From: Saksenaea vasiformis B4078
Lineage: Eukaryota > Mucoromycota > Mucoromycetes > Mucorales > Saksenaeaceae
Length of the DNA: 64,000 nucleotides
Assembly (NCBI GenBank): GCA_000697055.1
Contig: JNDT01001921.1
Location: 62,001 to 126,000 of the forward strand
Reading direction: 5' to 3'
A program made the position numbers and the translations under genes. Under the pieces are notes generated by a model. It made no database searches, was not told the DNA's origin, and saw nothing but the letters and a program-made list of their open reading frames with translations. Below, piece by piece: positions 1-64,000 of the stretch (positions are counted from its first letter, which is position 1; every line of letters begins with the position of its first letter).

Positions 1-1839
1 GTCGCCGGGCACAAGGTTTGGTTATATTCAGCTGCATGGAGATAATGTCCTTACACTTGTTCATATCAGGCATAAACAATGATGCACTACCAGAGGTAGA
101 GTTTGACTACGGCTTTGAGACAGACGGTGTTATGGTGGCGGTAAGATTCAAATCTCGAAAACCCAACCAAGGTCAGTCCCAGTCTTCGTTATACCGTGAA
201 ACACGTTAACGGAAAGGTTGTATTTCAGCGTCATATCCGTCGTCTCAGAGAGACTTTCAGTTCCTTCCCCGGAATAGGGACTTCTCTAATTTGCAGCATG
301 GCATTTATCATTTAAAGAAGGAACCTACGGGATTAACAGCTGCACGCGACTTAGACCCTGAGATAACCCGAATAGTGGGAATTGATCCAGGTATTTTTTT
401 TTTCATATAAGGAACTCAACAGAAGCTATATATATATATATATATATCTTAGGGATTCGTTCTCTTGTAACTGCTGTGGATACTGCAGACGACCTACACG
501 ATCAAGAGGCGAGAGAAAACCACACATTCGGCGTCACAAACGACTATTATCAGTAAGATATCAAAACCCTGGGTGTAGCCTGCGAAATAACTACAAAAAT
601 TTTTAGATCAAGCTCGAAATTCAATTGGAGTCTTCAGATAGAGCGGAAAAATCGTTCAATCGCCAACATGCAAGAGGTGTACGATCGTTTGTCGGAACAC
701 CCAAGCACAGCTTCATCTGTTGAAGGATTCCAACAATTTCTCATGGCACAATTTGCGGAACAACGCAGGTAACTGCAAAATATTCTCGTCCACATATAAT
801 CATATTAAATGAACTCTTCCCAGGATGGACGAGTACAACCGTCACTATAGACACAGAGAAAGGCGTGCTTTACAAGCATCTTCCAGAAGTATGACCATGG
901 ACATTATTTCAGACCAGGTTGGAGGATTTTACCCCAACACAACACTGGTAAGTATTTGATTGCTTGCTGTTCGTTTATTAATTGCGCATCAATGTCTTAG
1001 CCTCCTATCCAGAACATACAAAAAACGAGCAAAAGGTCGCGGCAACGCAGACGTCGGCAGCACCGTCGGAATCAGAACAGCAGACGTGACCAGCGTCGAG
1101 TCCTTATAGCATATGGTGATGCTGATCTGCACACTGGAGGTTACAAGACGTATGCTCCCCTTCCAGTAAAGGTGAGCGTGTTTAATTTATCTTACCCAGA
1201 GAATCCTATTAATATTTACTATTCATGTGTAGACCTTTCGTAAGGTTCTAGCACAGCGATGCCCAGTCATATGCGTTGACGAGTACAAAACCAGCAAAGT
1301 ATGCAGCAGATGTCATCACGACACAGTTGATTTCCGTGACTATAACATGCAGCTATGCAATCATCGGTATGTTTGAGAAACAAATGGGCACAGTGAAAAG
1401 CTGACTCATATGAATTAATCCCTAGTAAAAAGTATATCAGGCGTCGGCATCATAAGCACAAACGTCAACATTGTTTAGGTGACGACGAACAGATTCTGCA
1501 TCTTAGCAGTGAATGCCCCGATAGACGTCGACCTGGTATGGTTTAGTGTCGCTTTGATACGTTTTTCTTTAACACAGGAATAGCTCGCAACAATTACAGA
1601 AATATTGTCTATCCTATCCGACTGTGCCCTCAGTGCGCGTATGATAGACGAGGAGTCAGAACATCTCTAGTAAGTCGTACTGCTTGATTTGATACAACAA
1701 TTCTTAACTATTTGATTAGTTCTGGAATAGAGATGTTAATGCCGGAAGGAACATTCGTGATGTCTTGGTTCGCTACATCGAATCCGGATGTCAATTGACA
1801 TCTCGCCCGGCAGCACTGTCCAGGACAGTAAGGCAGTAA
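1..1839 (+). CDS. Fanzor RNA-guided DNA endonuclease (TnpB homologue), 5' end outside window
   Basis: This is a eukaryotic TnpB-like nuclease of the Fanzor family; characterised members cut DNA guided by an RNA encoded next to the gene. I read ten exons: 3-171, 229-390, 453-552, 607-768, 824-947, 1001-1171, 1233-1366, 1426-1535, 1578-1669 and 1720-1839. They join in one frame to exactly 448 codons with the stop at 1837. Seen in the translation: RuvC-I motif GIDPG (fragment residues 107-111), a YGDAD motif (277-281), DEYKTSKVCSRC (312-323) with a Glu and the first zinc-finger CxxC, a second CPQC (394-397), and RuvC-III RDVNAGRNI (from about 412). An Arg-rich stretch lies near residues 248-273. 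No internal stop or frameshift is seen. The first exon boundaries (the 172-228 intron and anything upstream) are the least certain. The layout resembles Fanzor1 rather than bacterial TnpB. The missing N-terminus lies left of the window. Confidence 0.93.
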
Positions 1840-4609
1840 GGAACTGCTCTCTCGTCACTTCGTTTGACATGGTAAACATTGAATTACGTCATACAATTCA
1901 CGTGCTAACAAGACTGTAGGGCTCCAGGCACCGTCCGAGAGCCTCCTGCGTTGACCTCAAATGCGTGGGATGAATCATTTCCACCCAATGAAATGCCTTT
2001 TTTTGCGCCTAATGTTTTCCAAAACTGTTACCTCGTTTATATATCAGTTTAAATAGTTTGATGTTTTCGCCAAACGAACTTTGCCTTGGGGAACTAGTTC
2101 TTTATATTGATCCAACGCTGGTAATTAACGCGATGTATCTTTCTGCTGCCAGAAGTTGGTTCTCTATTATATGACATAGAAAGGTGTTTCAAAAGAACGG
2201 GATGGGATAGGTACCTAAGGGGAACACTAATCCTTTTCTTTGGCTCTCTTCATTTTTGTGTATCGTTCAGCTCGCATGACCTCGGTCCACAATTGTCTGC
2301 GCAATAGTGGCACTTTTTTGCTCATGACCCAAGTAAACGTCATGCTCAGCTTCACTCCACCTCCACGATAGATCGTTGATGATTGTATCGCTTCAAGTTC
2401 TCTGCGCTACGTTACAATCGGCTGTTGGTTAACACCAGCTACCTTCTCCCCTACCTTCCCCTCCTTTATGGTGCGAGGTATAGCTGCCATAACTTCACGG
2501 AACCATCCTCCGGGGTGAGTAAAACGGCATCCAAATGCTATGCCATTAACTAACCATGGATATATTTTTTATGCTACTCAATAAACTTTGCATCTACTGA
2601 GGGACCAGGTTGATGTAAAAATGAGCCTGTCGCCAATTCATGTCCCAACGAACGTCTATTCAATTCTTATTAGTGAAATCCTGGCTCCAGACAGACTTAA
2701 AAAGTTTTATAGATTAGCGGAAGCATCCGTTCGAACATTTATGTTTTATTAAGTGAGTATGAGTGCTGCGCTCAAAAGCATGTTCGCTCTACGCGGCCAC
2801 AGAGAAAAGAGAGAAAAAATAACTTGCTAGCAGAGGGGAGAAAAGAAAAAAAAAAGAAAGAGAAAACTATAGGATGAGATTAACAGGAGCGGAAGAACAG
2901 AATGAGAGGGGATGAGAGAAACGGTGGGGCCAAGTTGCAGTAGAGGGCGGGCTCGAAAGCCAGATAAGAAAGTCGTCTAAGGGGTTTAGAGGTACATGTT
3001 GAACCCTCAAGGAACGTGTGGCTCGCGTGTGAGGAATTGGGTTCCAAGAGGATGTCACATAGCACTGGTGAGGACTTTTGCAAACAGTGGAACGTATTGA
3101 GGTTGCTGAGGTGGTTAGACGGGTAGTTTATTCAACGCATATAAAATTGAGTCTAGAGTACGCAGCCAGTGGGGCACCGGTGCGCTGCCAGACACCGTAT
3201 CGCTGAGATTAGCGGTAGTGGAGCAGTTTCTGCATGCCTAGGAAATCCCACCCCGGGTTCCACCCTAGCTCCAGCAGATACAACGGTTATGTTTGCTTTT
3301 ACCTATCGGTGCGTGTAGGACAGAGTCGATTCCCAGCTGTAGAGCAATGTAGCAATCCCTATTGAACAGTGACCAAAAGAGGGCGACGATCCTCATCCCT
3401 TTCCTAATTATTAGCATCTATCATTATCCACATGGTTATTGCCACGAGTTTTTGTAAAGCTCCCATCTTTTGTGTCATTCATTGGATTTCATTACTTCAT
3501 AAATGACGTCCTTTTTGTAAGTAGACCTTCACAAACGGAAGATTATTTAGCCAAAATAAGGTTATCGTTGCCTTCATCGTAGCTGACCTCGGTTCATCAA
3601 AGCTACGCCATTTAGGCAATCCTATGACAAAGGTTCAAGCAGCGTTCATTTTCCAAATGCGTTGTGTGAACTTTCCAAAACAACGACGTGTTGCTGTTAC
3701 ATTTGTGGAAAGAATGGCCCGAAGACAAGTAATCTGTTTTTGGCACTTCCCCAAACAACACTATGAGGCCTTGGGTGTACATGCTATTTTTCTCTTCTAA
3801 ATTGTTTGGACCTCTAAAAGCTCCATAATAGTACCTCTTTTGGCAGCACTAAAGTCATCCATTCTTCAACCTGTGGGTGGCGGAAGTACAAAGCACAAGA
3901 AGCTTGTGTCATGAAAAGAAGAAAAAAGTGCCGCTTTTTACCGATAGGAGGCTTTCACAAGCGGACATTCTCAACTAAGCGCACGCGGGTCACTTTTTTT
4001 TTCCCGGAGGCGTGCCGCCAATCAAAACTGCGATGATGTACTATTTCGAGACACGTAAATGGCCAGCGGTTTCTACGACGAAGAATGGTAGCTATTCCGC
4101 CTGACATGGACAGCTGTTTATTCTGATAGTGGGAAAGAGTTGTTCCTATCTAACAACCGAAGGTTTTGATAGTTTACGATTAACTCTTGCTATCAGGTTG
4201 AATACCAAGACTGGAAAGACCCGTGTAACAAAGCTTATTGTGGTTAAAAACCAACGCTTGTAACGTTACAGTCTGCGCTGCAGCTGTACACACTCGCTAT
4301 GCAGGTCTGCTACACACAATGTAAACCTACACAAATGTGCAGTGGTTCAAGACGTTCTCATGATGGCTTTTGATAAGATCACCTTTATATGACTAACACA
4401 GTGCACAGCACTAAGAACGAACCGCTGTCAGAGTATCTTCAAACATTTTCCATGGTTCGATATATCGCAGATGATAGTTGGCGGACTCCCACAAGCTAGG
4501 CTTGGGGGAAAAGAATAATAGTATGATCCTAGCTCCCTGATATCCATGACAATAACCAGAATGTTTTCTATGCACATTAAAAACAGTAACTATCTGTTCT
4601 ACATCTCTC
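1840..4609. other. Gene-free stretch downstream of the Fanzor gene
   Basis: No supportable gene. The first few hundred bases after the Fanzor stop are where a Fanzor guide RNA and the element's right end would be expected, but I could not define either from one copy. The rest is mixed-composition sequence with short A- or T-runs and no ORF above about 90 codons that looks coding. A short CYICGK-like peptide near 3690 could be a zinc-finger remnant, but there is no frame around it. Confidence 0.5.
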
Positions 4610-4740
4610 GATGACGCATCATGCCATACCAGCAAGATGGCGGGGTTATGGAAGAAAAGAATGTTGGCCTGCACAGAGCCGCGATCTGGATCCCAGAGTT
4701 ATCGTCCATAAGACAAGCAGCATGTCATTTCCCACAACAG
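4610..4740 (+). pseudogene. Tc1/mariner transposase relic
   Basis: The plus strand at 4665-4703 reads WPAQSRDLDPRVI, which closely matches the WPAQSPDLNPIE block that carries a catalytic Asp in Tc1/mariner DDE transposases. Just upstream, in a different frame, 4630-4664 reads QQDGG...EEKNVG, resembling the preceding QQDNA...EEN block with its middle deleted. The frame change, the two altered residues in the signature and the absence of flanking coding sequence mark it as a dead fragment. I could not find terminal inverted repeats. Confidence 0.55.
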
Positions 4741-5854
4741 CACCACGATCGTGTCCTTCCAAAGAAACGATACGCTTTTTTTTTTTCCGCGAAGCGTACG
4801 CCTGGTCATTTCGATCCAAATGGATTACTAAGGTAAATCGTAAGATAAACACGTTCTTCAGATGATGCAAGAATGCAAATAAATGCTCTTCGCATACGGT
4901 CTAGTATGTTAAATAGATATTATCTGGCATAGACAATGCACAACGTATTGATGGTAAATTAACATTCGCGGAGTTCGCACACCAATCGAGCATTTCCAGT
5001 CGATAACGTTACTCACGCACTCATTGTCGGCTTTTCTTTTTTGATCGATAACCCAGCAGTAAATGGTTGTGGAATCTCCAACGGAAAGAAGAGGCCATGC
5101 TAGACTTGCTCGAAAGATCTGGTACTCCAAAGAAATATTGGTCACTTTGGCAGAGAATTTTATTATTATTATTATTATCTGTTTTCTACTTTCTTAGCGT
5201 GCGCCACAAATGTTGGTGTTGGGGTTCATGAAGAATCAGGGAAACTTTATATTTGAATATAGACTTGATCATTGGCTAATGTCTCTTCAATTTTTTTTTG
5301 GATTAGTCCCCCCGCATCTTGCCAAAGACTAGAACGTTTTCCCAACAATACCGATCATGTTTTACCGATAATTTTTGTCGTCTTCTAGTAGAGATGGATT
5401 TTTTGACCACAAAATGTGGGTTTTATTTCTTAAACAAGTCATTAAAGATGAATAGGAAGGACAGTTCTTTTTTTTTCCCGTTGCTATGGTTATTGACGGG
5501 TTGGATTGCGTGAGAAAAGAGTGTAAGGAAACTCCGCACAAAGGACCCCCCTTATTTTTTCGTGGGCACGTCCCCCCAAAGTTCATGAAACTGTACGATG
5601 GTCATCTATTGAAACAGAAGTAAGCCATGCGGAGTTGTTGATGAGTACGAACACGGAATGTTCTGTCCTCCCCTCAGCGAGAACCTAATCTTATTCCTCA
5701 GTCGTTTACAAACGAGTCACGACTCACTCCTAGCCAAAAAGAAGAGAGTTCTTTGCTCCGTCCTTTTTTTCTTTCTACTTAATCCCTTTTTTACTCTTGC
5801 CGCTCATTTCGTAAACCAATACGCATTTGATGTAATTGGTTCTTTTTCTAACGC
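4741..5854. other. Intergenic region upstream of creC-like gene
   Basis: Contains T-runs and a short TTA repeat (about 5160-5178) but no supportable gene. The last few hundred bases, pyrimidine-rich, should hold the promoter and 5' leader of the WD40 gene that starts at 5855. Confidence 0.5.
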
Positions 5855-8593
5855 ATGGACGCTCACTTTCATTCGGTAAGTTGTCGCAGGAGCATGCACA
5901 GCGGGCGTTGTTCCTTATGCGATCTTCTGCAATCTCCATATTATAGACTCTGGCATCCCATAGTTTGTCACAAAGCTACATCCGCACCACCACTAACAAC
6001 ACTACACAACAATTCAGCAAACTTTTACCACCGCATCCCCCTACAAACAAAGCCTTTAAACGGACAGAATTCCGTACACCCGATGGAACCTATCAATTAG
6101 TCAATGAGGTGTACCTAGAAACGATCCCTCCTCATTTCAACAGTGGCACCCGTGCCTCTGTTGTCAATATCACATACAATGGTCATCAACAGTCAGTTAC
6201 GCCCTCCAAGAAAACATCCTCGACTTCATCATCGATGTCCGAAACGTTGGCAACAACAACCAGATCGTCGTCAGAGAAAGTAGATAACGGCGTAGCCGAT
6301 TCGTCAGAAGACGAGCAAGGCATTGTCTTTGGAAGCAGCAGCAGCAGTAGTTATTACGCTGTAAAATCCGCGGCATTGCCTATTCCCAATGCCTCACGTT
6401 ATGCATCACAACGTTCGGTTGCAACGTCTTCCTCTTCGTCAAGTGTTGAGCCAGGGCTAAACCTCTCCACAGCCACACCCAAATCCTATCATCTACCGTC
6501 TTCACCTAGTGCAGCGAGCATCCCTACCAGCTTAAACTCGCCGACGCTTATCAACGGTTCTTATGCCAGCACGCATGAAATACCAGGGTTGGTGGCACCC
6601 ACCACCTCCTCACTTGAAAACCTCCGGGAAGATGTGTCTTCGTCTTTTGGAACAAGCAACAGTGTTAGTTCACTGTCGTCCTTATTCTCGAGAGGTCATC
6701 GTCATCATCATCCTAGAAAACCGAAGAACAGTTTGACCAAGACAAACTCTAGTTTTGTGTTGCGGATAATCACCCATGACCAACTTGCCAAGAAATTAGC
6801 ATCCCGAACCAATGACGATGCTTTTCTCTTTTATAATGTAGGAACGAGTTTTGTGTGGATGGACGCAAACAGTAAACCCAAGGTACGTGCAGCCGGAAGC
6901 TATTTCCCACGCAGCCAATCAAGATGAATCTATTTCCCAGGAACCGCTGTCCCGGATTGTGTTCACAAAAGCCTATCCGACCTCGCATGATGTAAATATG
7001 GTAACACGCAGCAATGATCACTTGGATGTGGTCATTGGCTTCTCTACTGGGGATTGCGTCTGGTACGACCCAATGAGCAGCAAATACTTTCGGCTAAATA
7101 AATGTGTATGTACTACACGATTAAAAAAAAAAGAAGACTCTTTCGTGTTATTCACCCTCCATCGTCTCTTTTTCTTTCTCTCTCTTTCTCTTAGGGCGTA
7201 ATGAATGACACAGCAGTAACAATGGTGAAATGGATCCCAGGATCTGAAGATTTATTCATGGCCGCGTTCAACGATGGATCCATTCTGATTCTTGATAAAG
7301 ACCGAGAAGATCAATCTTACTTATCTCCCGCCCCAGGATCTTGGGACGAACAACAGTAAGCAAATGCCTGTTTCCCTTTCTACTATAAAACTAACCGAAG
7401 GGGGTTGAAACTGTTCCAGATTCCAGAGCATCAGACCGCATAAAAATTCTAAATACAATCCGGTGTCTCATTGGCGCATAAGCGAAAAAGGCATATCAGG
7501 TACCCTAATTTTTTATTTTTTTCCTTGTGGACTGTTATTAAGCCGTGTTTCAGCATTTGCCTTCTCTCCAGATGGCTGTCATGTTGCTATCGTGGGTCAA
7601 GATGGTCTGCTACGCATTGTTGATTACAGACATGAAAGGTAAAAAGTGGGATGGGTTACAGAGAGCACATAGGTTTTGCTTATGGGGTTATGTTCAGGCT
7701 TCAAGATATCTTTGGAAGTTATTACGGTAAAATACAATGTGTCACGTGGAGTCCAGATGGCCAGTACATTTTGGTAAATAAAGAAAACTTGGATGCTCCA
7801 CTTTTTGGTACTTAACGTTGGTATTGTCAGACAGGCGGACAGGATGACCTCGTGTCGATATGGTCATTTCCAGAAAAGAAGATCGTTGCACGTTGTCAAG
7901 GACATAAATCTTGGGTAACCACCATTATTTTTTTTTCTTTGCTCTTGTGTTGCGGTCACACTTAAACATATTCACGATAGGTGACAAGTGTTGCATTCGA
8001 TCCATGGCGATGTGACGACAAGGTGTTTCGATTTGGTAGCGTGGGAGATGATTGTAAATTAATATTATGGGATTTTTCGTACAGTGCATTACATCGACCA
8101 AAACATGCAAGTAGAGACCATTGCCGTGAGAAACAAAGTTGTTAACCGTTATCAATAGAAAACACGTGTATCCTCGGCAATACAAAGTCCAGTGTCGCCA
8201 CGATCACCCAATGGAATAGAACACAGTAGTGGTGGTGGTGACAGACCGCCACATACTTTACGCGATGCTGTGCATCCTTTATCTTTGCCACCGCCAGCTT
8301 CATCTACGGTTGGATCACCCTCTCCATTTAGCCGATTCCGGAAGGGCTCATTGCGGTCAGCGGGGCTGTTCAGCAATTCCACGTCCTCGGAAAGATTCGA
8401 CACAATGGAAGCTACACGTCACGTACCGTTGCCTACGCTCCATCCTGTCTCGAGCAAAAGCCAAGTACCATTTTTACAACCAACAACAGTCCAAATGATA
8501 CATGCAGATCCATGCACAAATATTATTTTTCGAGAAGATTGTATTGTTACATCAGACCGACGAGGACGTATTCGGACATGGGGCCGGCCCTGA
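5855..8593 (+). CDS. creC: CreC/WDR20-like WD40-repeat protein
   Basis: Predicted WD40 partner and activator of a CreB/USP12-46-type deubiquitinase; in Aspergillus, CreC acts with CreB in carbon catabolite repression. Exons: 5855-5875, 5947-6882, 6941-7105, 7195-7355, 7420-7499, 7554-7638, 7698-7773, 7831-7914, 7981 to 8110 or 8125, 8193-8593, giving about 712 or 717 residues. A Ser-rich disordered N-terminal half precedes WD repeats with [51 protein letters not shown] and [11 protein letters not shown] low-complexity insert is followed by the C-terminal block [25 protein letters not shown] signature, typical of CreC/WDR20. The ATG at 5855 is chosen because exon 1 joins in phase 0 to an open frame. 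The donor of the last intron is ambiguous, since 8111 and 8126 both keep frame with the acceptor at 8191-8192. Confidence 0.88.
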
Positions 8594-10070
8594 AATGAAA
8601 AAAGAGAAAAAAAGAGAAAAAAAGAAAAAAGAAAAAAAGAAGCCAAAAAAAAAAAACGATGTCTCTCTCTCTATAGAAACCATACCTCGTAACTTAACAA
8701 GAATATCTCTATACATTGTTAATGACATGAGATATCTTTCAACAAAAAGTTGGGAATGCTGAGCCCTGGAAGGCGGAGCGCTGGTTCCATACCATATAAA
8801 GGAAGATCTGTCTTTCTGCATGTCACCGATCAGGATGCCCTCCATCATTAGACAGCATAGTACCATACGTAACTTTTGGTGTAGCAAGCTCAAAATCAGC
8901 CACAGCAGTTGCTAAATATATATTGCCGTTATCAAGCCGCAGACGTTAGCACTTTTTTCTAAAAAAAAAAAAAAGGAACAACTTTATGGACAGAGACTTC
9001 GTGCCTTTTGAAGTAACGATGCGGGATTTAACAACGGGTCTGCGCGCTTTTTTTTTTTTGTAGAAACGTCCCAAGCATTGGATATCGAGGCAAATATGTC
9101 TTTTTCGTACTTAGTTCCAACGTTCTTTTTTCTTTTTTTCTTTTTTTCCGAAGCGGGTTTAATCTTCATCGTCAACGTTATCTTGTCTGTCGGAAGCTAA
9201 ACCAGTTTCTAGTTCAGCTGTCAGTTGTATTGTTATCGCAAGCAGCATAGATAACAACGGAAACAGAAACATTTTATGATGATAAGGGGTCCAGCTGTAT
9301 AGCCAGAACAACCGTCATTTTTATCGCATAGACATGATGTACCGCAGACTAGCAAAAGAAAGAACACATTCCTCTGATCGTATGGACCCACAGTCATTGC
9401 TATCTATTTTCCAACCATGAATCCCATTCCACTTTTGGAAAGCGCTAGCGGCTAAACGCATGGTTTTTCCTCTCCTAGGATAAACGCAATCATTTCACGT
9501 CAATGCAAACGAGAAATCAGTTCATTTAGGTTGCCATAGTTATCATTGCTATGCCCGATTGTCTATGCAACCAGTACATTGCGCTATCTGAGCTGAAATG
9601 ACTATGACAAGGTAACCACAGCGGCGCGGTGCGTGTGTGCGTGTGTGTATATACAGAATATATACATCATGCTAAACAAGGGCATTGACCGTTGTTAGGT
9701 TGCCAAAGCGACTAGTACTGAGCAGCGGCATAAAAAGGGAGAAAAGTTACAAATTTGTCAAAACATCCAACTGCATAGGATCGGGAAGTATTTATAACAT
9801 GTCTCTTTTTGTGACAGAAAGATGAGAGATTGTTGTTCAAAGAGAGAGGAGTCACTTGTTTGATCTGATCTGTAGCGGAAAGTCAACGTTTCAAAACCGA
9901 AATTGATGAGTGGATCGAGCACGTCCAATGAGCATCCAGATTGAGGACATGCCAGGTCCATGGGCGATCACGCTCACACAATTAAAGGACTTCCCACCCC
10001 CCCAATCAGAGCGAGAGAGAGATCATCCCTTTCTCTTCTTTCTCCAATTTTTTTTTATTTTATTGTACAA
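8594..10070. other. Intergenic region with purine tract
   Basis: Holds the 3' end of the creC-like transcript, with an almost pure A/G tract at about 8596-8660, then about 1.3 kb with no supportable gene. The segment 9960-10070 is open in frame with the bHLH gene but encodes T-tract residues and is more likely 5' leader. Confidence 0.5.
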
Positions 10071-10727
10071 ATGAAAACCGTCAGTGACAACCAGTCCACA
10101 TCTGCTGCTGCACACGAACAGCGAACGACCACCACCACTACTACTACTATCTCGAGCTGTAACAGCAGCTCTTCTTCTTCTTCTTCTTCTACTGCTACAC
10201 CACCCATATCACCTTCCAACAAATGCACCCAACACAACAGTATGCTTCCACCCATTGAACTACCTCCACCCACCTATCTTTATTCTCCGCCATCGCCTTT
10301 CTGTGTTGCGGGTAAATGGCCGCCTATCACTACACCCGAGCCAACAGCAACGCTTCTTCCTTCTGCAGGAGACAAGCGACGACGAGCAAGCACAGCCGAT
10401 GAAAGGGAACAGATACGACGGCTATCACATAGTGCCATTGAGAAACGGAGAAGAGAAAGAATCAATGACAAGATTGACCAATTGAAACGGTTGATTCCAT
10501 CATGTACACCGCCTGCAGATGGACCTGTCCTGGCGTCGATGCATCAACCGATTCATAAGTTATCTGTACTGCAAGCAGCGATTGATTATATCAAGCAGTT
10601 ACACAACCGCATTGAAGAATGTGCACCTCCCGAGATGGCTGTGGATCACAAATTAGTCCAAGTAATCCATCACGCGCGCCACATCCGACGAACAGAATCG
10701 GGCGAACAAGCCAACGTGCTGAAATAG
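10071..10727 (+). CDS. bHLH transcription factor
   Basis: Single-exon gene of about 218 residues. The C-terminal half holds a basic helix-loop-helix: basic region HSAIEKRRRERIND, helix 1 ending LKRLIPSC, a loop containing a Pro-rich insert, and helix 2 HKLSVLQAAIDYIKQLHNRI. The His, Glu and Arg of the basic region are the usual E-box (CANNTG) contacts, so it should bind DNA as a dimer in the nucleus. The N-terminal half is Thr/Ser/Pro-rich and low complexity. An in-frame ATG at 9960 would add 37 residues, but these include a T-tract segment with the look of 5' leader, so I start at 10071. No leucine zipper or PAS domain follows, and the exact subfamily is not recognised. Confidence 0.85.
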   Translation: MKTVSDNQSTSAAAHEQRTTTTTTTTISSCNSSSSSSSSSTATPPISPSNKCTQHNSMLPPIELPPPTYLYSPPSPFCVAGKWPPITTPEPTATLLPSAGDKRRRASTADEREQIRRLSHSAIEKRRRERINDKIDQLKRLIPSCTPPADGPVLASMHQPIHKLSVLQAAIDYIKQLHNRIEECAPPEMAVDHKLVQVIHHARHIRRTESGEQANVLK

Positions 10728-10879
10728 AAAAAAGGACAGACAGCCGGAAGGGCTGACTTTTAAAAATAAAAAAATTAACCCCAGCGAAATAGGTAGTAGT
10801 AGTCTCTTCTCTCTCTGACACATAACGGAGAGAAAATATATCTCGTCCCACCTTTTTCCTTTTTTAAAAAAAGAAAAAA

Positions 10880-12320
10880 ATGGATACCTTTAACAAGAGC
10901 ACGAGTAGTTCGGAAGCTATGCTCGACGTTTCTGATAAAGTAAAGTCTACCAAACGTAAGAGACAAGGCTCCGTTCCTTCTTCTTCTTCTTTGGAGCCAG
11001 CTGACCAGCCCATTTCGCGTGATGCATCGGGTGAGATGTCGTTTTTTATTTTTATTTTTTCGTTGTGTCCCTTCTTCACGTTCTAATCTTGTAACAAATA
11101 GACGAAGACAATACCAATTCCTCACCTGCGTCCGTGATCAATGGCGAAGACACGGCCGAGCCCTCGATAAAACCCTGTAATCCTGCAGATATGGAAAAGC
11201 AGTATGGCTTCAAAATCAACCCAGCAAGTTGTAGTTTCATTTCATCCCACCCCCCTGGAAAAGAAGAGAAGAAGTGTCACTAAACCGTTTTTTTTGTATA
11301 GCCACCTGTTGGTCGACCTGTTCGAATCTACTGTGACGGTATCTATGATCTTTTCCATTTTGGGCATGCAAAGGCTTTGGAACAGGCCAAAAAGGCGTTT
11401 CCCAACGTCTATCTGCTCGTAGGAGGTAAAAGAATTCGGTGTCAACATAGAGAGATGATTTGACAGTAAAGCAATATATATAGTATGTAATGATCAAGAG
11501 ACACATCGACGCAAGGGAAAGACCGTGATGACAGACAAGGAACGATATGAAGCTGTACGACACTGTAAATGGGTCGATGAAGTGGTTCAGGATGCTCCCT
11601 GGTTTGTTGATCAAGAGTTTCTCGATCGTCATGAAATCGATTATGTCGCACATGACGCAGAGCCTTATCAGAGCCGTGAATCAGGTGATGTGTACGCGTT
11701 TGTCAAAGACCAAGGTCGATTCTGGCCAACAGAACGGACAGAAGGTATCTCCACCTCAGATTTGATCACGCGTATTGTACGCGACTATGATGCTTACCTG
11801 CGACGAAATCTTGAACGTGGTGTCAGCGCCAAAGAACTCAATATATCCTTTTTAAAGGTAAATCATAACCGCGTCACTGGGAGGTTTTCTTCTTCTTACC
11901 TGACAATTGCAATTGTTTGTTTAGGCACGCAAAATCCAGACCAAAAAGTCGATTGAAGATTTACGGAATACAATCAAGACATCGATCCATGACACGTTGG
12001 CACTTTGGGAAGACCGAAGTCGGGATCTGATCAGAGACTTTGGTGGATTGTTTGGGGCAGAAGACGTTGTGGTAAGAAGAAGAATAAGAAGAGAAAGATA
12101 GATGAATGAATGACCAACGTTTTTTTCTGATTTTTTACTTGATTTCTGTCTGTAGGATAAGTTTTGGAAACCTCGCAAGAAACGTAGCAACCTAGTAGCA
12201 ATAGACAGCGCCAGTAGCAGCAGAGCACAGTCAGAAGATGATGAGGATGTATTAGATAAAACAGACGGCGAAGAAGACACTGGAATGGAACCTCCGTCGC
12301 GTAAACGGAAACGTTGCTAA
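10880..12320 (+). CDS. PCT1: Choline-phosphate cytidylyltransferase
   Basis: Makes CDP-choline from CTP and phosphocholine, the rate-limiting step of the Kennedy pathway to phosphatidylcholine. Six exons (10880-11030, 11102-11223, 11302-11425, 11484-11857, 11925-12071, 12156-12320) join to 361 codons, 360 residues. Cytidylyltransferase signatures are clear: [16 protein letters not shown], the HxGH motif in [32 protein letters not shown] and [19 protein letters not shown]. After the catalytic domain comes an amphipathic, membrane-binding-type helix region (exon 5), then a Ser/acidic tail ending in basic residues. The intron at 11224-11301 starts with GC instead of GT (GCAAGT donor); using it restores the conserved INPPP sequence. 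The lysine/arginine-rich N-terminus could be a nuclear localisation signal. Confidence 0.95.
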
Positions 12321-12518
12321 ACTAAATAAAGAGAAGAAGAACAAAAAAGAAGAAAAAAAGAAAACAGAAAGCGCGCCGCCCCTCCCCCTTTTTTTCTTTT
12401 TCTTAACTTTTTGTTTTTATTTAAAGAATGTATGTGGGTTGCAGGTATGTTTTACTTCTATACATTGTATTGACTGTAATAACAACAGACACTACTGTTT
12501 TTACCCTAAAGAAAGTTT

Positions 12519-12526
<8 letters not shown>

Positions 12527-12555
<29 letters not shown>
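12527..12555. repeat. (TA)n microsatellite
   Basis: An uninterrupted TA dinucleotide run in the probable 3' untranslated or downstream region of the cytidylyltransferase gene. Confidence 0.9.
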
Positions 12556-12558
<3 letters not shown>

Positions 12559-12761
12559 GCTTGTAACCCTGTTGACTCTATTCTTTCTCCCTCCTTCCAA
12601 ATGGCCCGTTAGATAAAACTACTATAACTTCCTCACAGCGAAAGTATGAGAAAAGGGTAAAAAAAAGGGGAGAGAGCGGTATGTCTGGTCCACTTCAAAA
12701 AAAAAAAAAACCAACCAACCCACCCACCCATCCAGCCCTACCTTTTTTGTTCCACAACATA

Positions 12762-13646
12762 TCATTTTTTTATTGGGGATGTGCTACCCTCCTCCGCCTT
12801 CTCTTCCTCTTCTTCATCGTCGTCGTTATTGTCGTCGTCGTCATCATCAAATAGATGTTCTATTGCGGATTCGTCCATAATATCTTCGTCTTCGTACATT
12901 TCCGCATCTGTCATTTTAAAGTCACTTGGTGTGATGACGACCTTGTGGTGTGCTTGTTCTTCCTCTTCTTCTTCTTTTGCCAAAAAGTTTCCCCATGGTG
13001 GCACTCCGCAGGGACTCAGTTCCCATAGAAATATACGTTCGTGGTCTGTAAACTTGCTGGCCAAGTGCTCAGCGCGACTGACTAGTTGTTGCAGTGTGTG
13101 TAATTGCATTTTGGTGATTGGGCGTTCAAACGTGGCTGCTTCCGTAGACCACCCAAATGTAGCAAGACATTGGTTAAGGGCAGCCACAAGATCCAGGTGT
13201 GTACCATAAGAGCCTGGCTGATTATTACTACTACTAGCTAGCCATGAAGTCTTGGGCAGTCGTTGTCCACTCTCTACTGCAAGGGCTTCCATGCGACAAA
13301 ACATCTCTCGAAGATGTGGCGCAAGCTGAGCTGTGGTATCGGATTGTAAGAACACGGGAAACTGCGTCAACGTATCCAGCATGATCTTTAACTCGTCAAG
13401 GTGTTTCTCTAATGCTTTGGCGTATTCGATAAGGGCATTATCCCTTGGATCTTGTGTATTCATGGCGTGGTACTGACACCAAAGGAACAGCACTAAAAAA
13501 GGATTCCGTCGTACGCTTTGCGAAACACGTTCATACTGGGTTTCCAAAGAATCCTCCTCAGCATCGATTTCAAGGACAATTCTCCAGAAAGCATGAACAA
13601 ATTGTCGTTTGCTGTAAGACATCCCCTTCGTTCCTGTGTCTGCCAT
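12762..13646 (-). CDS. Unknown protein with long acidic C-terminus
   Basis: Single-exon ORF of 294 residues. I do not recognise the family. The N-terminal two thirds look folded and helical, with FVHAFWRIVLEID near the start, FLVLFLWCQYHAMN, a segment around ALEKHLDELKIMLDTL and a Gln/Leu-rich helix. The C-terminal about 80 residues are strongly acidic, with runs of Glu and Asp (encoded by GAG/GAT repeats at 12800-12850 and 12960-12980). The open frame extends 115 codons further upstream through T-tract sequence, but the ATG at 13646 begins the first non-repetitive coding sequence and is preferred. Its stop faces the 3' end of the cytidylyltransferase gene, so the two are convergent. Confidence 0.75.
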   Translation of the reverse strand: MADTGTKGMSYSKRQFVHAFWRIVLEIDAEEDSLETQYERVSQSVRRNPFLVLFLWCQYHAMNTQDPRDNALIEYAKALEKHLDELKIMLDTLTQFPVFLQSDTTAQLAPHLREMFCRMEALAVESGQRLPKTSWLASSSNNQPGSYGTHLDLVAALNQCLATFGWSTEAATFERPITKMQLHTLQQLVSRAEHLASKFTDHERIFLWELSPCGVPPWGNFLAKEEEEEEQAHHKVVITPSDFKMTDAEMYEDEDIMDESAIEHLFDDDDDDNNDDDEEEEEKAEEGSTSPIKK

Positions 13647-14750
13647 GAGAAAATAAAATAAAACAAAAATTGAATGAAAAGTAAAAAAAAATGGAATGGT
13701 TGTTTGTCCCTCTTTATATAGATGAACCCACCGCAGTACTGTACTGTTTCGTCTGTGTATGTGTTGCACGTTACACCTTTTGGATGCTGCGCACATCAAG
13801 TACAACGGACTTTTATTTCTCTTTTTTTTTTTTTTTTTACACGCCAACTTCAGAATCATTGGTTGCATAGGCATTTCTATCTCCTTTCCCCGTTTGTGTG
13901 ATAGCCTTTCCACCGGACCACAGGGACGGGTCCACGCCACTGTAAACTTCTTTTTCTTGCCAAGTGGCTCAAAGTAACACAAAAGTGCCACTTCTAAGTG
14001 ACTGCCTTACTATCGTCCTCCTGTAGAACAACCGAAAGTACATGGTCGTTTCTTTTTCTCTAGATGGAGCAAAAGTTAAACGAAAGAATGGGTCTCCTTA
14101 GCTGCTACGGTTTGCCGGCCCATAACAGTCAAGAGGTGAGGTTGGTACGTTGAATTTGCTTGTTTTGCTCCAATCGTTTTGTTAAAAAGTAGTAGAAAAG
14201 AGCAATCGGATCGTCGAAACACAATACCGCGCACGACAAACAATTTTTGTACTACAGGCCGATGTATGTGTTGTGTGTGTGTTGTGTACAACACGATTGC
14301 ACAAAGTCTAAAATTCATGCAAACCAAATAAAGCTTCCGCGTTTCACCGTCACTTCATGTTGCTTGCTCCGAGTGACACGACTTTTATGAATGTAAATGG
14401 AACTAGTTTAGAACAATAAGATCGTTTTCCCCCTTTCTCCTCCCTTCTTTCTTGTCTCCTTGTGCGACGTGGCGTTGAGCTATGACATGTAGGTTTTTTT
14501 CTTTTTTTTTTTTTTTGCATGAGAAAGATGATTTATTACTACGGGTACAGCTAACCTATTTACAATAAAGTGTGGAAGGTGTGGAAAAGTGAAGAAAAAG
14601 AAAAAAAGAAAAGAATAGAAAAAGTTGGACTTCAGTTATGGACATTTTTTTTGTGTGTGTATATATGTGTGTGTGTTTACGAAGGAAGAAGAGGAAATAG
14701 CTTTAGCGGAGAGAGTGTGGGAGGAGATGGGATGTAAAGAAAAGCAGAAG
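13647..14750. other. Intergenic region between unknown gene and CTI6
   Basis: Carries the promoter side of the minus-strand gene ending at 12762 and the 3' flank of CTI6. T-runs and a short (TG)n stretch (about 14652-14677) are seen; no gene is supported. Confidence 0.5.
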
Positions 14751-16908
14751 TTATAAAACATGTGCAGTCTGTTTCTCTGGGAGGGATTGGAAAGGATGTG
14801 TGTCATTGGTTTCTCCACGCATGCTATGGCTTTCATTGTTTTCACTGGTGGTGGTGTCATTTTCATTCATGGAGGCATCGCGCGAACGAGTTCCACGGTG
14901 CGAGTAACTGCCGGATCCGAACCGTCGTTGGAATTTGATCAATTCACGTGTCAACATGTCCATGATGTCTAGTGAGGTTTGTTCATGGAGGGGTTTTCCT
15001 GATGGTTCTTCTGTCTTCATCCTTTTGATTGCTTCTTCTGCCACCCCTTGTTCTGTGTCGAGTGGATCACAGCGTGGGGATGCTGGATCCAAAGGAATGG
15101 TGCTTGCACTACTTAGGGAAGAGGAAGGTGAATGATGATGATGCTCCTCCTCCTCCTTGGTGTCTGGGATTTGAATTGGATCCGGTCGACGGCCATGCTT
15201 CTTCCTCTTTTCAGTGCCAGCACTAATATTGGAAACGACACCATTTGCTTTTTTCATCCGCTCATCCTTTGTTTCTTCCATACCATTGCTCATTAAGGGT
15301 GGGGCTTCCGTCATTTCCACGGTGACGATATCGGGCATGGGATTCACGGCCAAGGCTGGGATCATGTCATTGCGCGGGTAATGATGCTGCGCATGTTGTT
15401 GTTGTTGTTGTTCTTCTGGTTCATACAGCCTTCCACGTAAATTATCCTTGTCACCATCTTTTGTTGCCATTTCCACCTGCACCGAGCTGATGTATTCCAG
15501 GATTTGTTTTGCTCTTCGGTTCATTTCTGAAATGCTCATCCGTGCCGAAGGATAGCGTACCTTTGCAGGAGGGGATGCTTCTCGGGCAGATCGTGAAAAA
15601 TGTTCAAAGAGGGTGCTGCTGATATCAGGAGAGGATTGATTGGCCTCACATGGTTGAGGCGTGGATGTGCGTGATCGTGATTTGGTTGCTTGACCTCCTC
15701 CCCGTCGGGTACCAGTGGCATTTGTCCGCCGGTTGTTGTTGTTGGTTGCGTTTCGCGGTCGTTTTGCCTGTCGACCGTTCTGTGGTGGATGATCCGTATT
15801 ATTATTGTTATTACTATTGCTGTTGTTATTATTATTGTTATTTTCATCTGTTTTGCGTCGTCCACTTTGAGCTCTTCTAGGCTTTGTTGTTGCTGTTGAC
15901 TGCTTTGTTGCCTCATAGTCCCGGTCGTCTGTTTGGTTTCAGTTTGCAGTTTAAGTTGACTTGTGTCTCATGGAATCTCACCCCAAACAACCTCCCCTTC
16001 TTCTTACCTGTTTCTTTTGCAATCTCTATTGGCTCTTCATGTCCTACAGAGGATACAGTTGATGAGGAAGGTTGTTTTGAATCATCCTTGTCATCTTCCA
16101 CGGGTTCGTCTTCATTCAATTCCATTCTCTCATGGGTTTGTTTTCCACTTGTGGGGGAGGTGGGTGAAGAGGGTTCTTGATATGATTTTGTGGCATTTTC
16201 CAAAGCGGTCCGTGCAGCCAAGACATCTTCTAATGACATGGAGGCTTCTCGACTATTCAATGTCATTCTTTTTTTGGGAGCTTTTTTATCCATTGTTGTC
16301 GTTGTCGTTGTTGTTGATTGACCACCTGAGCTGTAGGAACGACGCGTTCTATAAAAAGGATATTTTTTTAGGCCAAATAAAATTTATAATAAAAATATAT
16401 CGGACCTTCCATGGGGAGTGCGTATGGCTGAATGATTTTCAGGTTTACATTGTTCACAGTAGTACTGGTCTGGTATGTCTTGTTCTTCCAATCCCATACA
16501 ATCACAATGTTGCCATACTTCACATTTATCACATTGCACCATGAGACCCACATTGTCTAACACCCTTTGTTGTTAATGTTTTTTAAGTACATCAACTAGC
16601 CTTTTTCTTTTTCTTCTTTTTCTTATTTTTCTTTTTCTTCTTCCTCTTTTTTATTACTTACGGGTTTCTCCACACACACAACGAGTTATCGAACCCCCGT
16701 CTGAACTTGCTTCGTCCGATGTCGATTGTGAGCGTTGACGCTGTTGTCTTTGTTTTCTTCTTCCACCATAGCCATTCCTGCCACGTCTTTGAGCAGCTAA
16801 AAAGAAAAGAAAAGAAAAGAAAAGAAAAGAAACATGAGTCTCATTGGCTGGTTTTGGGGGAAGGGAAGGTAAGTCAATGGGGTTGGGCATTGACTGATAC
16901 GTACTCAT
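14751..16908 (-). CDS. CTI6: Cti6-type PHD finger protein (Rpd3L histone deacetylase complex)
   Basis: Predicted chromatin reader subunit of the Rpd3 large (Sin3) deacetylase complex, nuclear. Five coding exons on the minus strand (16908-16905, 16796-16662, 16556-16406, 16348-16008, 15928-14751) join to 603 codons. The PHD finger near residues 40-90 has CVCGE, MVQCDKC, WQHCDC and YYCEQC zinc ligands, matching C4HC3. It is followed by the family's [13 protein letters not shown] block after a Lys/Arg-rich stretch. The second conserved block [17 protein letters not shown] lies towards the C-terminus, and the rest is Asn/Ser/Gln-rich and disordered. The first coding exon is only four nucleotides (ATGA). 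Reading it this way avoids translating a pentanucleotide repeat and keeps frame. Identification rests on the PHD type plus the two flanking conserved blocks. Confidence 0.8.
16799..16832. repeat. (AAAAG)n repeat in CTI6 first intron
   Basis: About six AAAAG units; on the coding (minus) strand they form a CTTTT tract just before the 3' splice site of the first CTI6 intron and probably serve as its polypyrimidine tract. Confidence 0.85.
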
Positions 16909-18037
16909 AGTTCGCCAGTAATAATAACTCGCCTATTGTAGAACTCCAATAAAGTGAAAAAGTTGTTATCTTTGACTGTTGACCAAGTTTTAAAATTTGG
17001 GGTTTTTGTAATTTAGTAAAAAGGAAGAAGTTGTAGTCTTTGTTTTTTTCTTTCTCTGGTAGGTTTAAGGAGCTTGCTTTTTTTTTTTTCTCACTCTTTT
17101 TTTTTGGAATTTTCCAATTGGCGGTCTACCAATTTGTGTGGTTTTTTTCGATGTCGTCATGAAACAGTCACAACAAAGAGAGTCTCAATGGAACCGCTTG
17201 GAAAAAAAGAAGGGAAGAGTCAACTCAATGAAGGGTTTTTTTTTTACTTAAACCCATTGGTACATCTCGTAAATTGTTATTTAATTAAAAGAATAAAGAA
17301 TGAAAAAGGGTTTCTTATTGTATCACCGTTTAGGATCTACCGGTTATCTACAGCGATCCATGACTATAGACTCGTGGAACCTTAGTTGGCATCGCACAGA
17401 CAACAACAGGGTGCACAAGTGATTTCGGTGTTCAGAAGCTCTACGACATAGTCAACAACTACTTTGTCTAAAAATAGAAACAACGGATGATTTGATCGAG
17501 ACCTCTTTTTTGTACGACACAACTGAAATGCACGGATCTAAATCTTTTGAGTGAAAATGTGGGTTTTTATTGCTTAAAAAGTTACAAACTGCTAAGTGGT
17601 AGGATTGGGGGGAATTATTTGGACCTTTTTTTTTTCTTTTTCGTTTTTCTGGTTTTGTACAATGGGTAAAAAAAAAAAAAAAAAGCTATGAAACGTCCAT
17701 TTTTTTTTCTTTTTTCGGGTATCCGTTATGTTGTTTTTTTTTTCTTGTCTTCTTTGCATATGCCTTCGTTTTTGACGCGTTCTTGACGTCTGTTATCCTC
17801 TTCTTCTTCTTTTTTTCTTTCTTTCTTTTACTTTTTTTTTTACTTTCTTTTTTTTTGTGGTTTTTTTTCTGAATTTTTTTTCTTTTTCTTTTTGCTGCTT
17901 TTACATAAAAAAAATGGTGAATGGATGTTGCTGCTTGTTGTTGTTGTTGCTGTTGTGTGTTGTTTGATGATGAAAAAAAAAATGAAAAAAAATTGTCAAA
18001 AAAAAAAAAAGAAAAGTATAATCATATGGGAAAGAGA
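16909..18037. other. T-rich intergenic region
   Basis: Upstream of CTI6 and downstream of the unknown gene at 18038-18850. Many T-runs (17070-17110, 17620-17690, 17790-17900) and A-runs (about 17665-17685, 17965-18015). No gene is supported. Confidence 0.5.
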
Positions 18038-18850
18038 TTATACACTCAACAGGACGGGATTGTTGGTGGTCGAAGTAGTCGGAGTAGTAGTAGTAGTTAC
18101 AGTTGATGAAGATACCGGACCAGCCGGTGAAGAGTCAACAAAATGTAGGAATGCTGTAGAAGATAAATCTTGATCTTTTCTTGTTCGTTTCACATGTTCG
18201 TTAGTGGGTGGTGAAGTAGGTCGCTTTCGAGAAGAGGATGTTTCTTCAAGTGGTGATTCTTCTTCTTGTTGTTGTTGTTGTTCATCGAGAGGTGTATGAG
18301 ACAACAAAGAGAAAGCATCAGACATAGTTAAACAACTGTCATTGGTTGAAGAAGTGTCCTCGTGACCCAAACTGCCAAGGGATTTGTCGTCATCAAGCCA
18401 TGACCAGTCAGAAGAGTTCGAATCATCATCTAGTATCGTTGTTGTTGAGGAGGTTAATTCGACTGTCTCCTCTTTAGACATAAAGAGAAAGGGGTCAAAG
18501 TGTTCTTGTTCGAGTAACCAATCATCCGAAATGCCTTGAATAGTTAACAATGCCTGCTGCCTGCGAACGTGGTTCCATAATCTGAGGATATATATGGGTC
18601 TGTTATCGCGCCCCGTCTTCTATACATCCTTTTCCTTCCTTCCTTTTTCTCTCTTTCCTTCTCTCTCTATATCTCTCTCTCTCTCTTTCTCTCTTTTTCT
18701 TTTTTTAATCACTTTATTAAAATATTACCTCGTTGTTAATAAGATTTTTCTGAGAGGTATCTCTGATTTTGGTGAGATTGATGGGTATATCTTGTTATGA
18801 CTGATGTTACAAAGTCGTTTCATCAGCAAATCTTTGGCAGCAATATCCAT
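18038..18850 (-). CDS. Unknown Ser/Thr/Asp-rich protein
   Basis: Two exons (18850-18729, 18581-18038) with an intron of 147 nt join in frame to 222 codons, 221 residues. I do not recognise it. The N-terminus looks folded: MDIAAKDLLMKRL, then IPLRKILLTTR and WNHVRRQQALLTIQG across the splice site. After DDWLLEQEHFDPF the protein becomes disordered, acidic and Ser/Thr-rich, with a Gln run, a short basic stretch (RKRP...KRTRK, possibly nuclear) and a Thr run at the end. The acidic, aromatic-containing middle could be an activation domain, but that is only a guess. The start was placed at the Met after a T-tract that precedes it in the same open frame. Confidence 0.6.
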
Positions 18851-19884
18851 TTTGAGGAACGGGGGAAAAAAAAAAAAGAAAAGAAGTTGAAAAAAAATTA
18901 AAATCATTAACTCCGGACTTCGAAAATAAAAATGATGACGAAAATAAAATTTGATGACGTTTCCCATTGGTGCTTTTTCTGTTTTTAATACGGGTTTCCC
19001 CAAGATCTTTTACCGGAAGTGTCACGTTAACCCATAAATCATAAGAATAATAATAATAATAATAACAATCATAAATAATCACAGCACAAAAGTAACATGT
19101 ACCTGGTATTAAGCTTTTTTAACTAAAAAAGAAAGAAACAACTAGATGGTATCTGGCAAATGACAGACTTCCCCAATCTCCTTTTAAGTAACGTAGCACA
19201 TTTCACATGTGTAGAGTACCAAAAAAAATCAAATAGAAAATGGCTGTAAACCCAATTTGGGTTACCCACCACTGTTCCGCGGGTAGCACGTTTTACCCTG
19301 ACACATCTAGACTTTCTCCTACTCTTTCTCCATTGACTACAATTATGTTACACATATGAGGCGCTTTTTGTTTTTTTATTTTATTTTTATTTTACCTCCG
19401 TCGGACATGAATGCTAAGAAAACGGAACAACAAATCCGTTATCGAATTTTGGTAAAATCTTGGAGAACACACATCATCGGACAATTAGGTTGTCATCACC
19501 ACACACGTGGTAACCCATTGACCATCCTGCATTGTCAAACTTTTTTTTTTCTAATCTATGCTGCATCACTGTCATAGCAAAACCTGGAGAAATCATGGTA
19601 ATCGATGACAGAACCTTTTACATAATGCATTCTTAAGCCTTGAATTCTACAAATCAACCATTTACCGGAAAGCACGCGGATCGGACCGACACGTTTTACT
19701 CTATACTAGCGCCCGCCCTCCCCCCCCCTTTTATCGAACCGCCACACTTTATCATGAATCATGCAGGTACATGGGAGTATACAATGGGTTCAAATCCATT
19801 AAAGAATTACCGGATGCATACCATCTTCCGTTTTTCTTTTTCTTTTTCTTTTTTTTTAATTTTTAACTTCCTTTTTTTTTTGTT
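18851..19884. other. Intergenic region
   Basis: Holds the promoter of the minus-strand unknown gene and the 3' flank of the first protease gene. An AAT repeat lies near 19047-19065 and a T-rich tract at 19829-19880 just past the protease stop. No gene is supported. Confidence 0.5.
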
Positions 19885-21319
19885 TTACCATGTTAATGGA
19901 AACAGCATGATCAACAAGATGAGATAAAACCAAGTTACACTTGACGTCACTGAAGTCGCGGATGAAATTTCTGTAGATGTCTCTAAGGAGTGTGATGAAA
20001 GATGTAACGTAGCATCCGATGCAACAACGGAACGCGCTAACCCGATCTGATGGTTACCGATATCAAAAACAAGATAGGTTGAACGGAGTACACTGTCACC
20101 CAAAAGGATTGCGCCATTGGCACTCAACGCTGTACTGCCTCCGGTTGACATCCATGGTGCAAGGCCAAACATGCATTGCCTTGCATCTTCGATCGTATCT
20201 GCATCCAAAGGAATGATAAGGTCACGGACGGGAACGCGTAAATAGAGAGACTTGTCTGCAAATCCAAATTGAATTTGTAAGGGTGATGCAAGATGACAGT
20301 CAATAAGGTAAGTGCCCGATGCCTGATCGAGTAGGACCTTTCCATTGCTCCCTGCCACGGTCATCACAATCTTTTCCGCCACCTCCTTCTCCAGGTAAGT
20401 CAGGGTTGTGCCCGTGTCGATAATCACTGGACGTGGTTCCGAGAAGGGTGCATCCACCACTACATGCTCGTTGTCGTTGTTGTTGTTGTTGTTGTCTTGC
20501 ACCTGAATGCCTTGCCCATTGACCATCCAGTAGGTATAATGGTTGTTCTGCTGCACGACGGGCAAGTAATGCAAATCACCGACAAATTTGTTTTTGTCGA
20601 TTCCGCCCAAAATCATCTCGCCCGCCCAGCCTTGCTCGTACAACGAACCCATGTAAAATGAAAAGATAGGTTTGTCAATCAGTCCTTGTTTGGCTAAATT
20701 AAACAGAACAGAGTCATGCGGCACACTGGCCAATGCAGGAAATCCGAGTCCAAGAATTCCATTGGGTGAAACGTTATTATCCCCCGGGCGCGGTAAAATC
20801 ATGTCATGCGTTATACTGGCAAGCCCAAATTGCTGCTGGGGTACTTGAACTCCCGCAATATGGACAACATCACGGCCATACGAACCATTCGCCTGCCCAA
20901 TGCCATAAACAATGCCAAACCGTGGATGACTCGGTTCAAATGTGCTCGAACGACGAGGCTCAAATTTGTCTAATGGACAACTCGAAGTACATGCCACAGA
21001 AGGAACCCAAAGATCGGCACTGAGCTCGAAATAATAATCAATAAAATAAATACCGTTGTAGTAGTAGTACAAATCCTATTATTATTATTTTTTCTTACCT
21101 TCCTGTATCGACTGCTACCGTAAAGTTCTGTGGCGGTGTACCGATGCCAACCGTCACTAAATACTCTGATCCATCATCATTGTAAAGACGCGTTGTATAG
21201 GCTAGGTCGCGGCGGACATGTTTGTAGTTTCTTCTTCGCGACAAAGGTAGCCGTAGAGTTGTCGTCTCAATAAAAGAAGTACATAGCAAAAGATAAATGA
21301 AAAGAAACAAACACCACAT
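19885..21319 (-). CDS. GPI-anchored-type aspartic protease (copy A)
   Basis: Pepsin-family (A1) endopeptidase, probably secreted and retained at the cell surface like yapsins. Two exons (21319-21099, 21019-19885) give 451 residues. In order: signal peptide (hydrophobic FLFIYLLLC), a short propeptide with basic sites (SRRRNYKHVRR), VGIGTPPQNFTVAVDTGS with the first catalytic Asp, Cys pair CTSSCP, the flap region, IIDTGTTLTYL with the second catalytic Asp, and a hydrophobic C-terminal tail (WFYLILLIMLFPL) after a Ser/Thr-rich stretch, as expected for a GPI signal. A poly-Asn insert (NNNNNN) sits before the second Asp. The intron falls inside the Ser codon of DTGS. The start is the ATG directly before the signal peptide. 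It is the first of three similar genes in tandem. Confidence 0.92.
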
Positions 21320-21640
21320 CCTCCACACAACATGCGTTCAAGTAAAGAAGAAGAAAATAAGAAGAAGAAAAAAAAATGAAAACGTGTTACGGTGACACAA
21401 AACTTAAAAAAAATAAATCGTTTCGGTTATGCAAAATGGGTTGTCATGGGTTTGTTGCACTTTATTCTTTCTTGGTTGGGTCCTTGCTCGACGCAAAATT
21501 TATTACAAGGTAGAATAGTTCATTTTCAATAAACAAAGTACTGATTAGTCTATACAAGGAAAAAAAAAAGAGGAGTAGGAGTAGCAGGAGGAGGAGAAAG
21601 AGGAGGAGGAACGACAACAATGATGCTGCGTTCTTTTTTC

Positions 21641-23237
21641 TTAGATTAACAGAAGGACAATGATAAACAACAACCTCAATGTGCCGTTATTTGACCATAC
21701 AACACTCAGGGTGGAAGCTGCTTCTGCCGGTGTGCCGCGTTCTGTGCCATTGATGCCATTGACGCTGCCGCCGACACCATTAGCAGCAGCAATACCGATA
21801 CGGTTTCTTCCCATGTCAAAGACCATGTAGGCACTTCGTAGAACGGAATCACCAATAAGATACATGTTACTGTTGAGTCCTGCATCCGAGGGTCCGGTAG
21901 GTGCAATGCCAAAAAGACACGTCTGTGCTGTGGCGGCGATATCGCCATCGAGCGGTATCACTAATTCGTACGCAGGTACACTGAGTACCACAGGTGAGTC
22001 GCTGAAGTTGCTTGACTGTGACATATGAAGTTCCAGTATCGCGGGGGATTGTGCTGCTGCACAGTCGACAATCACCACACCTGTCTGACGATCGAGTTTA
22101 AACCCGTTGGCGCCTGCAATGGCGGTGGCAATGTCATACGCCATGCGATCAGGCAAATAGGTGAGTGTTGTTCCCGTATCCAGGATAAAGGCGCCCATGG
22201 TACTATGTTCTTGAACAATTTCATCATTCATGCGTACCGCAAGGCCTTGTCCATAGACCATCCAATAATAGTACCCCCGTTGCCCTGTTCCCCCATTCCC
22301 ACCGCCGCCGCCGCCGCCGACGCCGTCGCCGTCGCCACTGCTGCCATCTGTGCTGCTGCTGCTGTTGCCATGTTTTGATCGAAGCGGCGCCACCGGGAGA
22401 TACTGCAGCTCGCCCGAGTATTTGGTTGAATCCGTGCCGCCAAGCGTGATTTCGCCTGCCCAGCCATCGACCGTCGCTCTGTTGAGATAGACAGAAAAAA
22501 TAGGCTCCGAAATCAGGTTCTGGCTGACCAAATTAAAGACAAACGGATTGTAGGCGGTATCCCCATTGGTGGTGGCTGCTGTCAATTGCGGGTAACCCAT
22601 GCCTAGGATACCGTTGCCAACGACGGCCGTGAAATTAGCTGCGCTGGTTCCCGGGGGAGGCATGGACAAGATATCTCTTGTATAGGTAGCGAGGCCGAAC
22701 TGTTGTTGCTGCACACGGGCACCGGCGACGGTCACCGTATCGGTTGCATATGTACCATTGACGCTTCCGATGCCATACTCGATACCAAATTTCTCGTTCA
22801 ATTGACGAAACGTGCTCGACTGTGATTCATTGAAACGGGCAAATGGACATGATCTTGCGGGACATCGACTGGAGGGAATCCATAGATCTGCACTTTTTTT
22901 TCAGGTTTTTTTTATTTATTTATTCTAAGTTCGAGATGTTATCTTCTTTTGATAAACGCAATGCTAACCTGCCAGTGTCAAATGTCACAGTGAATTGTTG
23001 GGGCGGCGTGCCGACACCCACTTGGATTAAATACTGCGATCCTTGATCATTGTACAACCGTCCTTGATACGTTTGTCGTTTGGCGAGGCGTTGATGTTGG
23101 TACTGAATATCCTGCAAGATATGATCTACTGGAGGACGGATCAAAGGTAATCGAAGAACGGGCCCGCTGCTACTACTAGTACTAGTACTACAATGAACTG
23201 TTACCACAAAGATGGACAAAGCAACAAAGATCTGCAT
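21641..23237 (-). CDS. GPI-anchored-type aspartic protease (copy B)
   Basis: Second pepsin-family protease of the array; two exons (23237-22969, 22892-21641) give 506 residues. Signal peptide MQIFVALSIFVVTVHCS, a propeptide ending in a KR site (QRLAKRQ), VGVGTPPQQFTVTFDTGS with the first Asp, Cys pair CPARSCP, a long Ser/Gly-rich insert (SSSSTDGSSGDGD followed by GGGGGGG), LDTGTTLTYL with the second Asp, and a hydrophobic tail (LLFIIVLLLI) fitting GPI attachment. Both active-site Asp are intact. Its intron is at the same position and phase as in copies A and C, within the catalytic Ser codon. The insert is encoded by simple repeats around 22290-22360. Confidence 0.92.
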
Positions 23238-23472
23238 AACAAAAGGAGATAAAAAGAACAAAAAAAAGACAAAAAAAAAGTAAGTTTTCCTCGTGCAAAA
23301 CTTTTTTGGGTTATGCAAACAAATTCACGAATCAAAAAGGACCGATGTTATTCCCGAGACAAACAATGAGACGAAACTCGCACGGATCACACATACACAT
23401 AAAAAAAGAACGCGTAGCAGAGAGAAAATAAAAAAAATTATTAGGCTAGGAAATTTTTTTTATTTTATTATT

Positions 23473-25162
23473 CTAGGTGAAATGACAGCCAAAAAGAAAA
23501 GATAAAAATGAAACCGCGGTGATACCTAAGAACTGCTGCCATCCATGGAGTGATTGCCATAAGGTTGAGGATGACGATGTAGGCAGCGAAGACGGAGGTT
23601 CGGCAACATCACGCGACGATGACGAAGGAGACATTGTCATTTTTGGCGTTGCGTTGGCACCTTCCCTACTTGTTGTTGTTGTTGGTTTAGCGGTGGAAGA
23701 AGAAGAAGAGATGGCTGGGGCGATACCAATACGATTCTCTTTCATGTTGTAGACGGAGTAGATTGTACGTAGCACCACTTCACCTAGCATCCATGTTTGG
23801 CCAGTAGAGAGTGACAGGTCTTCGGGTGCAGGGGCGATGCCAAAGATGCAGGCGCGGGCATTGTCTGATTTTTCAGCATCCAGCGGAATGACGAGATCAG
23901 AAATGGGCACATGGATGGTTACAGCGGATGCGGGGGTGGTTTGGCGGCTAATAGAGGTCGACAGCTGAAACTGGATTGACTCGGGGCTTTTTGCTAGGCT
24001 ACAATCTATCCGATACACACCGCGCGAGGGCAGTAAACGCGCTGTCGTTGGCATGGAGCGCAAAATGCCGTCGGCAACATCGCGCGGTAAATAACTGAGC
24101 GTGGTACCCGTGTCAAGGATAAACGGTTGGAGCCCGACGGACTTCTGGTAACCGGTTGACGTAGCGACGGCCTGACCAGGCACTGTCCAGTACAGGTACG
24201 TTGCGTTCTTGGGCACAGGCTTGCCAAGAACGGGAGAGACGCTGTCGCCGGCGGAAATGGTATAGGGAACAACGGGAACATACTGTAATGTTCCCGAGAA
24301 TCGCTGGCGGTCGATCCCTCCAAGGGTAATTTCGCCGCTATGGCCAAATTCAGAGCGCGCATTCAAAAAGAGGGAGAAAATAGGCTCCCGAATGGCGTTC
24401 TGCGCCACTAAATGAAACACAAGCGGAATATCGTTTTTGATGCCACGTGCAGAATTAAGGCCGGGATAGCCAAGGCCCATAATACCGTTGTTCTGAGGAC
24501 CATTCTGAACAACGCCAAGAATATGCTCCGTCGATGTGGCGAGGCCGATCATTTGATTCGTTACTGTGACCCCACCGAGACCGACTGTTTCATATGCATA
24601 GGTTCCGTTGGCATTACCGCGGCCATATTCGATGTTGAAAGGCATCGCTGTCGATCGGAAACTCGTCGATTTTGTAGGATCAAACCGATCGTACGGACAT
24701 TGCTGGATCGAACATTCGATCGCCGGAATCCAAAGCTCGCCACTAATGCAGTGCAACGACATAAAAAAAAAGAAGGGGCGGGGGAGAGAGAAAGAGAGAT
24801 ATTTTTTTTTAGTACCACAGGGTCCTGTTCTGTTTCTGTTCCTTTATCATTATTTTCTTTTTTTGTTTGCTGACCGACCTTCCTGTATCGACAGCGAGCT
24901 CAAATGTTTGTGGAGGTGTACCGATAGCAACGGTGGTGAGATATTCTCGACCATTGGCATTAAATAACGAGGCTTTATTTAGTTGAGGGTTGACATCACG
25001 TTTATCTTTGCCATGTCGTCGTAATGATGTAAATTGGCCATTTTCGTTTCTTTTTAACGATAAACGGATGACACCTTCTGCGTTCGTGTTGTCAGTCACA
25101 GAGGCATTGGAACAAAGAACGACAGTGAAGATCCCGAGGACGATGCTTATCAAAGAACGCAT
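23473..25162 (-). CDS. GPI-anchored-type aspartic protease (copy C)
   Basis: Third protease of the array, 517 residues from two exons (25162-24879, 24742-23473). Signal peptide MRSLISIVLGIFTVVLCS, propeptide with dibasic sites (RRHGKDKRD), VAIGTPPQTFELAVDTGS with the first Asp, Cys pair CSIQQCP, and LDTGTTLSYL with the second Asp. A Ser/Thr-rich stalk of about 60 residues (SSSSSTAKPTTTTS) leads to a hydrophobic end (FLGITAVSFLSFLFG), the strongest GPI-type tail of the three. The intron, 136 nt, is longer than in A and B but at the same place. Only about 235 bp separate its stop from the start of copy B, so the promoter of B must be short. Confidence 0.92.
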
Positions 25163-26439
25163 GTACCGGGCAAAAAGGAATAAGGAAGGAGTGGAAGGGT
25201 GTGAAAAGGAAGGGAAAAGGAAGACAAAAAGGAAAAACAGCTTACTGCCACACACAACGCTCTCATTTTTTCGGCGGAGCAATAAAGATGAAAAGAAGTA
25301 CCAATTTCTTCTACCCGAAAATAACTTTTTGGTCATCGCCCTACCATTTTCGGAGCAAATGCACTCCCCAAAAGCAATGTAGCACCCGCACCCAATTTTC
25401 GACATCACAGGCCGACAAAAATGTACGTAGCAGGCTGTGTCTTCCCCGAGCCCCCTTCTCTTTCTCGGTGATATGATGGATCTTTCTTACATAGACCGCG
25501 TGTCAGCCGTAAGGAACCCCGCAAGTTTCCTTTCTTTTATAACATTTCGTAACGAAGAACCCAAACAGAGATGGGGCAGGGCCATGCTTGTTGATGAACA
25601 TGGCTGTTGTGATGAGGAAACATAATGCTACAGGGAACATTCGTTCTCCCATGGAAGGTTTTGAATGGATGAGTTAGGAATTCATGGGAATGAGTCGGCC
25701 TCTATCTTTCATAGCCGTGCCGCGCGTATTTTAAATGATAAAGCATCGTCGTTCTTTTATGCTAAGACAATCGAGCCTCAGCTAAATTATCGGACATGAA
25801 GGTCACTGCTGAGTTTGTTGCTGAATGGAAGAAGAAACGCATAAGCGGATGAATTGGAGGGACACGCCGACGACTACATATAGATACACGAAACGCCGCA
25901 AGCCCTCAGGGGTAGACTAACGGCTGAACTCACTGAGGTGGATTCAACCTAGGGAAAGGACGGTTTGATAAGTGTATCCAGGTGACTTCAACTCCCTTTT
26001 TATACAGCAAACTTCGAACGACATGCGTGCGACAGAGTCGAGATTTAAGGTCGGCGTTCTTGTGGAACCTGAAAATGTCAGTACCGATTTATCCTTGAAC
26101 AACCTTTTTAGTTCTTCTTTGACTGACTTTTGCTAATAAATCTACTCTTGCTTAGGCAGTGTTTCCAGAGATCATTAGCAATAAACACGGGCGTAACAAG
26201 AAGAAGAAGAAGAAGAGGAAGAAGGAAAGCACAGGATGAACGGTAGGTTCACACTCAGCCACAACATGATGACAGGCACCAGAACAACTACCACAGTGGC
26301 AACAGCAACAGCAGCAGCAGCAGCAGCAAAAATAATAAAATAACAACAACAACAACAACAGGTTTTCCTTTATGCTTGCTAAAAAACCCAATGATAAAGA
26401 GACAAGAATATAAATAGACTTTTTTCCTTCTTGCTCACC
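25163..26439. other. Divergent intergenic region
   Basis: Between the minus-strand protease array and the plus-strand membrane-protein gene. No gene is supported. A GAA/CAG/AAC trinucleotide-repeat patch lies at about 26201-26362. A TATAAATA sequence at 26409-26416 lies just before the ATG at 26440 and may be a TATA box. Confidence 0.5.
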
Positions 26440-27119
26440 ATGCGTTCTGTAATTTTTCTTACTTTGTTGCTTCTGCTGTTCTATGTGTCTGCAAAACCAC
26501 CACCACTACTACCATCACCTTCAACGACACAGCACCATTTGCGTAAAACGTCGGGGAGGTCCATGTCAACAAATACCTTGACCATTGGCCATGGTGAAAC
26601 TACACATTTCGGTGGTCAAACATCTTTGACAAAGCCGGGCGAAATGCAGTCTCCTATGAGAACCAATCATTTTTCGAATCCAGCAACGACATCCTCCTCC
26701 TCCTCTTCTCCACAAACATCCAGTAAAAAAAAAAAAAAAAATTCATCTGTTTGTTTGATAGCGAGATATATCTTTTTAACTCGATGAATTTTGTAGGTAC
26801 TGTCTATTTCGCTCCGTCTATTCCTTTTGTTCCTCAGCGTCAATTCCTTGTAAGTAGTTGACCATTCCCGGAAATAGATTCTTTTTCCCTGCAGATTTCT
26901 TAATAGTTTCTTTTTTTATAGATTGTTGGTTGTGTCTTTGGTTCGATTACATTGGTTTCATTGATTATTGCAGGAATGATAACTATCCAGTCATGGCGTA
27001 GAAAGAGAAAACAACGTAAACAATTTGCAGAAGTACAGGATCCACTTGGACCCAATTCAGGTTTTACAAAAGCAGTGCGTCGTGCTGCGACACTTCCAAC
27101 ATCTCCTCACAGACCATAA
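26440..27119 (+). CDS. Unknown single-pass membrane protein with signal peptide
   Basis: Three exons (26440-26722, 26797-26849, 26922-27119) join to 178 codons. I do not recognise the family. Seen: signal peptide MRSVIFLTLLLLLFYVSA, a Pro/Ser/Thr-rich extracellular part with His/Gly-rich short motifs, one transmembrane helix (IVGCVFGSITLVSLIIAGM) and a basic cytoplasmic start (WRRKRKQRKQ) after it. It ends in a short tail that contains DPLGPNSGF and RRAATLP. The topology suggests a small type I membrane protein with a glycosylated ectodomain. The second intron begins directly before the membrane helix. Confidence 0.75.
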
Positions 27120-27433
27120 AAAAAAGAATTGTCTATTTTCATATCGAGAGATGTAACCTCAGTCCATGAGTTGCACAGAGAGAGAAGGAAGTCTATTATC
27201 GGTGGTGATGCATAGGATAGTGGAACGATTGGTTAACAGGACCCCAGTTTAACAAGCATGCGGAGTCCATACAGTTACTTATTAAGAAAGTTAAGGTTTT
27301 TTTTTCTCGATGTTACGTTCCTCTTCTCCTCTTTTTATCCTTATGTGAAGGAAAAGAGAGCCAAAAAGTAGAATGAATTTTATGTGTACTGAGAAAGAGA
27401 AAGAAAAAGAGAGAGGGAGAGAGGGAGAACGTG

Positions 27434-27479
<46 letters not shown>

Positions 27480-27483
27480 AGTA

Positions 27484-27516
<33 letters not shown>

Positions 27517-27749
27517 AAGAGAGAAAGAGAGAAAGAGAAAGAAGAGATTAAGGAAAGAGGGGACTTCAGAGAGTGATCTCAAAAGTTTCACGTGGTTTCG
27601 TTTGTTAGCGGGGTAAAGTTGTCATACATGTGAAAATGAGGACATGACAAACCCCCACCTTTTTTTTTTTTCTTTATTTTTTTTTCTTTTCTTTTTTTAT
27701 TAATTTATTGTCTACTACTACAATCTATACTACTGCTATTACTATTAGA
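27120..27749. other. Intergenic region with simple repeats
   Basis: No gene is supported. Dominated by GA-rich and TA/GT repeats (27395-27545) followed by a pyrimidine-rich leader in front of the Pex22 gene. The Pex22 frame is open from 27708, but no ATG occurs before 27750. Confidence 0.5.
27431..27479. repeat. Compound (TA)n(TG)n microsatellite
   Basis: About nine TA units followed by about thirteen TG units, flanked on both sides by GA-rich tracts. Confidence 0.9.
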
Positions 27750-28745
27750 ATGACAAAAAAACAATCCCGTAACCCACGATGGATACCACAATGGATTTTA
27801 CAGCTGGTTGGTTATTCCTCTTTAGCAGCCGCCCTGGTCAGTCTCGCTGTTTACTATTACAAACGGCACAAACGCATTGCAGACAGAAGACATTCCCCCG
27901 AACCTCCTTCATCCCCAGTACAACAACCAACCTCACCATTACGACGAACAAGTAGTAGTTTAGCTGACATGCAAGGAACAACAACAACACAGGTAAGAAC
28001 CTATCTTAAAGTAAGAAACTTATACCTTAAAAATAAATATTGTTAAGGAATCCTCTTCACCGCCGCCACCAGGTCGATGTACTCCTACTACACCTATGCA
28101 AACCAATCAAACTACCACCACTAGTAGTTGGAGCTCGAGATTACTCGGCGGCATAAAGTCGGCCACCCGGAAAAACAAGAAACGAATGACAATCTCACTT
28201 AAAAATGTAATAAGAAACTTTTAACTTTTATCCGTTGAACTAACAAACTCAAAAAGTCTATTCTTTGGAATCCTTCTTCCGATGTCAATACACCCAATCA
28301 TGCGTTTCATGAAAATGCCACTGTCTTGTTGACACGTCTCTGTCAAGTCTATGATGTGTATCTTATCATCCATATCAATTCCGAGATGGAGAAAAACGAG
28401 ATTTTGGTGTTGCTGGAGAATGCAAACGTGTTGAACCAACTGGATAGTCGTAAAATCTTGTACTGTTCAACAGAACAAGGCAAAGTCCATATGATCCGTC
28501 ATATCGACCCTCAAATTCATGTGGAAGGTGGCTGGGAACTGGATGATGGTGAGGAAATTGTCCGTACATTGAGACCGCATGTACAAAAACTGGTCTGGGT
28601 GATTACACGAAGGCGACGAAGTTCATTTAATCAAGCCAAGTTAAAGGAAGCAGATCAAGGCATTTTAGGCCCTAATGTGGAGTTGACGGATCAATTTATG
28701 GACAGTTCTCTTGCACGTGAAGTGGGATTCTGTGTGGATCAATGA
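27750..28745 (+). CDS. PEX22: Peroxisome assembly protein Pex22
   Basis: Pex22 anchors the ubiquitin-conjugating enzyme Pex4 on the peroxisomal membrane for recycling of the import receptor Pex5. Three exons (27750-27992, 28048-28206, 28257-28745) give 296 residues. A short basic N-terminus is followed by one membrane anchor (LQLVGYSSLAAALVSLAVYYY) and a basic cytosolic flank. A Pro/Ser-rich linker then leads to the soluble Rossmann-like domain, entered by KKRMTISLKN and SILWNP. Typical Pex22 features are KILYCSTEQGKVHMIRHI, IHVEGG and LRPHVQKLVWV. The start is the first ATG in the frame. Pex4 is not in this window. Confidence 0.8.
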
Positions 28746-29410
28746 AGTGTACACGTTTATCAATCCAGGTGAAAAAACCTCATCCGCTCTTTTCAACATG
28801 CGCTTCTCCTGAAAAAAGAAAAGAAAATCGAACAAACAGGATAGCTCATTATTTTTTTTTATTTTACCCCATTCCGCTTTTTCTTTTTATATAACTACTA
28901 CATCCTGTAACGGGGATGTTCATAGCGCCAGTCATCGCATCTCTCTCTTTTTCTCTCTCTCCATACCCCATCCTGCATGAATAGAAAAAAAACAATGTTC
29001 GTCCTTTAAAAAGAGTTCCTCCCCTTTTTGGAAAGTCATTGTTTTCCTTCCTATGACTTGTTTTGCATCCATTTGAAATAATTTGGGCTTTGAAGTATGT
29101 ATTTTTAGCTTGCATGTTAGTATCGAATGTCTCGTGTTAAGGGAAAAAAAGGATGTATCAGTGATCCGGATTCTTGTTATTTCATGCAAATGGCGTGTCA
29201 GAAACAGGGTTCCTATGGTCTCACACAAAGGATGTTTCAGGGAAGTGATGCCTATTTAAGGGGAAAAGACCGACTTCATTCGTATGCCAATGAAAACACA
29301 TAGCACTGGAAAAGAGATGCAAAGATCATGTAACCGTATGACTCTAGCTTTGTCTGAGCATTTAAATTCAAAGAGGACGAAGGCATGACATGCGATGAAG
29401 GTGATAATAC

Positions 29411-29441
<31 letters not shown>

Positions 29442-29600
29442 GACAGCAAGCATCGAACACAACCATTAGCATGACATCCATTGACTAACCATGAAATACG
29501 TTGTATGCCGCTCCAATGAAATCTTTCTTGCGTCCATGGGAGGACCAAATTCATGTAGGGTCTTATCTGCCACGATTGGTTCATCCTTTATTTAATAAGG
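28746..29600. other. Convergent intergenic region
   Basis: 3' flanks of PEX22 and CCH1. No gene is supported. A (CTA)n repeat lies at about 29411-29441. Confidence 0.5.
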
Positions 29601-32600
29601 TTACTCTCGATCTAAAAGGTCTAACCAACAACAGGTTACCAGAGATGCTCGATAAGCCATGGCACACACACACACACTTACCTGCCCACGTGTTTTGTTG
29701 AATATGATCTAAAATTGTTTCTGCTTCCGAATCCGCCATCGTGCTTATCGCCAATGGATCAATCATGTAATACTTAATAAAGCTATCAGCTGACTCCAAC
29801 GTGGTGTCCTCCTGTTCTTCCGACGACGGCATAGGCGAGTTCTGCCGAAACAAAGACCCGTTGTTAGCTGAAGAAGCAGAAGAAACAACCCTCGAGTCGG
29901 ACAAAGGTTCATGATCTGAACTTGTTGTCGGAGATGGGTAACGGGCGGGTATCCGAAGTGATGGCTGCTGAAGTAATAATGCAGGTTCTAACCGAGGCAA
30001 AGCCCGAGGTTGATCGATAACAATAACCGGAGCTGGCAAATAATAGAATTAGAAAAAAAAATAGACCCAATGAAAGTTAAGGCACAAAACCTGAGGACAC
30101 GGATTCCGTCGATGACATGACGCTTGGAGAGGGTGACGCTACATTCTGTTCCCCGAAATATCTGGTCCTGGCTTCGTTACTTTCCATTCGCCGCAGTGCC
30201 AGATATTTTCGTCGTTGTACGAGCATGTCCATCAAAGTCCTTGCTTTTTCCAAAGCGAGTAACTTACGGATCTTGTCTTCTTGTCTAGCTCGAAGGACCA
30301 ATTCATCCAAACTACAATTAAGATGAGTACAACCCAAAAAAGTAATAATAATGGAAGCCTTTTTACGTCAATGATTCTGAAATATCGACCAAACGAAGAC
30401 ACAGAGTAGAAAGCATCTGCTGAAAGGATATACCCTTGATACCAGCAGTGGTCATGAGTTCCTACAATAGGATAAGGATGACATTACAATCAACTACTGC
30501 CATTTTGTACTTGCTTGATAAATAAAAATGTACTGTTTTCTTCTTTGTTGGATTGCGGCGATATCCATGGTACTCAACAAACGGTTTACTTCGTGATAGT
30601 TAAAAAAACGTTCGCCCACAATATTATAATTAGCATCAGCACTGTCTGTCTGACGAAGTGATACAGGTACAGATGCTAAATGACAAACATCGGCATCCAT
30701 CCGTTGACTAGCCTCAATAAATGCCGGAATAGCATGCTGTTTTTCATAAATATGAATTGCTAATGCACCGTCCAATTTCTACGTGCTGATGATGAGCGAA
30801 GAAAAGAAGATCAAAGAAAAAAAACCCTGAGATACCTTTAAGAATCCAACGACATCCTTTTTTTGGATATAGCCTGTAGCCTTGGGATCAAACAACATCC
30901 AGGCCTCTTTGTATCTAAAAGAAAAAAAAAAAAGAGGCTCGTCAAGATAGCAACACTAACAGCAGTAAATATTTACCGTCTAAGATCGGCACGTGTAATC
31001 AACGTAAATTTACTCCGCTTGTCAAAAGTGAATGAAAAGTTGTGAATGACAATCTATGGTTTTTTACATTAGCCCTGACCAAGTGATCCACTCCACAGGT
31101 CCCCTCCCCAACGTTACCACTGTGATCAAGTTGACAAAGATATAGGTGCAAACAATGTAGAATAAAATGAACAAAGTGTATGCCATCGGTGGTGATCCGC
31201 AGTCTTTGCCTCCTACGCAATTCGGTCGCTGCACGGCAAAATCATGCATAAGAAAATCCTGGTAGACGGATTATTATTACTAAACAGACTAATTTCCATT
31301 TATAGCATTACCCAGTTTTCACCCGTAGTGATTCTGAACAAGGTTAGCATAGCATTTGATAGATTGCGAAAGTTTGCATGTTCGTTTCCATAGACACCGT
31401 AACGTGTTTGTGCAAAGAATTCCTGCAAAAGAACAGCAAAACAAAGCATGACAAATAGAAAAACAATGGTTACGTGAACAATGGCAGGAAGTGCTTGTCT
31501 GTCGAAAAAAATTAAGGTTTTGTTACGTTGTCTATCTATCACAGAAAGATATAGTCTTACCCTGCAGCCCGAAAGAAAATGTCTAACGCTTCATTTCTTT
31601 GTACAAGACGGAATGCAACACCCACTTCCAACATGGTATAAATGACATCCACTGTAAACTACAGAGGATCATTAATTAACAAGAAGACCATACAAAAAAA
31701 ATTTTTTTTTGTACCGTAGGCTTTGTCCATCGTTTGACAAGCATCGCAAAGGTAGCTTGATTTTTTTTTTTTTCACACTGGTGTTAGTCTGATCCATCGT
31801 GGTAGCAGAAACCTTCCATACCAGCCATTGTTACCACCGCGTCATAAATATTCCATTGCACGGATACCCACTAATAGAGTTACAATAATAAACCACCTCG
31901 TTTTCTGTTTTCCTGTTACCTTTCGAAAACCTAAGCCTACAATTTTGATGATCACTTCCATAGCATACAGTCCAAGAAACACTGGATACAGCCAGACTAA
32001 TAATCAAAGGAATGAGTGAGTGAGTAGATGAGTGAGTAAATGAAAACATTTGTCAGAGTTTACTTTGAAGGACGGTTAACCAATGGGGTTGATGGAGATG
32101 TTCCGAACAGAAAAGTGCTGTGCCATGTTAAAAAAAAATTCAGGTTACTTCTTTTGCTTCTACCCTTTACCAATGTTGGCAACAAGAACCATGGTCATGC
32201 ATTTCGCATAGATGCCTTGCCTCTTGGTCGCAATCCCATAAAAGAAGGCAGATACTCGGTTTGTTGGTCTTTCAACGTAGGGTGAAGGTTTGAGAAGCGC
32301 TAATTTTTGCTGCAGATCTCTGAATTGTCTTTGTCTATTTGTCATTGTGCTTATTCCGCTGCGTTGCTTAAAGATCTCCAGGAAAAGCTAACGACGCAGA
32401 AATTATTCGAGTGCAGGAGGGGGGAGGGCTTGCAGAGATTACTTACACCAATAAATAACTGAATCAGACAAAGAGATGCAATAAACATGAATGCAATGTA
32501 ATAAAGCGAGTGCCAACGTGCTCCAGCGGACCAGTCAAACTTCGGTTGCACTTTGTTATCGTAGGATCTGATGCTCATTGCCGAGAAAAGAGACAAAATC

Positions 32601-33628
32601 TTTTGATATCAAGTCAATCAAGAGAAAGCAAAAAAAGAAAAAAACAAAGGAAAGTGCCTTACCCAGCCTTCACCCGAGGCGTTTTCGAACAGATGGAGTA
32701 GGGATTTGCCAAAATTATCGTACGAATAGCGATAAGGGATTTGCCACACGCGTGGTAGCAAAATACGCGAGGTATCGTCGTCATCAGATGGAAACTCACC
32801 GAGACAGCCATCTGCGACAGCAACATCATCATCGTTGCATAGTGCAAATCGACCACTGAAAAGATGGCATCCATAAATAGCAAATGGAACAAACACAAGA
32901 AGATTGATGAGAATAGCATCTGTTACTTTGGATAAGCCGTAGAAGAGGTCGGAGAATATCACGCGCATGCCTGGAACGCGGTTGGCAATTCCCATGACCC
33001 GTAGCACACGCACTATCCGGAGAAAACTGTATTTTTGGCCATCCTCTAACCACACCATGATAGGCACTTGACTCAGTAGGAGGAACAGGTCGAGTGCATT
33101 CCATAGATGACGTAAATAGGACTTGGGCAGCATGATCAGCCCGTCCGCAACAATGTGCACCAAAACGTCCAGCAAGAACACCACCAGCAATGTTATTTGG
33201 ACAGGCTCCATGATTCGGTTGTCTGCAAAGAGGGCGATGGCTACGCTCGCACCGAGCAACAAGGTCATTGTCCAATGATAGACCCACTTATCCAGAAGCC
33301 ATATGCATGCCTTTCGGATGGTGCTGTCCGGCGCAAGGAAAAAAAGAGAACGAAAAAGGTCGAGGTTCTGAACAATCATGTCCTTGTTTTCTTTGGCCAT
33401 GTTAAGTTCATATTCATCACCATATTTTACCAGCTCTTTGTCTGATATTTCTTGCTTGGGAGCATCTTCTGCGTCACTATGCATACTCAGTATAGACCTA
33501 GCCCGAACCTTTTGTCAGTATTCCGTCGGAAACGTGAAAAAAAAAGAAAGACTTACGCGATGGATGCTTTGCGCCACACGTCAACAGAGGAGCGTCTCTG
33601 TACAAACTTGCTACGGGCACGTGGGGGA

Positions 33629-33676
<48 letters not shown>

Positions 33677-36600
33677 ACTGTCTCCTGTGCTTCCAGAAAC
33701 CTTTTAAAATGGACTCTTGTTACACCTGCAGTGAGGTCTTTTGGTAATCTGTATAGCCATAACTTCTGTTCTTCTCGTTTTACAAAGAACGGCAACAGGA
33801 AACTAATAGAAAAATGGGGCTTAAGTGTTCCAGCTTGGCAAGACGCTCTCTCTCTCTCTTTTTACCGAGAAACAGAGTCCATGGTAAAGTATTCGGGTTG
33901 CCATCGATGTTGTCGTATGTACTTTTTAATCTGGATATGGCGGATTTCGTCTTCATCGAGATCAAAGTTTTCCATGATCACAGCAATGAAAAGATTGAGT
34001 ACAATGTCTAACCAAAAATAAGCGTCAGAATAAATTCATACAGATAGATAGATAGATAGAATGACAGTACAATGGACGCAAGAATAGATCACCACCATGT
34101 ACACGGCAGCGTGAACAACGGAGGACCTTTCCTGGCTACGCATGGATTCATAAAGTATATCCTGTCAAACGCGTAAGTGATGGGCTGGGTGAACATCAAT
34201 CTTCTTTACCGTCCAGTTTTCACCTGTCATGATCTAGCAAGGCATAGGTTGAATACGTTTTTGTCTCCATGAACCAAAATTTATACCTGAAACGTTGCTA
34301 GAAAGGATTGGAAGAAGTTGTCGAAACGCATCACCGGCTCATCTTCATTGGCAACAACGTCATAATCACCACCAAACATTTGGATAGAGATAACAGAGAG
34401 TAGACAAAGCACGAGAAATGTGAAAAACGTCAAATTAAGGATACCTTGACCGTCGCCAATGACATCTGCCTATTGCTACTGTGTTATTTTGCGCTCATTT
34501 TTGGTATTCACCTACCAGTAGGTGCATGGCTCCAGGGAAAAAGTAAATCAAGCGGTAGGACCGGAGAATAGCAAAAAGTTGCAAGTAACGGTGCATCGTC
34601 GCATGTTGCTGAACTGTCTGTAGCAGGGTACTGACCAAGGTGCCTGTAGCGAGGACTGCATCTATTCTGTTACGTGCAGAAGGAAGGTTAAGGGTAATAT
34701 GTTTCTATCCATGTGTTCATCTGTCATCAGGTTAAAAAAAAAAGGAAAAAGGAAAAGGATATGATGATAACGCCAGAACTGGGACCAACTTGTCGCACCA
34801 GCTATACGAATGGCAAGTTCAGCAGCAAAGAACAAGGAAAAAATGCTTTCTGCCATGGCTACCGTTTAATCTGATGAGACCTTTGTTAGAACGGGACAAC
34901 AATGTTACCAAGCCCTTGTATTTCCTGCGGTCCCAAATGGTCATTGTAAAGCATCAAGACACCTAAATTGATTGCTACGACACTATGACCGACGTATGCG
35001 ACCCATGAACTTCCGACGATAGCACGCATTGTACGTCTCCACAAGAGAGTGTGGCGGTGCATTGTATCTTGCACAGAGGTGGGCGTTTCCAGGTCGCCAT
35101 CCACAATGGGTTGCGCCAAAGAAATACGTCCTTTTTTACCTGAAGAAAATGCGCTCTGATCCAAGTCGCCACGGGAATGCGAACAGGAAGTCGTGAGTGC
35201 AGCTATTTGTCGCGGTAAGTATGATGGTATTTTTTCTTTACCTAAGTGTGAGGTCTTACCTATAAATAAGGGAACAACCACGAATGTCATCAAGTAGATG
35301 CACAGGCAATAATAGATCACAGCGCCTGTACTGGAAACACTGTCCTGGCTCAAGTACAGCAAGTCCGTCCAATCTTCGGTCGAAATGACAGTAAACACGT
35401 TGAGCATCGCATACAAAATATTATGAAAACTAATATGTGTCCATCCGGGCTGATTCTGTACAGACTGGATACAGATTTGGCCGGAAGGGCATAGGACGCC
35501 ACTGCCCATTTGGAGATGACTGTTCCATGTCCCTGTATCCATGTCGAAAACACCTGCTTTGTTACCGTTCTCGTCATAATAACCATTGCATGTGATTCGC
35601 GGTGTAGTCCATATAATCGCTCCCGTCTCCGTCGAAGAAAACGTACCACATTGGCGAGAGAAAGAATCTGTAAAAACGGACACCGCGAAGATAGAGAATA
35701 GCAACCATAGAAAAGCGAAAAAGCCCAAAACTTCTGCTAAAATACTGAGACTTTCTTGAAGCGATTGCATGATGATCTGTTTCGTTTTACAAATGAATGA
35801 ACTCCTCTCTCAAAAAATTTTTTTTCCTTTCTTTCTTTCACGTCATGTACCTTGGTTCCCTGTGTTATCGTCAGGAATCTGAGGATACGGAGTGCTGCGA
35901 TCGCCTGGAACACAGGCCAAGACCTTGATCGTATCAGCATAAGTACCACATCGATCCAGTAAGATGTGAGCGTCACTAGGTCAAGTAGATTGGGTAAACG
36001 AGCCAAATAAGCATCGTGCACCACGCTCAATGAATCGAGAGGACCCGTCGTTCCTTCCACACCCGTATCAGTTGTAGCTGCGCGTGAGGCCACAGATATC
36101 CGCTCGGTTGCATGCTGTTCTGAAGATACTTCATCTTCGTTCTCTTCTATCGTGGAAGGCGTAGCAGAAGCCCAAGGAGCTAGTTCATCATCTTGGTTTG
36201 CAGAATCAAAGGGGTCATGGAAGGACATATTCGATGAACCCGGACTAAACCCGAGCAAATCGTTTTGAACCGGTGACACCGTGTTGTCCTGCAAGCAAAG
36301 TCGATGGCCAAGTACTTTTTCGAGAAAAGCTGCTATTCGAGACAACGTCATTGAAGGACGCGTGCTAATACAGCCGTACACAATAATTTTAGTAATCATC
36401 TCGAACCTATACCGTCTCTGTTAATCTTTCCGCGGTTGTTTGCCTCTTTCCTTACGTATAAATAATGTGAATAGCGAGAAGTACGTAGTCGTTTGTGTGC
36501 GAAAACACGTTTGTGTCGCTGTTCGTTCGGATTGCATTCATTCCCAAAACACATAGCTGGATCACGAGAAGCAAAAACATGAGCGATTGAAACCATCTAG

Positions 36601-37797
36601 CAAAAAGAAGGGTTAATGCACCAGGAAATCGTTTCTCAGAGGTCACCTTGATGCAATCCCTCTCCACAAGACGAGACGGATGCTGCTGGTAGGCGAAAAG
36701 CACCCTAAAGAACGTCCTTGAAATCGGATATGCCCAGAACCGAGTTCGTTTTTTGTTGAGAGCGTCTCATCGGGATGTGTGGTGGTAAACGCATCGGATA
36801 GTCGATGAAGAACGCGTCTGGCAGGGGAGACAGCTCGAAGGGTTAGGCGACGGTACGCTCTGTGCTGAGAAGAGGACGGCGTCGTCTGCGATGACGCTTC
36901 TTCTTCTTCTTCTTCGTTTGTTTCTGGTGTTTGGAAACGAACACGGTTTCTTGTTGTTGTAAACGGAAAAATGTTTGCTAAACTTCCTAGTGTTCTTTTC
37001 CTGAAACCCGAAGGCGCTTCTTGGCTACGCGTATCAGATACACTGGAGGACTCCTCGGGTATGAATACATGGGGCCGCTCTTCCTCTTGCTCTTCAATCA
37101 TGCTTGGTATTCTTGTCTGTCTGTGTGTCCGTGGTGTTGTAGCTCCATGACGTTCGTACGTTCCGTAGTCTGGTAAGGATTGCAAACGCGAGGTGCGAGA
37201 ATAGTACAGCAGCGCGGTTAATTCGTGGACTGTCCATCGTGTTTGCTCTGGTTCACAATTCCGCGGATCGACAACGCGGTCCATGATAATGGAGATCGAA
37301 GCCAGTAACCATGAATAGCGTGTTGGATGGGATTCCCTGTTAGACACCATCTTGTTGTCCAACAACCTCACTAACTGACGGAGATTTTGCCGGGCAGATG
37401 CAGCTTCCTTCCTTTGGTGAGGAGGGTAGGGAGATGCGTCCTGTTCTAGATGGTGTAGGAATCCAGCGTTTTCCTTCCACTTCGTTGACGGGACTGACTC
37501 CATCGTTTGAGGAGGCGGGTAATGGTATGACAGGGAAGGTGCTGATGCCATCGTTATATTCGAACTCATACGCTTTTCTTCTTCCTTATGCTTTTCACCC
37601 GTTGTACGTTCTCGTCTCTCGATGTCACGATCCATTTTGTTTTTCTTTTCAAGCAAATCGTGCGTCAACCGTGGAAACTGGCTGTGGCTCTGGGAAAAAA
37701 AGGGTTGGGACCCAAATTCGGGTCTTCCCCTTGCCGTTGTCATATCCTGCATGCTGGTAGCAGGCGATCTACGAGAGATGTGTGGTGAAGAGTCCAT
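29601..37797 (-). CDS. CCH1: Cch1-type voltage-gated calcium channel, alpha-1 subunit
   Basis: Plasma-membrane high-affinity Ca2+ channel with four six-helix repeats; in fungi it works with Mid1 (not in this window). The gene has many short introns; exon 1 is 37797-36647 and the last coding exon 29620-29601. A long Ser/Arg-rich cytoplasmic N-terminus (about 380 residues) precedes repeat I. Pore-loop signatures appear in order: STEDWTDLLY (about 35365), IMTGENWT (about 34220), ENASGEGWV (about 32675) and RITTGENWVML (about 31320), each with an acidic filter residue. Voltage-sensor helices include RILRFLTITQG (I), FAILRSYRLIYF (II), FLRIVRVLRVMG (III) and VAFRLVQRNEALDIFFRAA (IV). After repeat IV come FDKRSKFTLITRADLRR and DPKATGYIQ, an EF-hand-like C-terminal region, then a Ser-rich tail ending NTWADLLDRE. 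The II-III linker carries an alanine run. No internal stop was seen in the exons checked; not every splice site was resolved. Confidence 0.93.
33632..33675. repeat. Trinucleotide repeat coding for Ala/Thr run in CCH1
   Basis: CAG/TAG-type triplet repeat on the plus strand. On the coding strand it gives a run of about four Thr/Val-type codons and then about eleven Ala in the linker between repeats II and III of the channel. It stays in frame. Confidence 0.85.
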
Positions 37798-38541
37798 AAG
37801 GAAAATTCATGCGAGAGAAACAAGAAAAAATGAAGTTTGACCAATGAATGATCACATTTTTGTCGCTGGCTTTGAAAAAAAAAAAAAGAAAAAAAGAAAA
37901 ACCTCTCTTTTTTTTTAAAAAACAAGTTGTAACACTAATCTCCGATCCTAGCTACTGTAGACGTTCCATAGGCTGCAAAGCAGTAACAGACGAACACCAT
38001 AAATAGAGAGCTCTATCCTGTGGTACGCATGGAAATTGCTCGATCGTACTAGTGATCCTAGCACCCGGAGACGGCGTGCATCCAGCGTACTACATTTACA
38101 GGAAATTTTGGAAGCAAGATAGACGGAATTGGATGAGGGAGAGCTTGTCCTGTGCAAGAGTCTATTCGATTGAGTGACGAATTCCGTTTGTCCCTGACCC
38201 CGCTTCTGCAGTCGCGCTCTGGGAATTCACCAGTTGCTCAAACTGGAACTCCAAGTTCAAGTTCATCGAAAACTGAGTGCGAATTTCGTGACCGAAGTCG
38301 TCCCAAATGAACGAGAGAAAGCTTTGTTTACCTCAGACATGAATTTCTCCTGTGGTTGTCTGTTTGACAAGACAATTAAGGAGCCTCATTTTAAAAAAAC
38401 GCGCCATTTTGAAGATCTAAGTGCAAGTTTCGCTATTCAGACAAAGAATGAGAAACTAGGAGCTCAGTAAGGACGCATTCGCATGGCATGACAAGTTGTT
38501 AAGCGTAAAAAAAAAAAAAAAGTTATTCATGGCTTGTCCAA
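37798..38541. other. Divergent intergenic region
   Basis: Presumed shared promoter region between CCH1 (minus) and the small unknown gene (plus). A 78-codon open frame at 38234-38470 exists, but it shows no recognisable protein features and I do not call it. An A-tract sits at about 38507-38521. Confidence 0.45.
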
Positions 38542-38904
38542 ATGCACAAGCCTGTAGGTGTGCCAGAGCCATACATTGAGGCAACATTAGAAAATCCAGT
38601 AGACAAATCCAACCCGATTCGGGTACCAGCCGTTCAACTCAAAACAGCTGACGCTGAGAACCAGTTCGCTTATCCCCGTTATTACGTCCTCTCGCCAGCT
38701 GTAGACGAACTGAACTGTGGCCTTTATAACATGCGATTGACGGCGTATGCCAGCAAAGACAAGAAAAAAGTACTTGCCGAACATGAAAACCAGTTACTTT
38801 CACGCGTAAACACAGACACTTGCGGCAAAACCGAATTCATGGAAAGAATGGCGGCAGCAGCTCGTCATACTGAAAGTCAATGGGAAACCCATGGATCACA
38901 ATAA
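38542..38904 (+). CDS. Unknown small protein
   Basis: Single-exon ORF of 120 residues with coding-like composition; I do not recognise the family. The middle is the most structured part: PAVQLKTADAENQFAYPRYY, VLSPAVDELNCGLYNMRLTAY and VLAEHENQLLSRVNTDTCG suggest a small beta-rich domain with two cysteines. No signal peptide or membrane helix is seen from this ATG. An upstream exon could exist, because the start lies shortly after an A-tract; none could be joined convincingly. Confidence 0.5.
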   Translation: MHKPVGVPEPYIEATLENPVDKSNPIRVPAVQLKTADAENQFAYPRYYVLSPAVDELNCGLYNMRLTAYASKDKKKVLAEHENQLLSRVNTDTCGKTEFMERMAAAARHTESQWETHGSQ

Positions 38905-39233
38905 AATAGAAAGAATCACGCTGGGAAAAAAGAGCTACAGTTATCCTTTCCTATCGACAAGAGAGGAATCGCTAGAAGTTTAGACAGCCACTCTCACTAT
39001 CAATGGCACTACGTACTACTACGTTGCAATGATTTGTATTACTACTATGTACATACCTTCTTCCCCCCTGCCTTCATTCACCCATACACACGCACAAAAA
39101 AAAAGTTAAGAAAAATTAGAGAAGACAGAGTAACTTGTTTTTGTTTCATCATGTCCAGACATCAGATTTCGATATTTTTTTTTTTTGGTTACATTATAGG
39201 AAGCGTTCTAAAATTCGGGCAAGTTGGAATTAT

Positions 39234-41245
39234 TTACAACATCATCTTCAGAGGGTTTTCCATGAACTCCTTGAAGGTTTGCAGCCATGTTGCACTGACG
39301 GCACCGTCAACAACACGGTGATCGGCGCTCAAGGTGACGTTCATAACTTGACGGACACCGAATCCAGACTCCTTGGTCTCATCAGGCACGACCTTCTGGC
39401 TGGTGCCACCGATGGCGAGAATGCAGGATTGTGGGGGGTTGATGATGGCAGTAAAGTGGTTGACACCATACATGCCCAAGTTGGAAACGGTGAAGGAACC
39501 ACCCTGGTATTCGTGGGGAGCGAGCTTGCCGCTGCGAGCACGGGTGGCCATATCCTTTACCTGGGAAGAGATCTGAGACAAGCCCTTGTTCTCGGCGTTG
39601 GCGACAATGGGTGTGATCAAACCAGTAGGGGTGGCGACGGCGACACAGACATCAGCAGTGTTGTACTGTCTGATGAAATCACCTTGCCAGGCAGAGTTGA
39701 CCTCGGGCACCTTCTTCAAAGAGAGAGCGGCAGCCTTGACAATGAAATCATTGACAGACAACTTGTACTTGCCATCGGCAGACTTGTTAAGAACCTCACG
39801 CAACTTGGAGACCTTATCCATGTTGATTTCCATTGTCACATAGTAGTGAGGAACTGTCTGCTTAGATTCAGCGAGACGAGAAGCAATGATCTTTCTCATG
39901 TTGGTGGTAGGAATATCAGTGAAAGCATCACCAGCGGCACCCTGAGGAGCATAGGCCGCAGGAGGAGCAGGAGCGGCGGCAGCGGCGGCAGCAGCAGGAG
40001 CAGGAGCTAAGAAAAAAAAAACTTAACTAAGTACATGTTGTTTTTCTTCACAAGGTAATCGAGAGATAATTTACCAGCCTTGAAGTTATCAACATCCTCC
40101 TTCACGATGCGACCGTTGGGACCAGTTCCCTGAATTTGAGAAATGTCAAGACCACGTTCGTTAGCCGTTTTCTGCACGCTAATTAGTTCATCGTTTCTCT
40201 TTTTTTTGCAATGATGATGATATGCTTCTGAAACTCACTCTGGCAAAAGGACTAGCCTTAACGCGATCTATAGACATCAAAAAAAAAAGAACGTATCAGA
40301 ACCAAAATCAAGAAACGAGGTAACACACAACTTACCGCCATCAGCAGACTCGGAAGCGGCAGCGGCGGGGGCAGCAGCAGCAGCCTTCTCTTCCTTGGCA
40401 GGAGCAGCTTCCTGCTTGGGTGCCTCGGCAGCAGCGGGAGCACCACCGCTAACATCCTCCAAAGAAAAGTCTTCGAATTTGGCAACATCAGCTTCATCTT
40501 CGACGAACACAGCAATAGGCTACAAGAAAAACAACCAAAAAAAAAATAGGTTTTACATGGTAAGCCTTTCGAGATAACTCCATCATGTGTAGCCTCTCTT
40601 TACCTTGCCGACGACGACATCCTTGGAGCCAGTCTCAACCAAGATCTTGGCAAGGTAACCTTCTTCCTGGCATTCAAAATCCATTTGAGCCTTGTCCGTC
40701 TCGATTTCTACCAACACGTCGCCAGGGTTGACGGCATCTCCGACATTCTTTTGCCATGCGCCAATACCACCTTGGGTCATACTACCAATTCATTTGTTTT
40801 TTTTTTTAGCATCCATAACTCATACTTGAGAAACGGTTAAAAATACAAACTTACGTGGGCGACAAAGCAGGCATAGCAATGACGTTATGAGGAGGGTAGG
40901 CTGCAAAAAATAATAATATAAACAAATTAAAACCACGCCCCGAAAACAACACCGTTGCTTGCTATAGCTTACACTTAGAGCTGTAGAGTCTCATATCCTT
41001 GGCGACAGAAGGCTGGGCCAATGCGCGCAGAGCAACAAACTTGGGGGCACTATTTGTTTTTCAACGGAGACAGGTGTTTATTAGTCGGTTGTCAATGAAT
41101 GGGTTTGGGCTTACCTCGAGGCCGAGAATGCACGAGCAGATGTGTGGAGCAATGGAACTGCTCTTGCAGTAGCGCGTGCGGCCGAAAGACGGGCGGCCGA
41201 GCAAAGTCCCGAGGAGGCTCTCAAGAATTGGCGTCTAGCAGACAT
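39234..41245 (-). CDS. LAT1: Pyruvate dehydrogenase complex E2 (dihydrolipoamide acetyltransferase)
   Basis: Core enzyme of the mitochondrial pyruvate dehydrogenase complex; transfers acetyl groups from lipoamide to CoA. Several exons; exon 1 is 41245-41115 and encodes an Arg/Ser/Ala-rich mitochondrial presequence ([14 protein letters not shown]). Then come one lipoyl domain with [11 protein letters not shown] and the lipoylated Lys in [11 protein letters not shown], an Ala/Pro/Lys-rich linker, the E1/E3-binding domain ([22 protein letters not shown]), a second Ala/Pro linker, and the catalytic domain from [14 protein letters not shown]. The active-site motif ADHRVVDGA (His and Asp) is near the end, and the protein ends NPLKMML. 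A single lipoyl domain is normal for fungal E2. The antisense strand is also open over much of the catalytic exon, which is a codon-bias shadow. Confidence 0.95.
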
Positions 41246-42949
41246 GATCCAGGAAAGAAAAACAAAAAAAAACCGTTAGGCTGGAAAACCCAGGAGATAG
41301 GTGGGAAAAACGAGGAAAAATTTCCCCAACGCTTTTTGTGACTTCTTTTCGGATCAGATTACTGATAGTTGAAACTTCGATTCATTCATTATTCACTGTG
41401 TTCAACAAAGAACAGAAAAGAAGAGCGCCTTCTCCCCATTGCAAGATATGTGATACAATTGTTTATCAAAGTCGGCCGTAGTTTGGATATCCAACGGCCT
41501 CTAAAGACTAGGACGAAGCAAGGTTGTTTTTATTCTTAATCGGCTACATAGAAATTGGTCACTGACGTGTGTTTGTTCGGCTACATTGCAATCCCAAGCT
41601 CTGGCTGTAAGCGACATACTGCTCAGGGCGTAGGAAGTTATCGCTATTGTCTGCCATCTGATCAGTAAGTACAAACGGCGCTCCATAATTTAAATACCGA
41701 CTATCGCTTTGCTTTCGGGATTTTCTTCGTTCAGTGCTTTTACCGAGTTCTTCCCTTTTTGAACGACAAGCATGCATTTGTTATCTTTGGTTTCGCTATG
41801 AACCTAGTGAAAGTTGCCTCAGGACCCTGTATGTCGCTTTTTCTTAGAAGGTCGATCAGCAAAGGTTCCCACATGCCCAGTAGGACAGCAAGGGATAGTA
41901 TTGTTTATGAGATCGACAGATCTACGCTACCCAATGAGAGTAATACTGTGTAGCTCACCACCAGATGATTGCATGATTGAATGTTTTCCAAATCCTAAGG
42001 TCACTATCTATGGCATACTGACCTCATAACCGACTATGATACTATGAACGTTTACTGCAAGACACTATTTCCAATTCTACACTACTTCTTCGTATATTTA
42101 ACTTCATGAGCATTCTCCTACAGATTTAGTGTAGAGGCATCCAGTAGGTTCGTCAATGAATTCCTTGATCCTCGAACTTTGCTTTCATCTATTACAGCAT
42201 GCCACTAATACTGCTCTTAACATACCATAAACCATTCCGACGTCTCATTCGATTGTTTGTTTCCCTTTACAGACTGAGACTGGGCAGCACAAGTCTGCGC
42301 CAACCCGACGTATTACACGCGGCGAATCCAATATCTGAACTTTGATTTGTTTCGATAACTACTAAAGAACACCTCTGCAAGTTTCCCCTTTTTCTGAGTC
42401 ATAGCACTTTTTCCAAACAGAAGTATGTGTGTCCAACAATATATGTCAGTTCATAAATTAAATGATAGAACAACTAGACAAGAAAGCCTAAGAAATTCGC
42501 TACTTTAGAGCAGCGTGTTTCCGCCATTATCACTTTGCCTCCGTCTCAGAAGCTTGGAACAGTGAATTTTCACCATTATCTAGGAGAAAGTAACTACCTA
42601 AAAGTAATGAAGCGCGGAAGAGTCTGAAGTCGGTTTACATTTAGCTACTTCCTTTCGCGTAAGAAACATACCATAGAACCATGAATCCCAGCGCAGATCC
42701 TACCAATGGCGGGATGAAGGCGCTCACCGGAATGCTGCAAATGCTGCTGTCTTTGTTATACGTATAGGACAAGCAAAGGAATGCGTATCAACCGTGGCTT
42801 TGCAGCAGAGCTGGCTGGCCTGCGTGTTGTTGTTCCATAAAACGTATTCAGCATCAACAAGTACCGCAATGTACTCAGACCAATGGCTCCAATATATCCA
42901 AGGACTTCATGTAGATCATAGCTGGCTCCCTCCGCAACAGACACTAGGG

Positions 42950-43105
42950 AGAAAAGGTACCGACAATTCACCTGTTTTTATCATTTTCAGGTAAATAGTC
43001 GGAAGCATTGTGTCAGCTTCAAGACATATTTGGCAGCAGTGTGCTACACTGTAACGACTACCTACGTGAAAATGACAAAGCAGGTGAATTGTCGGAAACG
43101 CCTCT
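42950..43105. repeat. Imperfect inverted repeat
   Basis: The arm at about 42958-43000 (core CGACAATTCACCTG) is repeated in inverse orientation at about 43058-43096 (core CAGGTGAATTGTCG). Further matches (TCATTTTCA and GTAGTCG-like) extend the arms to about 40 nt around a spacer of roughly 60-70 nt. This could be a hairpin-forming remnant of a small inverted-repeat transposon. Confidence 0.7.
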
Positions 43106-44131
43106 CCCACAGTGAGAATCAGTTCTACCTTACCATGCACCGCTTCTACTTCCACAGGGTCCTGCGTTATGACATTCTCACCCTTTGTTTTTTTTTTTAG
43201 CATACATAATGCACTGAAATGGTGACAGTATAGGAGTACTTCTTTTCTTTCTTAGTGTCATTCGCTTTACGAAGAAAATTATTTTGGAGTCGGCGTTCGT
43301 CATGGGGAGGATACGCCACCATTATTGATGGAATTAGGAAGCCACCTCCGCATCAATTTCAAAAGGTAGGGTTTTATGCTCGCTCTTAATCTTTAGGAGG
43401 ACAAACTACGCTAAGCATACAAGACTATGACAAGATATCTGTGCACATTAGAACCGTAATATTCAATATTAGATAACTGAGTGTAGTTCATATATTAAGC
43501 TGCACATAAGATACCAATGGTGTATAATTATCAAAATAGGCATGCAAAACAGAAAAAAACATATTCCCGTTGCATTTGTAACAAGTTTTTCGAAAGAGAT
43601 GATGCGTAATACGCAAACATATAGCATTTACCCAACTTCCAAACTGCCCCTTATGATCGCACACCTGCCCTTTTTTTTAACTCTCAGTTACTTCAACAAT
43701 TTGTGGATCACTGAGTGGTAGAATTACGGGGACCAGTCTATCAGTAAACATGCTCCACTCAGGAATGATTCACTTGTGGCATTTACATTTCATATAGTCT
43801 AATGTTACGATCATGTTAAAATACTTTGTTATTATTGTACACTGCCTGTTAGGGCACAGAGCAAATTTACACCGATAGAAGGTCTGGTCTTTAGTGGTTA
43901 CTAGAGTAAGCAATTCTTCTCGACAAATGAACAGATCCTTCAAGTTTCACATCATTGATCAATGCAATCATAGTGTGAGACGCTATTTGCCTGATATTCA
44001 GAAAAACGTCCTTTCAGCTAACAGCATATTCGGTGTTATATTCAAATGTGATGTTGGAAAGTAATCAACGATATCAATACACAATGTCTCGGATGAACTT
44101 AGAGACCAATCACCGTTCCGATGGCACAAAG

Positions 44132-44365
44132 CAACTCCTATTATAGAAAAACAGGAATATTGATCAAAGATGACGAATAAATATGCAACGTCTGAGCGGC
44201 CGCCGATGTTCTAACAAATATGATTGATTGAAATGATCGCCGCTGTACGGTAGCACAAACGCTTCTAAAGAGGATGACGCACTCATTTTATTTAGAAGGG
44301 GTCGTCTGATAGAGATGACATGTGATGTACGAACACGCAGCGTTCACTAAACTTTCGGACGTTCC
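44132..44365 (-). repeat. Diverged repeat family 1, copy A
   Basis: On the minus strand it aligns by eye with copy C over more than 200 nt, with shared blocks GGAACGTCC, CTGCGTGTTCG, CTTCTAAATAAAATGAG and CAATCA after a GCGATC block. Substitutions and small gaps are spread throughout. Confidence 0.7.
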
Positions 44366-44869
44366 AATGAGACTCGACCATCCTCCAATGGACAAACTAG
44401 CGAGCTGTCTTAAAGGATATGTTTTACTCAGCATGATGGACAATAAATGAAAATAGAAACAGACACCGTTAGCAATACACTGGGCCACCTGGACTATCAT
44501 AGTTTTAGCAGTGCTTCAACAGTAAGACAGCATTCGTGCCATTGTCCAATAATTGGAGGTATACTGGTTTCATGCATAGTAACATGAACAATCAAGGAAA
44601 TAACTTTTGGGCAGTCTGATTCTTATGCGTCTGGTCTCTCCTACTGATGAGAAATGTGACCCTGTGTTTGCTTCGCACCATTTATTTGTAAACTATGTCC
44701 TTTACTTGTATTAAAATATGACTATGCTACTGCGTTTGTTCCATCTAACATAAGTGCATTGCTATACAGTGATTAAAACAACACGTTTGAACGTCGACAG
44801 AAGGCGATGGCATTGGTTACGTTATCAGAGTACATTTCAAGCCAGATGCTAATTCTAACTATTCATTAC

Positions 44870-45128
44870 TGGCAGAATAGCAGATACAAAATGCATAATT
44901 AATTAGGACAACAGGAAGGTCTAACCTAATGGAGGACCACCACAATATACTGACAAGGTCCTCTACTACCTTCCTGTTATTCGCAGACACTAGTGGATAT
45001 CCAGACGCCTTGTAGATAGAAAATTGTTTCTTAATCTGAAGGTTGACAAGTAAATATAACGTCACAGTTACTCCTGGACGTTTCAAGGAATGTAAGGGAT
45101 GGAAATGGCCATTGCTATCTAATAACAT
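44870..45128 (-). repeat. Diverged repeat family 1, copy D (partial)
   Basis: The minus strand matches the second half of copy C, with blocks around TTCAGATTAAGAAACAATTT versus the corresponding GAATAGGAAAACAATTCTAT and GGATATCCAC versus GGACATCCAC. It lies head to head with copy B. This is a weaker match than A or B. Confidence 0.5.
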
Positions 45129-45140
45129 AAATATAGCCTT

Positions 45141-45410
45141 CTTTTAAACAACGATCGTTCGCTTGAACCAGAAAGAACTTTCTGAAAAGAGAATGTTCGA
45201 GTGCTCCAGAATGTCCAAAGATTACACAAATCTCGCGTACGAGCTTGTCACCCATCATCTCTTTTGAAAGATATCCCGTGGATCAAACAAATGTTCCTCT
45301 TCTGTATATATTTGTACAGAGATGATCATTTCAATCAATCATGTCTTTTCAGGACAGCAAAGACGATCAGACTTTACACATCTATTTGTTATCTTTGAAA
45401 TTGGGAGGTG
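45141..45410 (+). repeat. Diverged repeat family 1, copy B
   Basis: Plus-strand copy sharing GATCATTTCAATCAATCATG with copy A (19 of 20 bases identical at the core) and the order of the flanking blocks with copy C. Confidence 0.65.
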
Positions 45411-45839
45411 ACTTTGTAGATTTCGTTTGTTTAGCCATTACGTGGCAGACAAGAAACTAATTTGAGACTCTTATTCACAATGGTACCTTGATAATTTCAT
45501 CCTTACTCTATCTCAATTCTCGGCTATTCCAACCCTTGCTACGCCATCTTCGTAGGCCACAACTATATTATTGTGCGTTGAGTTGATCTTACTTATTTTC
45601 GATTCTCAATGATTTTAACCATTGGTAGAGCACCCTGAGATTTGAACCTTTCAGGAGAACACTGCATTTGATGTAAAAGTAAGAGATAATTGCATATGTT
45701 TATGTGTCTGACTTGATAATTGTTCTATTCTTTCGAAGATCAGAATCTTGTCCCTGGGCAGTGGATTAGAGTTCATGGGATGGGATTGACTTTCGATAAC
45801 ACACTGATTTTTAGACGTGTATCGTATCCTCGTATGCGA

Positions 45840-46200
45840 TCTACATGATTGATCTTCTGTCTGAAAGTCTTCTGAGGAGAATGGTGGTATCTCTCGGAAC
45901 GTCCAAAAGTTGAGTGAATGCTGCGTGTTCGCGCATCACACGTCATCTATTTCAAACGACCCTTCTAAATAAAATGAGCGCGCCTTCTTTAGAAACGCTT
46001 GTACTATCATACAGCAGCGATCGTTTTAATCAACCATATTTCTTAGAACGCCGATGGCCGCTCGGACATCGTAAATTTATTATTCATCTTTCGAATAGGA
46101 AAACAATTCTATATTTACAAACTTTTGGACATCCACCTGAGTGTATGCCAAGAGAGATGACATATAATATACTGGTATGCCATATATGTATAACTTTCAG
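45840..46200 (+). repeat. Diverged repeat family 1, copy C
   Basis: Longest readable copy, plus strand, used as reference for A, B and D. All three frames are broken by stops, so if it ever coded for protein it no longer does. Confidence 0.7.
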
Positions 46201-47350
46201 ATGTTCAGGAGATTTTGATCATCCCTTCTAACTGCGATCAAACACTTACACAATAAAAAATATGTCAACTTTGAACATGCCTTGATATCCTAACGAGAGA
46301 CACAGTTGATCAGAATAACCATTGCTGCCTGATAATACAGATATTTTGACAATGGTATGCCTGTTTCCTTCAGAGAAAAGTCTTTTGAAAGATATAGCGA
46401 GAGACATGAAGATGCATAATATGCTTGCAAATTTTGAGCATTTTAGAGAGTGTGTAATGTATTACATTGGCCAGGTCGTCATTTAACTGCTTATGTCTCA
46501 CCTCCAGTTTCATAGTTCCACTGACAGCTTTATATCGACTCCTCTCTTGCCCTGAATAAAAAATTTCATTGCTTTTTGAAGTTTTAAATATTTATATGTC
46601 ACCCTTATTTTATTCATTTATTTCAGAATTTGACTATCTCCCCTTGTCACTGATAATAGCATCTATCTGATGGAGTTGAGATAGTCGTGTAGTCGTGTGA
46701 AGTGGATAAAAGTGGTAGAGCAAAAAACACAATGAAACTGAAGTGTGCTGAGATTTATTCTGGGATCAGAACAACAGATCAAGACTACACTACAGTGCAA
46801 CCTCTCTAATTTCAAAAACTGGGCTTTTTCAAAGAAATTTTGGGTCCACCGCCAGAAAACATAGCGTAGGTTTTCAAATCCTCTGTAATATCAAGTTCAA
46901 GCCTGAAAAGGAGGTTGAATCTCTTATCGGAGGAAGTCTAGTGCTCAAAGATTTACTAATCGCATTGATCCTTTGCAAAATATGATGTAATACCTTCTCA
47001 TCAAGAAAATCTATCATTGTGTCGATGCGAAACAGTTGATCTTTAAGTGGAATGCAACGTTTCGCTTCCGTAGGTTTAGGGGTATGTCATTATTCACAAT
47101 CTCCTCGTCTTTATATCAGTGAATACGTCTTATTCAGTTCTTGGATTAACAGTATCCTCTTCTTTTCGGCAGCCACCCTCGAAATCAGAGCTTGTCATTA
47201 TTGTCCACTTGATAGCCTGAAGGTGACAATTCATGTTTGTCACAAATTCATCCAGCACTGAGGTCGCTTCATCTACATAAGCAGCTTTATTCATGAGACC
47301 TGTCTTGCTGAAGTGTCGGTTAATTGGTGTCAAGAATCAGGCGGGTAGAG

Positions 47351-47446
47351 TACGTGAGACTCGGTCAGGATTGTTTTATTCTGTGTAAAAGAACTGGGGA
47401 CTGAATTATAATTTACTATCCAATTAACCGAACTGACGGAGTAATG
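47351..47446 (-). repeat. Diverged repeat family 2, copy 1
   Basis: The minus strand aligns with the copy at 47801-47916: shared CATTACTCC, TTCGGTTA, GAATAAAACA and ACCGAGTCTCACG in the same order and at similar spacing. Confidence 0.7.
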
Positions 47447-47800
47447 CTGAGTATACATTGTGCTAGTAAATGTATAACAAAGAAGTCTGGATACAACACT
47501 TGCGCCAGCAATTTTGGAAGTACTAGGATTGCGTTTTAGTGTGTCAAACGAGAGCTTTATCCACCACATAGCTCAATTCATATTTAGAAGTTTTTATGAC
47601 ACATCCTCTATAATATCAAAACCCGGAATTTTCAAGCATTTTGCAAGGAACAGAGGACTTGAAATTAGAGAGGGCGCACTATATGTGGTAACATTTACAT
47701 CACACTGAGTCGCTTCAGTCACGGAGTTCCTGAGTTAGTTCCAGATATATTTAATTGAATATCCATGTTGTGTCCAAACAACTCAATGCTACACAACAGT

Positions 47801-47916
47801 TCCTAATAAGTGTACCACACATTACTCCACTGAATTCGGTTATCTAGAGGGATCTTTAGTAAAATAGTTCCTCGTTATTTTTCACAAGAATAAAACAGTA
47901 CACCGAGTCTCACGAA
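47801..47916 (+). repeat. Diverged repeat family 2, copy 2
   Basis: Inverted relative to copy 1, about 350 bp away. It begins with GTTCCTAATAAGT, shared with copy 3, and ends with ACCGAGTCTCACG, shared with copy 1. Confidence 0.7.
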
Positions 47917-49400
47917 CTTCACCGTTTCGACTTAGTAGATAACTGACATAACAATCCGCTTATGATCGCATTAGACCATTTGATATATCTGGATACTACA
48001 GGAGCAAATTTATTAGCATTGATATTATCAACTTGATTTTTGTAAAGAATATAAGAGTAGACAATCAATAAGAATCGTAATAGCAAGATTTATTTAGAAA
48101 CTATTAAATATGTAAAGACAGCTAACATAAATCCCATAAAGTCTATGTACTAAAATGAGGCAGTTAAATCCATACTAGGGTGCGCGATAAGGTCTTAGCA
48201 TGCTTTAAGCATAGTATTTATGAGAAATGTGTACCTCCAGATTATTGGTTTCTGAGTAAAACCCCGATGTATTCTACAGCAAAAATCAAAAAAAAAAGTT
48301 CCCAGAGATATTTTCTAAGTCTCACTTTTCTTGGTTTTCAGGAGTCTCAGGTCTGAATCTGGGCTTTAGGGAAAAGTATTTCTTTTCGAATAAACTTCCT
48401 TTCCTCTCCAGCTGCTTATGCTGATAACGATATTTTAATTTCAAAGATCATTATCAACATATAGTTGAGAAAGTCTGTATATTAGGGATATCTTTCATCC
48501 TGATATTGTCACTTTACTATGAATGGATCATAATTGAGAATACTAAATACTAAATACAGTCAATCTGTATTATGACCCAGTAACTTGGCAAAAATTTTTA
48601 CAATGATGCAGCCGATCCTCATTTGGTAAGTGCGGAGTTCAAAACTTTTAAAAACTTTTAAAAATGTATATTGCTTTGATATAGTTATGAAGTTATATAT
48701 ATCTGAGGCAATGTTAATGATTTTAAGAACTATGAAATTGTAAACGACTTGCAAATGCTACATTAGCAGTTTATCTTGAAGCAAAATTAACAATTTCAGT
48801 TTAGGAGAAGTTAGATACATACTGCAAATGACTGTAAGTAAGCTATTTATTCAGATTTGAAGCCTAGATATCATAGTAAATTACTGCAATATTACACTTA
48901 GCAAATTAAAAGATTTATTATTACCAACCTTACAACATTTCCTTTTATACTTAAAATGCCCTTATATTCAGTAAAAATGCGCACCTGTAGAACTTTCATG
49001 TTGATATATTTAACACTGCTATCTAAATAATAATTCTTAGCTTAAACCTAACTCATGCAGCTAACTGATGTACTAATGCCTAAAAATATGCTGTCAGAAG
49101 CTACTACGATCTCTACTACTATCTGATTATACTAGTATCCAGTAAGGATCGCTACATTAATTGAATATCAAAAATTAAAAATTTACTTTCACACTTTGCA
49201 AATTTGAAGACATTGAAGCCTTCTACTTGGTGTAACAGGTCGATTACTATTTTAGGCTAAAATATCAATTAAACAACAAATGACGTCAGCAAACAGGTTG
49301 GTCCAGCCAATAAGAAAAGCTTTAGATTCAATGCTGAATATTTTTTTCTTCCTTTTCGTTATATGGACTTCCTCCATAATTTTTTCATTCACATCTAATC

Positions 49401-51019
49401 ATGACGCTTGGTCAGGACGAATACTATGTAAGACTGGAATGACATGGATCTTGCGCTTCTGTAAATCTCAGAATTAGCGATCACTTAGTTACTCTGCTCA
49501 CAATAGGTCAAGCGAGTGGCAGGAAGAAAATATGATGTAGGTCTCAGCCTCCAGTTGCTGCCGTGCAGACAGTTCGGATATATGATCTTCCGCGTATTGA
49601 TTGTTCTCCAATCCTTAGGGAAAAACAGCCTTGTATTTAATTGAATGGGAAGACTATTCAAAGGAATACAATACGTGGGAGGCAGCTGAGAACCTACTTG
49701 TTGGCAACGAAAGCATGATCAAGGCGTTTGAACAGCAGCTTCTGCTAGAAAATCCACATCAACAAAGCATTTTGACCACTCATAACAAAACGTTGTTGCA
49801 GTTTACCTATGATCCAGACGCTGACGAAGACTCTGCTGAAGAAAGTTCAAAACCAGCAGTTGAAAATGTACATGAAGTCCCATCAACATCTAAAAGACCA
49901 AAAGTACTGGATCATGATACCAACGGCGCAGCAGCAAGAAAACTCGTGAAATTGCGAAACGGAGAGGTATTACTCGTAATAATGATCTTCTTTGCATCTA
50001 ACCAGTGGATATTGATAAGCATCGCATTGCGAAAAGCGTCCTTGACAAGTTTGAAAGAGCGATTGAATCATCTAAAGAAAAAGCCAAGGTACCGACAACA
50101 CTTACGTGTTAGGGCGTTACTGATTAATTTTTTTTGTTCCCAGATGCATAGTCAACATCCACTGGTGAAGCTGAAACCTGGTGTGCGCGTATTCAAAGAC
50201 GTTAAACCACCAGTGACAGTGGTCAACAATGTTGACAACGACACGTTTCCATCTGACTTTGTTTACGTCGACCGTCTTGTCCATTCTGCAGATGTGCCTG
50301 AGCCAGACCCGGAATTTCTTGTTGGCTGCCAAGATTGTGATGACCGGTGTCGTCACCAGTCGTTCGAAGGTTCATCTGAGTCCGTCTGTCACGAGTATCC
50401 ATCATATAACCGCCAAGGCCGTATCACCATTGCTCCCGGAGCGTCGATAACCGAGTGTAACCTACGATGTAAATGCAGCTCAGAATGCTACAATCGTGTG
50501 GTTCAGCGGGGCAGGAAAATACCACTTCAGATATTCAAGACCAAGGAGAAAGGATGGGGTGTGCAAGCAATGGCTGACATAAAGTGTGGAAAGTTCGTGG
50601 AAGAATACACTGGAGAAGTCATAGGAAACGTCGAAGGCGAATTCCGTGGTCAAATCTATGACCAACTTGGTTACAGCTACCTCTTTGATATGGATTACGC
50701 AGAAGACAACGAAACACCGGCTAAATATACCATCGATTCTTATGTTCTGGGTAATGCCAGCCATTTCTTCAACCACTCCTGCACTCCAAATCTTGGCGTC
50801 TACGCGGTTTTCTATGACAGTGCTGCGGCAGACTACCACCGTCTTGCGTTCTTCGCTGTCCGTGATATTAAGAAAGGGGAGGAGCTTACGTTCGACTACA
50901 TTGGCGACCGTCCCTCTGAATTGCAAGAGTTGGAAAGCAATAGCAAGAAACCGAAAAAGGCGGGAAAGTTCCCCTGTCGCTGTGGTGCTGCCGTGTGCCG
51001 GAAATGGATCTATATGTAA
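49401..51019 (+). CDS. clr4: Clr4/SUV39-type histone H3K9 methyltransferase
   Basis: Writes H3K9 methylation for heterochromatin. Exons 49401-49427, 49508-49537 and from 49619, with further introns likely at 49967-50005 and 50089-50143. The N-terminal chromodomain is assembled across three exons: DEYYVKRVAGRKYD, then LYLIEWEDYSKEYNTWEAAE. After a Ser/acidic linker come the pre-SET cysteines (CQDCDDRC, CNLRCKCSSEC), the SET domain with GWGVQAMADI, FFNHSCTPNL and ELTFDYIGD (AdoMet and catalytic residues), and post-SET CRCGAAVCRKWIYM, so all zinc-binding Cys are present. The frame stays open across the two putative later introns. The frame between them reads more like protein when shifted (DIDKHRIAKSVLDKF), which leaves that junction unresolved. 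The start ATG gives a very short N-terminus before the chromodomain. Confidence 0.93.
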
Positions 51020-53469
51020 CCTTTTTTCTTCCTCACCACAATCATCTTGATCTATCAATTTGTCTTCATGACATCAAGTTGTTTGTTGATATACTACCCT
51101 AGCATAGCAATGGAGCAACGTCCATGTGTAAATTTCAAAACTTAAAAAACATCAACTGTCGGCTTTAAATAGGCAGTCGTATGGGAACATTCTTAAACAA
51201 TTGACATGCCCTTTAGACAAAAGGAGGTTGCGCCCCAAATTGTTATTAACTCGGGGAATCTTTGAATCTCTTTCCTAACAAGTAACCTTATCAGTCTCGA
51301 TATGTATATAATACAGTGAATTGGCTTGCATTCGTTGTCTGAATATTACTATAAACATTTGTAGCGAAGCTGCACGATAGATGGATTATCTGATATGAAT
51401 GAAACGGTGGAGATTCAGTTTATTAGATGCGTATCACCAGTAGCAGTAAAGAAGACCATAATTATGTTATCTAGCAGTAGCGAACTGAGTGCTGCATGGC
51501 AGTGTTGATCGATATAAAACACAGACATCTCAAGGAATGCAGCGTAAGGAATCAAAACATCCATTATCACCAGCATTCAAAGCATCACTTATCGCTTGTT
51601 GCCTTTGATGCAACCGATAATAAATCCATTGATTCACTGAAACAAGCTGCACCACGTATAAGGAAATCACTTTGCTTGCTTGCAGTAAAGGTCAACTCGA
51701 GCCGTTACCAGGAACAATTATAAATATTTGATGAATGTACGCATTGCATAAAATGTTATTGCGGTTATCGTGACAATACAATAGCGTTAACAGTAAGTTG
51801 TCCTCATCACCCGTCAGTTATATCATCTCCGTCAAGAAAAAACATGTTTTTTTGTCTACAAGCGGTAGCAGTAAATTAATCACTATCCGTTTTTGATAAA
51901 GCAGAGTCTCGCAACACTTCTGCTACTCATTTTACTCATCTACACATCTACACATCTACACATCTTGATATCACACTTTGTTGGTTTCTGGTAATTGCAA
52001 CCTGTACGTTTCCTGACTTGGTTGCATAAATGAAAGTTGCACAATGCCGGATCACAGCAAGTAGGAGCACATTGTGAATTGACTGTAAATGGCTTCCTTG
52101 TCGCTCTAGACGAATTGGGCGTCCTAGGAAGAACTTGGAACCACCGAGAAACGTGTCTCTAAGCCCTGACATGCACGCATTCGACAGTAACAGATCTAGT
52201 TCCATACTAAGCCATTCTGTCAAACCGTGCACCAATACTCTGTAATCCATAAGAATACACAGAAGATCTAAAGCCTGAGTTTCTGCTGCTCATGAACAGG
52301 AATTGCTGGACACGAGCGTTCCGAATTGCTAATGAGTCGGACCTCGAGGAAGGATCTGTAAGTCTTCTGTCACAAGCTCAACTTAAGAATCTGTTTTTCC
52401 TTTTTTTTTGAAATAACGAGCAACAAATTCATGAGACGTTCAACCACTACTGCGACTGGATGAGAATGGATGGTGATGGGATTTGTATATATCGTTTTCT
52501 ACACTATATGGCAAACTTATAAATTTCTACCGCCGTAGTTGCAAAGTTGCAAGTAGATATGGAGAGATGATCCGGATTCCTAACTACTTTCCTAAATAGC
52601 TGTACCTGCAGATTTTCGATGTGCGCGCCTGTTCCTAATAAGTAACCCCGGGATACTTCACTGAATAGATTATCTAAAGGAATTTAGAGTAACGCTACGA
52701 AGTGCTCGCAATGTATAATGAATTAATAGAACTGCTAGCAGATAGTAGCTACAGGTATTCGACTATCGGGCTGGCGGTGGGGATGATGTCGAAGGATGAA
52801 ACTATCTTCGTTCGGTATTTGCCTTACAACTAGAAACTGCCGTGTATACAACTGGTTATTTAACATATGTTGCCGGTAAACGGATGTACATTAAAAAATA
52901 TGGAGTCGCGATGAACAGTTTCGGGGCAGAACAACTCATCGAGTCACACCGATGCATGATAGACCGACCTGCATGAAACGGTGCGATGATTCAATATACC
53001 TTGTGCGACACTTGTATTTTTCATTCGGTGATAACTGAAACGTTGTGAAGATAATATCTGGTACGACATCCTGCATCTTTACCGTTAAAGTATAAGACGG
53101 ATACATGTCAACAGATGTTAAAAGATAGAAAGAAGAGAAAAAGTGACAACGACGAATGGAACAAAAAGAAATCGTTCTGACATCTCACTGTTCTGATATG
53201 CTCATATTTACTGTAGCTACTATAACATAGGGTATAATCCACAAACATATCACAACCTCTTCTATACTACTAGCTTCATTTCTAGAAGTGTGGGTTGCGC
53301 CTAGCCAGAATCTAAAATTTTATGACTGACGTCATTTTGACTCCGGGGTGGGAAGGTGCGGCAGCGAAACATCAGTGTTGAATCGCGTCTGACTGTGAAA
53401 TCCCATAAAAATCTTTTAGCACAAACAACTTTTTCTCTTACCTAACACCTACCGTAAAGAAAGGACGCG
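51020..53469. other. Gene-poor region between clr4 and ATP19
   Basis: No gene I can support. Contains a partial family-2 repeat (52631-52691) and a short ACATCTAC direct repeat (about 51940-51963). A 100-codon minus-strand frame at 51948-52250 has no recognisable features. The last 150 bp should hold the ATP19 promoter and leader. Confidence 0.5.
52631..52691 (+). repeat. Diverged repeat family 2, copy 3 (partial)
   Basis: Shares GTTCCTAATAAGT and then ACTTCACTGAAT, GATTATCTAAAGG and TTTAGAGTAA with copy 2. It lies on the other side of the Clr4-like gene, about 4.8 kb from copy 2. Confidence 0.55.
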
Positions 53470-53734
53470 ATGGCTGGACATTACGTTATTGCTGGCAAGG
53501 CCATTCCCAACCACATCGTACGTGTCTACGCTCCGTTACACACGTGATAAACTGATTGTACCACTGTAGATCTCCATTGGCTTCATCAGTGCTTACGCTG
53601 CTGCCGGTGTTGCTTACACCATGCGACCCAAGGCTGCCCAGCCCGCCACTCCCCCAATTAAGGCCAGTTCTGCTGATGAGGAAGCTTTCATCCGTGAATT
53701 CTTGAAGCAAGCCGAGACCGAAGAGAAGCACTAA
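53470..53734 (+). CDS. ATP19: ATP synthase subunit k (Atp19-like)
   Basis: Small inner-membrane accessory subunit of the mitochondrial F1Fo ATP synthase, linked to dimer assembly. Two exons (53470-53517, 53570-53734) give 70 residues. The N-terminus MAGHYVIAGKAIPNHI matches the family's start, one membrane helix follows (ISIGFISAYAAAGVAYTM), and the acidic C-terminus DEEAFIREFLKQAE matches the family's DEEKFI-type end. The length agrees with yeast Atp19 (68 residues). The ATG is the first in the transcript. Confidence 0.85.
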
Positions 53735-53969
53735 GCCAATAACAAAATACAAGAGAAAAACCGCGTGCATTTCACAATTCTCCCAGCAATAAAAAACGTC
53801 GTTAGACAGATTGCATAAGTATATGCATCATAAAGATAGTATTATTTGTTCACAGACTTGCGAAACGCCTTTTCAAATTAATGATTGATGTCATGCATAT
53901 CGAGTGGATACAATCGCAACTTTATAATGAAAAACATGCGAGATGAACTGTATTATTAAAAAGGGAAGT

Positions 53970-54604
53970 CTAAGCAGATGGTCTGCTGGGATAAAGCTTG
54001 GATTTTGAGCATCTCACTGGCTTCCAGCTGATGTCCAACACACCGAGGTCAAGGTCACCACCTGGAGCGACTTTCTTGAAAGCAGCGGGGGTAAGATCAA
54101 TGGCCTTGCCGACCTTGCAGCCTGCGCACTTGTCTACAATCTTAACAACGACAGAGAGCTTCTTGTTCTTGTTGTTAGTGATCTTCATGCACTTGTAGCA
54201 GTTCTCGAATTTGTTCATGGCCTATCATACATCCCTATAAGATGACTTTTTCTCGTTTAGATTTCTATTTCTCGCTCACCATAGCACCGATCATAGAATG
54301 GACAGTAGCGTGGTAAGGAGGAAGTCCGTTGCGGTCGTAGCAAGCAGCGTTTCTCAGGTCACTTCCGGAGTACCTGAGGAAGCAAAAAAAAAAAAAAGTA
54401 AGCGTTGGAGTTGTTGCCGGGTGATCGATCCTACCAGGTACCACGACCACCACGCTTTGCGAGACCGAACTCGGTCATATTTCCCATCATCATCAACGTA
54501 GCAACTCCACGTCGTTCCAAACCAGCGTCTTCCTCTTCAGCATGAACTGAGGTCGTAAAGATGGCGACGAAAAGGCAAAATGTCAGGTACAGGAACGTTT
54601 TCAT
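53970..54604 (-). CDS. Secreted expansin/barwin-like protein (RlpA-type double-psi beta-barrel)
   Basis: Predicted secreted protein with a double-psi beta-barrel domain as in expansins, barwin and related cell-wall or effector-like proteins. Three exons (54604-54435, 54373-54280, 54221-53970) give 171 residues. Signal peptide MKTFLYLTFCLFVAIFTTSVHA, a propeptide region with LERRG and AKRGG that could be cut by a Kex2-like protease, then GTWYSGSDLRNAACYDRNG, MAMNKFENCYKC, VVKIVDKCAGCKVGKAIDLT and a C-terminal WKPVRC. The Cys pattern and the GxWY start and DKCxGC motifs are the usual signature. The C-terminal carbohydrate-binding domain of true expansins is absent. Confidence 0.85.
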
Positions 54605-55615
54605 TTCCGTAGTCTAAAGAATCAGAGAAAAAAAAAGAAGAAGAGAAAAGAGAAACAGAAATAAAGCGGGATTATGAGAGAAAATGGACGAGTTATAAGC
54701 GTGCCCACTTGGTAGTCGTGGCAACACAGAGTATATTAGAATATTGCCAGGGTTTTTTTTCGCCCGGATCTCATCACGTTTCCTTTTCTTCTCTTTCTTT
54801 TTTCAGACATTCTTCTTTCTGCTTGTCCCAAAAACCCGGTACTTCGTTTCTGGCTATAATGTTGGAAAGAAAATAGCAAACTAATGAAGAAGATCGACCA
54901 TTGTCCGATCTTGTCGTACGACATGATGTTGCTATTTCCGTCAAATTGATTGATGAAAAGAATCTCTCCAGGCCGACAGTTATCTACAAATTCTATACTA
55001 ATTTTTACATTCCGCTCGTATTTCCATATACAGGCTGTCGGGTTGAACCTAACTTGCGAGGTGGCCTCACAGACAAGAGCGTAGGGGTTGATAAAAAAGG
55101 AAAATTTCAGCATACTAATAATATATATATATATAAACGAGGATTTCTTTGTTTATGAACAATTTTTGTATATATTTTGAAAGGAACCAAGACGTTTCTT
55201 GCAGGATCATCCAGTCACCGTATAGTGATCGTTTTGCACTACAGAAATCTTCCTGAAAAAGCAGCCCCCCCAGTGTCGGAGAAGTGAAAAGGAAAATTAC
55301 ACAAAATATAATGTCTGCGTTACACGGACAACTTAAGCGGACGTCAAAAAGTGACACCATCCTTCCACGCAGCAAAAAGAACGTGATGTATGCTCTTTCT
55401 CCATTACGCTTTTTTCTTGGTCTAGAACAAATAAAGGAAACCACATCTCTTTGGTGCTACGTTAATTTAACCCAAATGCTTATTTTCGTAACAAAGCTCA
55501 GTTTGAGGTTCCATGTGACAACTCGATGCGTCTGAAGAACAACAGGAAGACCGCCACGTTAATCTAGAATTCAGTACCTGTCTGAATAAAAAGCTATATT
55601 GTAGAAACTTCTAGA
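54605..55615. other. Intergenic region
   Basis: Upstream of the secreted-protein gene and downstream of the TPR gene. A (TA)n stretch lies at about 55121-55135. Overlapping small frames on both strands between 54736 and 55535 show no family features; I call no gene. Confidence 0.5.
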
Positions 55616-58600
55616 TCAATGGACGATTGGCATGCGCTTGCGCCCATTTGTCGTGCGCCCTTTGCTGTCTGTCAGATCAACGGCGGGAATGCCCAATTCA
55701 TCACATCTGTTCAATGCAAGGCTCAAACGGACGGCCATACGATACTCAAAATCATATTTTGTACATGACATCGCCAACTGCCAAAGCTTTCGGCTTTTCT
55801 GGTAATTACCTAAGCCCCAAGCAGTTATTCCAGATTCTAACATGCAGATTCAGTATAACACGGAAATTTGATAGATATAACCATACCCCAATAGGCAAAT
55901 GGGACCACCCATGATTCATATTTGATGCAGTGCGTATGATCAAGGATCCAATTGAGATGCGCAATGCATTCATTGTGGCGTCCGAGAGCGTTGAGCACTG
56001 CCGATTTCGTCAATAACAGGACCGCACGCTGATCATAATAATCTGGTGGGTTCGTGGTTGGCACGAGCTCACGCAGACGGATGTTGTACTCCAGCTTTTC
56101 ACGTTCATAGATCATTTCCAACGTTTGCTGAACCTTGTCGAGACATTTTTCAAGTATATCTTCCTCCATCTGTTCAAACGCGTTCCAAACAAGTAAGAGC
56201 TCGAGACCCGGCAGACTAAAGTCCATGTCTTGATAGCCACTACGCTGGAAGAATTCGACCTTCTTTTGGACATAAGCGTCAATGTACGTCTTTCGTCCTG
56301 GTTGTTCTTTGGCTAGCTGGGGAACTTCAGCGAAAGCAAGAATTCCTTCAGTACGTTGGCCTAACATTTCCCGACAGGCACCAACGAAGTATTTAGAAAA
56401 TGCAGGAGACCAATAATGCTCTCGGCTCAGCTTTTCAAAGTAGCTTGCCGCACCCTCCCAATCTAGCTGCAACGCAAGATTGAATCCAATTTCATAATCT
56501 GCCATCTGTTTCATGGCTACTTCTGCCCATTCTCCACGGCTTGAATCTGCTGCATAATTAAATGACTGAATGGACAATGGTATGTTGCGCGCCGTGCGAG
56601 CAATACGAGCAGCAAAAAACAGGAAAAAGCATGAATTAGGATGATGTTTTTGAGCATCAAGAAGACACTCGATGGCGGGGCCCATCATCTCCGCATATAT
56701 CTGTGGCGCGAATGACGTAAGGATCGAATAATACCCCAAAAGGCTGTAGTGCACTGGTCAGTTTCTACGCTTGCTCAGCACAGGAGACTTACGTCAAAGA
56801 TGCAAGGGGCGAACGGATACCCCGTCCTTCAAGGCTCAGTTTCAGAAGAGCAAATGCCAATTGTTTGTCACTTTTCCATCCAAGAACTGAAAATATCTTG
56901 AGGATCTTAGGTGGCATAGAGGACAGGAGAAGATGTACCGCGCCAATGCCAAACTGAATTGCAGACACTGTGTCGCGATCCATGTACTTGGTAAACTCCT
57001 GACCCATTCGCTTGTACTCTTGCCACACAATACTATAGCTGTTGTACGCTGCAGTTATCTCCTATTTAGTATAGCTTACATTAATTATGTTGCCCCACCT
57101 CTGCGCAAGTTCAATCCACATCGTAAGTATCCAGTAACCCCTTCTTGCGTCATTTGCAGCACACCCATCAACAAGCAACATTCAGCTTTGATCACATGGG
57201 CTCGAAGAACACCATTGGGCGTGAAAACAGGTGCTTCACCTGAGCCACCTGCACTATTGCTACGGGTTGCTGCTGGAGGGTTCGCTGGAAGCCCTGTGTT
57301 GTTCATGCTAAGGAAGGAGGTGAAGTATTGCGCAAATGAATCCTTGAAAGGCTTCTTAAATGAGGTATTTTCGATTTGACTTTTAGCAACGGTATATGCT
57401 GTTGCAAGCGCGTCCATAGCAACTTGCATGTCTTGCTCATGGTATGTCTATTAGTAGTTTAGCTCGTGTGCTTTTGTTACCATTGCAGAAGCTGGCACAA
57501 CCTACCATCATTGCTAAGAAGAAACACATGTTACTAGCTACCCTTATATGTTAATTTTTCATCTTACCTTTGATAAATGCCATCGAACCAAGTCCCAGCG
57601 CATACAAAGGATCGCTGTCGAATCAAGTATGTTATTCATCTTATCTTTGGCTAATCTGGTCCTTACATTGCAGCTTTGGTCTGGAAAACGGCTTTCGCCT
57701 TCATAAACTTGTTATCGAACAAGTATTGCATTCCTTCTCTCACAGGCTCATCTACGACATAGAATCAGTTGTGGTTACCGCGTCCAACAGCTTGCAATTT
57801 ACCTGCTTCCTCCTGTTCCCGAGGACCCAAATGATTGGGTGGTATATCGCTTGGGTTGACTAACTGGATTGCGATCACATTGTCACGGAACACATCGAGG
57901 TCAACCGGTTCCTCGATCGGATATTCGAACTCATGACTGCGGGTCTCTCGTTCGCGATCTTCAGAGGCGATTCTTTCTGTACCAGGTGCGTAAGGTTTGT
58001 CGCTCGAGTGATTCACTTCCCGGGCAGAATCTTCCATTGCTGGTAAAATTTCTCCTAAACGGTCTTCCATATGTTGTACATCCTGGCTGCCATGAGGACC
58101 CAAACCTTCTCCGGCTTCTTCTGAAGAAACAGATTGCGAAGTAACAAATATACCGCTATCTTTACTTTTTATCTTTTCGTCTTCATCTGCGTTGATTATA
58201 TCATGACCGTGTTCATAATCAGCGCTGCAAGTATGTAATCCATCACTTATGCTGGCATCGCGGTCTTTGCTGTCGTTTACTTCCACAGTAGGCTCCATAT
58301 TCTCTAGAACTTCCTTCTCATGCTTATCTGATTGCTCCGTTTCGTCTCTGCTTGAAACGCTCTTTTGTTGTGATGAATCGTTATCATAGGACTGTGGTTC
58401 CACGCGATCTGCAGGCGAAGATACATCTGTGGATGTATCCAGATTCCCCGTCGGTGGGACCTTTGGATGAGTCTCATCACCAGTCGTGGACGTTGCCATT
58501 ACTTGATCAGCGGTGTTAACGCCGATATCCATCTTAATCCTATCAGTCGCTGGTTCTGTCACCGCGACCTGAGCCTTTATTTCGGGAAGATTCGCAGCAG

Positions 58601-59774
58601 GTGTTTCCTTCTCCTCCACTTTTTGGTCAACCGACACAGGTTCTTTCTCTTTCTCTGAACTTCCTGTGTCTAGTACCGTTCCAGTTCCCTCTTGTTCTAT
58701 TTGTTCCATGTGGTGCGCTTTCACAGATGTTGCTGCAGTTTCTTGTCGCTCTTTCTCATCAAACACACTCGCAATCATCGGTTCAGGTTTTTTGACATCC
58801 TCTTCACTAGGTCCTTTTACAGTATCTGAATCCATTTCCTTTGTGCCTTCTGCAGCATGCTGCTTATCCTTTTCCTCTGTGCTCCCCATATTCGTTGTCT
58901 TTACTGCCTTGTTCTCTTCTTTTTTGTCAATAGGCGGGCTAATAGTATCGGCCTCTGTAGAATGTGTAGTTCCTGTTGCTATCTTTTTGCCTTTCTTTGC
59001 CGTATCAAGCACATTTTCCTCCTGCGGGTCCTCATCTTTTACATCAGATGCCTTTGGCGGTGCATCTTCCTTCTGTTTCTCGGATAGCTCTTCCAAAGAA
59101 GCTACTTCTTTCACTATGGTACCCTGCGAAGCGCTGTCTTCTGTGCCCACATCCTTTTCTTTTCCTGGAATATCATTACCAACAGGATCTTGATGGATAC
59201 TTTCTGCATCTTTGGTACCATCATCTGACGCCGCGATTTCTTTCTCTTTCCTAACGTCATCTGATGTCTTGGATGGAACATATTCCTCTTCAGGTTTTGC
59301 GCGGATTTCAAGCGCTTCGATTTCGGCTACCAGATCGGGCCCTTTGCTCTTCGTCGCCTCGTTGGAGTTTTGTGAAGTCGATGAAGAAACAGGTATGTCG
59401 TCTTGCACATCCATCTCGTCGTCATAAGCATCCTCAAAAATCTCACTTGCGGAGTCCAAGCCGACAGTAGAAGAAGCTCGAGAGCGTGCTCGAGGAGTGG
59501 ACGCTTCGTCGTCGTTGTTTTCTTCAGCGGCGGCAACTTTCTCGGTGGGTGCACTTGCAGGCTCAGCTGCTGGCTTACTCTCGGTTTGTTGCTGCGGTGC
59601 TTTGGATTCGACTACGCTACCATTCTCAGATGGGGCTAATGATTGGCGCGATTCTTGCGATTGTGATGATGCGACGGATGCCGGTCGGCTCGAAGATTTG
59701 CTTCGAATGCTGATGCCTTTCCAAGCTGTCTTTTTAGTGTTCCCGGAAGCTTTAGTTGAAGATCCTCTGGCCAT
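55616..59774 (-). CDS. IML2: Iml2/TTC39-type TPR protein with long acidic N-terminal extension
   Basis: The C-terminal part matches the Iml2/TTC39 family (a TPR-like outer-mitochondrial or cytosolic protein; yeast Iml2 is linked to clearing inclusion bodies with lipid droplets). Exon 1 (59774-57803) alone encodes 657 residues of disordered sequence rich in Glu, Lys, Ser and Thr. Its end (VDLDVFRDNVIAIQLVNPSD) joins in phase 1 to exon 2 at 57751 (EPVREGMQYLFDNKF). Later blocks include MDPLYALGLGSMAFIKAM, PNGVLRAHVIKAECCLLMG, RMGQEFTKYMD, FGIGAVHLLLSSMPPKILK and LLGYYSILTSFAPQIYAE. The C-terminus continues with SYFEKLSREHYWSPAFSKYF and the last exon (55836-55616, ITAWGLGNYQKSRKLWQLA). The join across 57802-57752 makes one gene rather than two, but an independent upstream gene cannot be fully excluded. 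Confidence 0.78.
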
Positions 59775-61697
59775 AATGAACACTGAAAGAAAAAGAAAGT
59801 AAACTATCGAAAATAGAAACCGTAAGGTTAGTTTTGTTCACTGTTGCGGACTAAAAAAGAAGCATTGGTTAAGTGAATGGGATAGATGATATTATGTGTA
59901 TTTAAGAACAAAACTTGGTTGCCCCTTTCAGACAGATAACAGCCAGCTCTCCCTATACATGATCAGCTGTATTGCTCACCTTTCAGTATGTCTTAAGCTG
60001 CTTTTTTGTCATATTTCCTTTATTCGATATTAGGCACCTGCAGATAAATCTCTTTTCCCGCGGTGTGAACGCAGTTACACATCCAATTTTCATGTGTAAA
60101 CTTGTAACCGTTGCACACTCCGCATTTAGAAGACCATGTAACATCTGCATGAAAGAATCCATGGCTTCATCCTGACGTTAACGTGCACAATAAGCAATTT
60201 TACTGCATGACGGGGATCATCAAATCATTACTTTATTAGTATTGTCAAGGAGCCTCATGCAACTCTCAGTTTGTGACATAGACTATACGCTTCTTGAAGC
60301 CAAGATTCTAGGACGGTGAGAATATCCCGTGAGGCCACAGCATTGATATACTCCGACAGTATCTTGAGAACAAAGTTGTTCCTACGCATATATCGGTAAC
60401 CATTTACGTATCTTCCCTGAGGATCCTGTACTGCACAAATTTATGAAAATCGTTGAGCCCCATGTGGCTAGACAGTTGGTTTTAGCGTGCATGGCGTGCA
60501 TATCAGCTTACAGCATTAAGAAGTACAGTGATCGGGGATTACTTTGATAACACATACGCACTGGCTTAGATCGTATCTATCCTTGGCTGTTGGTATAGAT
60601 GTTGGCATGTGGGTAGTAAATCTACGCTGCCTATATGCTGGCATACAGAGGGGAGTATAACAGTTAAGTAATCTGCCTTGAACCTATGAACCTAACTTGC
60701 CGTTCACACAATAGAATGCACATCAATAGACGAAGCGCAGATAAGTCCTTTACATCTCATGTTTGCGGATGATTGCAATTTCACAATGCGAAAGCCATGG
60801 AACAACGGGACACTGACACAGCACAAGTCATTGAGAATGGTGGGAATAAAGAGTAGACTTCGCCTAGAGCATCTTCTATTTCTATTTATTGTTCCTGTCA
60901 ATAGTGCAGGTAAATTTATAACAATCGGGAACTGTTGCATTATGACAGCTGCCTCCCTACTTTAATACAGTTTTGCGATGAATTAGCTGCACATGCAACT
61001 GTAGTGATTAGAAGCGCTACACGAGTACTGTAAAGCGTACTATTGCACGAAACGTCGAACGGCACCGCAAATAAAGATTTTGTAGGAGCAGGATTCCAGA
61101 TTCACTTCTAGACGTTATAAACGTGCTATATGAGCTAAAATTATGTCTTTTGTGTCTTCAATATTTTCTTTCGCTTTATGAACGGATCTAACTCATGGAA
61201 AGCGGCCTCTTTCTTTAACCAAGGGGTGGGAAGCTAGTAATTCGATTTCGGTTTTCACGAACACCGTTTCCTCGATAGAGCGAATCCGACACAAACATTA
61301 AATGCATATCTGTTCTCTACGGAATAAACATAAAGTATCATGCAAAATGACGATATTGATGGAAAATGTAACGATCTTTTGTTTTGTCAGTTTCTATATA
61401 CGAATAATGAGCGATTTTACACTTATGGAAAAAAGGAAATAAAAGATACGTCTGAGGCAAATCCAATTACGAGACAATGAGATATAGTTTTTCTAACCTG
61501 AACGCAACGATACATGCATAAACAATAAAGAGCAAGTACAAAAAAATAGTAACATCTATTTACAGGGGGAAATTCATGGCCTTTCTTCAAAGGCAGTTAG
61601 CAAATTAGAACGTGTAGAAATAAATAATCTTCGATCAATTCTCTATCGAGCATTTTCGTCAGCCGAGGATTACCACAAAACTGGTGATCGTGAAAAA
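59775..61697. other. Gene-poor region upstream of the TPR gene
   Basis: Contains the promoter of the TPR gene and the 3' flank of SET2. No complete gene is supported; a possible reverse-transcriptase remnant is listed separately. Confidence 0.5.
60741..60800 (+). pseudogene. Possible non-LTR reverse-transcriptase relic
   Basis: Reads ISPLHLMFADDCNF on the plus strand. MFADD resembles the catalytic FADD/YADD box of LINE reverse transcriptases. There is no long frame around it, so it would be a dead fragment. The motif is short and could be chance. Confidence 0.3.
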
Positions 61698-64000
61698 TCA
61701 TTGGCTACTACTTCCAGAATGATAGTAGCGACTTGAAGAACGGTAGTACGGAGGAGGAGACGCGTAGCGATAGTACGAATGATGGGAATAATAAGAGGAG
61801 GGACGATATGATAAACTTGGACGTCGATAGTCGCCTGAATAGCGATTATCAAAATCGCGATATGGTCTTGGCTTTCTCCCATAGGGTGAAGTTTCTCTAC
61901 TTCGACATCGGTAGTAATAAGAATCGTTATCCTTTGGGTGAGGAACGCTACTCCTCATCGATAACGGAGCTACTGGATCTGAGGACGTGGACATAGGAGT
62001 TGTTTGCAACGACTCGATTCCTTCACGATTTCTCCACCCATCATTGTCCCTTGATTCCTCTCGAATATCCCCTTTGATTATTGCCGTTCTTTCTTCTTCA
62101 CGCCCATTCGATTCTTTTTGTAGACCATCTATATACTTTGTTGTATTATCATCAACAGGCGAATCCACAGGTGCTTGTTTCACTGGTGAGTTAGGTCGTG
62201 ATTTTTTCTTGCGGGTGATTTTCTTGGCAAATTCTGAGCCGTGTGCGTCAATGAACTTCTCAATTTTCGCACGGACGGAGCTATTCACGGTGTGAATTTT
62301 TCGAGAAGAATGTGATTCTCGTTGAACAATGTGGTGTGTCATCTAAAAGTCTGTAAGCAATCATTCGCTTCTACCTCTTCTACCCCACCTTTCTGGCAAG
62401 TTCCTTGAACAGATGCTTATCCCCTTGCCATAAGGAGGTATGTTTTGCACTGAGGTACTTGATCACCACTTTTCCCACTTCCTTTTTGAGCTCTGTCTCT
62501 TCAGGCGTGGGATCGCTGGTGCCTTCTATAGAGCTACGTCGGCTTAAGCGAGGCGACGGCGCGCTTTTACTTGCTGCTGAATTTGTAGGGCTATTCAATC
62601 GACTAGCTGTCTGATCGCGCTTTTTTCGCTCCGTATCTAAGATTGCCTTCTCCACCAAGCCGGCGATCTGGGCTTGACTGACGCCTTCAACGGAACTAAC
62701 ACGTTCTTCTGGGAATTCCCATTGTGTTTTTCCTGTTACTTTGTTGTAATAATAGACATAACCATCTTCGCACGTAGCTGATCTCCAGTTTAACGGTAAT
62801 TTTTTAGTGCACCCATTACTTGGCGTATCTGCGCTCGGTATGTGGGAAGGCATATCTGACCCAAATGCATCATAATGTAATCCTGCTCGACGAGAATTCA
62901 CATCCATCGGGTCGCTGTCGAGTTTGGATGACAGATCCATTTGTTTAACAGTTGGGTAGGTTTGAAATGGCTGCACTGCGACAGGTTCATAGAACTCATT
63001 ATGAATTCCGCCGCGTCCATAGTAATCATAACTGCCCAGCATCGCGCGAGGAGCAATAGGGATGGCAGGTACAGGTGGATATTCCATTTTCCAACGGACT
63101 TCGTTAGCATCCGCAAACAATGATAAGTGTTCATAGTAGTCATCATCGGGGTCGAAAAACTCTCTGGTGGAAGTGAATCGCATTCTTTTTGTCACCAACG
63201 CCGAAGTATCGTCTTCCATCTTTTCGTTTTCACAGTCCATTTCTCCATTTTCTAAATCATAATGTAAGTCAGAAACCTTACAGAGCAAAGGCTCACCATT
63301 AGTAACCCGGGTTTCCGTAGTCTTCCGTTTCGGAATTCGGTAGACGCTTTTCAGTTGGTCCCACTTATCCAATAGTTCCGTGGCACGAGAGCTTATCTTT
63401 TCGTCGTCGTTTGTAGTGAACTTATGAACAACATCAAACATCTGGCAATCTTCCAAGCCGTTTCTGTTGCCCAAAGGTAGACGATCGAGAACATGCAACA
63501 CCTAAAGGGTACGCATCAATGTACAATGATCATGGTCAAAATATCTTACCTTCGTCAAGATTTCATGGTCATTCTTCCATTCTCCAAGCCAAAATTTTAG
63601 CATCTTTAGCCCATGTAGACGAACGAACGTCTTTAGGATCTCTTTTCCTCGGGTGGTGTTGGGGCTTGTCAACTCCAGTCGGTGGAGAAGCTTATTGACT
63701 AGCGGTGCTTTACCAACCGAGTCAAGCATTTTCTTGACAAAGCTCTGCACTTCATCCGGATCTGCCAAAGGTCGAGTAACGGAGCGGCGGGGTTTCCTTG
63801 GTTTACGGTTAATGGTTGTCACAGACTCCGCGCTATCAGTATCCGCATCGCTATCGGAAAGTGCCGACGGTAAATCGACTGTTTCTTCTTCTACCGTCTT
63901 TTCCGATGCACCAATATATCCTTTGCAGTTTGGTTCGCCACAGTAGCATTTCTGTGCCACCGCTCTTTGGAAAAAGAAACGACTATGAGTAACAGGAATG
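61698..64000 (-). CDS. SET2: Set2-type histone H3K36 methyltransferase, 5' end outside window
   Basis: Co-transcriptional H3K36 methyltransferase that binds phosphorylated RNA polymerase II. Only the C-terminal two thirds are in the window. Exons: up to 63550 from the right edge, 63501-62389, and 62342-61698. First comes the post-SET motif AQKCYCGEPNCKG, so the SET catalytic core lies beyond 64000. Next are a LEDGF/TFIIS-like helical domain (VQSFVKKML, LKMLKFWLGEWKND), a WW domain (LPLNWRSATCEDGYVYYYN, GKTQWEFPEE) and the SRI polymerase-binding domain (KVVIKYLSAKH, LFKELARK, ESHSSRKIHTVNSSVRAKIE). The tail after SRI is rich in Tyr, Arg and Ser (YRDFDNRYSGDYRR, SYYSHHSYYRYASPP). That tail is not standard for yeast Set2. 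The exon boundary near 63961 is not fixed. Confidence 0.93.

Follow-up and report, generated by a model that had tools for sequence, protein, structure and literature searches.

We find that the first 1,943 bases of the window, the 64,000-nucleotide stretch of DNA analysed here, very probably form the right-hand side of a transposon copy. The transposon, of the cut-and-paste DNA type, is present in many copies and probably non-autonomous, and it has one recognised gene, which encodes a Fanzor1 nuclease and contains 18 introns. The window corresponds to positions 62001-126000 of contig C431 in a genome of 38.7 Mb on 666 contigs, and the stretch that adjoins it on the left (L009, C431 54001-63999) was used to extend the analysis leftwards. 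In blastn comparisons with the other copies, the forward-strand homology seen at window positions 1-1943 continues to L009 5808, which is window position -2192. Comparison with the copies also delimits a 3' non-coding part (1840-1943) that lies between the stop codon and the right end of the element.

The Fanzor gene and its predicted product

Within the window, the spliced model of the coding part runs on the forward strand from position 3 to a stop codon at 1837-1839 and comprises 11 exons. The first-pass annotation had read ten exons and nine introns of 42-62 nt. The nine GT...AG introns were retained, and their removal from positions 3-1839 leaves 447 codons plus the stop (448 codons) without a frameshift, but a tenth intron at 16-69 had been overlooked. 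The nine introns are located at 172-228 (57 nt; GT in 19 of 19 and AG in 19 of 19 sequences), 391-452 (62 nt; 19/20 and 20/20), 553-606 (54 nt; 20/20 and 19/20), 769-823 (55 nt; 20/20 and 20/20), 948-1000 (53 nt; 19/20 and 20/20), 1172-1232 (61 nt; 20/20 and 20/20), 1367-1425 (59 nt; 19/20 and 20/20), 1536-1577 (42 nt; 20/20 and 15/20) and 1670-1719 (50 nt; 20/20 and 19/20), all on the forward strand. Their splice dinucleotides are retained in 15-20 of the 19-20 covering sequences (window included), the lowest value being that of the 1536-1577 acceptor.

Extension of the contig to the left, where the N-terminus had been expected, yielded the whole gene. Its start ATG lies at L009 6428, 1,572 bases to the left of the window (window position -1572), and 19 exons separated by 18 introns join to an open frame of 797 codons (2,394 coding bases). 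In a first full model, for which only introns with a GT and an AG conserved between copies were tried, the gene gave one open frame of 815 codons. When this model was applied to 15 other copies, most of those that align well showed stops at codons 389-391, inside window positions 16-69, and we thus recognised this segment as a further intron on the same strand (54 nt, GT...CAG; among 19 sequences, 15 have the GT and 18 the AG), which is open in the window copy by chance. A TAA is found at its acceptor in 13 of the 15 other copies, in frame in eight and behind a 1-nt deletion in five; L042 reads CAG as the window does, and L043 has no acceptor. The complete gene was retrieved for nine copies. 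Once 16-69 is removed, the 797 codons are uninterrupted in five of them (the window copy, L047, L054, L055 and L057), although L054 has lost the GT of this intron and L057 carries a histidine at the RuvC-III aspartate. The other four (L044, L046, L048 and L051) contain frameshifts, and incompletely covered or degenerate copies (L041, L042, L043, L045, L049, L050 and L058) did not enter this count. Splicing of the gene is predicted throughout. Rfam and tRNA scans of the window gave no match, ARAGORN having been run with the bacterial code.

Membership of the predicted protein in Fanzor1 is well supported by its domain, profile and residue matches. The zinc ribbon domain of TnpB and Cas12f (PF07282, TNB) is detected in the 447-residue part encoded in the window, with an E-value of 2.6e-6 and 27.9 bits against a cut-off of 26.3; with the 797-residue model the score is marginal (26.4 against 26.3). 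When a profile of the protein and its homologues is used, the best chain in the PDB is the Fanzor of Spizellomyces punctatus (E 0.0061), and a single-sequence comparison places this Fanzor third, at a non-significant E-value of 2.3. We located a TDG motif of the Fanzor1 WED domain at 120-128 (FETDGVMV), the RuvC-I aspartate Asp-459 at 384-386 (within GIDPG, which contains the DPG signature; Asp in 20 of 20 sequences), the relocated RuvC glutamate Glu-663 (E-alt) at 1281-1283, six residues before the first CxxC (Glu in 19 of 20, a stop in L059), this first zinc-finger pair (Cys-670 and Cys-673) at 1302-1313 (Cys in 20 of 20), and the RuvC-III aspartate Asp-763 at 1732-1734 (NRDVNA; Asp in 19 of 20, with His in L057), each on the forward strand. 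The sequence YKTSKV separates Glu-663 from Cys-670, and the second zinc-finger pair (Cys-744 and Cys-747) is followed by Arg-762-Asp-763. DPG and E-alt are given as Fanzor signatures, and TDG as that of Fanzor1, in the account of PMC10711439. The spacings, D-X206-TS-xx-C4-X14-RD, fall within the published definition D-X(125,275)-[TS]-[TS]-X-X-[C4 zinc finger]-X(5,50)-RD, as worded in PMC3627910. The identification as a Fanzor with RuvC-like motifs and both CxxC pairs is thereby borne out, as is its family placement by an HMM search. The protein may be an active, programmable nuclease.

Annotated homologues (P0001-P0009) come from other Mucorales, namely Fennellomyces, Rhizopus, Choanephora, Lichtheimia and Rhizomucor; their alignments cover 21-93% of the 447-residue part at 28-41% identity, and one weak match (P0010, E 6.2e-4) comes from an oomycete. 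The host itself is a Mucorales-like fungus to which no named species is close: the best-scoring named match of its SET-domain protein, from Radiomyces spectabilis, has 43% identity, and an unnamed protein from another source reaches 88% over 62%. A protein search with the 797-residue model returned P0009 alone among the scored candidates, which were those sharing most words with the query.

Transposon copies and their oriented insertion

We next consider the family to which the window copy belongs. A blastn-type DNA search with window positions 1-1900 located at least 40 places in the genome, namely the window, 26 nearly full-length matches (80-83% identity) and 13 partial ones (80-89%). This number is a lower bound, 40 of 54 candidates having been scored, and places do not correspond exactly to elements, since contig ends account for many of them and a single copy may span two contigs. 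PF07282 marks at least 137 places genome-wide (150 of 388 candidates scored), at least one of which (C584) belongs to the Fanzor family at the window. The copies start at GGCTCGCCTGCGGTGTC and end sharply at ...GGGCTACAGACATGGTCACGGAGCC, and the left and right termini match only in GGCTC/GAGCC (5 bp). Allowing up to three mismatches, we found 29 left-end and 45 right-end places, and none with reversed controls; the right-end places without a known copy that we looked into (C89, C596, C300, C541 and C607) all lie outside the window's Fanzor family. Paired ends define an element length of 4.2-5.0 kb (C478 8113-12318; C665 121535-126490). The left end contains a 13-mer, GTTAATCTTCGGA, up to three times in steps of 41 bp (two of 40). 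The genome contains 69 occurrences of this word and none of its reversed control. By inspection, all lie in left ends except one in sequence flanking the C383 end and one in C277, which has no left end listed.

Insertion is accompanied by an 8-bp target duplication. In 11 copies, a single contig carries both ends. Among these, the 8-mers are identical at a fixed offset in five (C656, C665, C269, C363 and C626), identical with a shift of one in C478, and match at seven of eight positions in C577 and, with a shift of three, in C585; the remaining three (C633, C643b and C458) show no convincing duplication. Comparison of 16 further right ends with 32 left ends gave identical 8-mers at the fixed offset for C239-C240, C312-C8, C360-C415 and C414-C294, and with a shift of one for C632-C460 and C93-C179. 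C312 and C8 overlap in the gene part that each contains. Matches at seven of eight positions can arise by chance, because C436 matches two different left ends at this level.

The introns are retained in the aligned copies, which indicates that the family moves as DNA. As they are common to a multicopy family, with splice-site losses scattered among its members, we conclude that they arrived with the element and that their density is a property of the element. The earlier suggestion that intron density reflects long residence in the host genome is thus not sustained, the introns being shared by the aligned transposon copies. In comparisons of the window with 16 fully covered copies (the truncated L053, L056 and L059 being left out), we counted 0-9 gap columns in 1,475 exon positions of the C-terminal exons and 18-46 in about 590 intron positions. 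Pairwise dN/dS between the window copy and 15 copies is 0.092-0.180 at dS 0.53-0.89, values that describe the history of the family and not of the window copy alone; the mosaic origin of this copy (see below) spoils branch estimates. The Fanzor family has been under purifying selection.

We then analyzed the flanks of the copies. Left flanks were fetched for 34 of 36 left-end places, the matches at C536 and C436 being confined to the interior of the end, and anchoring succeeded for 32 of them, all but C666 and C623. In these 32 flanks, information content reaches 1.56 bits at position -20 and 1.24 bits at -8, whereas no position of the outer flank exceeds 0.21 bits. Position -8 is the first base of the duplication and is a C in 26 of 32. 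The conserved word reads roughly TTnAAnCTCCG(C/A), and eight bases separate it from the duplication. Of the 32 left flanks, 22 have its core C(C/A)G(C/A) precisely at -20 and 29 have it within -23 to -18, as compared with a mean of 0.43 and a maximum of two flanks at 70 control positions. None of 28 right flanks has the mirrored word at the mirrored position, and one has it a single base off (C277, with no recognisable terminus, was dropped). In these 28 right flanks, the first base is a C in 23, and the other positions carry at most 0.31 bits. The outer flanks are mutually unrelated (ungapped identity at most 47%). The word was found and counted on one set of sites; we judge the effect large enough for this not to matter. 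These data together show that insertion is oriented and occurs at a fixed distance from a short motif.

On the opposite strand, the left-end repeats read TCCGAAGATTAAC and share TCCG(A) with the target word; the C383 end sits beside such a repeat. The shared bases suggest that one DNA-binding protein, most simply the transposase, may read both. It is conceivable, though we hold it only tentatively, that the family represents an undescribed type of eukaryotic cut-and-paste transposon, in which a left-end complex would read CTCCG(C/A), kin to the element's own 41-bp-spaced repeats, and place a staggered 8-bp cut at a distance of 12 bp from the CCG, the left end facing the word. If so, eukaryotes would have a DNA transposon that is both sequence-addressed and oriented, and an RNA-guided nuclease coupled to it might maintain its copies.

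Examination of four left-hand regions (C665, C478, C643 and C633) and a few candidate partners linked no transposase to the Fanzor element. In the four regions, the longest frame inside the element has 124 codons, and four scanned ORFs gave no Pfam match over the cut-off and no recombinase domain. Several candidate autonomous partners were rejected. At C383, the first 121 bases alone match and the rest is unrelated over 6.5 kb, with an RTC4-like ORF; at C396 and C154, a very common repeat is joined to a left end. At C596, some 250 bases separate a right-end-like 22-mer (one mismatch) from a DDE-type ORF pair; no such end was found in the fetched stretches of its two 92% relatives, C384 and C493, and the link is therefore not supported. 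The element is probably non-autonomous.

The window copy, a proposed mechanism and its rivals

The right terminus of the window copy (1919-1943, forward strand; GGGCTC...GAGCC) has diverged from the family GGGCTACAGACATGGTCACGGAGCC. It is followed by a candidate 8-bp target duplication, TCCTGCGT (1944-1951, forward strand), assigned by position only, for which no left partner was found. At the other side, about 500 bases of the copy are missing or replaced, family homology starting at L009 5808. Positions 5230-5411 of L009 belong to a repeat with seven other copies, which ends a Tc1-like remnant, and positions 5403-5546 belong to another repeat. Capture of the Fanzor copy by this neighbouring Tc1-like element was considered and dropped, as no inverted repeats surround the remnant and the Fanzor. 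With its left end lost, the window copy is probably immobile. It probably can still encode the full protein and perhaps the RNA.

Along its length, the window copy is a recombinant of two subfamilies. From about -170 to 1190 it is 83-93% like L042 and L043, with a short stretch that is nearer to a main-subfamily copy, and from about 1190 to the end it is on average 87-90% like the main subfamily (best copy 90-94%). Its N-terminus is closest to main-subfamily copies (85-91%), and the part in between is close to none (65-78%). A short branch in the tree had pointed to a slowly evolving window lineage, but the sliding comparison reveals the mosaic. The branch is therefore not meaningful, and we did not use the private changes of this copy (0 nonsynonymous, 4 synonymous) as evidence.

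Two short stem-loops across the stop codon (1815-1848, forward strand) may form part of a guide-RNA scaffold, and another candidate stem-loop closes the right terminus. For the 19 pairs tested, 99.3% of cells are paired, compared with 18-40% when the pairing is slid, a figure to be read with the fact that most pairs barely vary. Covariation of the right-end pairs is no better than in shuffles (106 of 500), and fold energies do not surpass those of shuffles either (z values of 0.23, -0.02 and -0.84). In Fanzor1s, the target duplication belongs to the RNA scaffold, according to PMC10711439. In the 32 left flanks, no conserved word directly precedes the duplication, where the simplest TAM would be, and the duplication itself varies except for its first C. 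The TAM thus cannot be read from the insertion sites in the usual way.

We propose that the right end would yield an RNA which overlaps the last part of the gene and guides the Fanzor to DNA that matches the sequence beyond the right end, by analogy with the experimentally studied Fanzors described in PMC10432273 and PMC11423790. Cleavage of an emptied or unoccupied site would favour repair from another copy, and the element would be kept in the genome; a mosaic gene would be consistent with repair of this kind. A transposase encoded elsewhere would carry out both excision and insertion, reading a CTCCG(C/A)-like word, whose CCG begins 12 bp beyond the duplicated target, as well as the related words in the left repeats. 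The window copy, having lost its left end, would probably still make the protein and perhaps the RNA without moving.

Several other explanations bear on the same observations. The exon-intron model could be an over-fitted reading of a pseudogene, given that splicing is predicted and that the TNB domain of the 797-residue model barely exceeds its cut-off. We regard this as extremely unlikely, because the same 18 introns yield 797 codons in four other copies, gaps and frame changes are concentrated in the introns, and dN/dS lies at 0.09-0.18. Hardly more probable is a choice of the insertion sites by the Fanzor ribonucleoprotein itself, with CCG(C/A) as its TAM and the 8-bp stagger as its cut. 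The word does keep a constant distance from the element and occurs on just one side, and one Fanzor2 has a CCG TAM in the data of PMC10432273. However, the outer flanks are unrelated and the bases between word and element vary, and the sites therefore share no guide match; the cuts would also fall 9 and 17 nt after the word, as opposed to 16-17 and 20-21 nt for SpuFz1 in the same source.

The remaining two alternatives concern the window copy itself. The first-pass annotation had raised domestication, and a takeover by the host could explain why some 500 bases at the left are gone whereas the frame of 797 codons and the catalytic residues have been preserved: immobile since the loss of its left end, the copy would have been kept as a cellular RNA-guided nuclease. 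We consider this improbable, as the locus is one of at least 40 matching places and a mosaic of two transposon subfamilies, and as intact frames are common in the family, L047 and L055 being further cases among the five in nine complete genes. Intron richness is no argument for domestication either, since the introns belong to the family. A dead relic, kept intact by recent insertion or conversion, differs from our preferred explanation only in that nothing of the copy would work. The lost left end speaks for it, and stretches up to 93-94% like copies of two subfamilies mean that the copy may be young as a unit; yet there is no disabling change in 2,394 coding bases, and we rate the relic as a possible but rather doubtful account. 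We therefore favour the reading of the window copy as part of a multicopy Fanzor1 transposon.

Relation to known Fanzor elements

The family provides dozens of natural variants of a Fanzor1 in one genome, among them a length-intact copy with an altered active-site residue (L057), and it adds a large, heavily spliced and apparently intact member to a known family. The presumed guide in the right flank and the target word in the left flank can be read for many copies, which makes the role of the Fanzor for transposons directly testable.

We compared the window family with other Fanzor-bearing elements. The MuDR-type Fanzor elements of Mucoromycota have 9-bp duplications and the Tc1/mariner-type ones a TA duplication, whereas the window family makes 8-bp duplications. 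It shares the relocated glutamate and the DPG motif with the Fanzor2s of IS607-type elements, but these elements insert at a dinucleotide by means of a serine recombinase, as outlined in PMC10711439, and the window family differs by its 8-bp duplications. With the Fanzor1s described by Bao and Jurka in 2013 (PMC3627910) and with SpuFz1 of Spizellomyces punctatus (PDB 8gkh), it has in common the residue pattern, the DPG motif, the relocated glutamate, the TDG motif and the position as a passenger of a DNA transposon. The window gene differs in its 797 codons, its 18 introns and the 70 residues between the zinc-finger pairs, and its similarity to SpuFz1 becomes significant only with a profile.

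Fanzors had been noted as known from Mucoromycota, in agreement with the Fanzor1 passengers of Mucor, Rhizopus and Phycomyces (MCi, ROr and PBl), which PMC3627910 describes as present in several copies. The 5' parts that vary between subfamilies likewise have a counterpart in MCi-2 in the same account. The duplications reported there for MCi, ROr and PBl elements are 9-bp (MuDR-like), 11-12-bp ATAATTNNNN(N) and a putative 6-bp one; the window family, in contrast, has 8-bp duplications, GGCTC/GAGCC ends, left repeats spaced by 41 bp and an oriented word outside the duplication. The homologues P0001-P0009 are hypothetical or predicted proteins, several of whose models look incomplete in the alignment, and none is close enough to be placed in one family with the window gene. 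As far as our searches of the literature show, the Fanzor family at the window and its oriented, spaced target word are new. The Fanzor gene itself is of a known kind; the insertion habit of the element looks new. Cut-and-paste elements do not usually insert in one orientation at a fixed spacing from a short word.

Fanzor relatives and natural variants across the genome

We compared the window copy of the Fanzor element with related sequences elsewhere in the genome. A related Fanzor subfamily on contig C89 (L112) shows 60-68% identity over the last 70 residues and has its right terminus in common with the Fanzor-element family to which the window copy belongs. PF07282, the zinc ribbon of TnpB/Cas12f, is matched at at least 137 places in the genome, from which several Fanzor families seem to have undergone expansion. 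In L057, a Fanzor copy of intact length, the RuvC-III Asp is replaced by His, and zinc-finger cysteines are missing from L042 and L043, two copies of one subfamily. Judged by their sequences, these copies are natural active-site variants.

The Fanzor gene is preceded by a short open frame of 87 codons in the copy on contig C665 (L065 88-348) and by one of 78 codons in the copy on contig C633 (L062 506-739). These two frames are alike, and the frame is broken in L048, a further copy. A Pfam scan of the single frame submitted, that of L065, returned nothing over the cut-off.

Sequences adjoining Fanzor-element ends

A Tc1-like transposase remnant with breaks in its frame (L009 4160-5411, corresponding to window -3840 to -2589, with negative values counted upstream of the window start) immediately precedes the window's truncated Fanzor element. 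PF13358 scores 20.8 bits against a piece of this remnant, below the cut-off of 28.6, and the end of the remnant is found at 7 other places. A chimera of 119 bases of Fanzor-element left end and a very common repeat is present at C396:1-1154 and C154:30644-30829. The two chimeras are 99% identical across the 150 bases compared and their flanks differ, and the joined sequences may have been mobilized together. Contig C383 carries a truncated left end, and ~4 kb past it is a long ORF (L107 4495-5922) that encodes an RTC4-like domain (PF14474, E 2.7e-19).

Short matches to the right terminus (right-end-like 22-mers) also lie on contigs C596 and C607. On contig C596, such a 22-mer lies ~250 bases from two ORF pieces (L111 2453-4210) with the motifs THDEST, FDQSSNH and YPKFHCECNWIERYW, which we take to be DDE-type. 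Neither piece has a Pfam match, and the first has 49 matches across the genome. On contig C607, the 22-mer (3 mismatches) is oriented opposite to a Fanzor-like fragment (SDGYRIDIQF...IDPG; L114 1231-1587), which was recognized by eye and is without Pfam support.

Other genes in the window

At least three aspartyl-protease-like ORFs, recognized by eye, are arranged in tandem on the minus strand at 19885-25486, with Pfam checked for one of them (21644-22900). A protein with WW and Med26/TFIIS-like domains, possibly a Set2-type methyltransferase, is encoded at 62380-63999 and runs past the window edge. The protein encoded at 49619-51019 combines a chromodomain with a SET domain and resembles the H3K9 methyltransferase Clr4.
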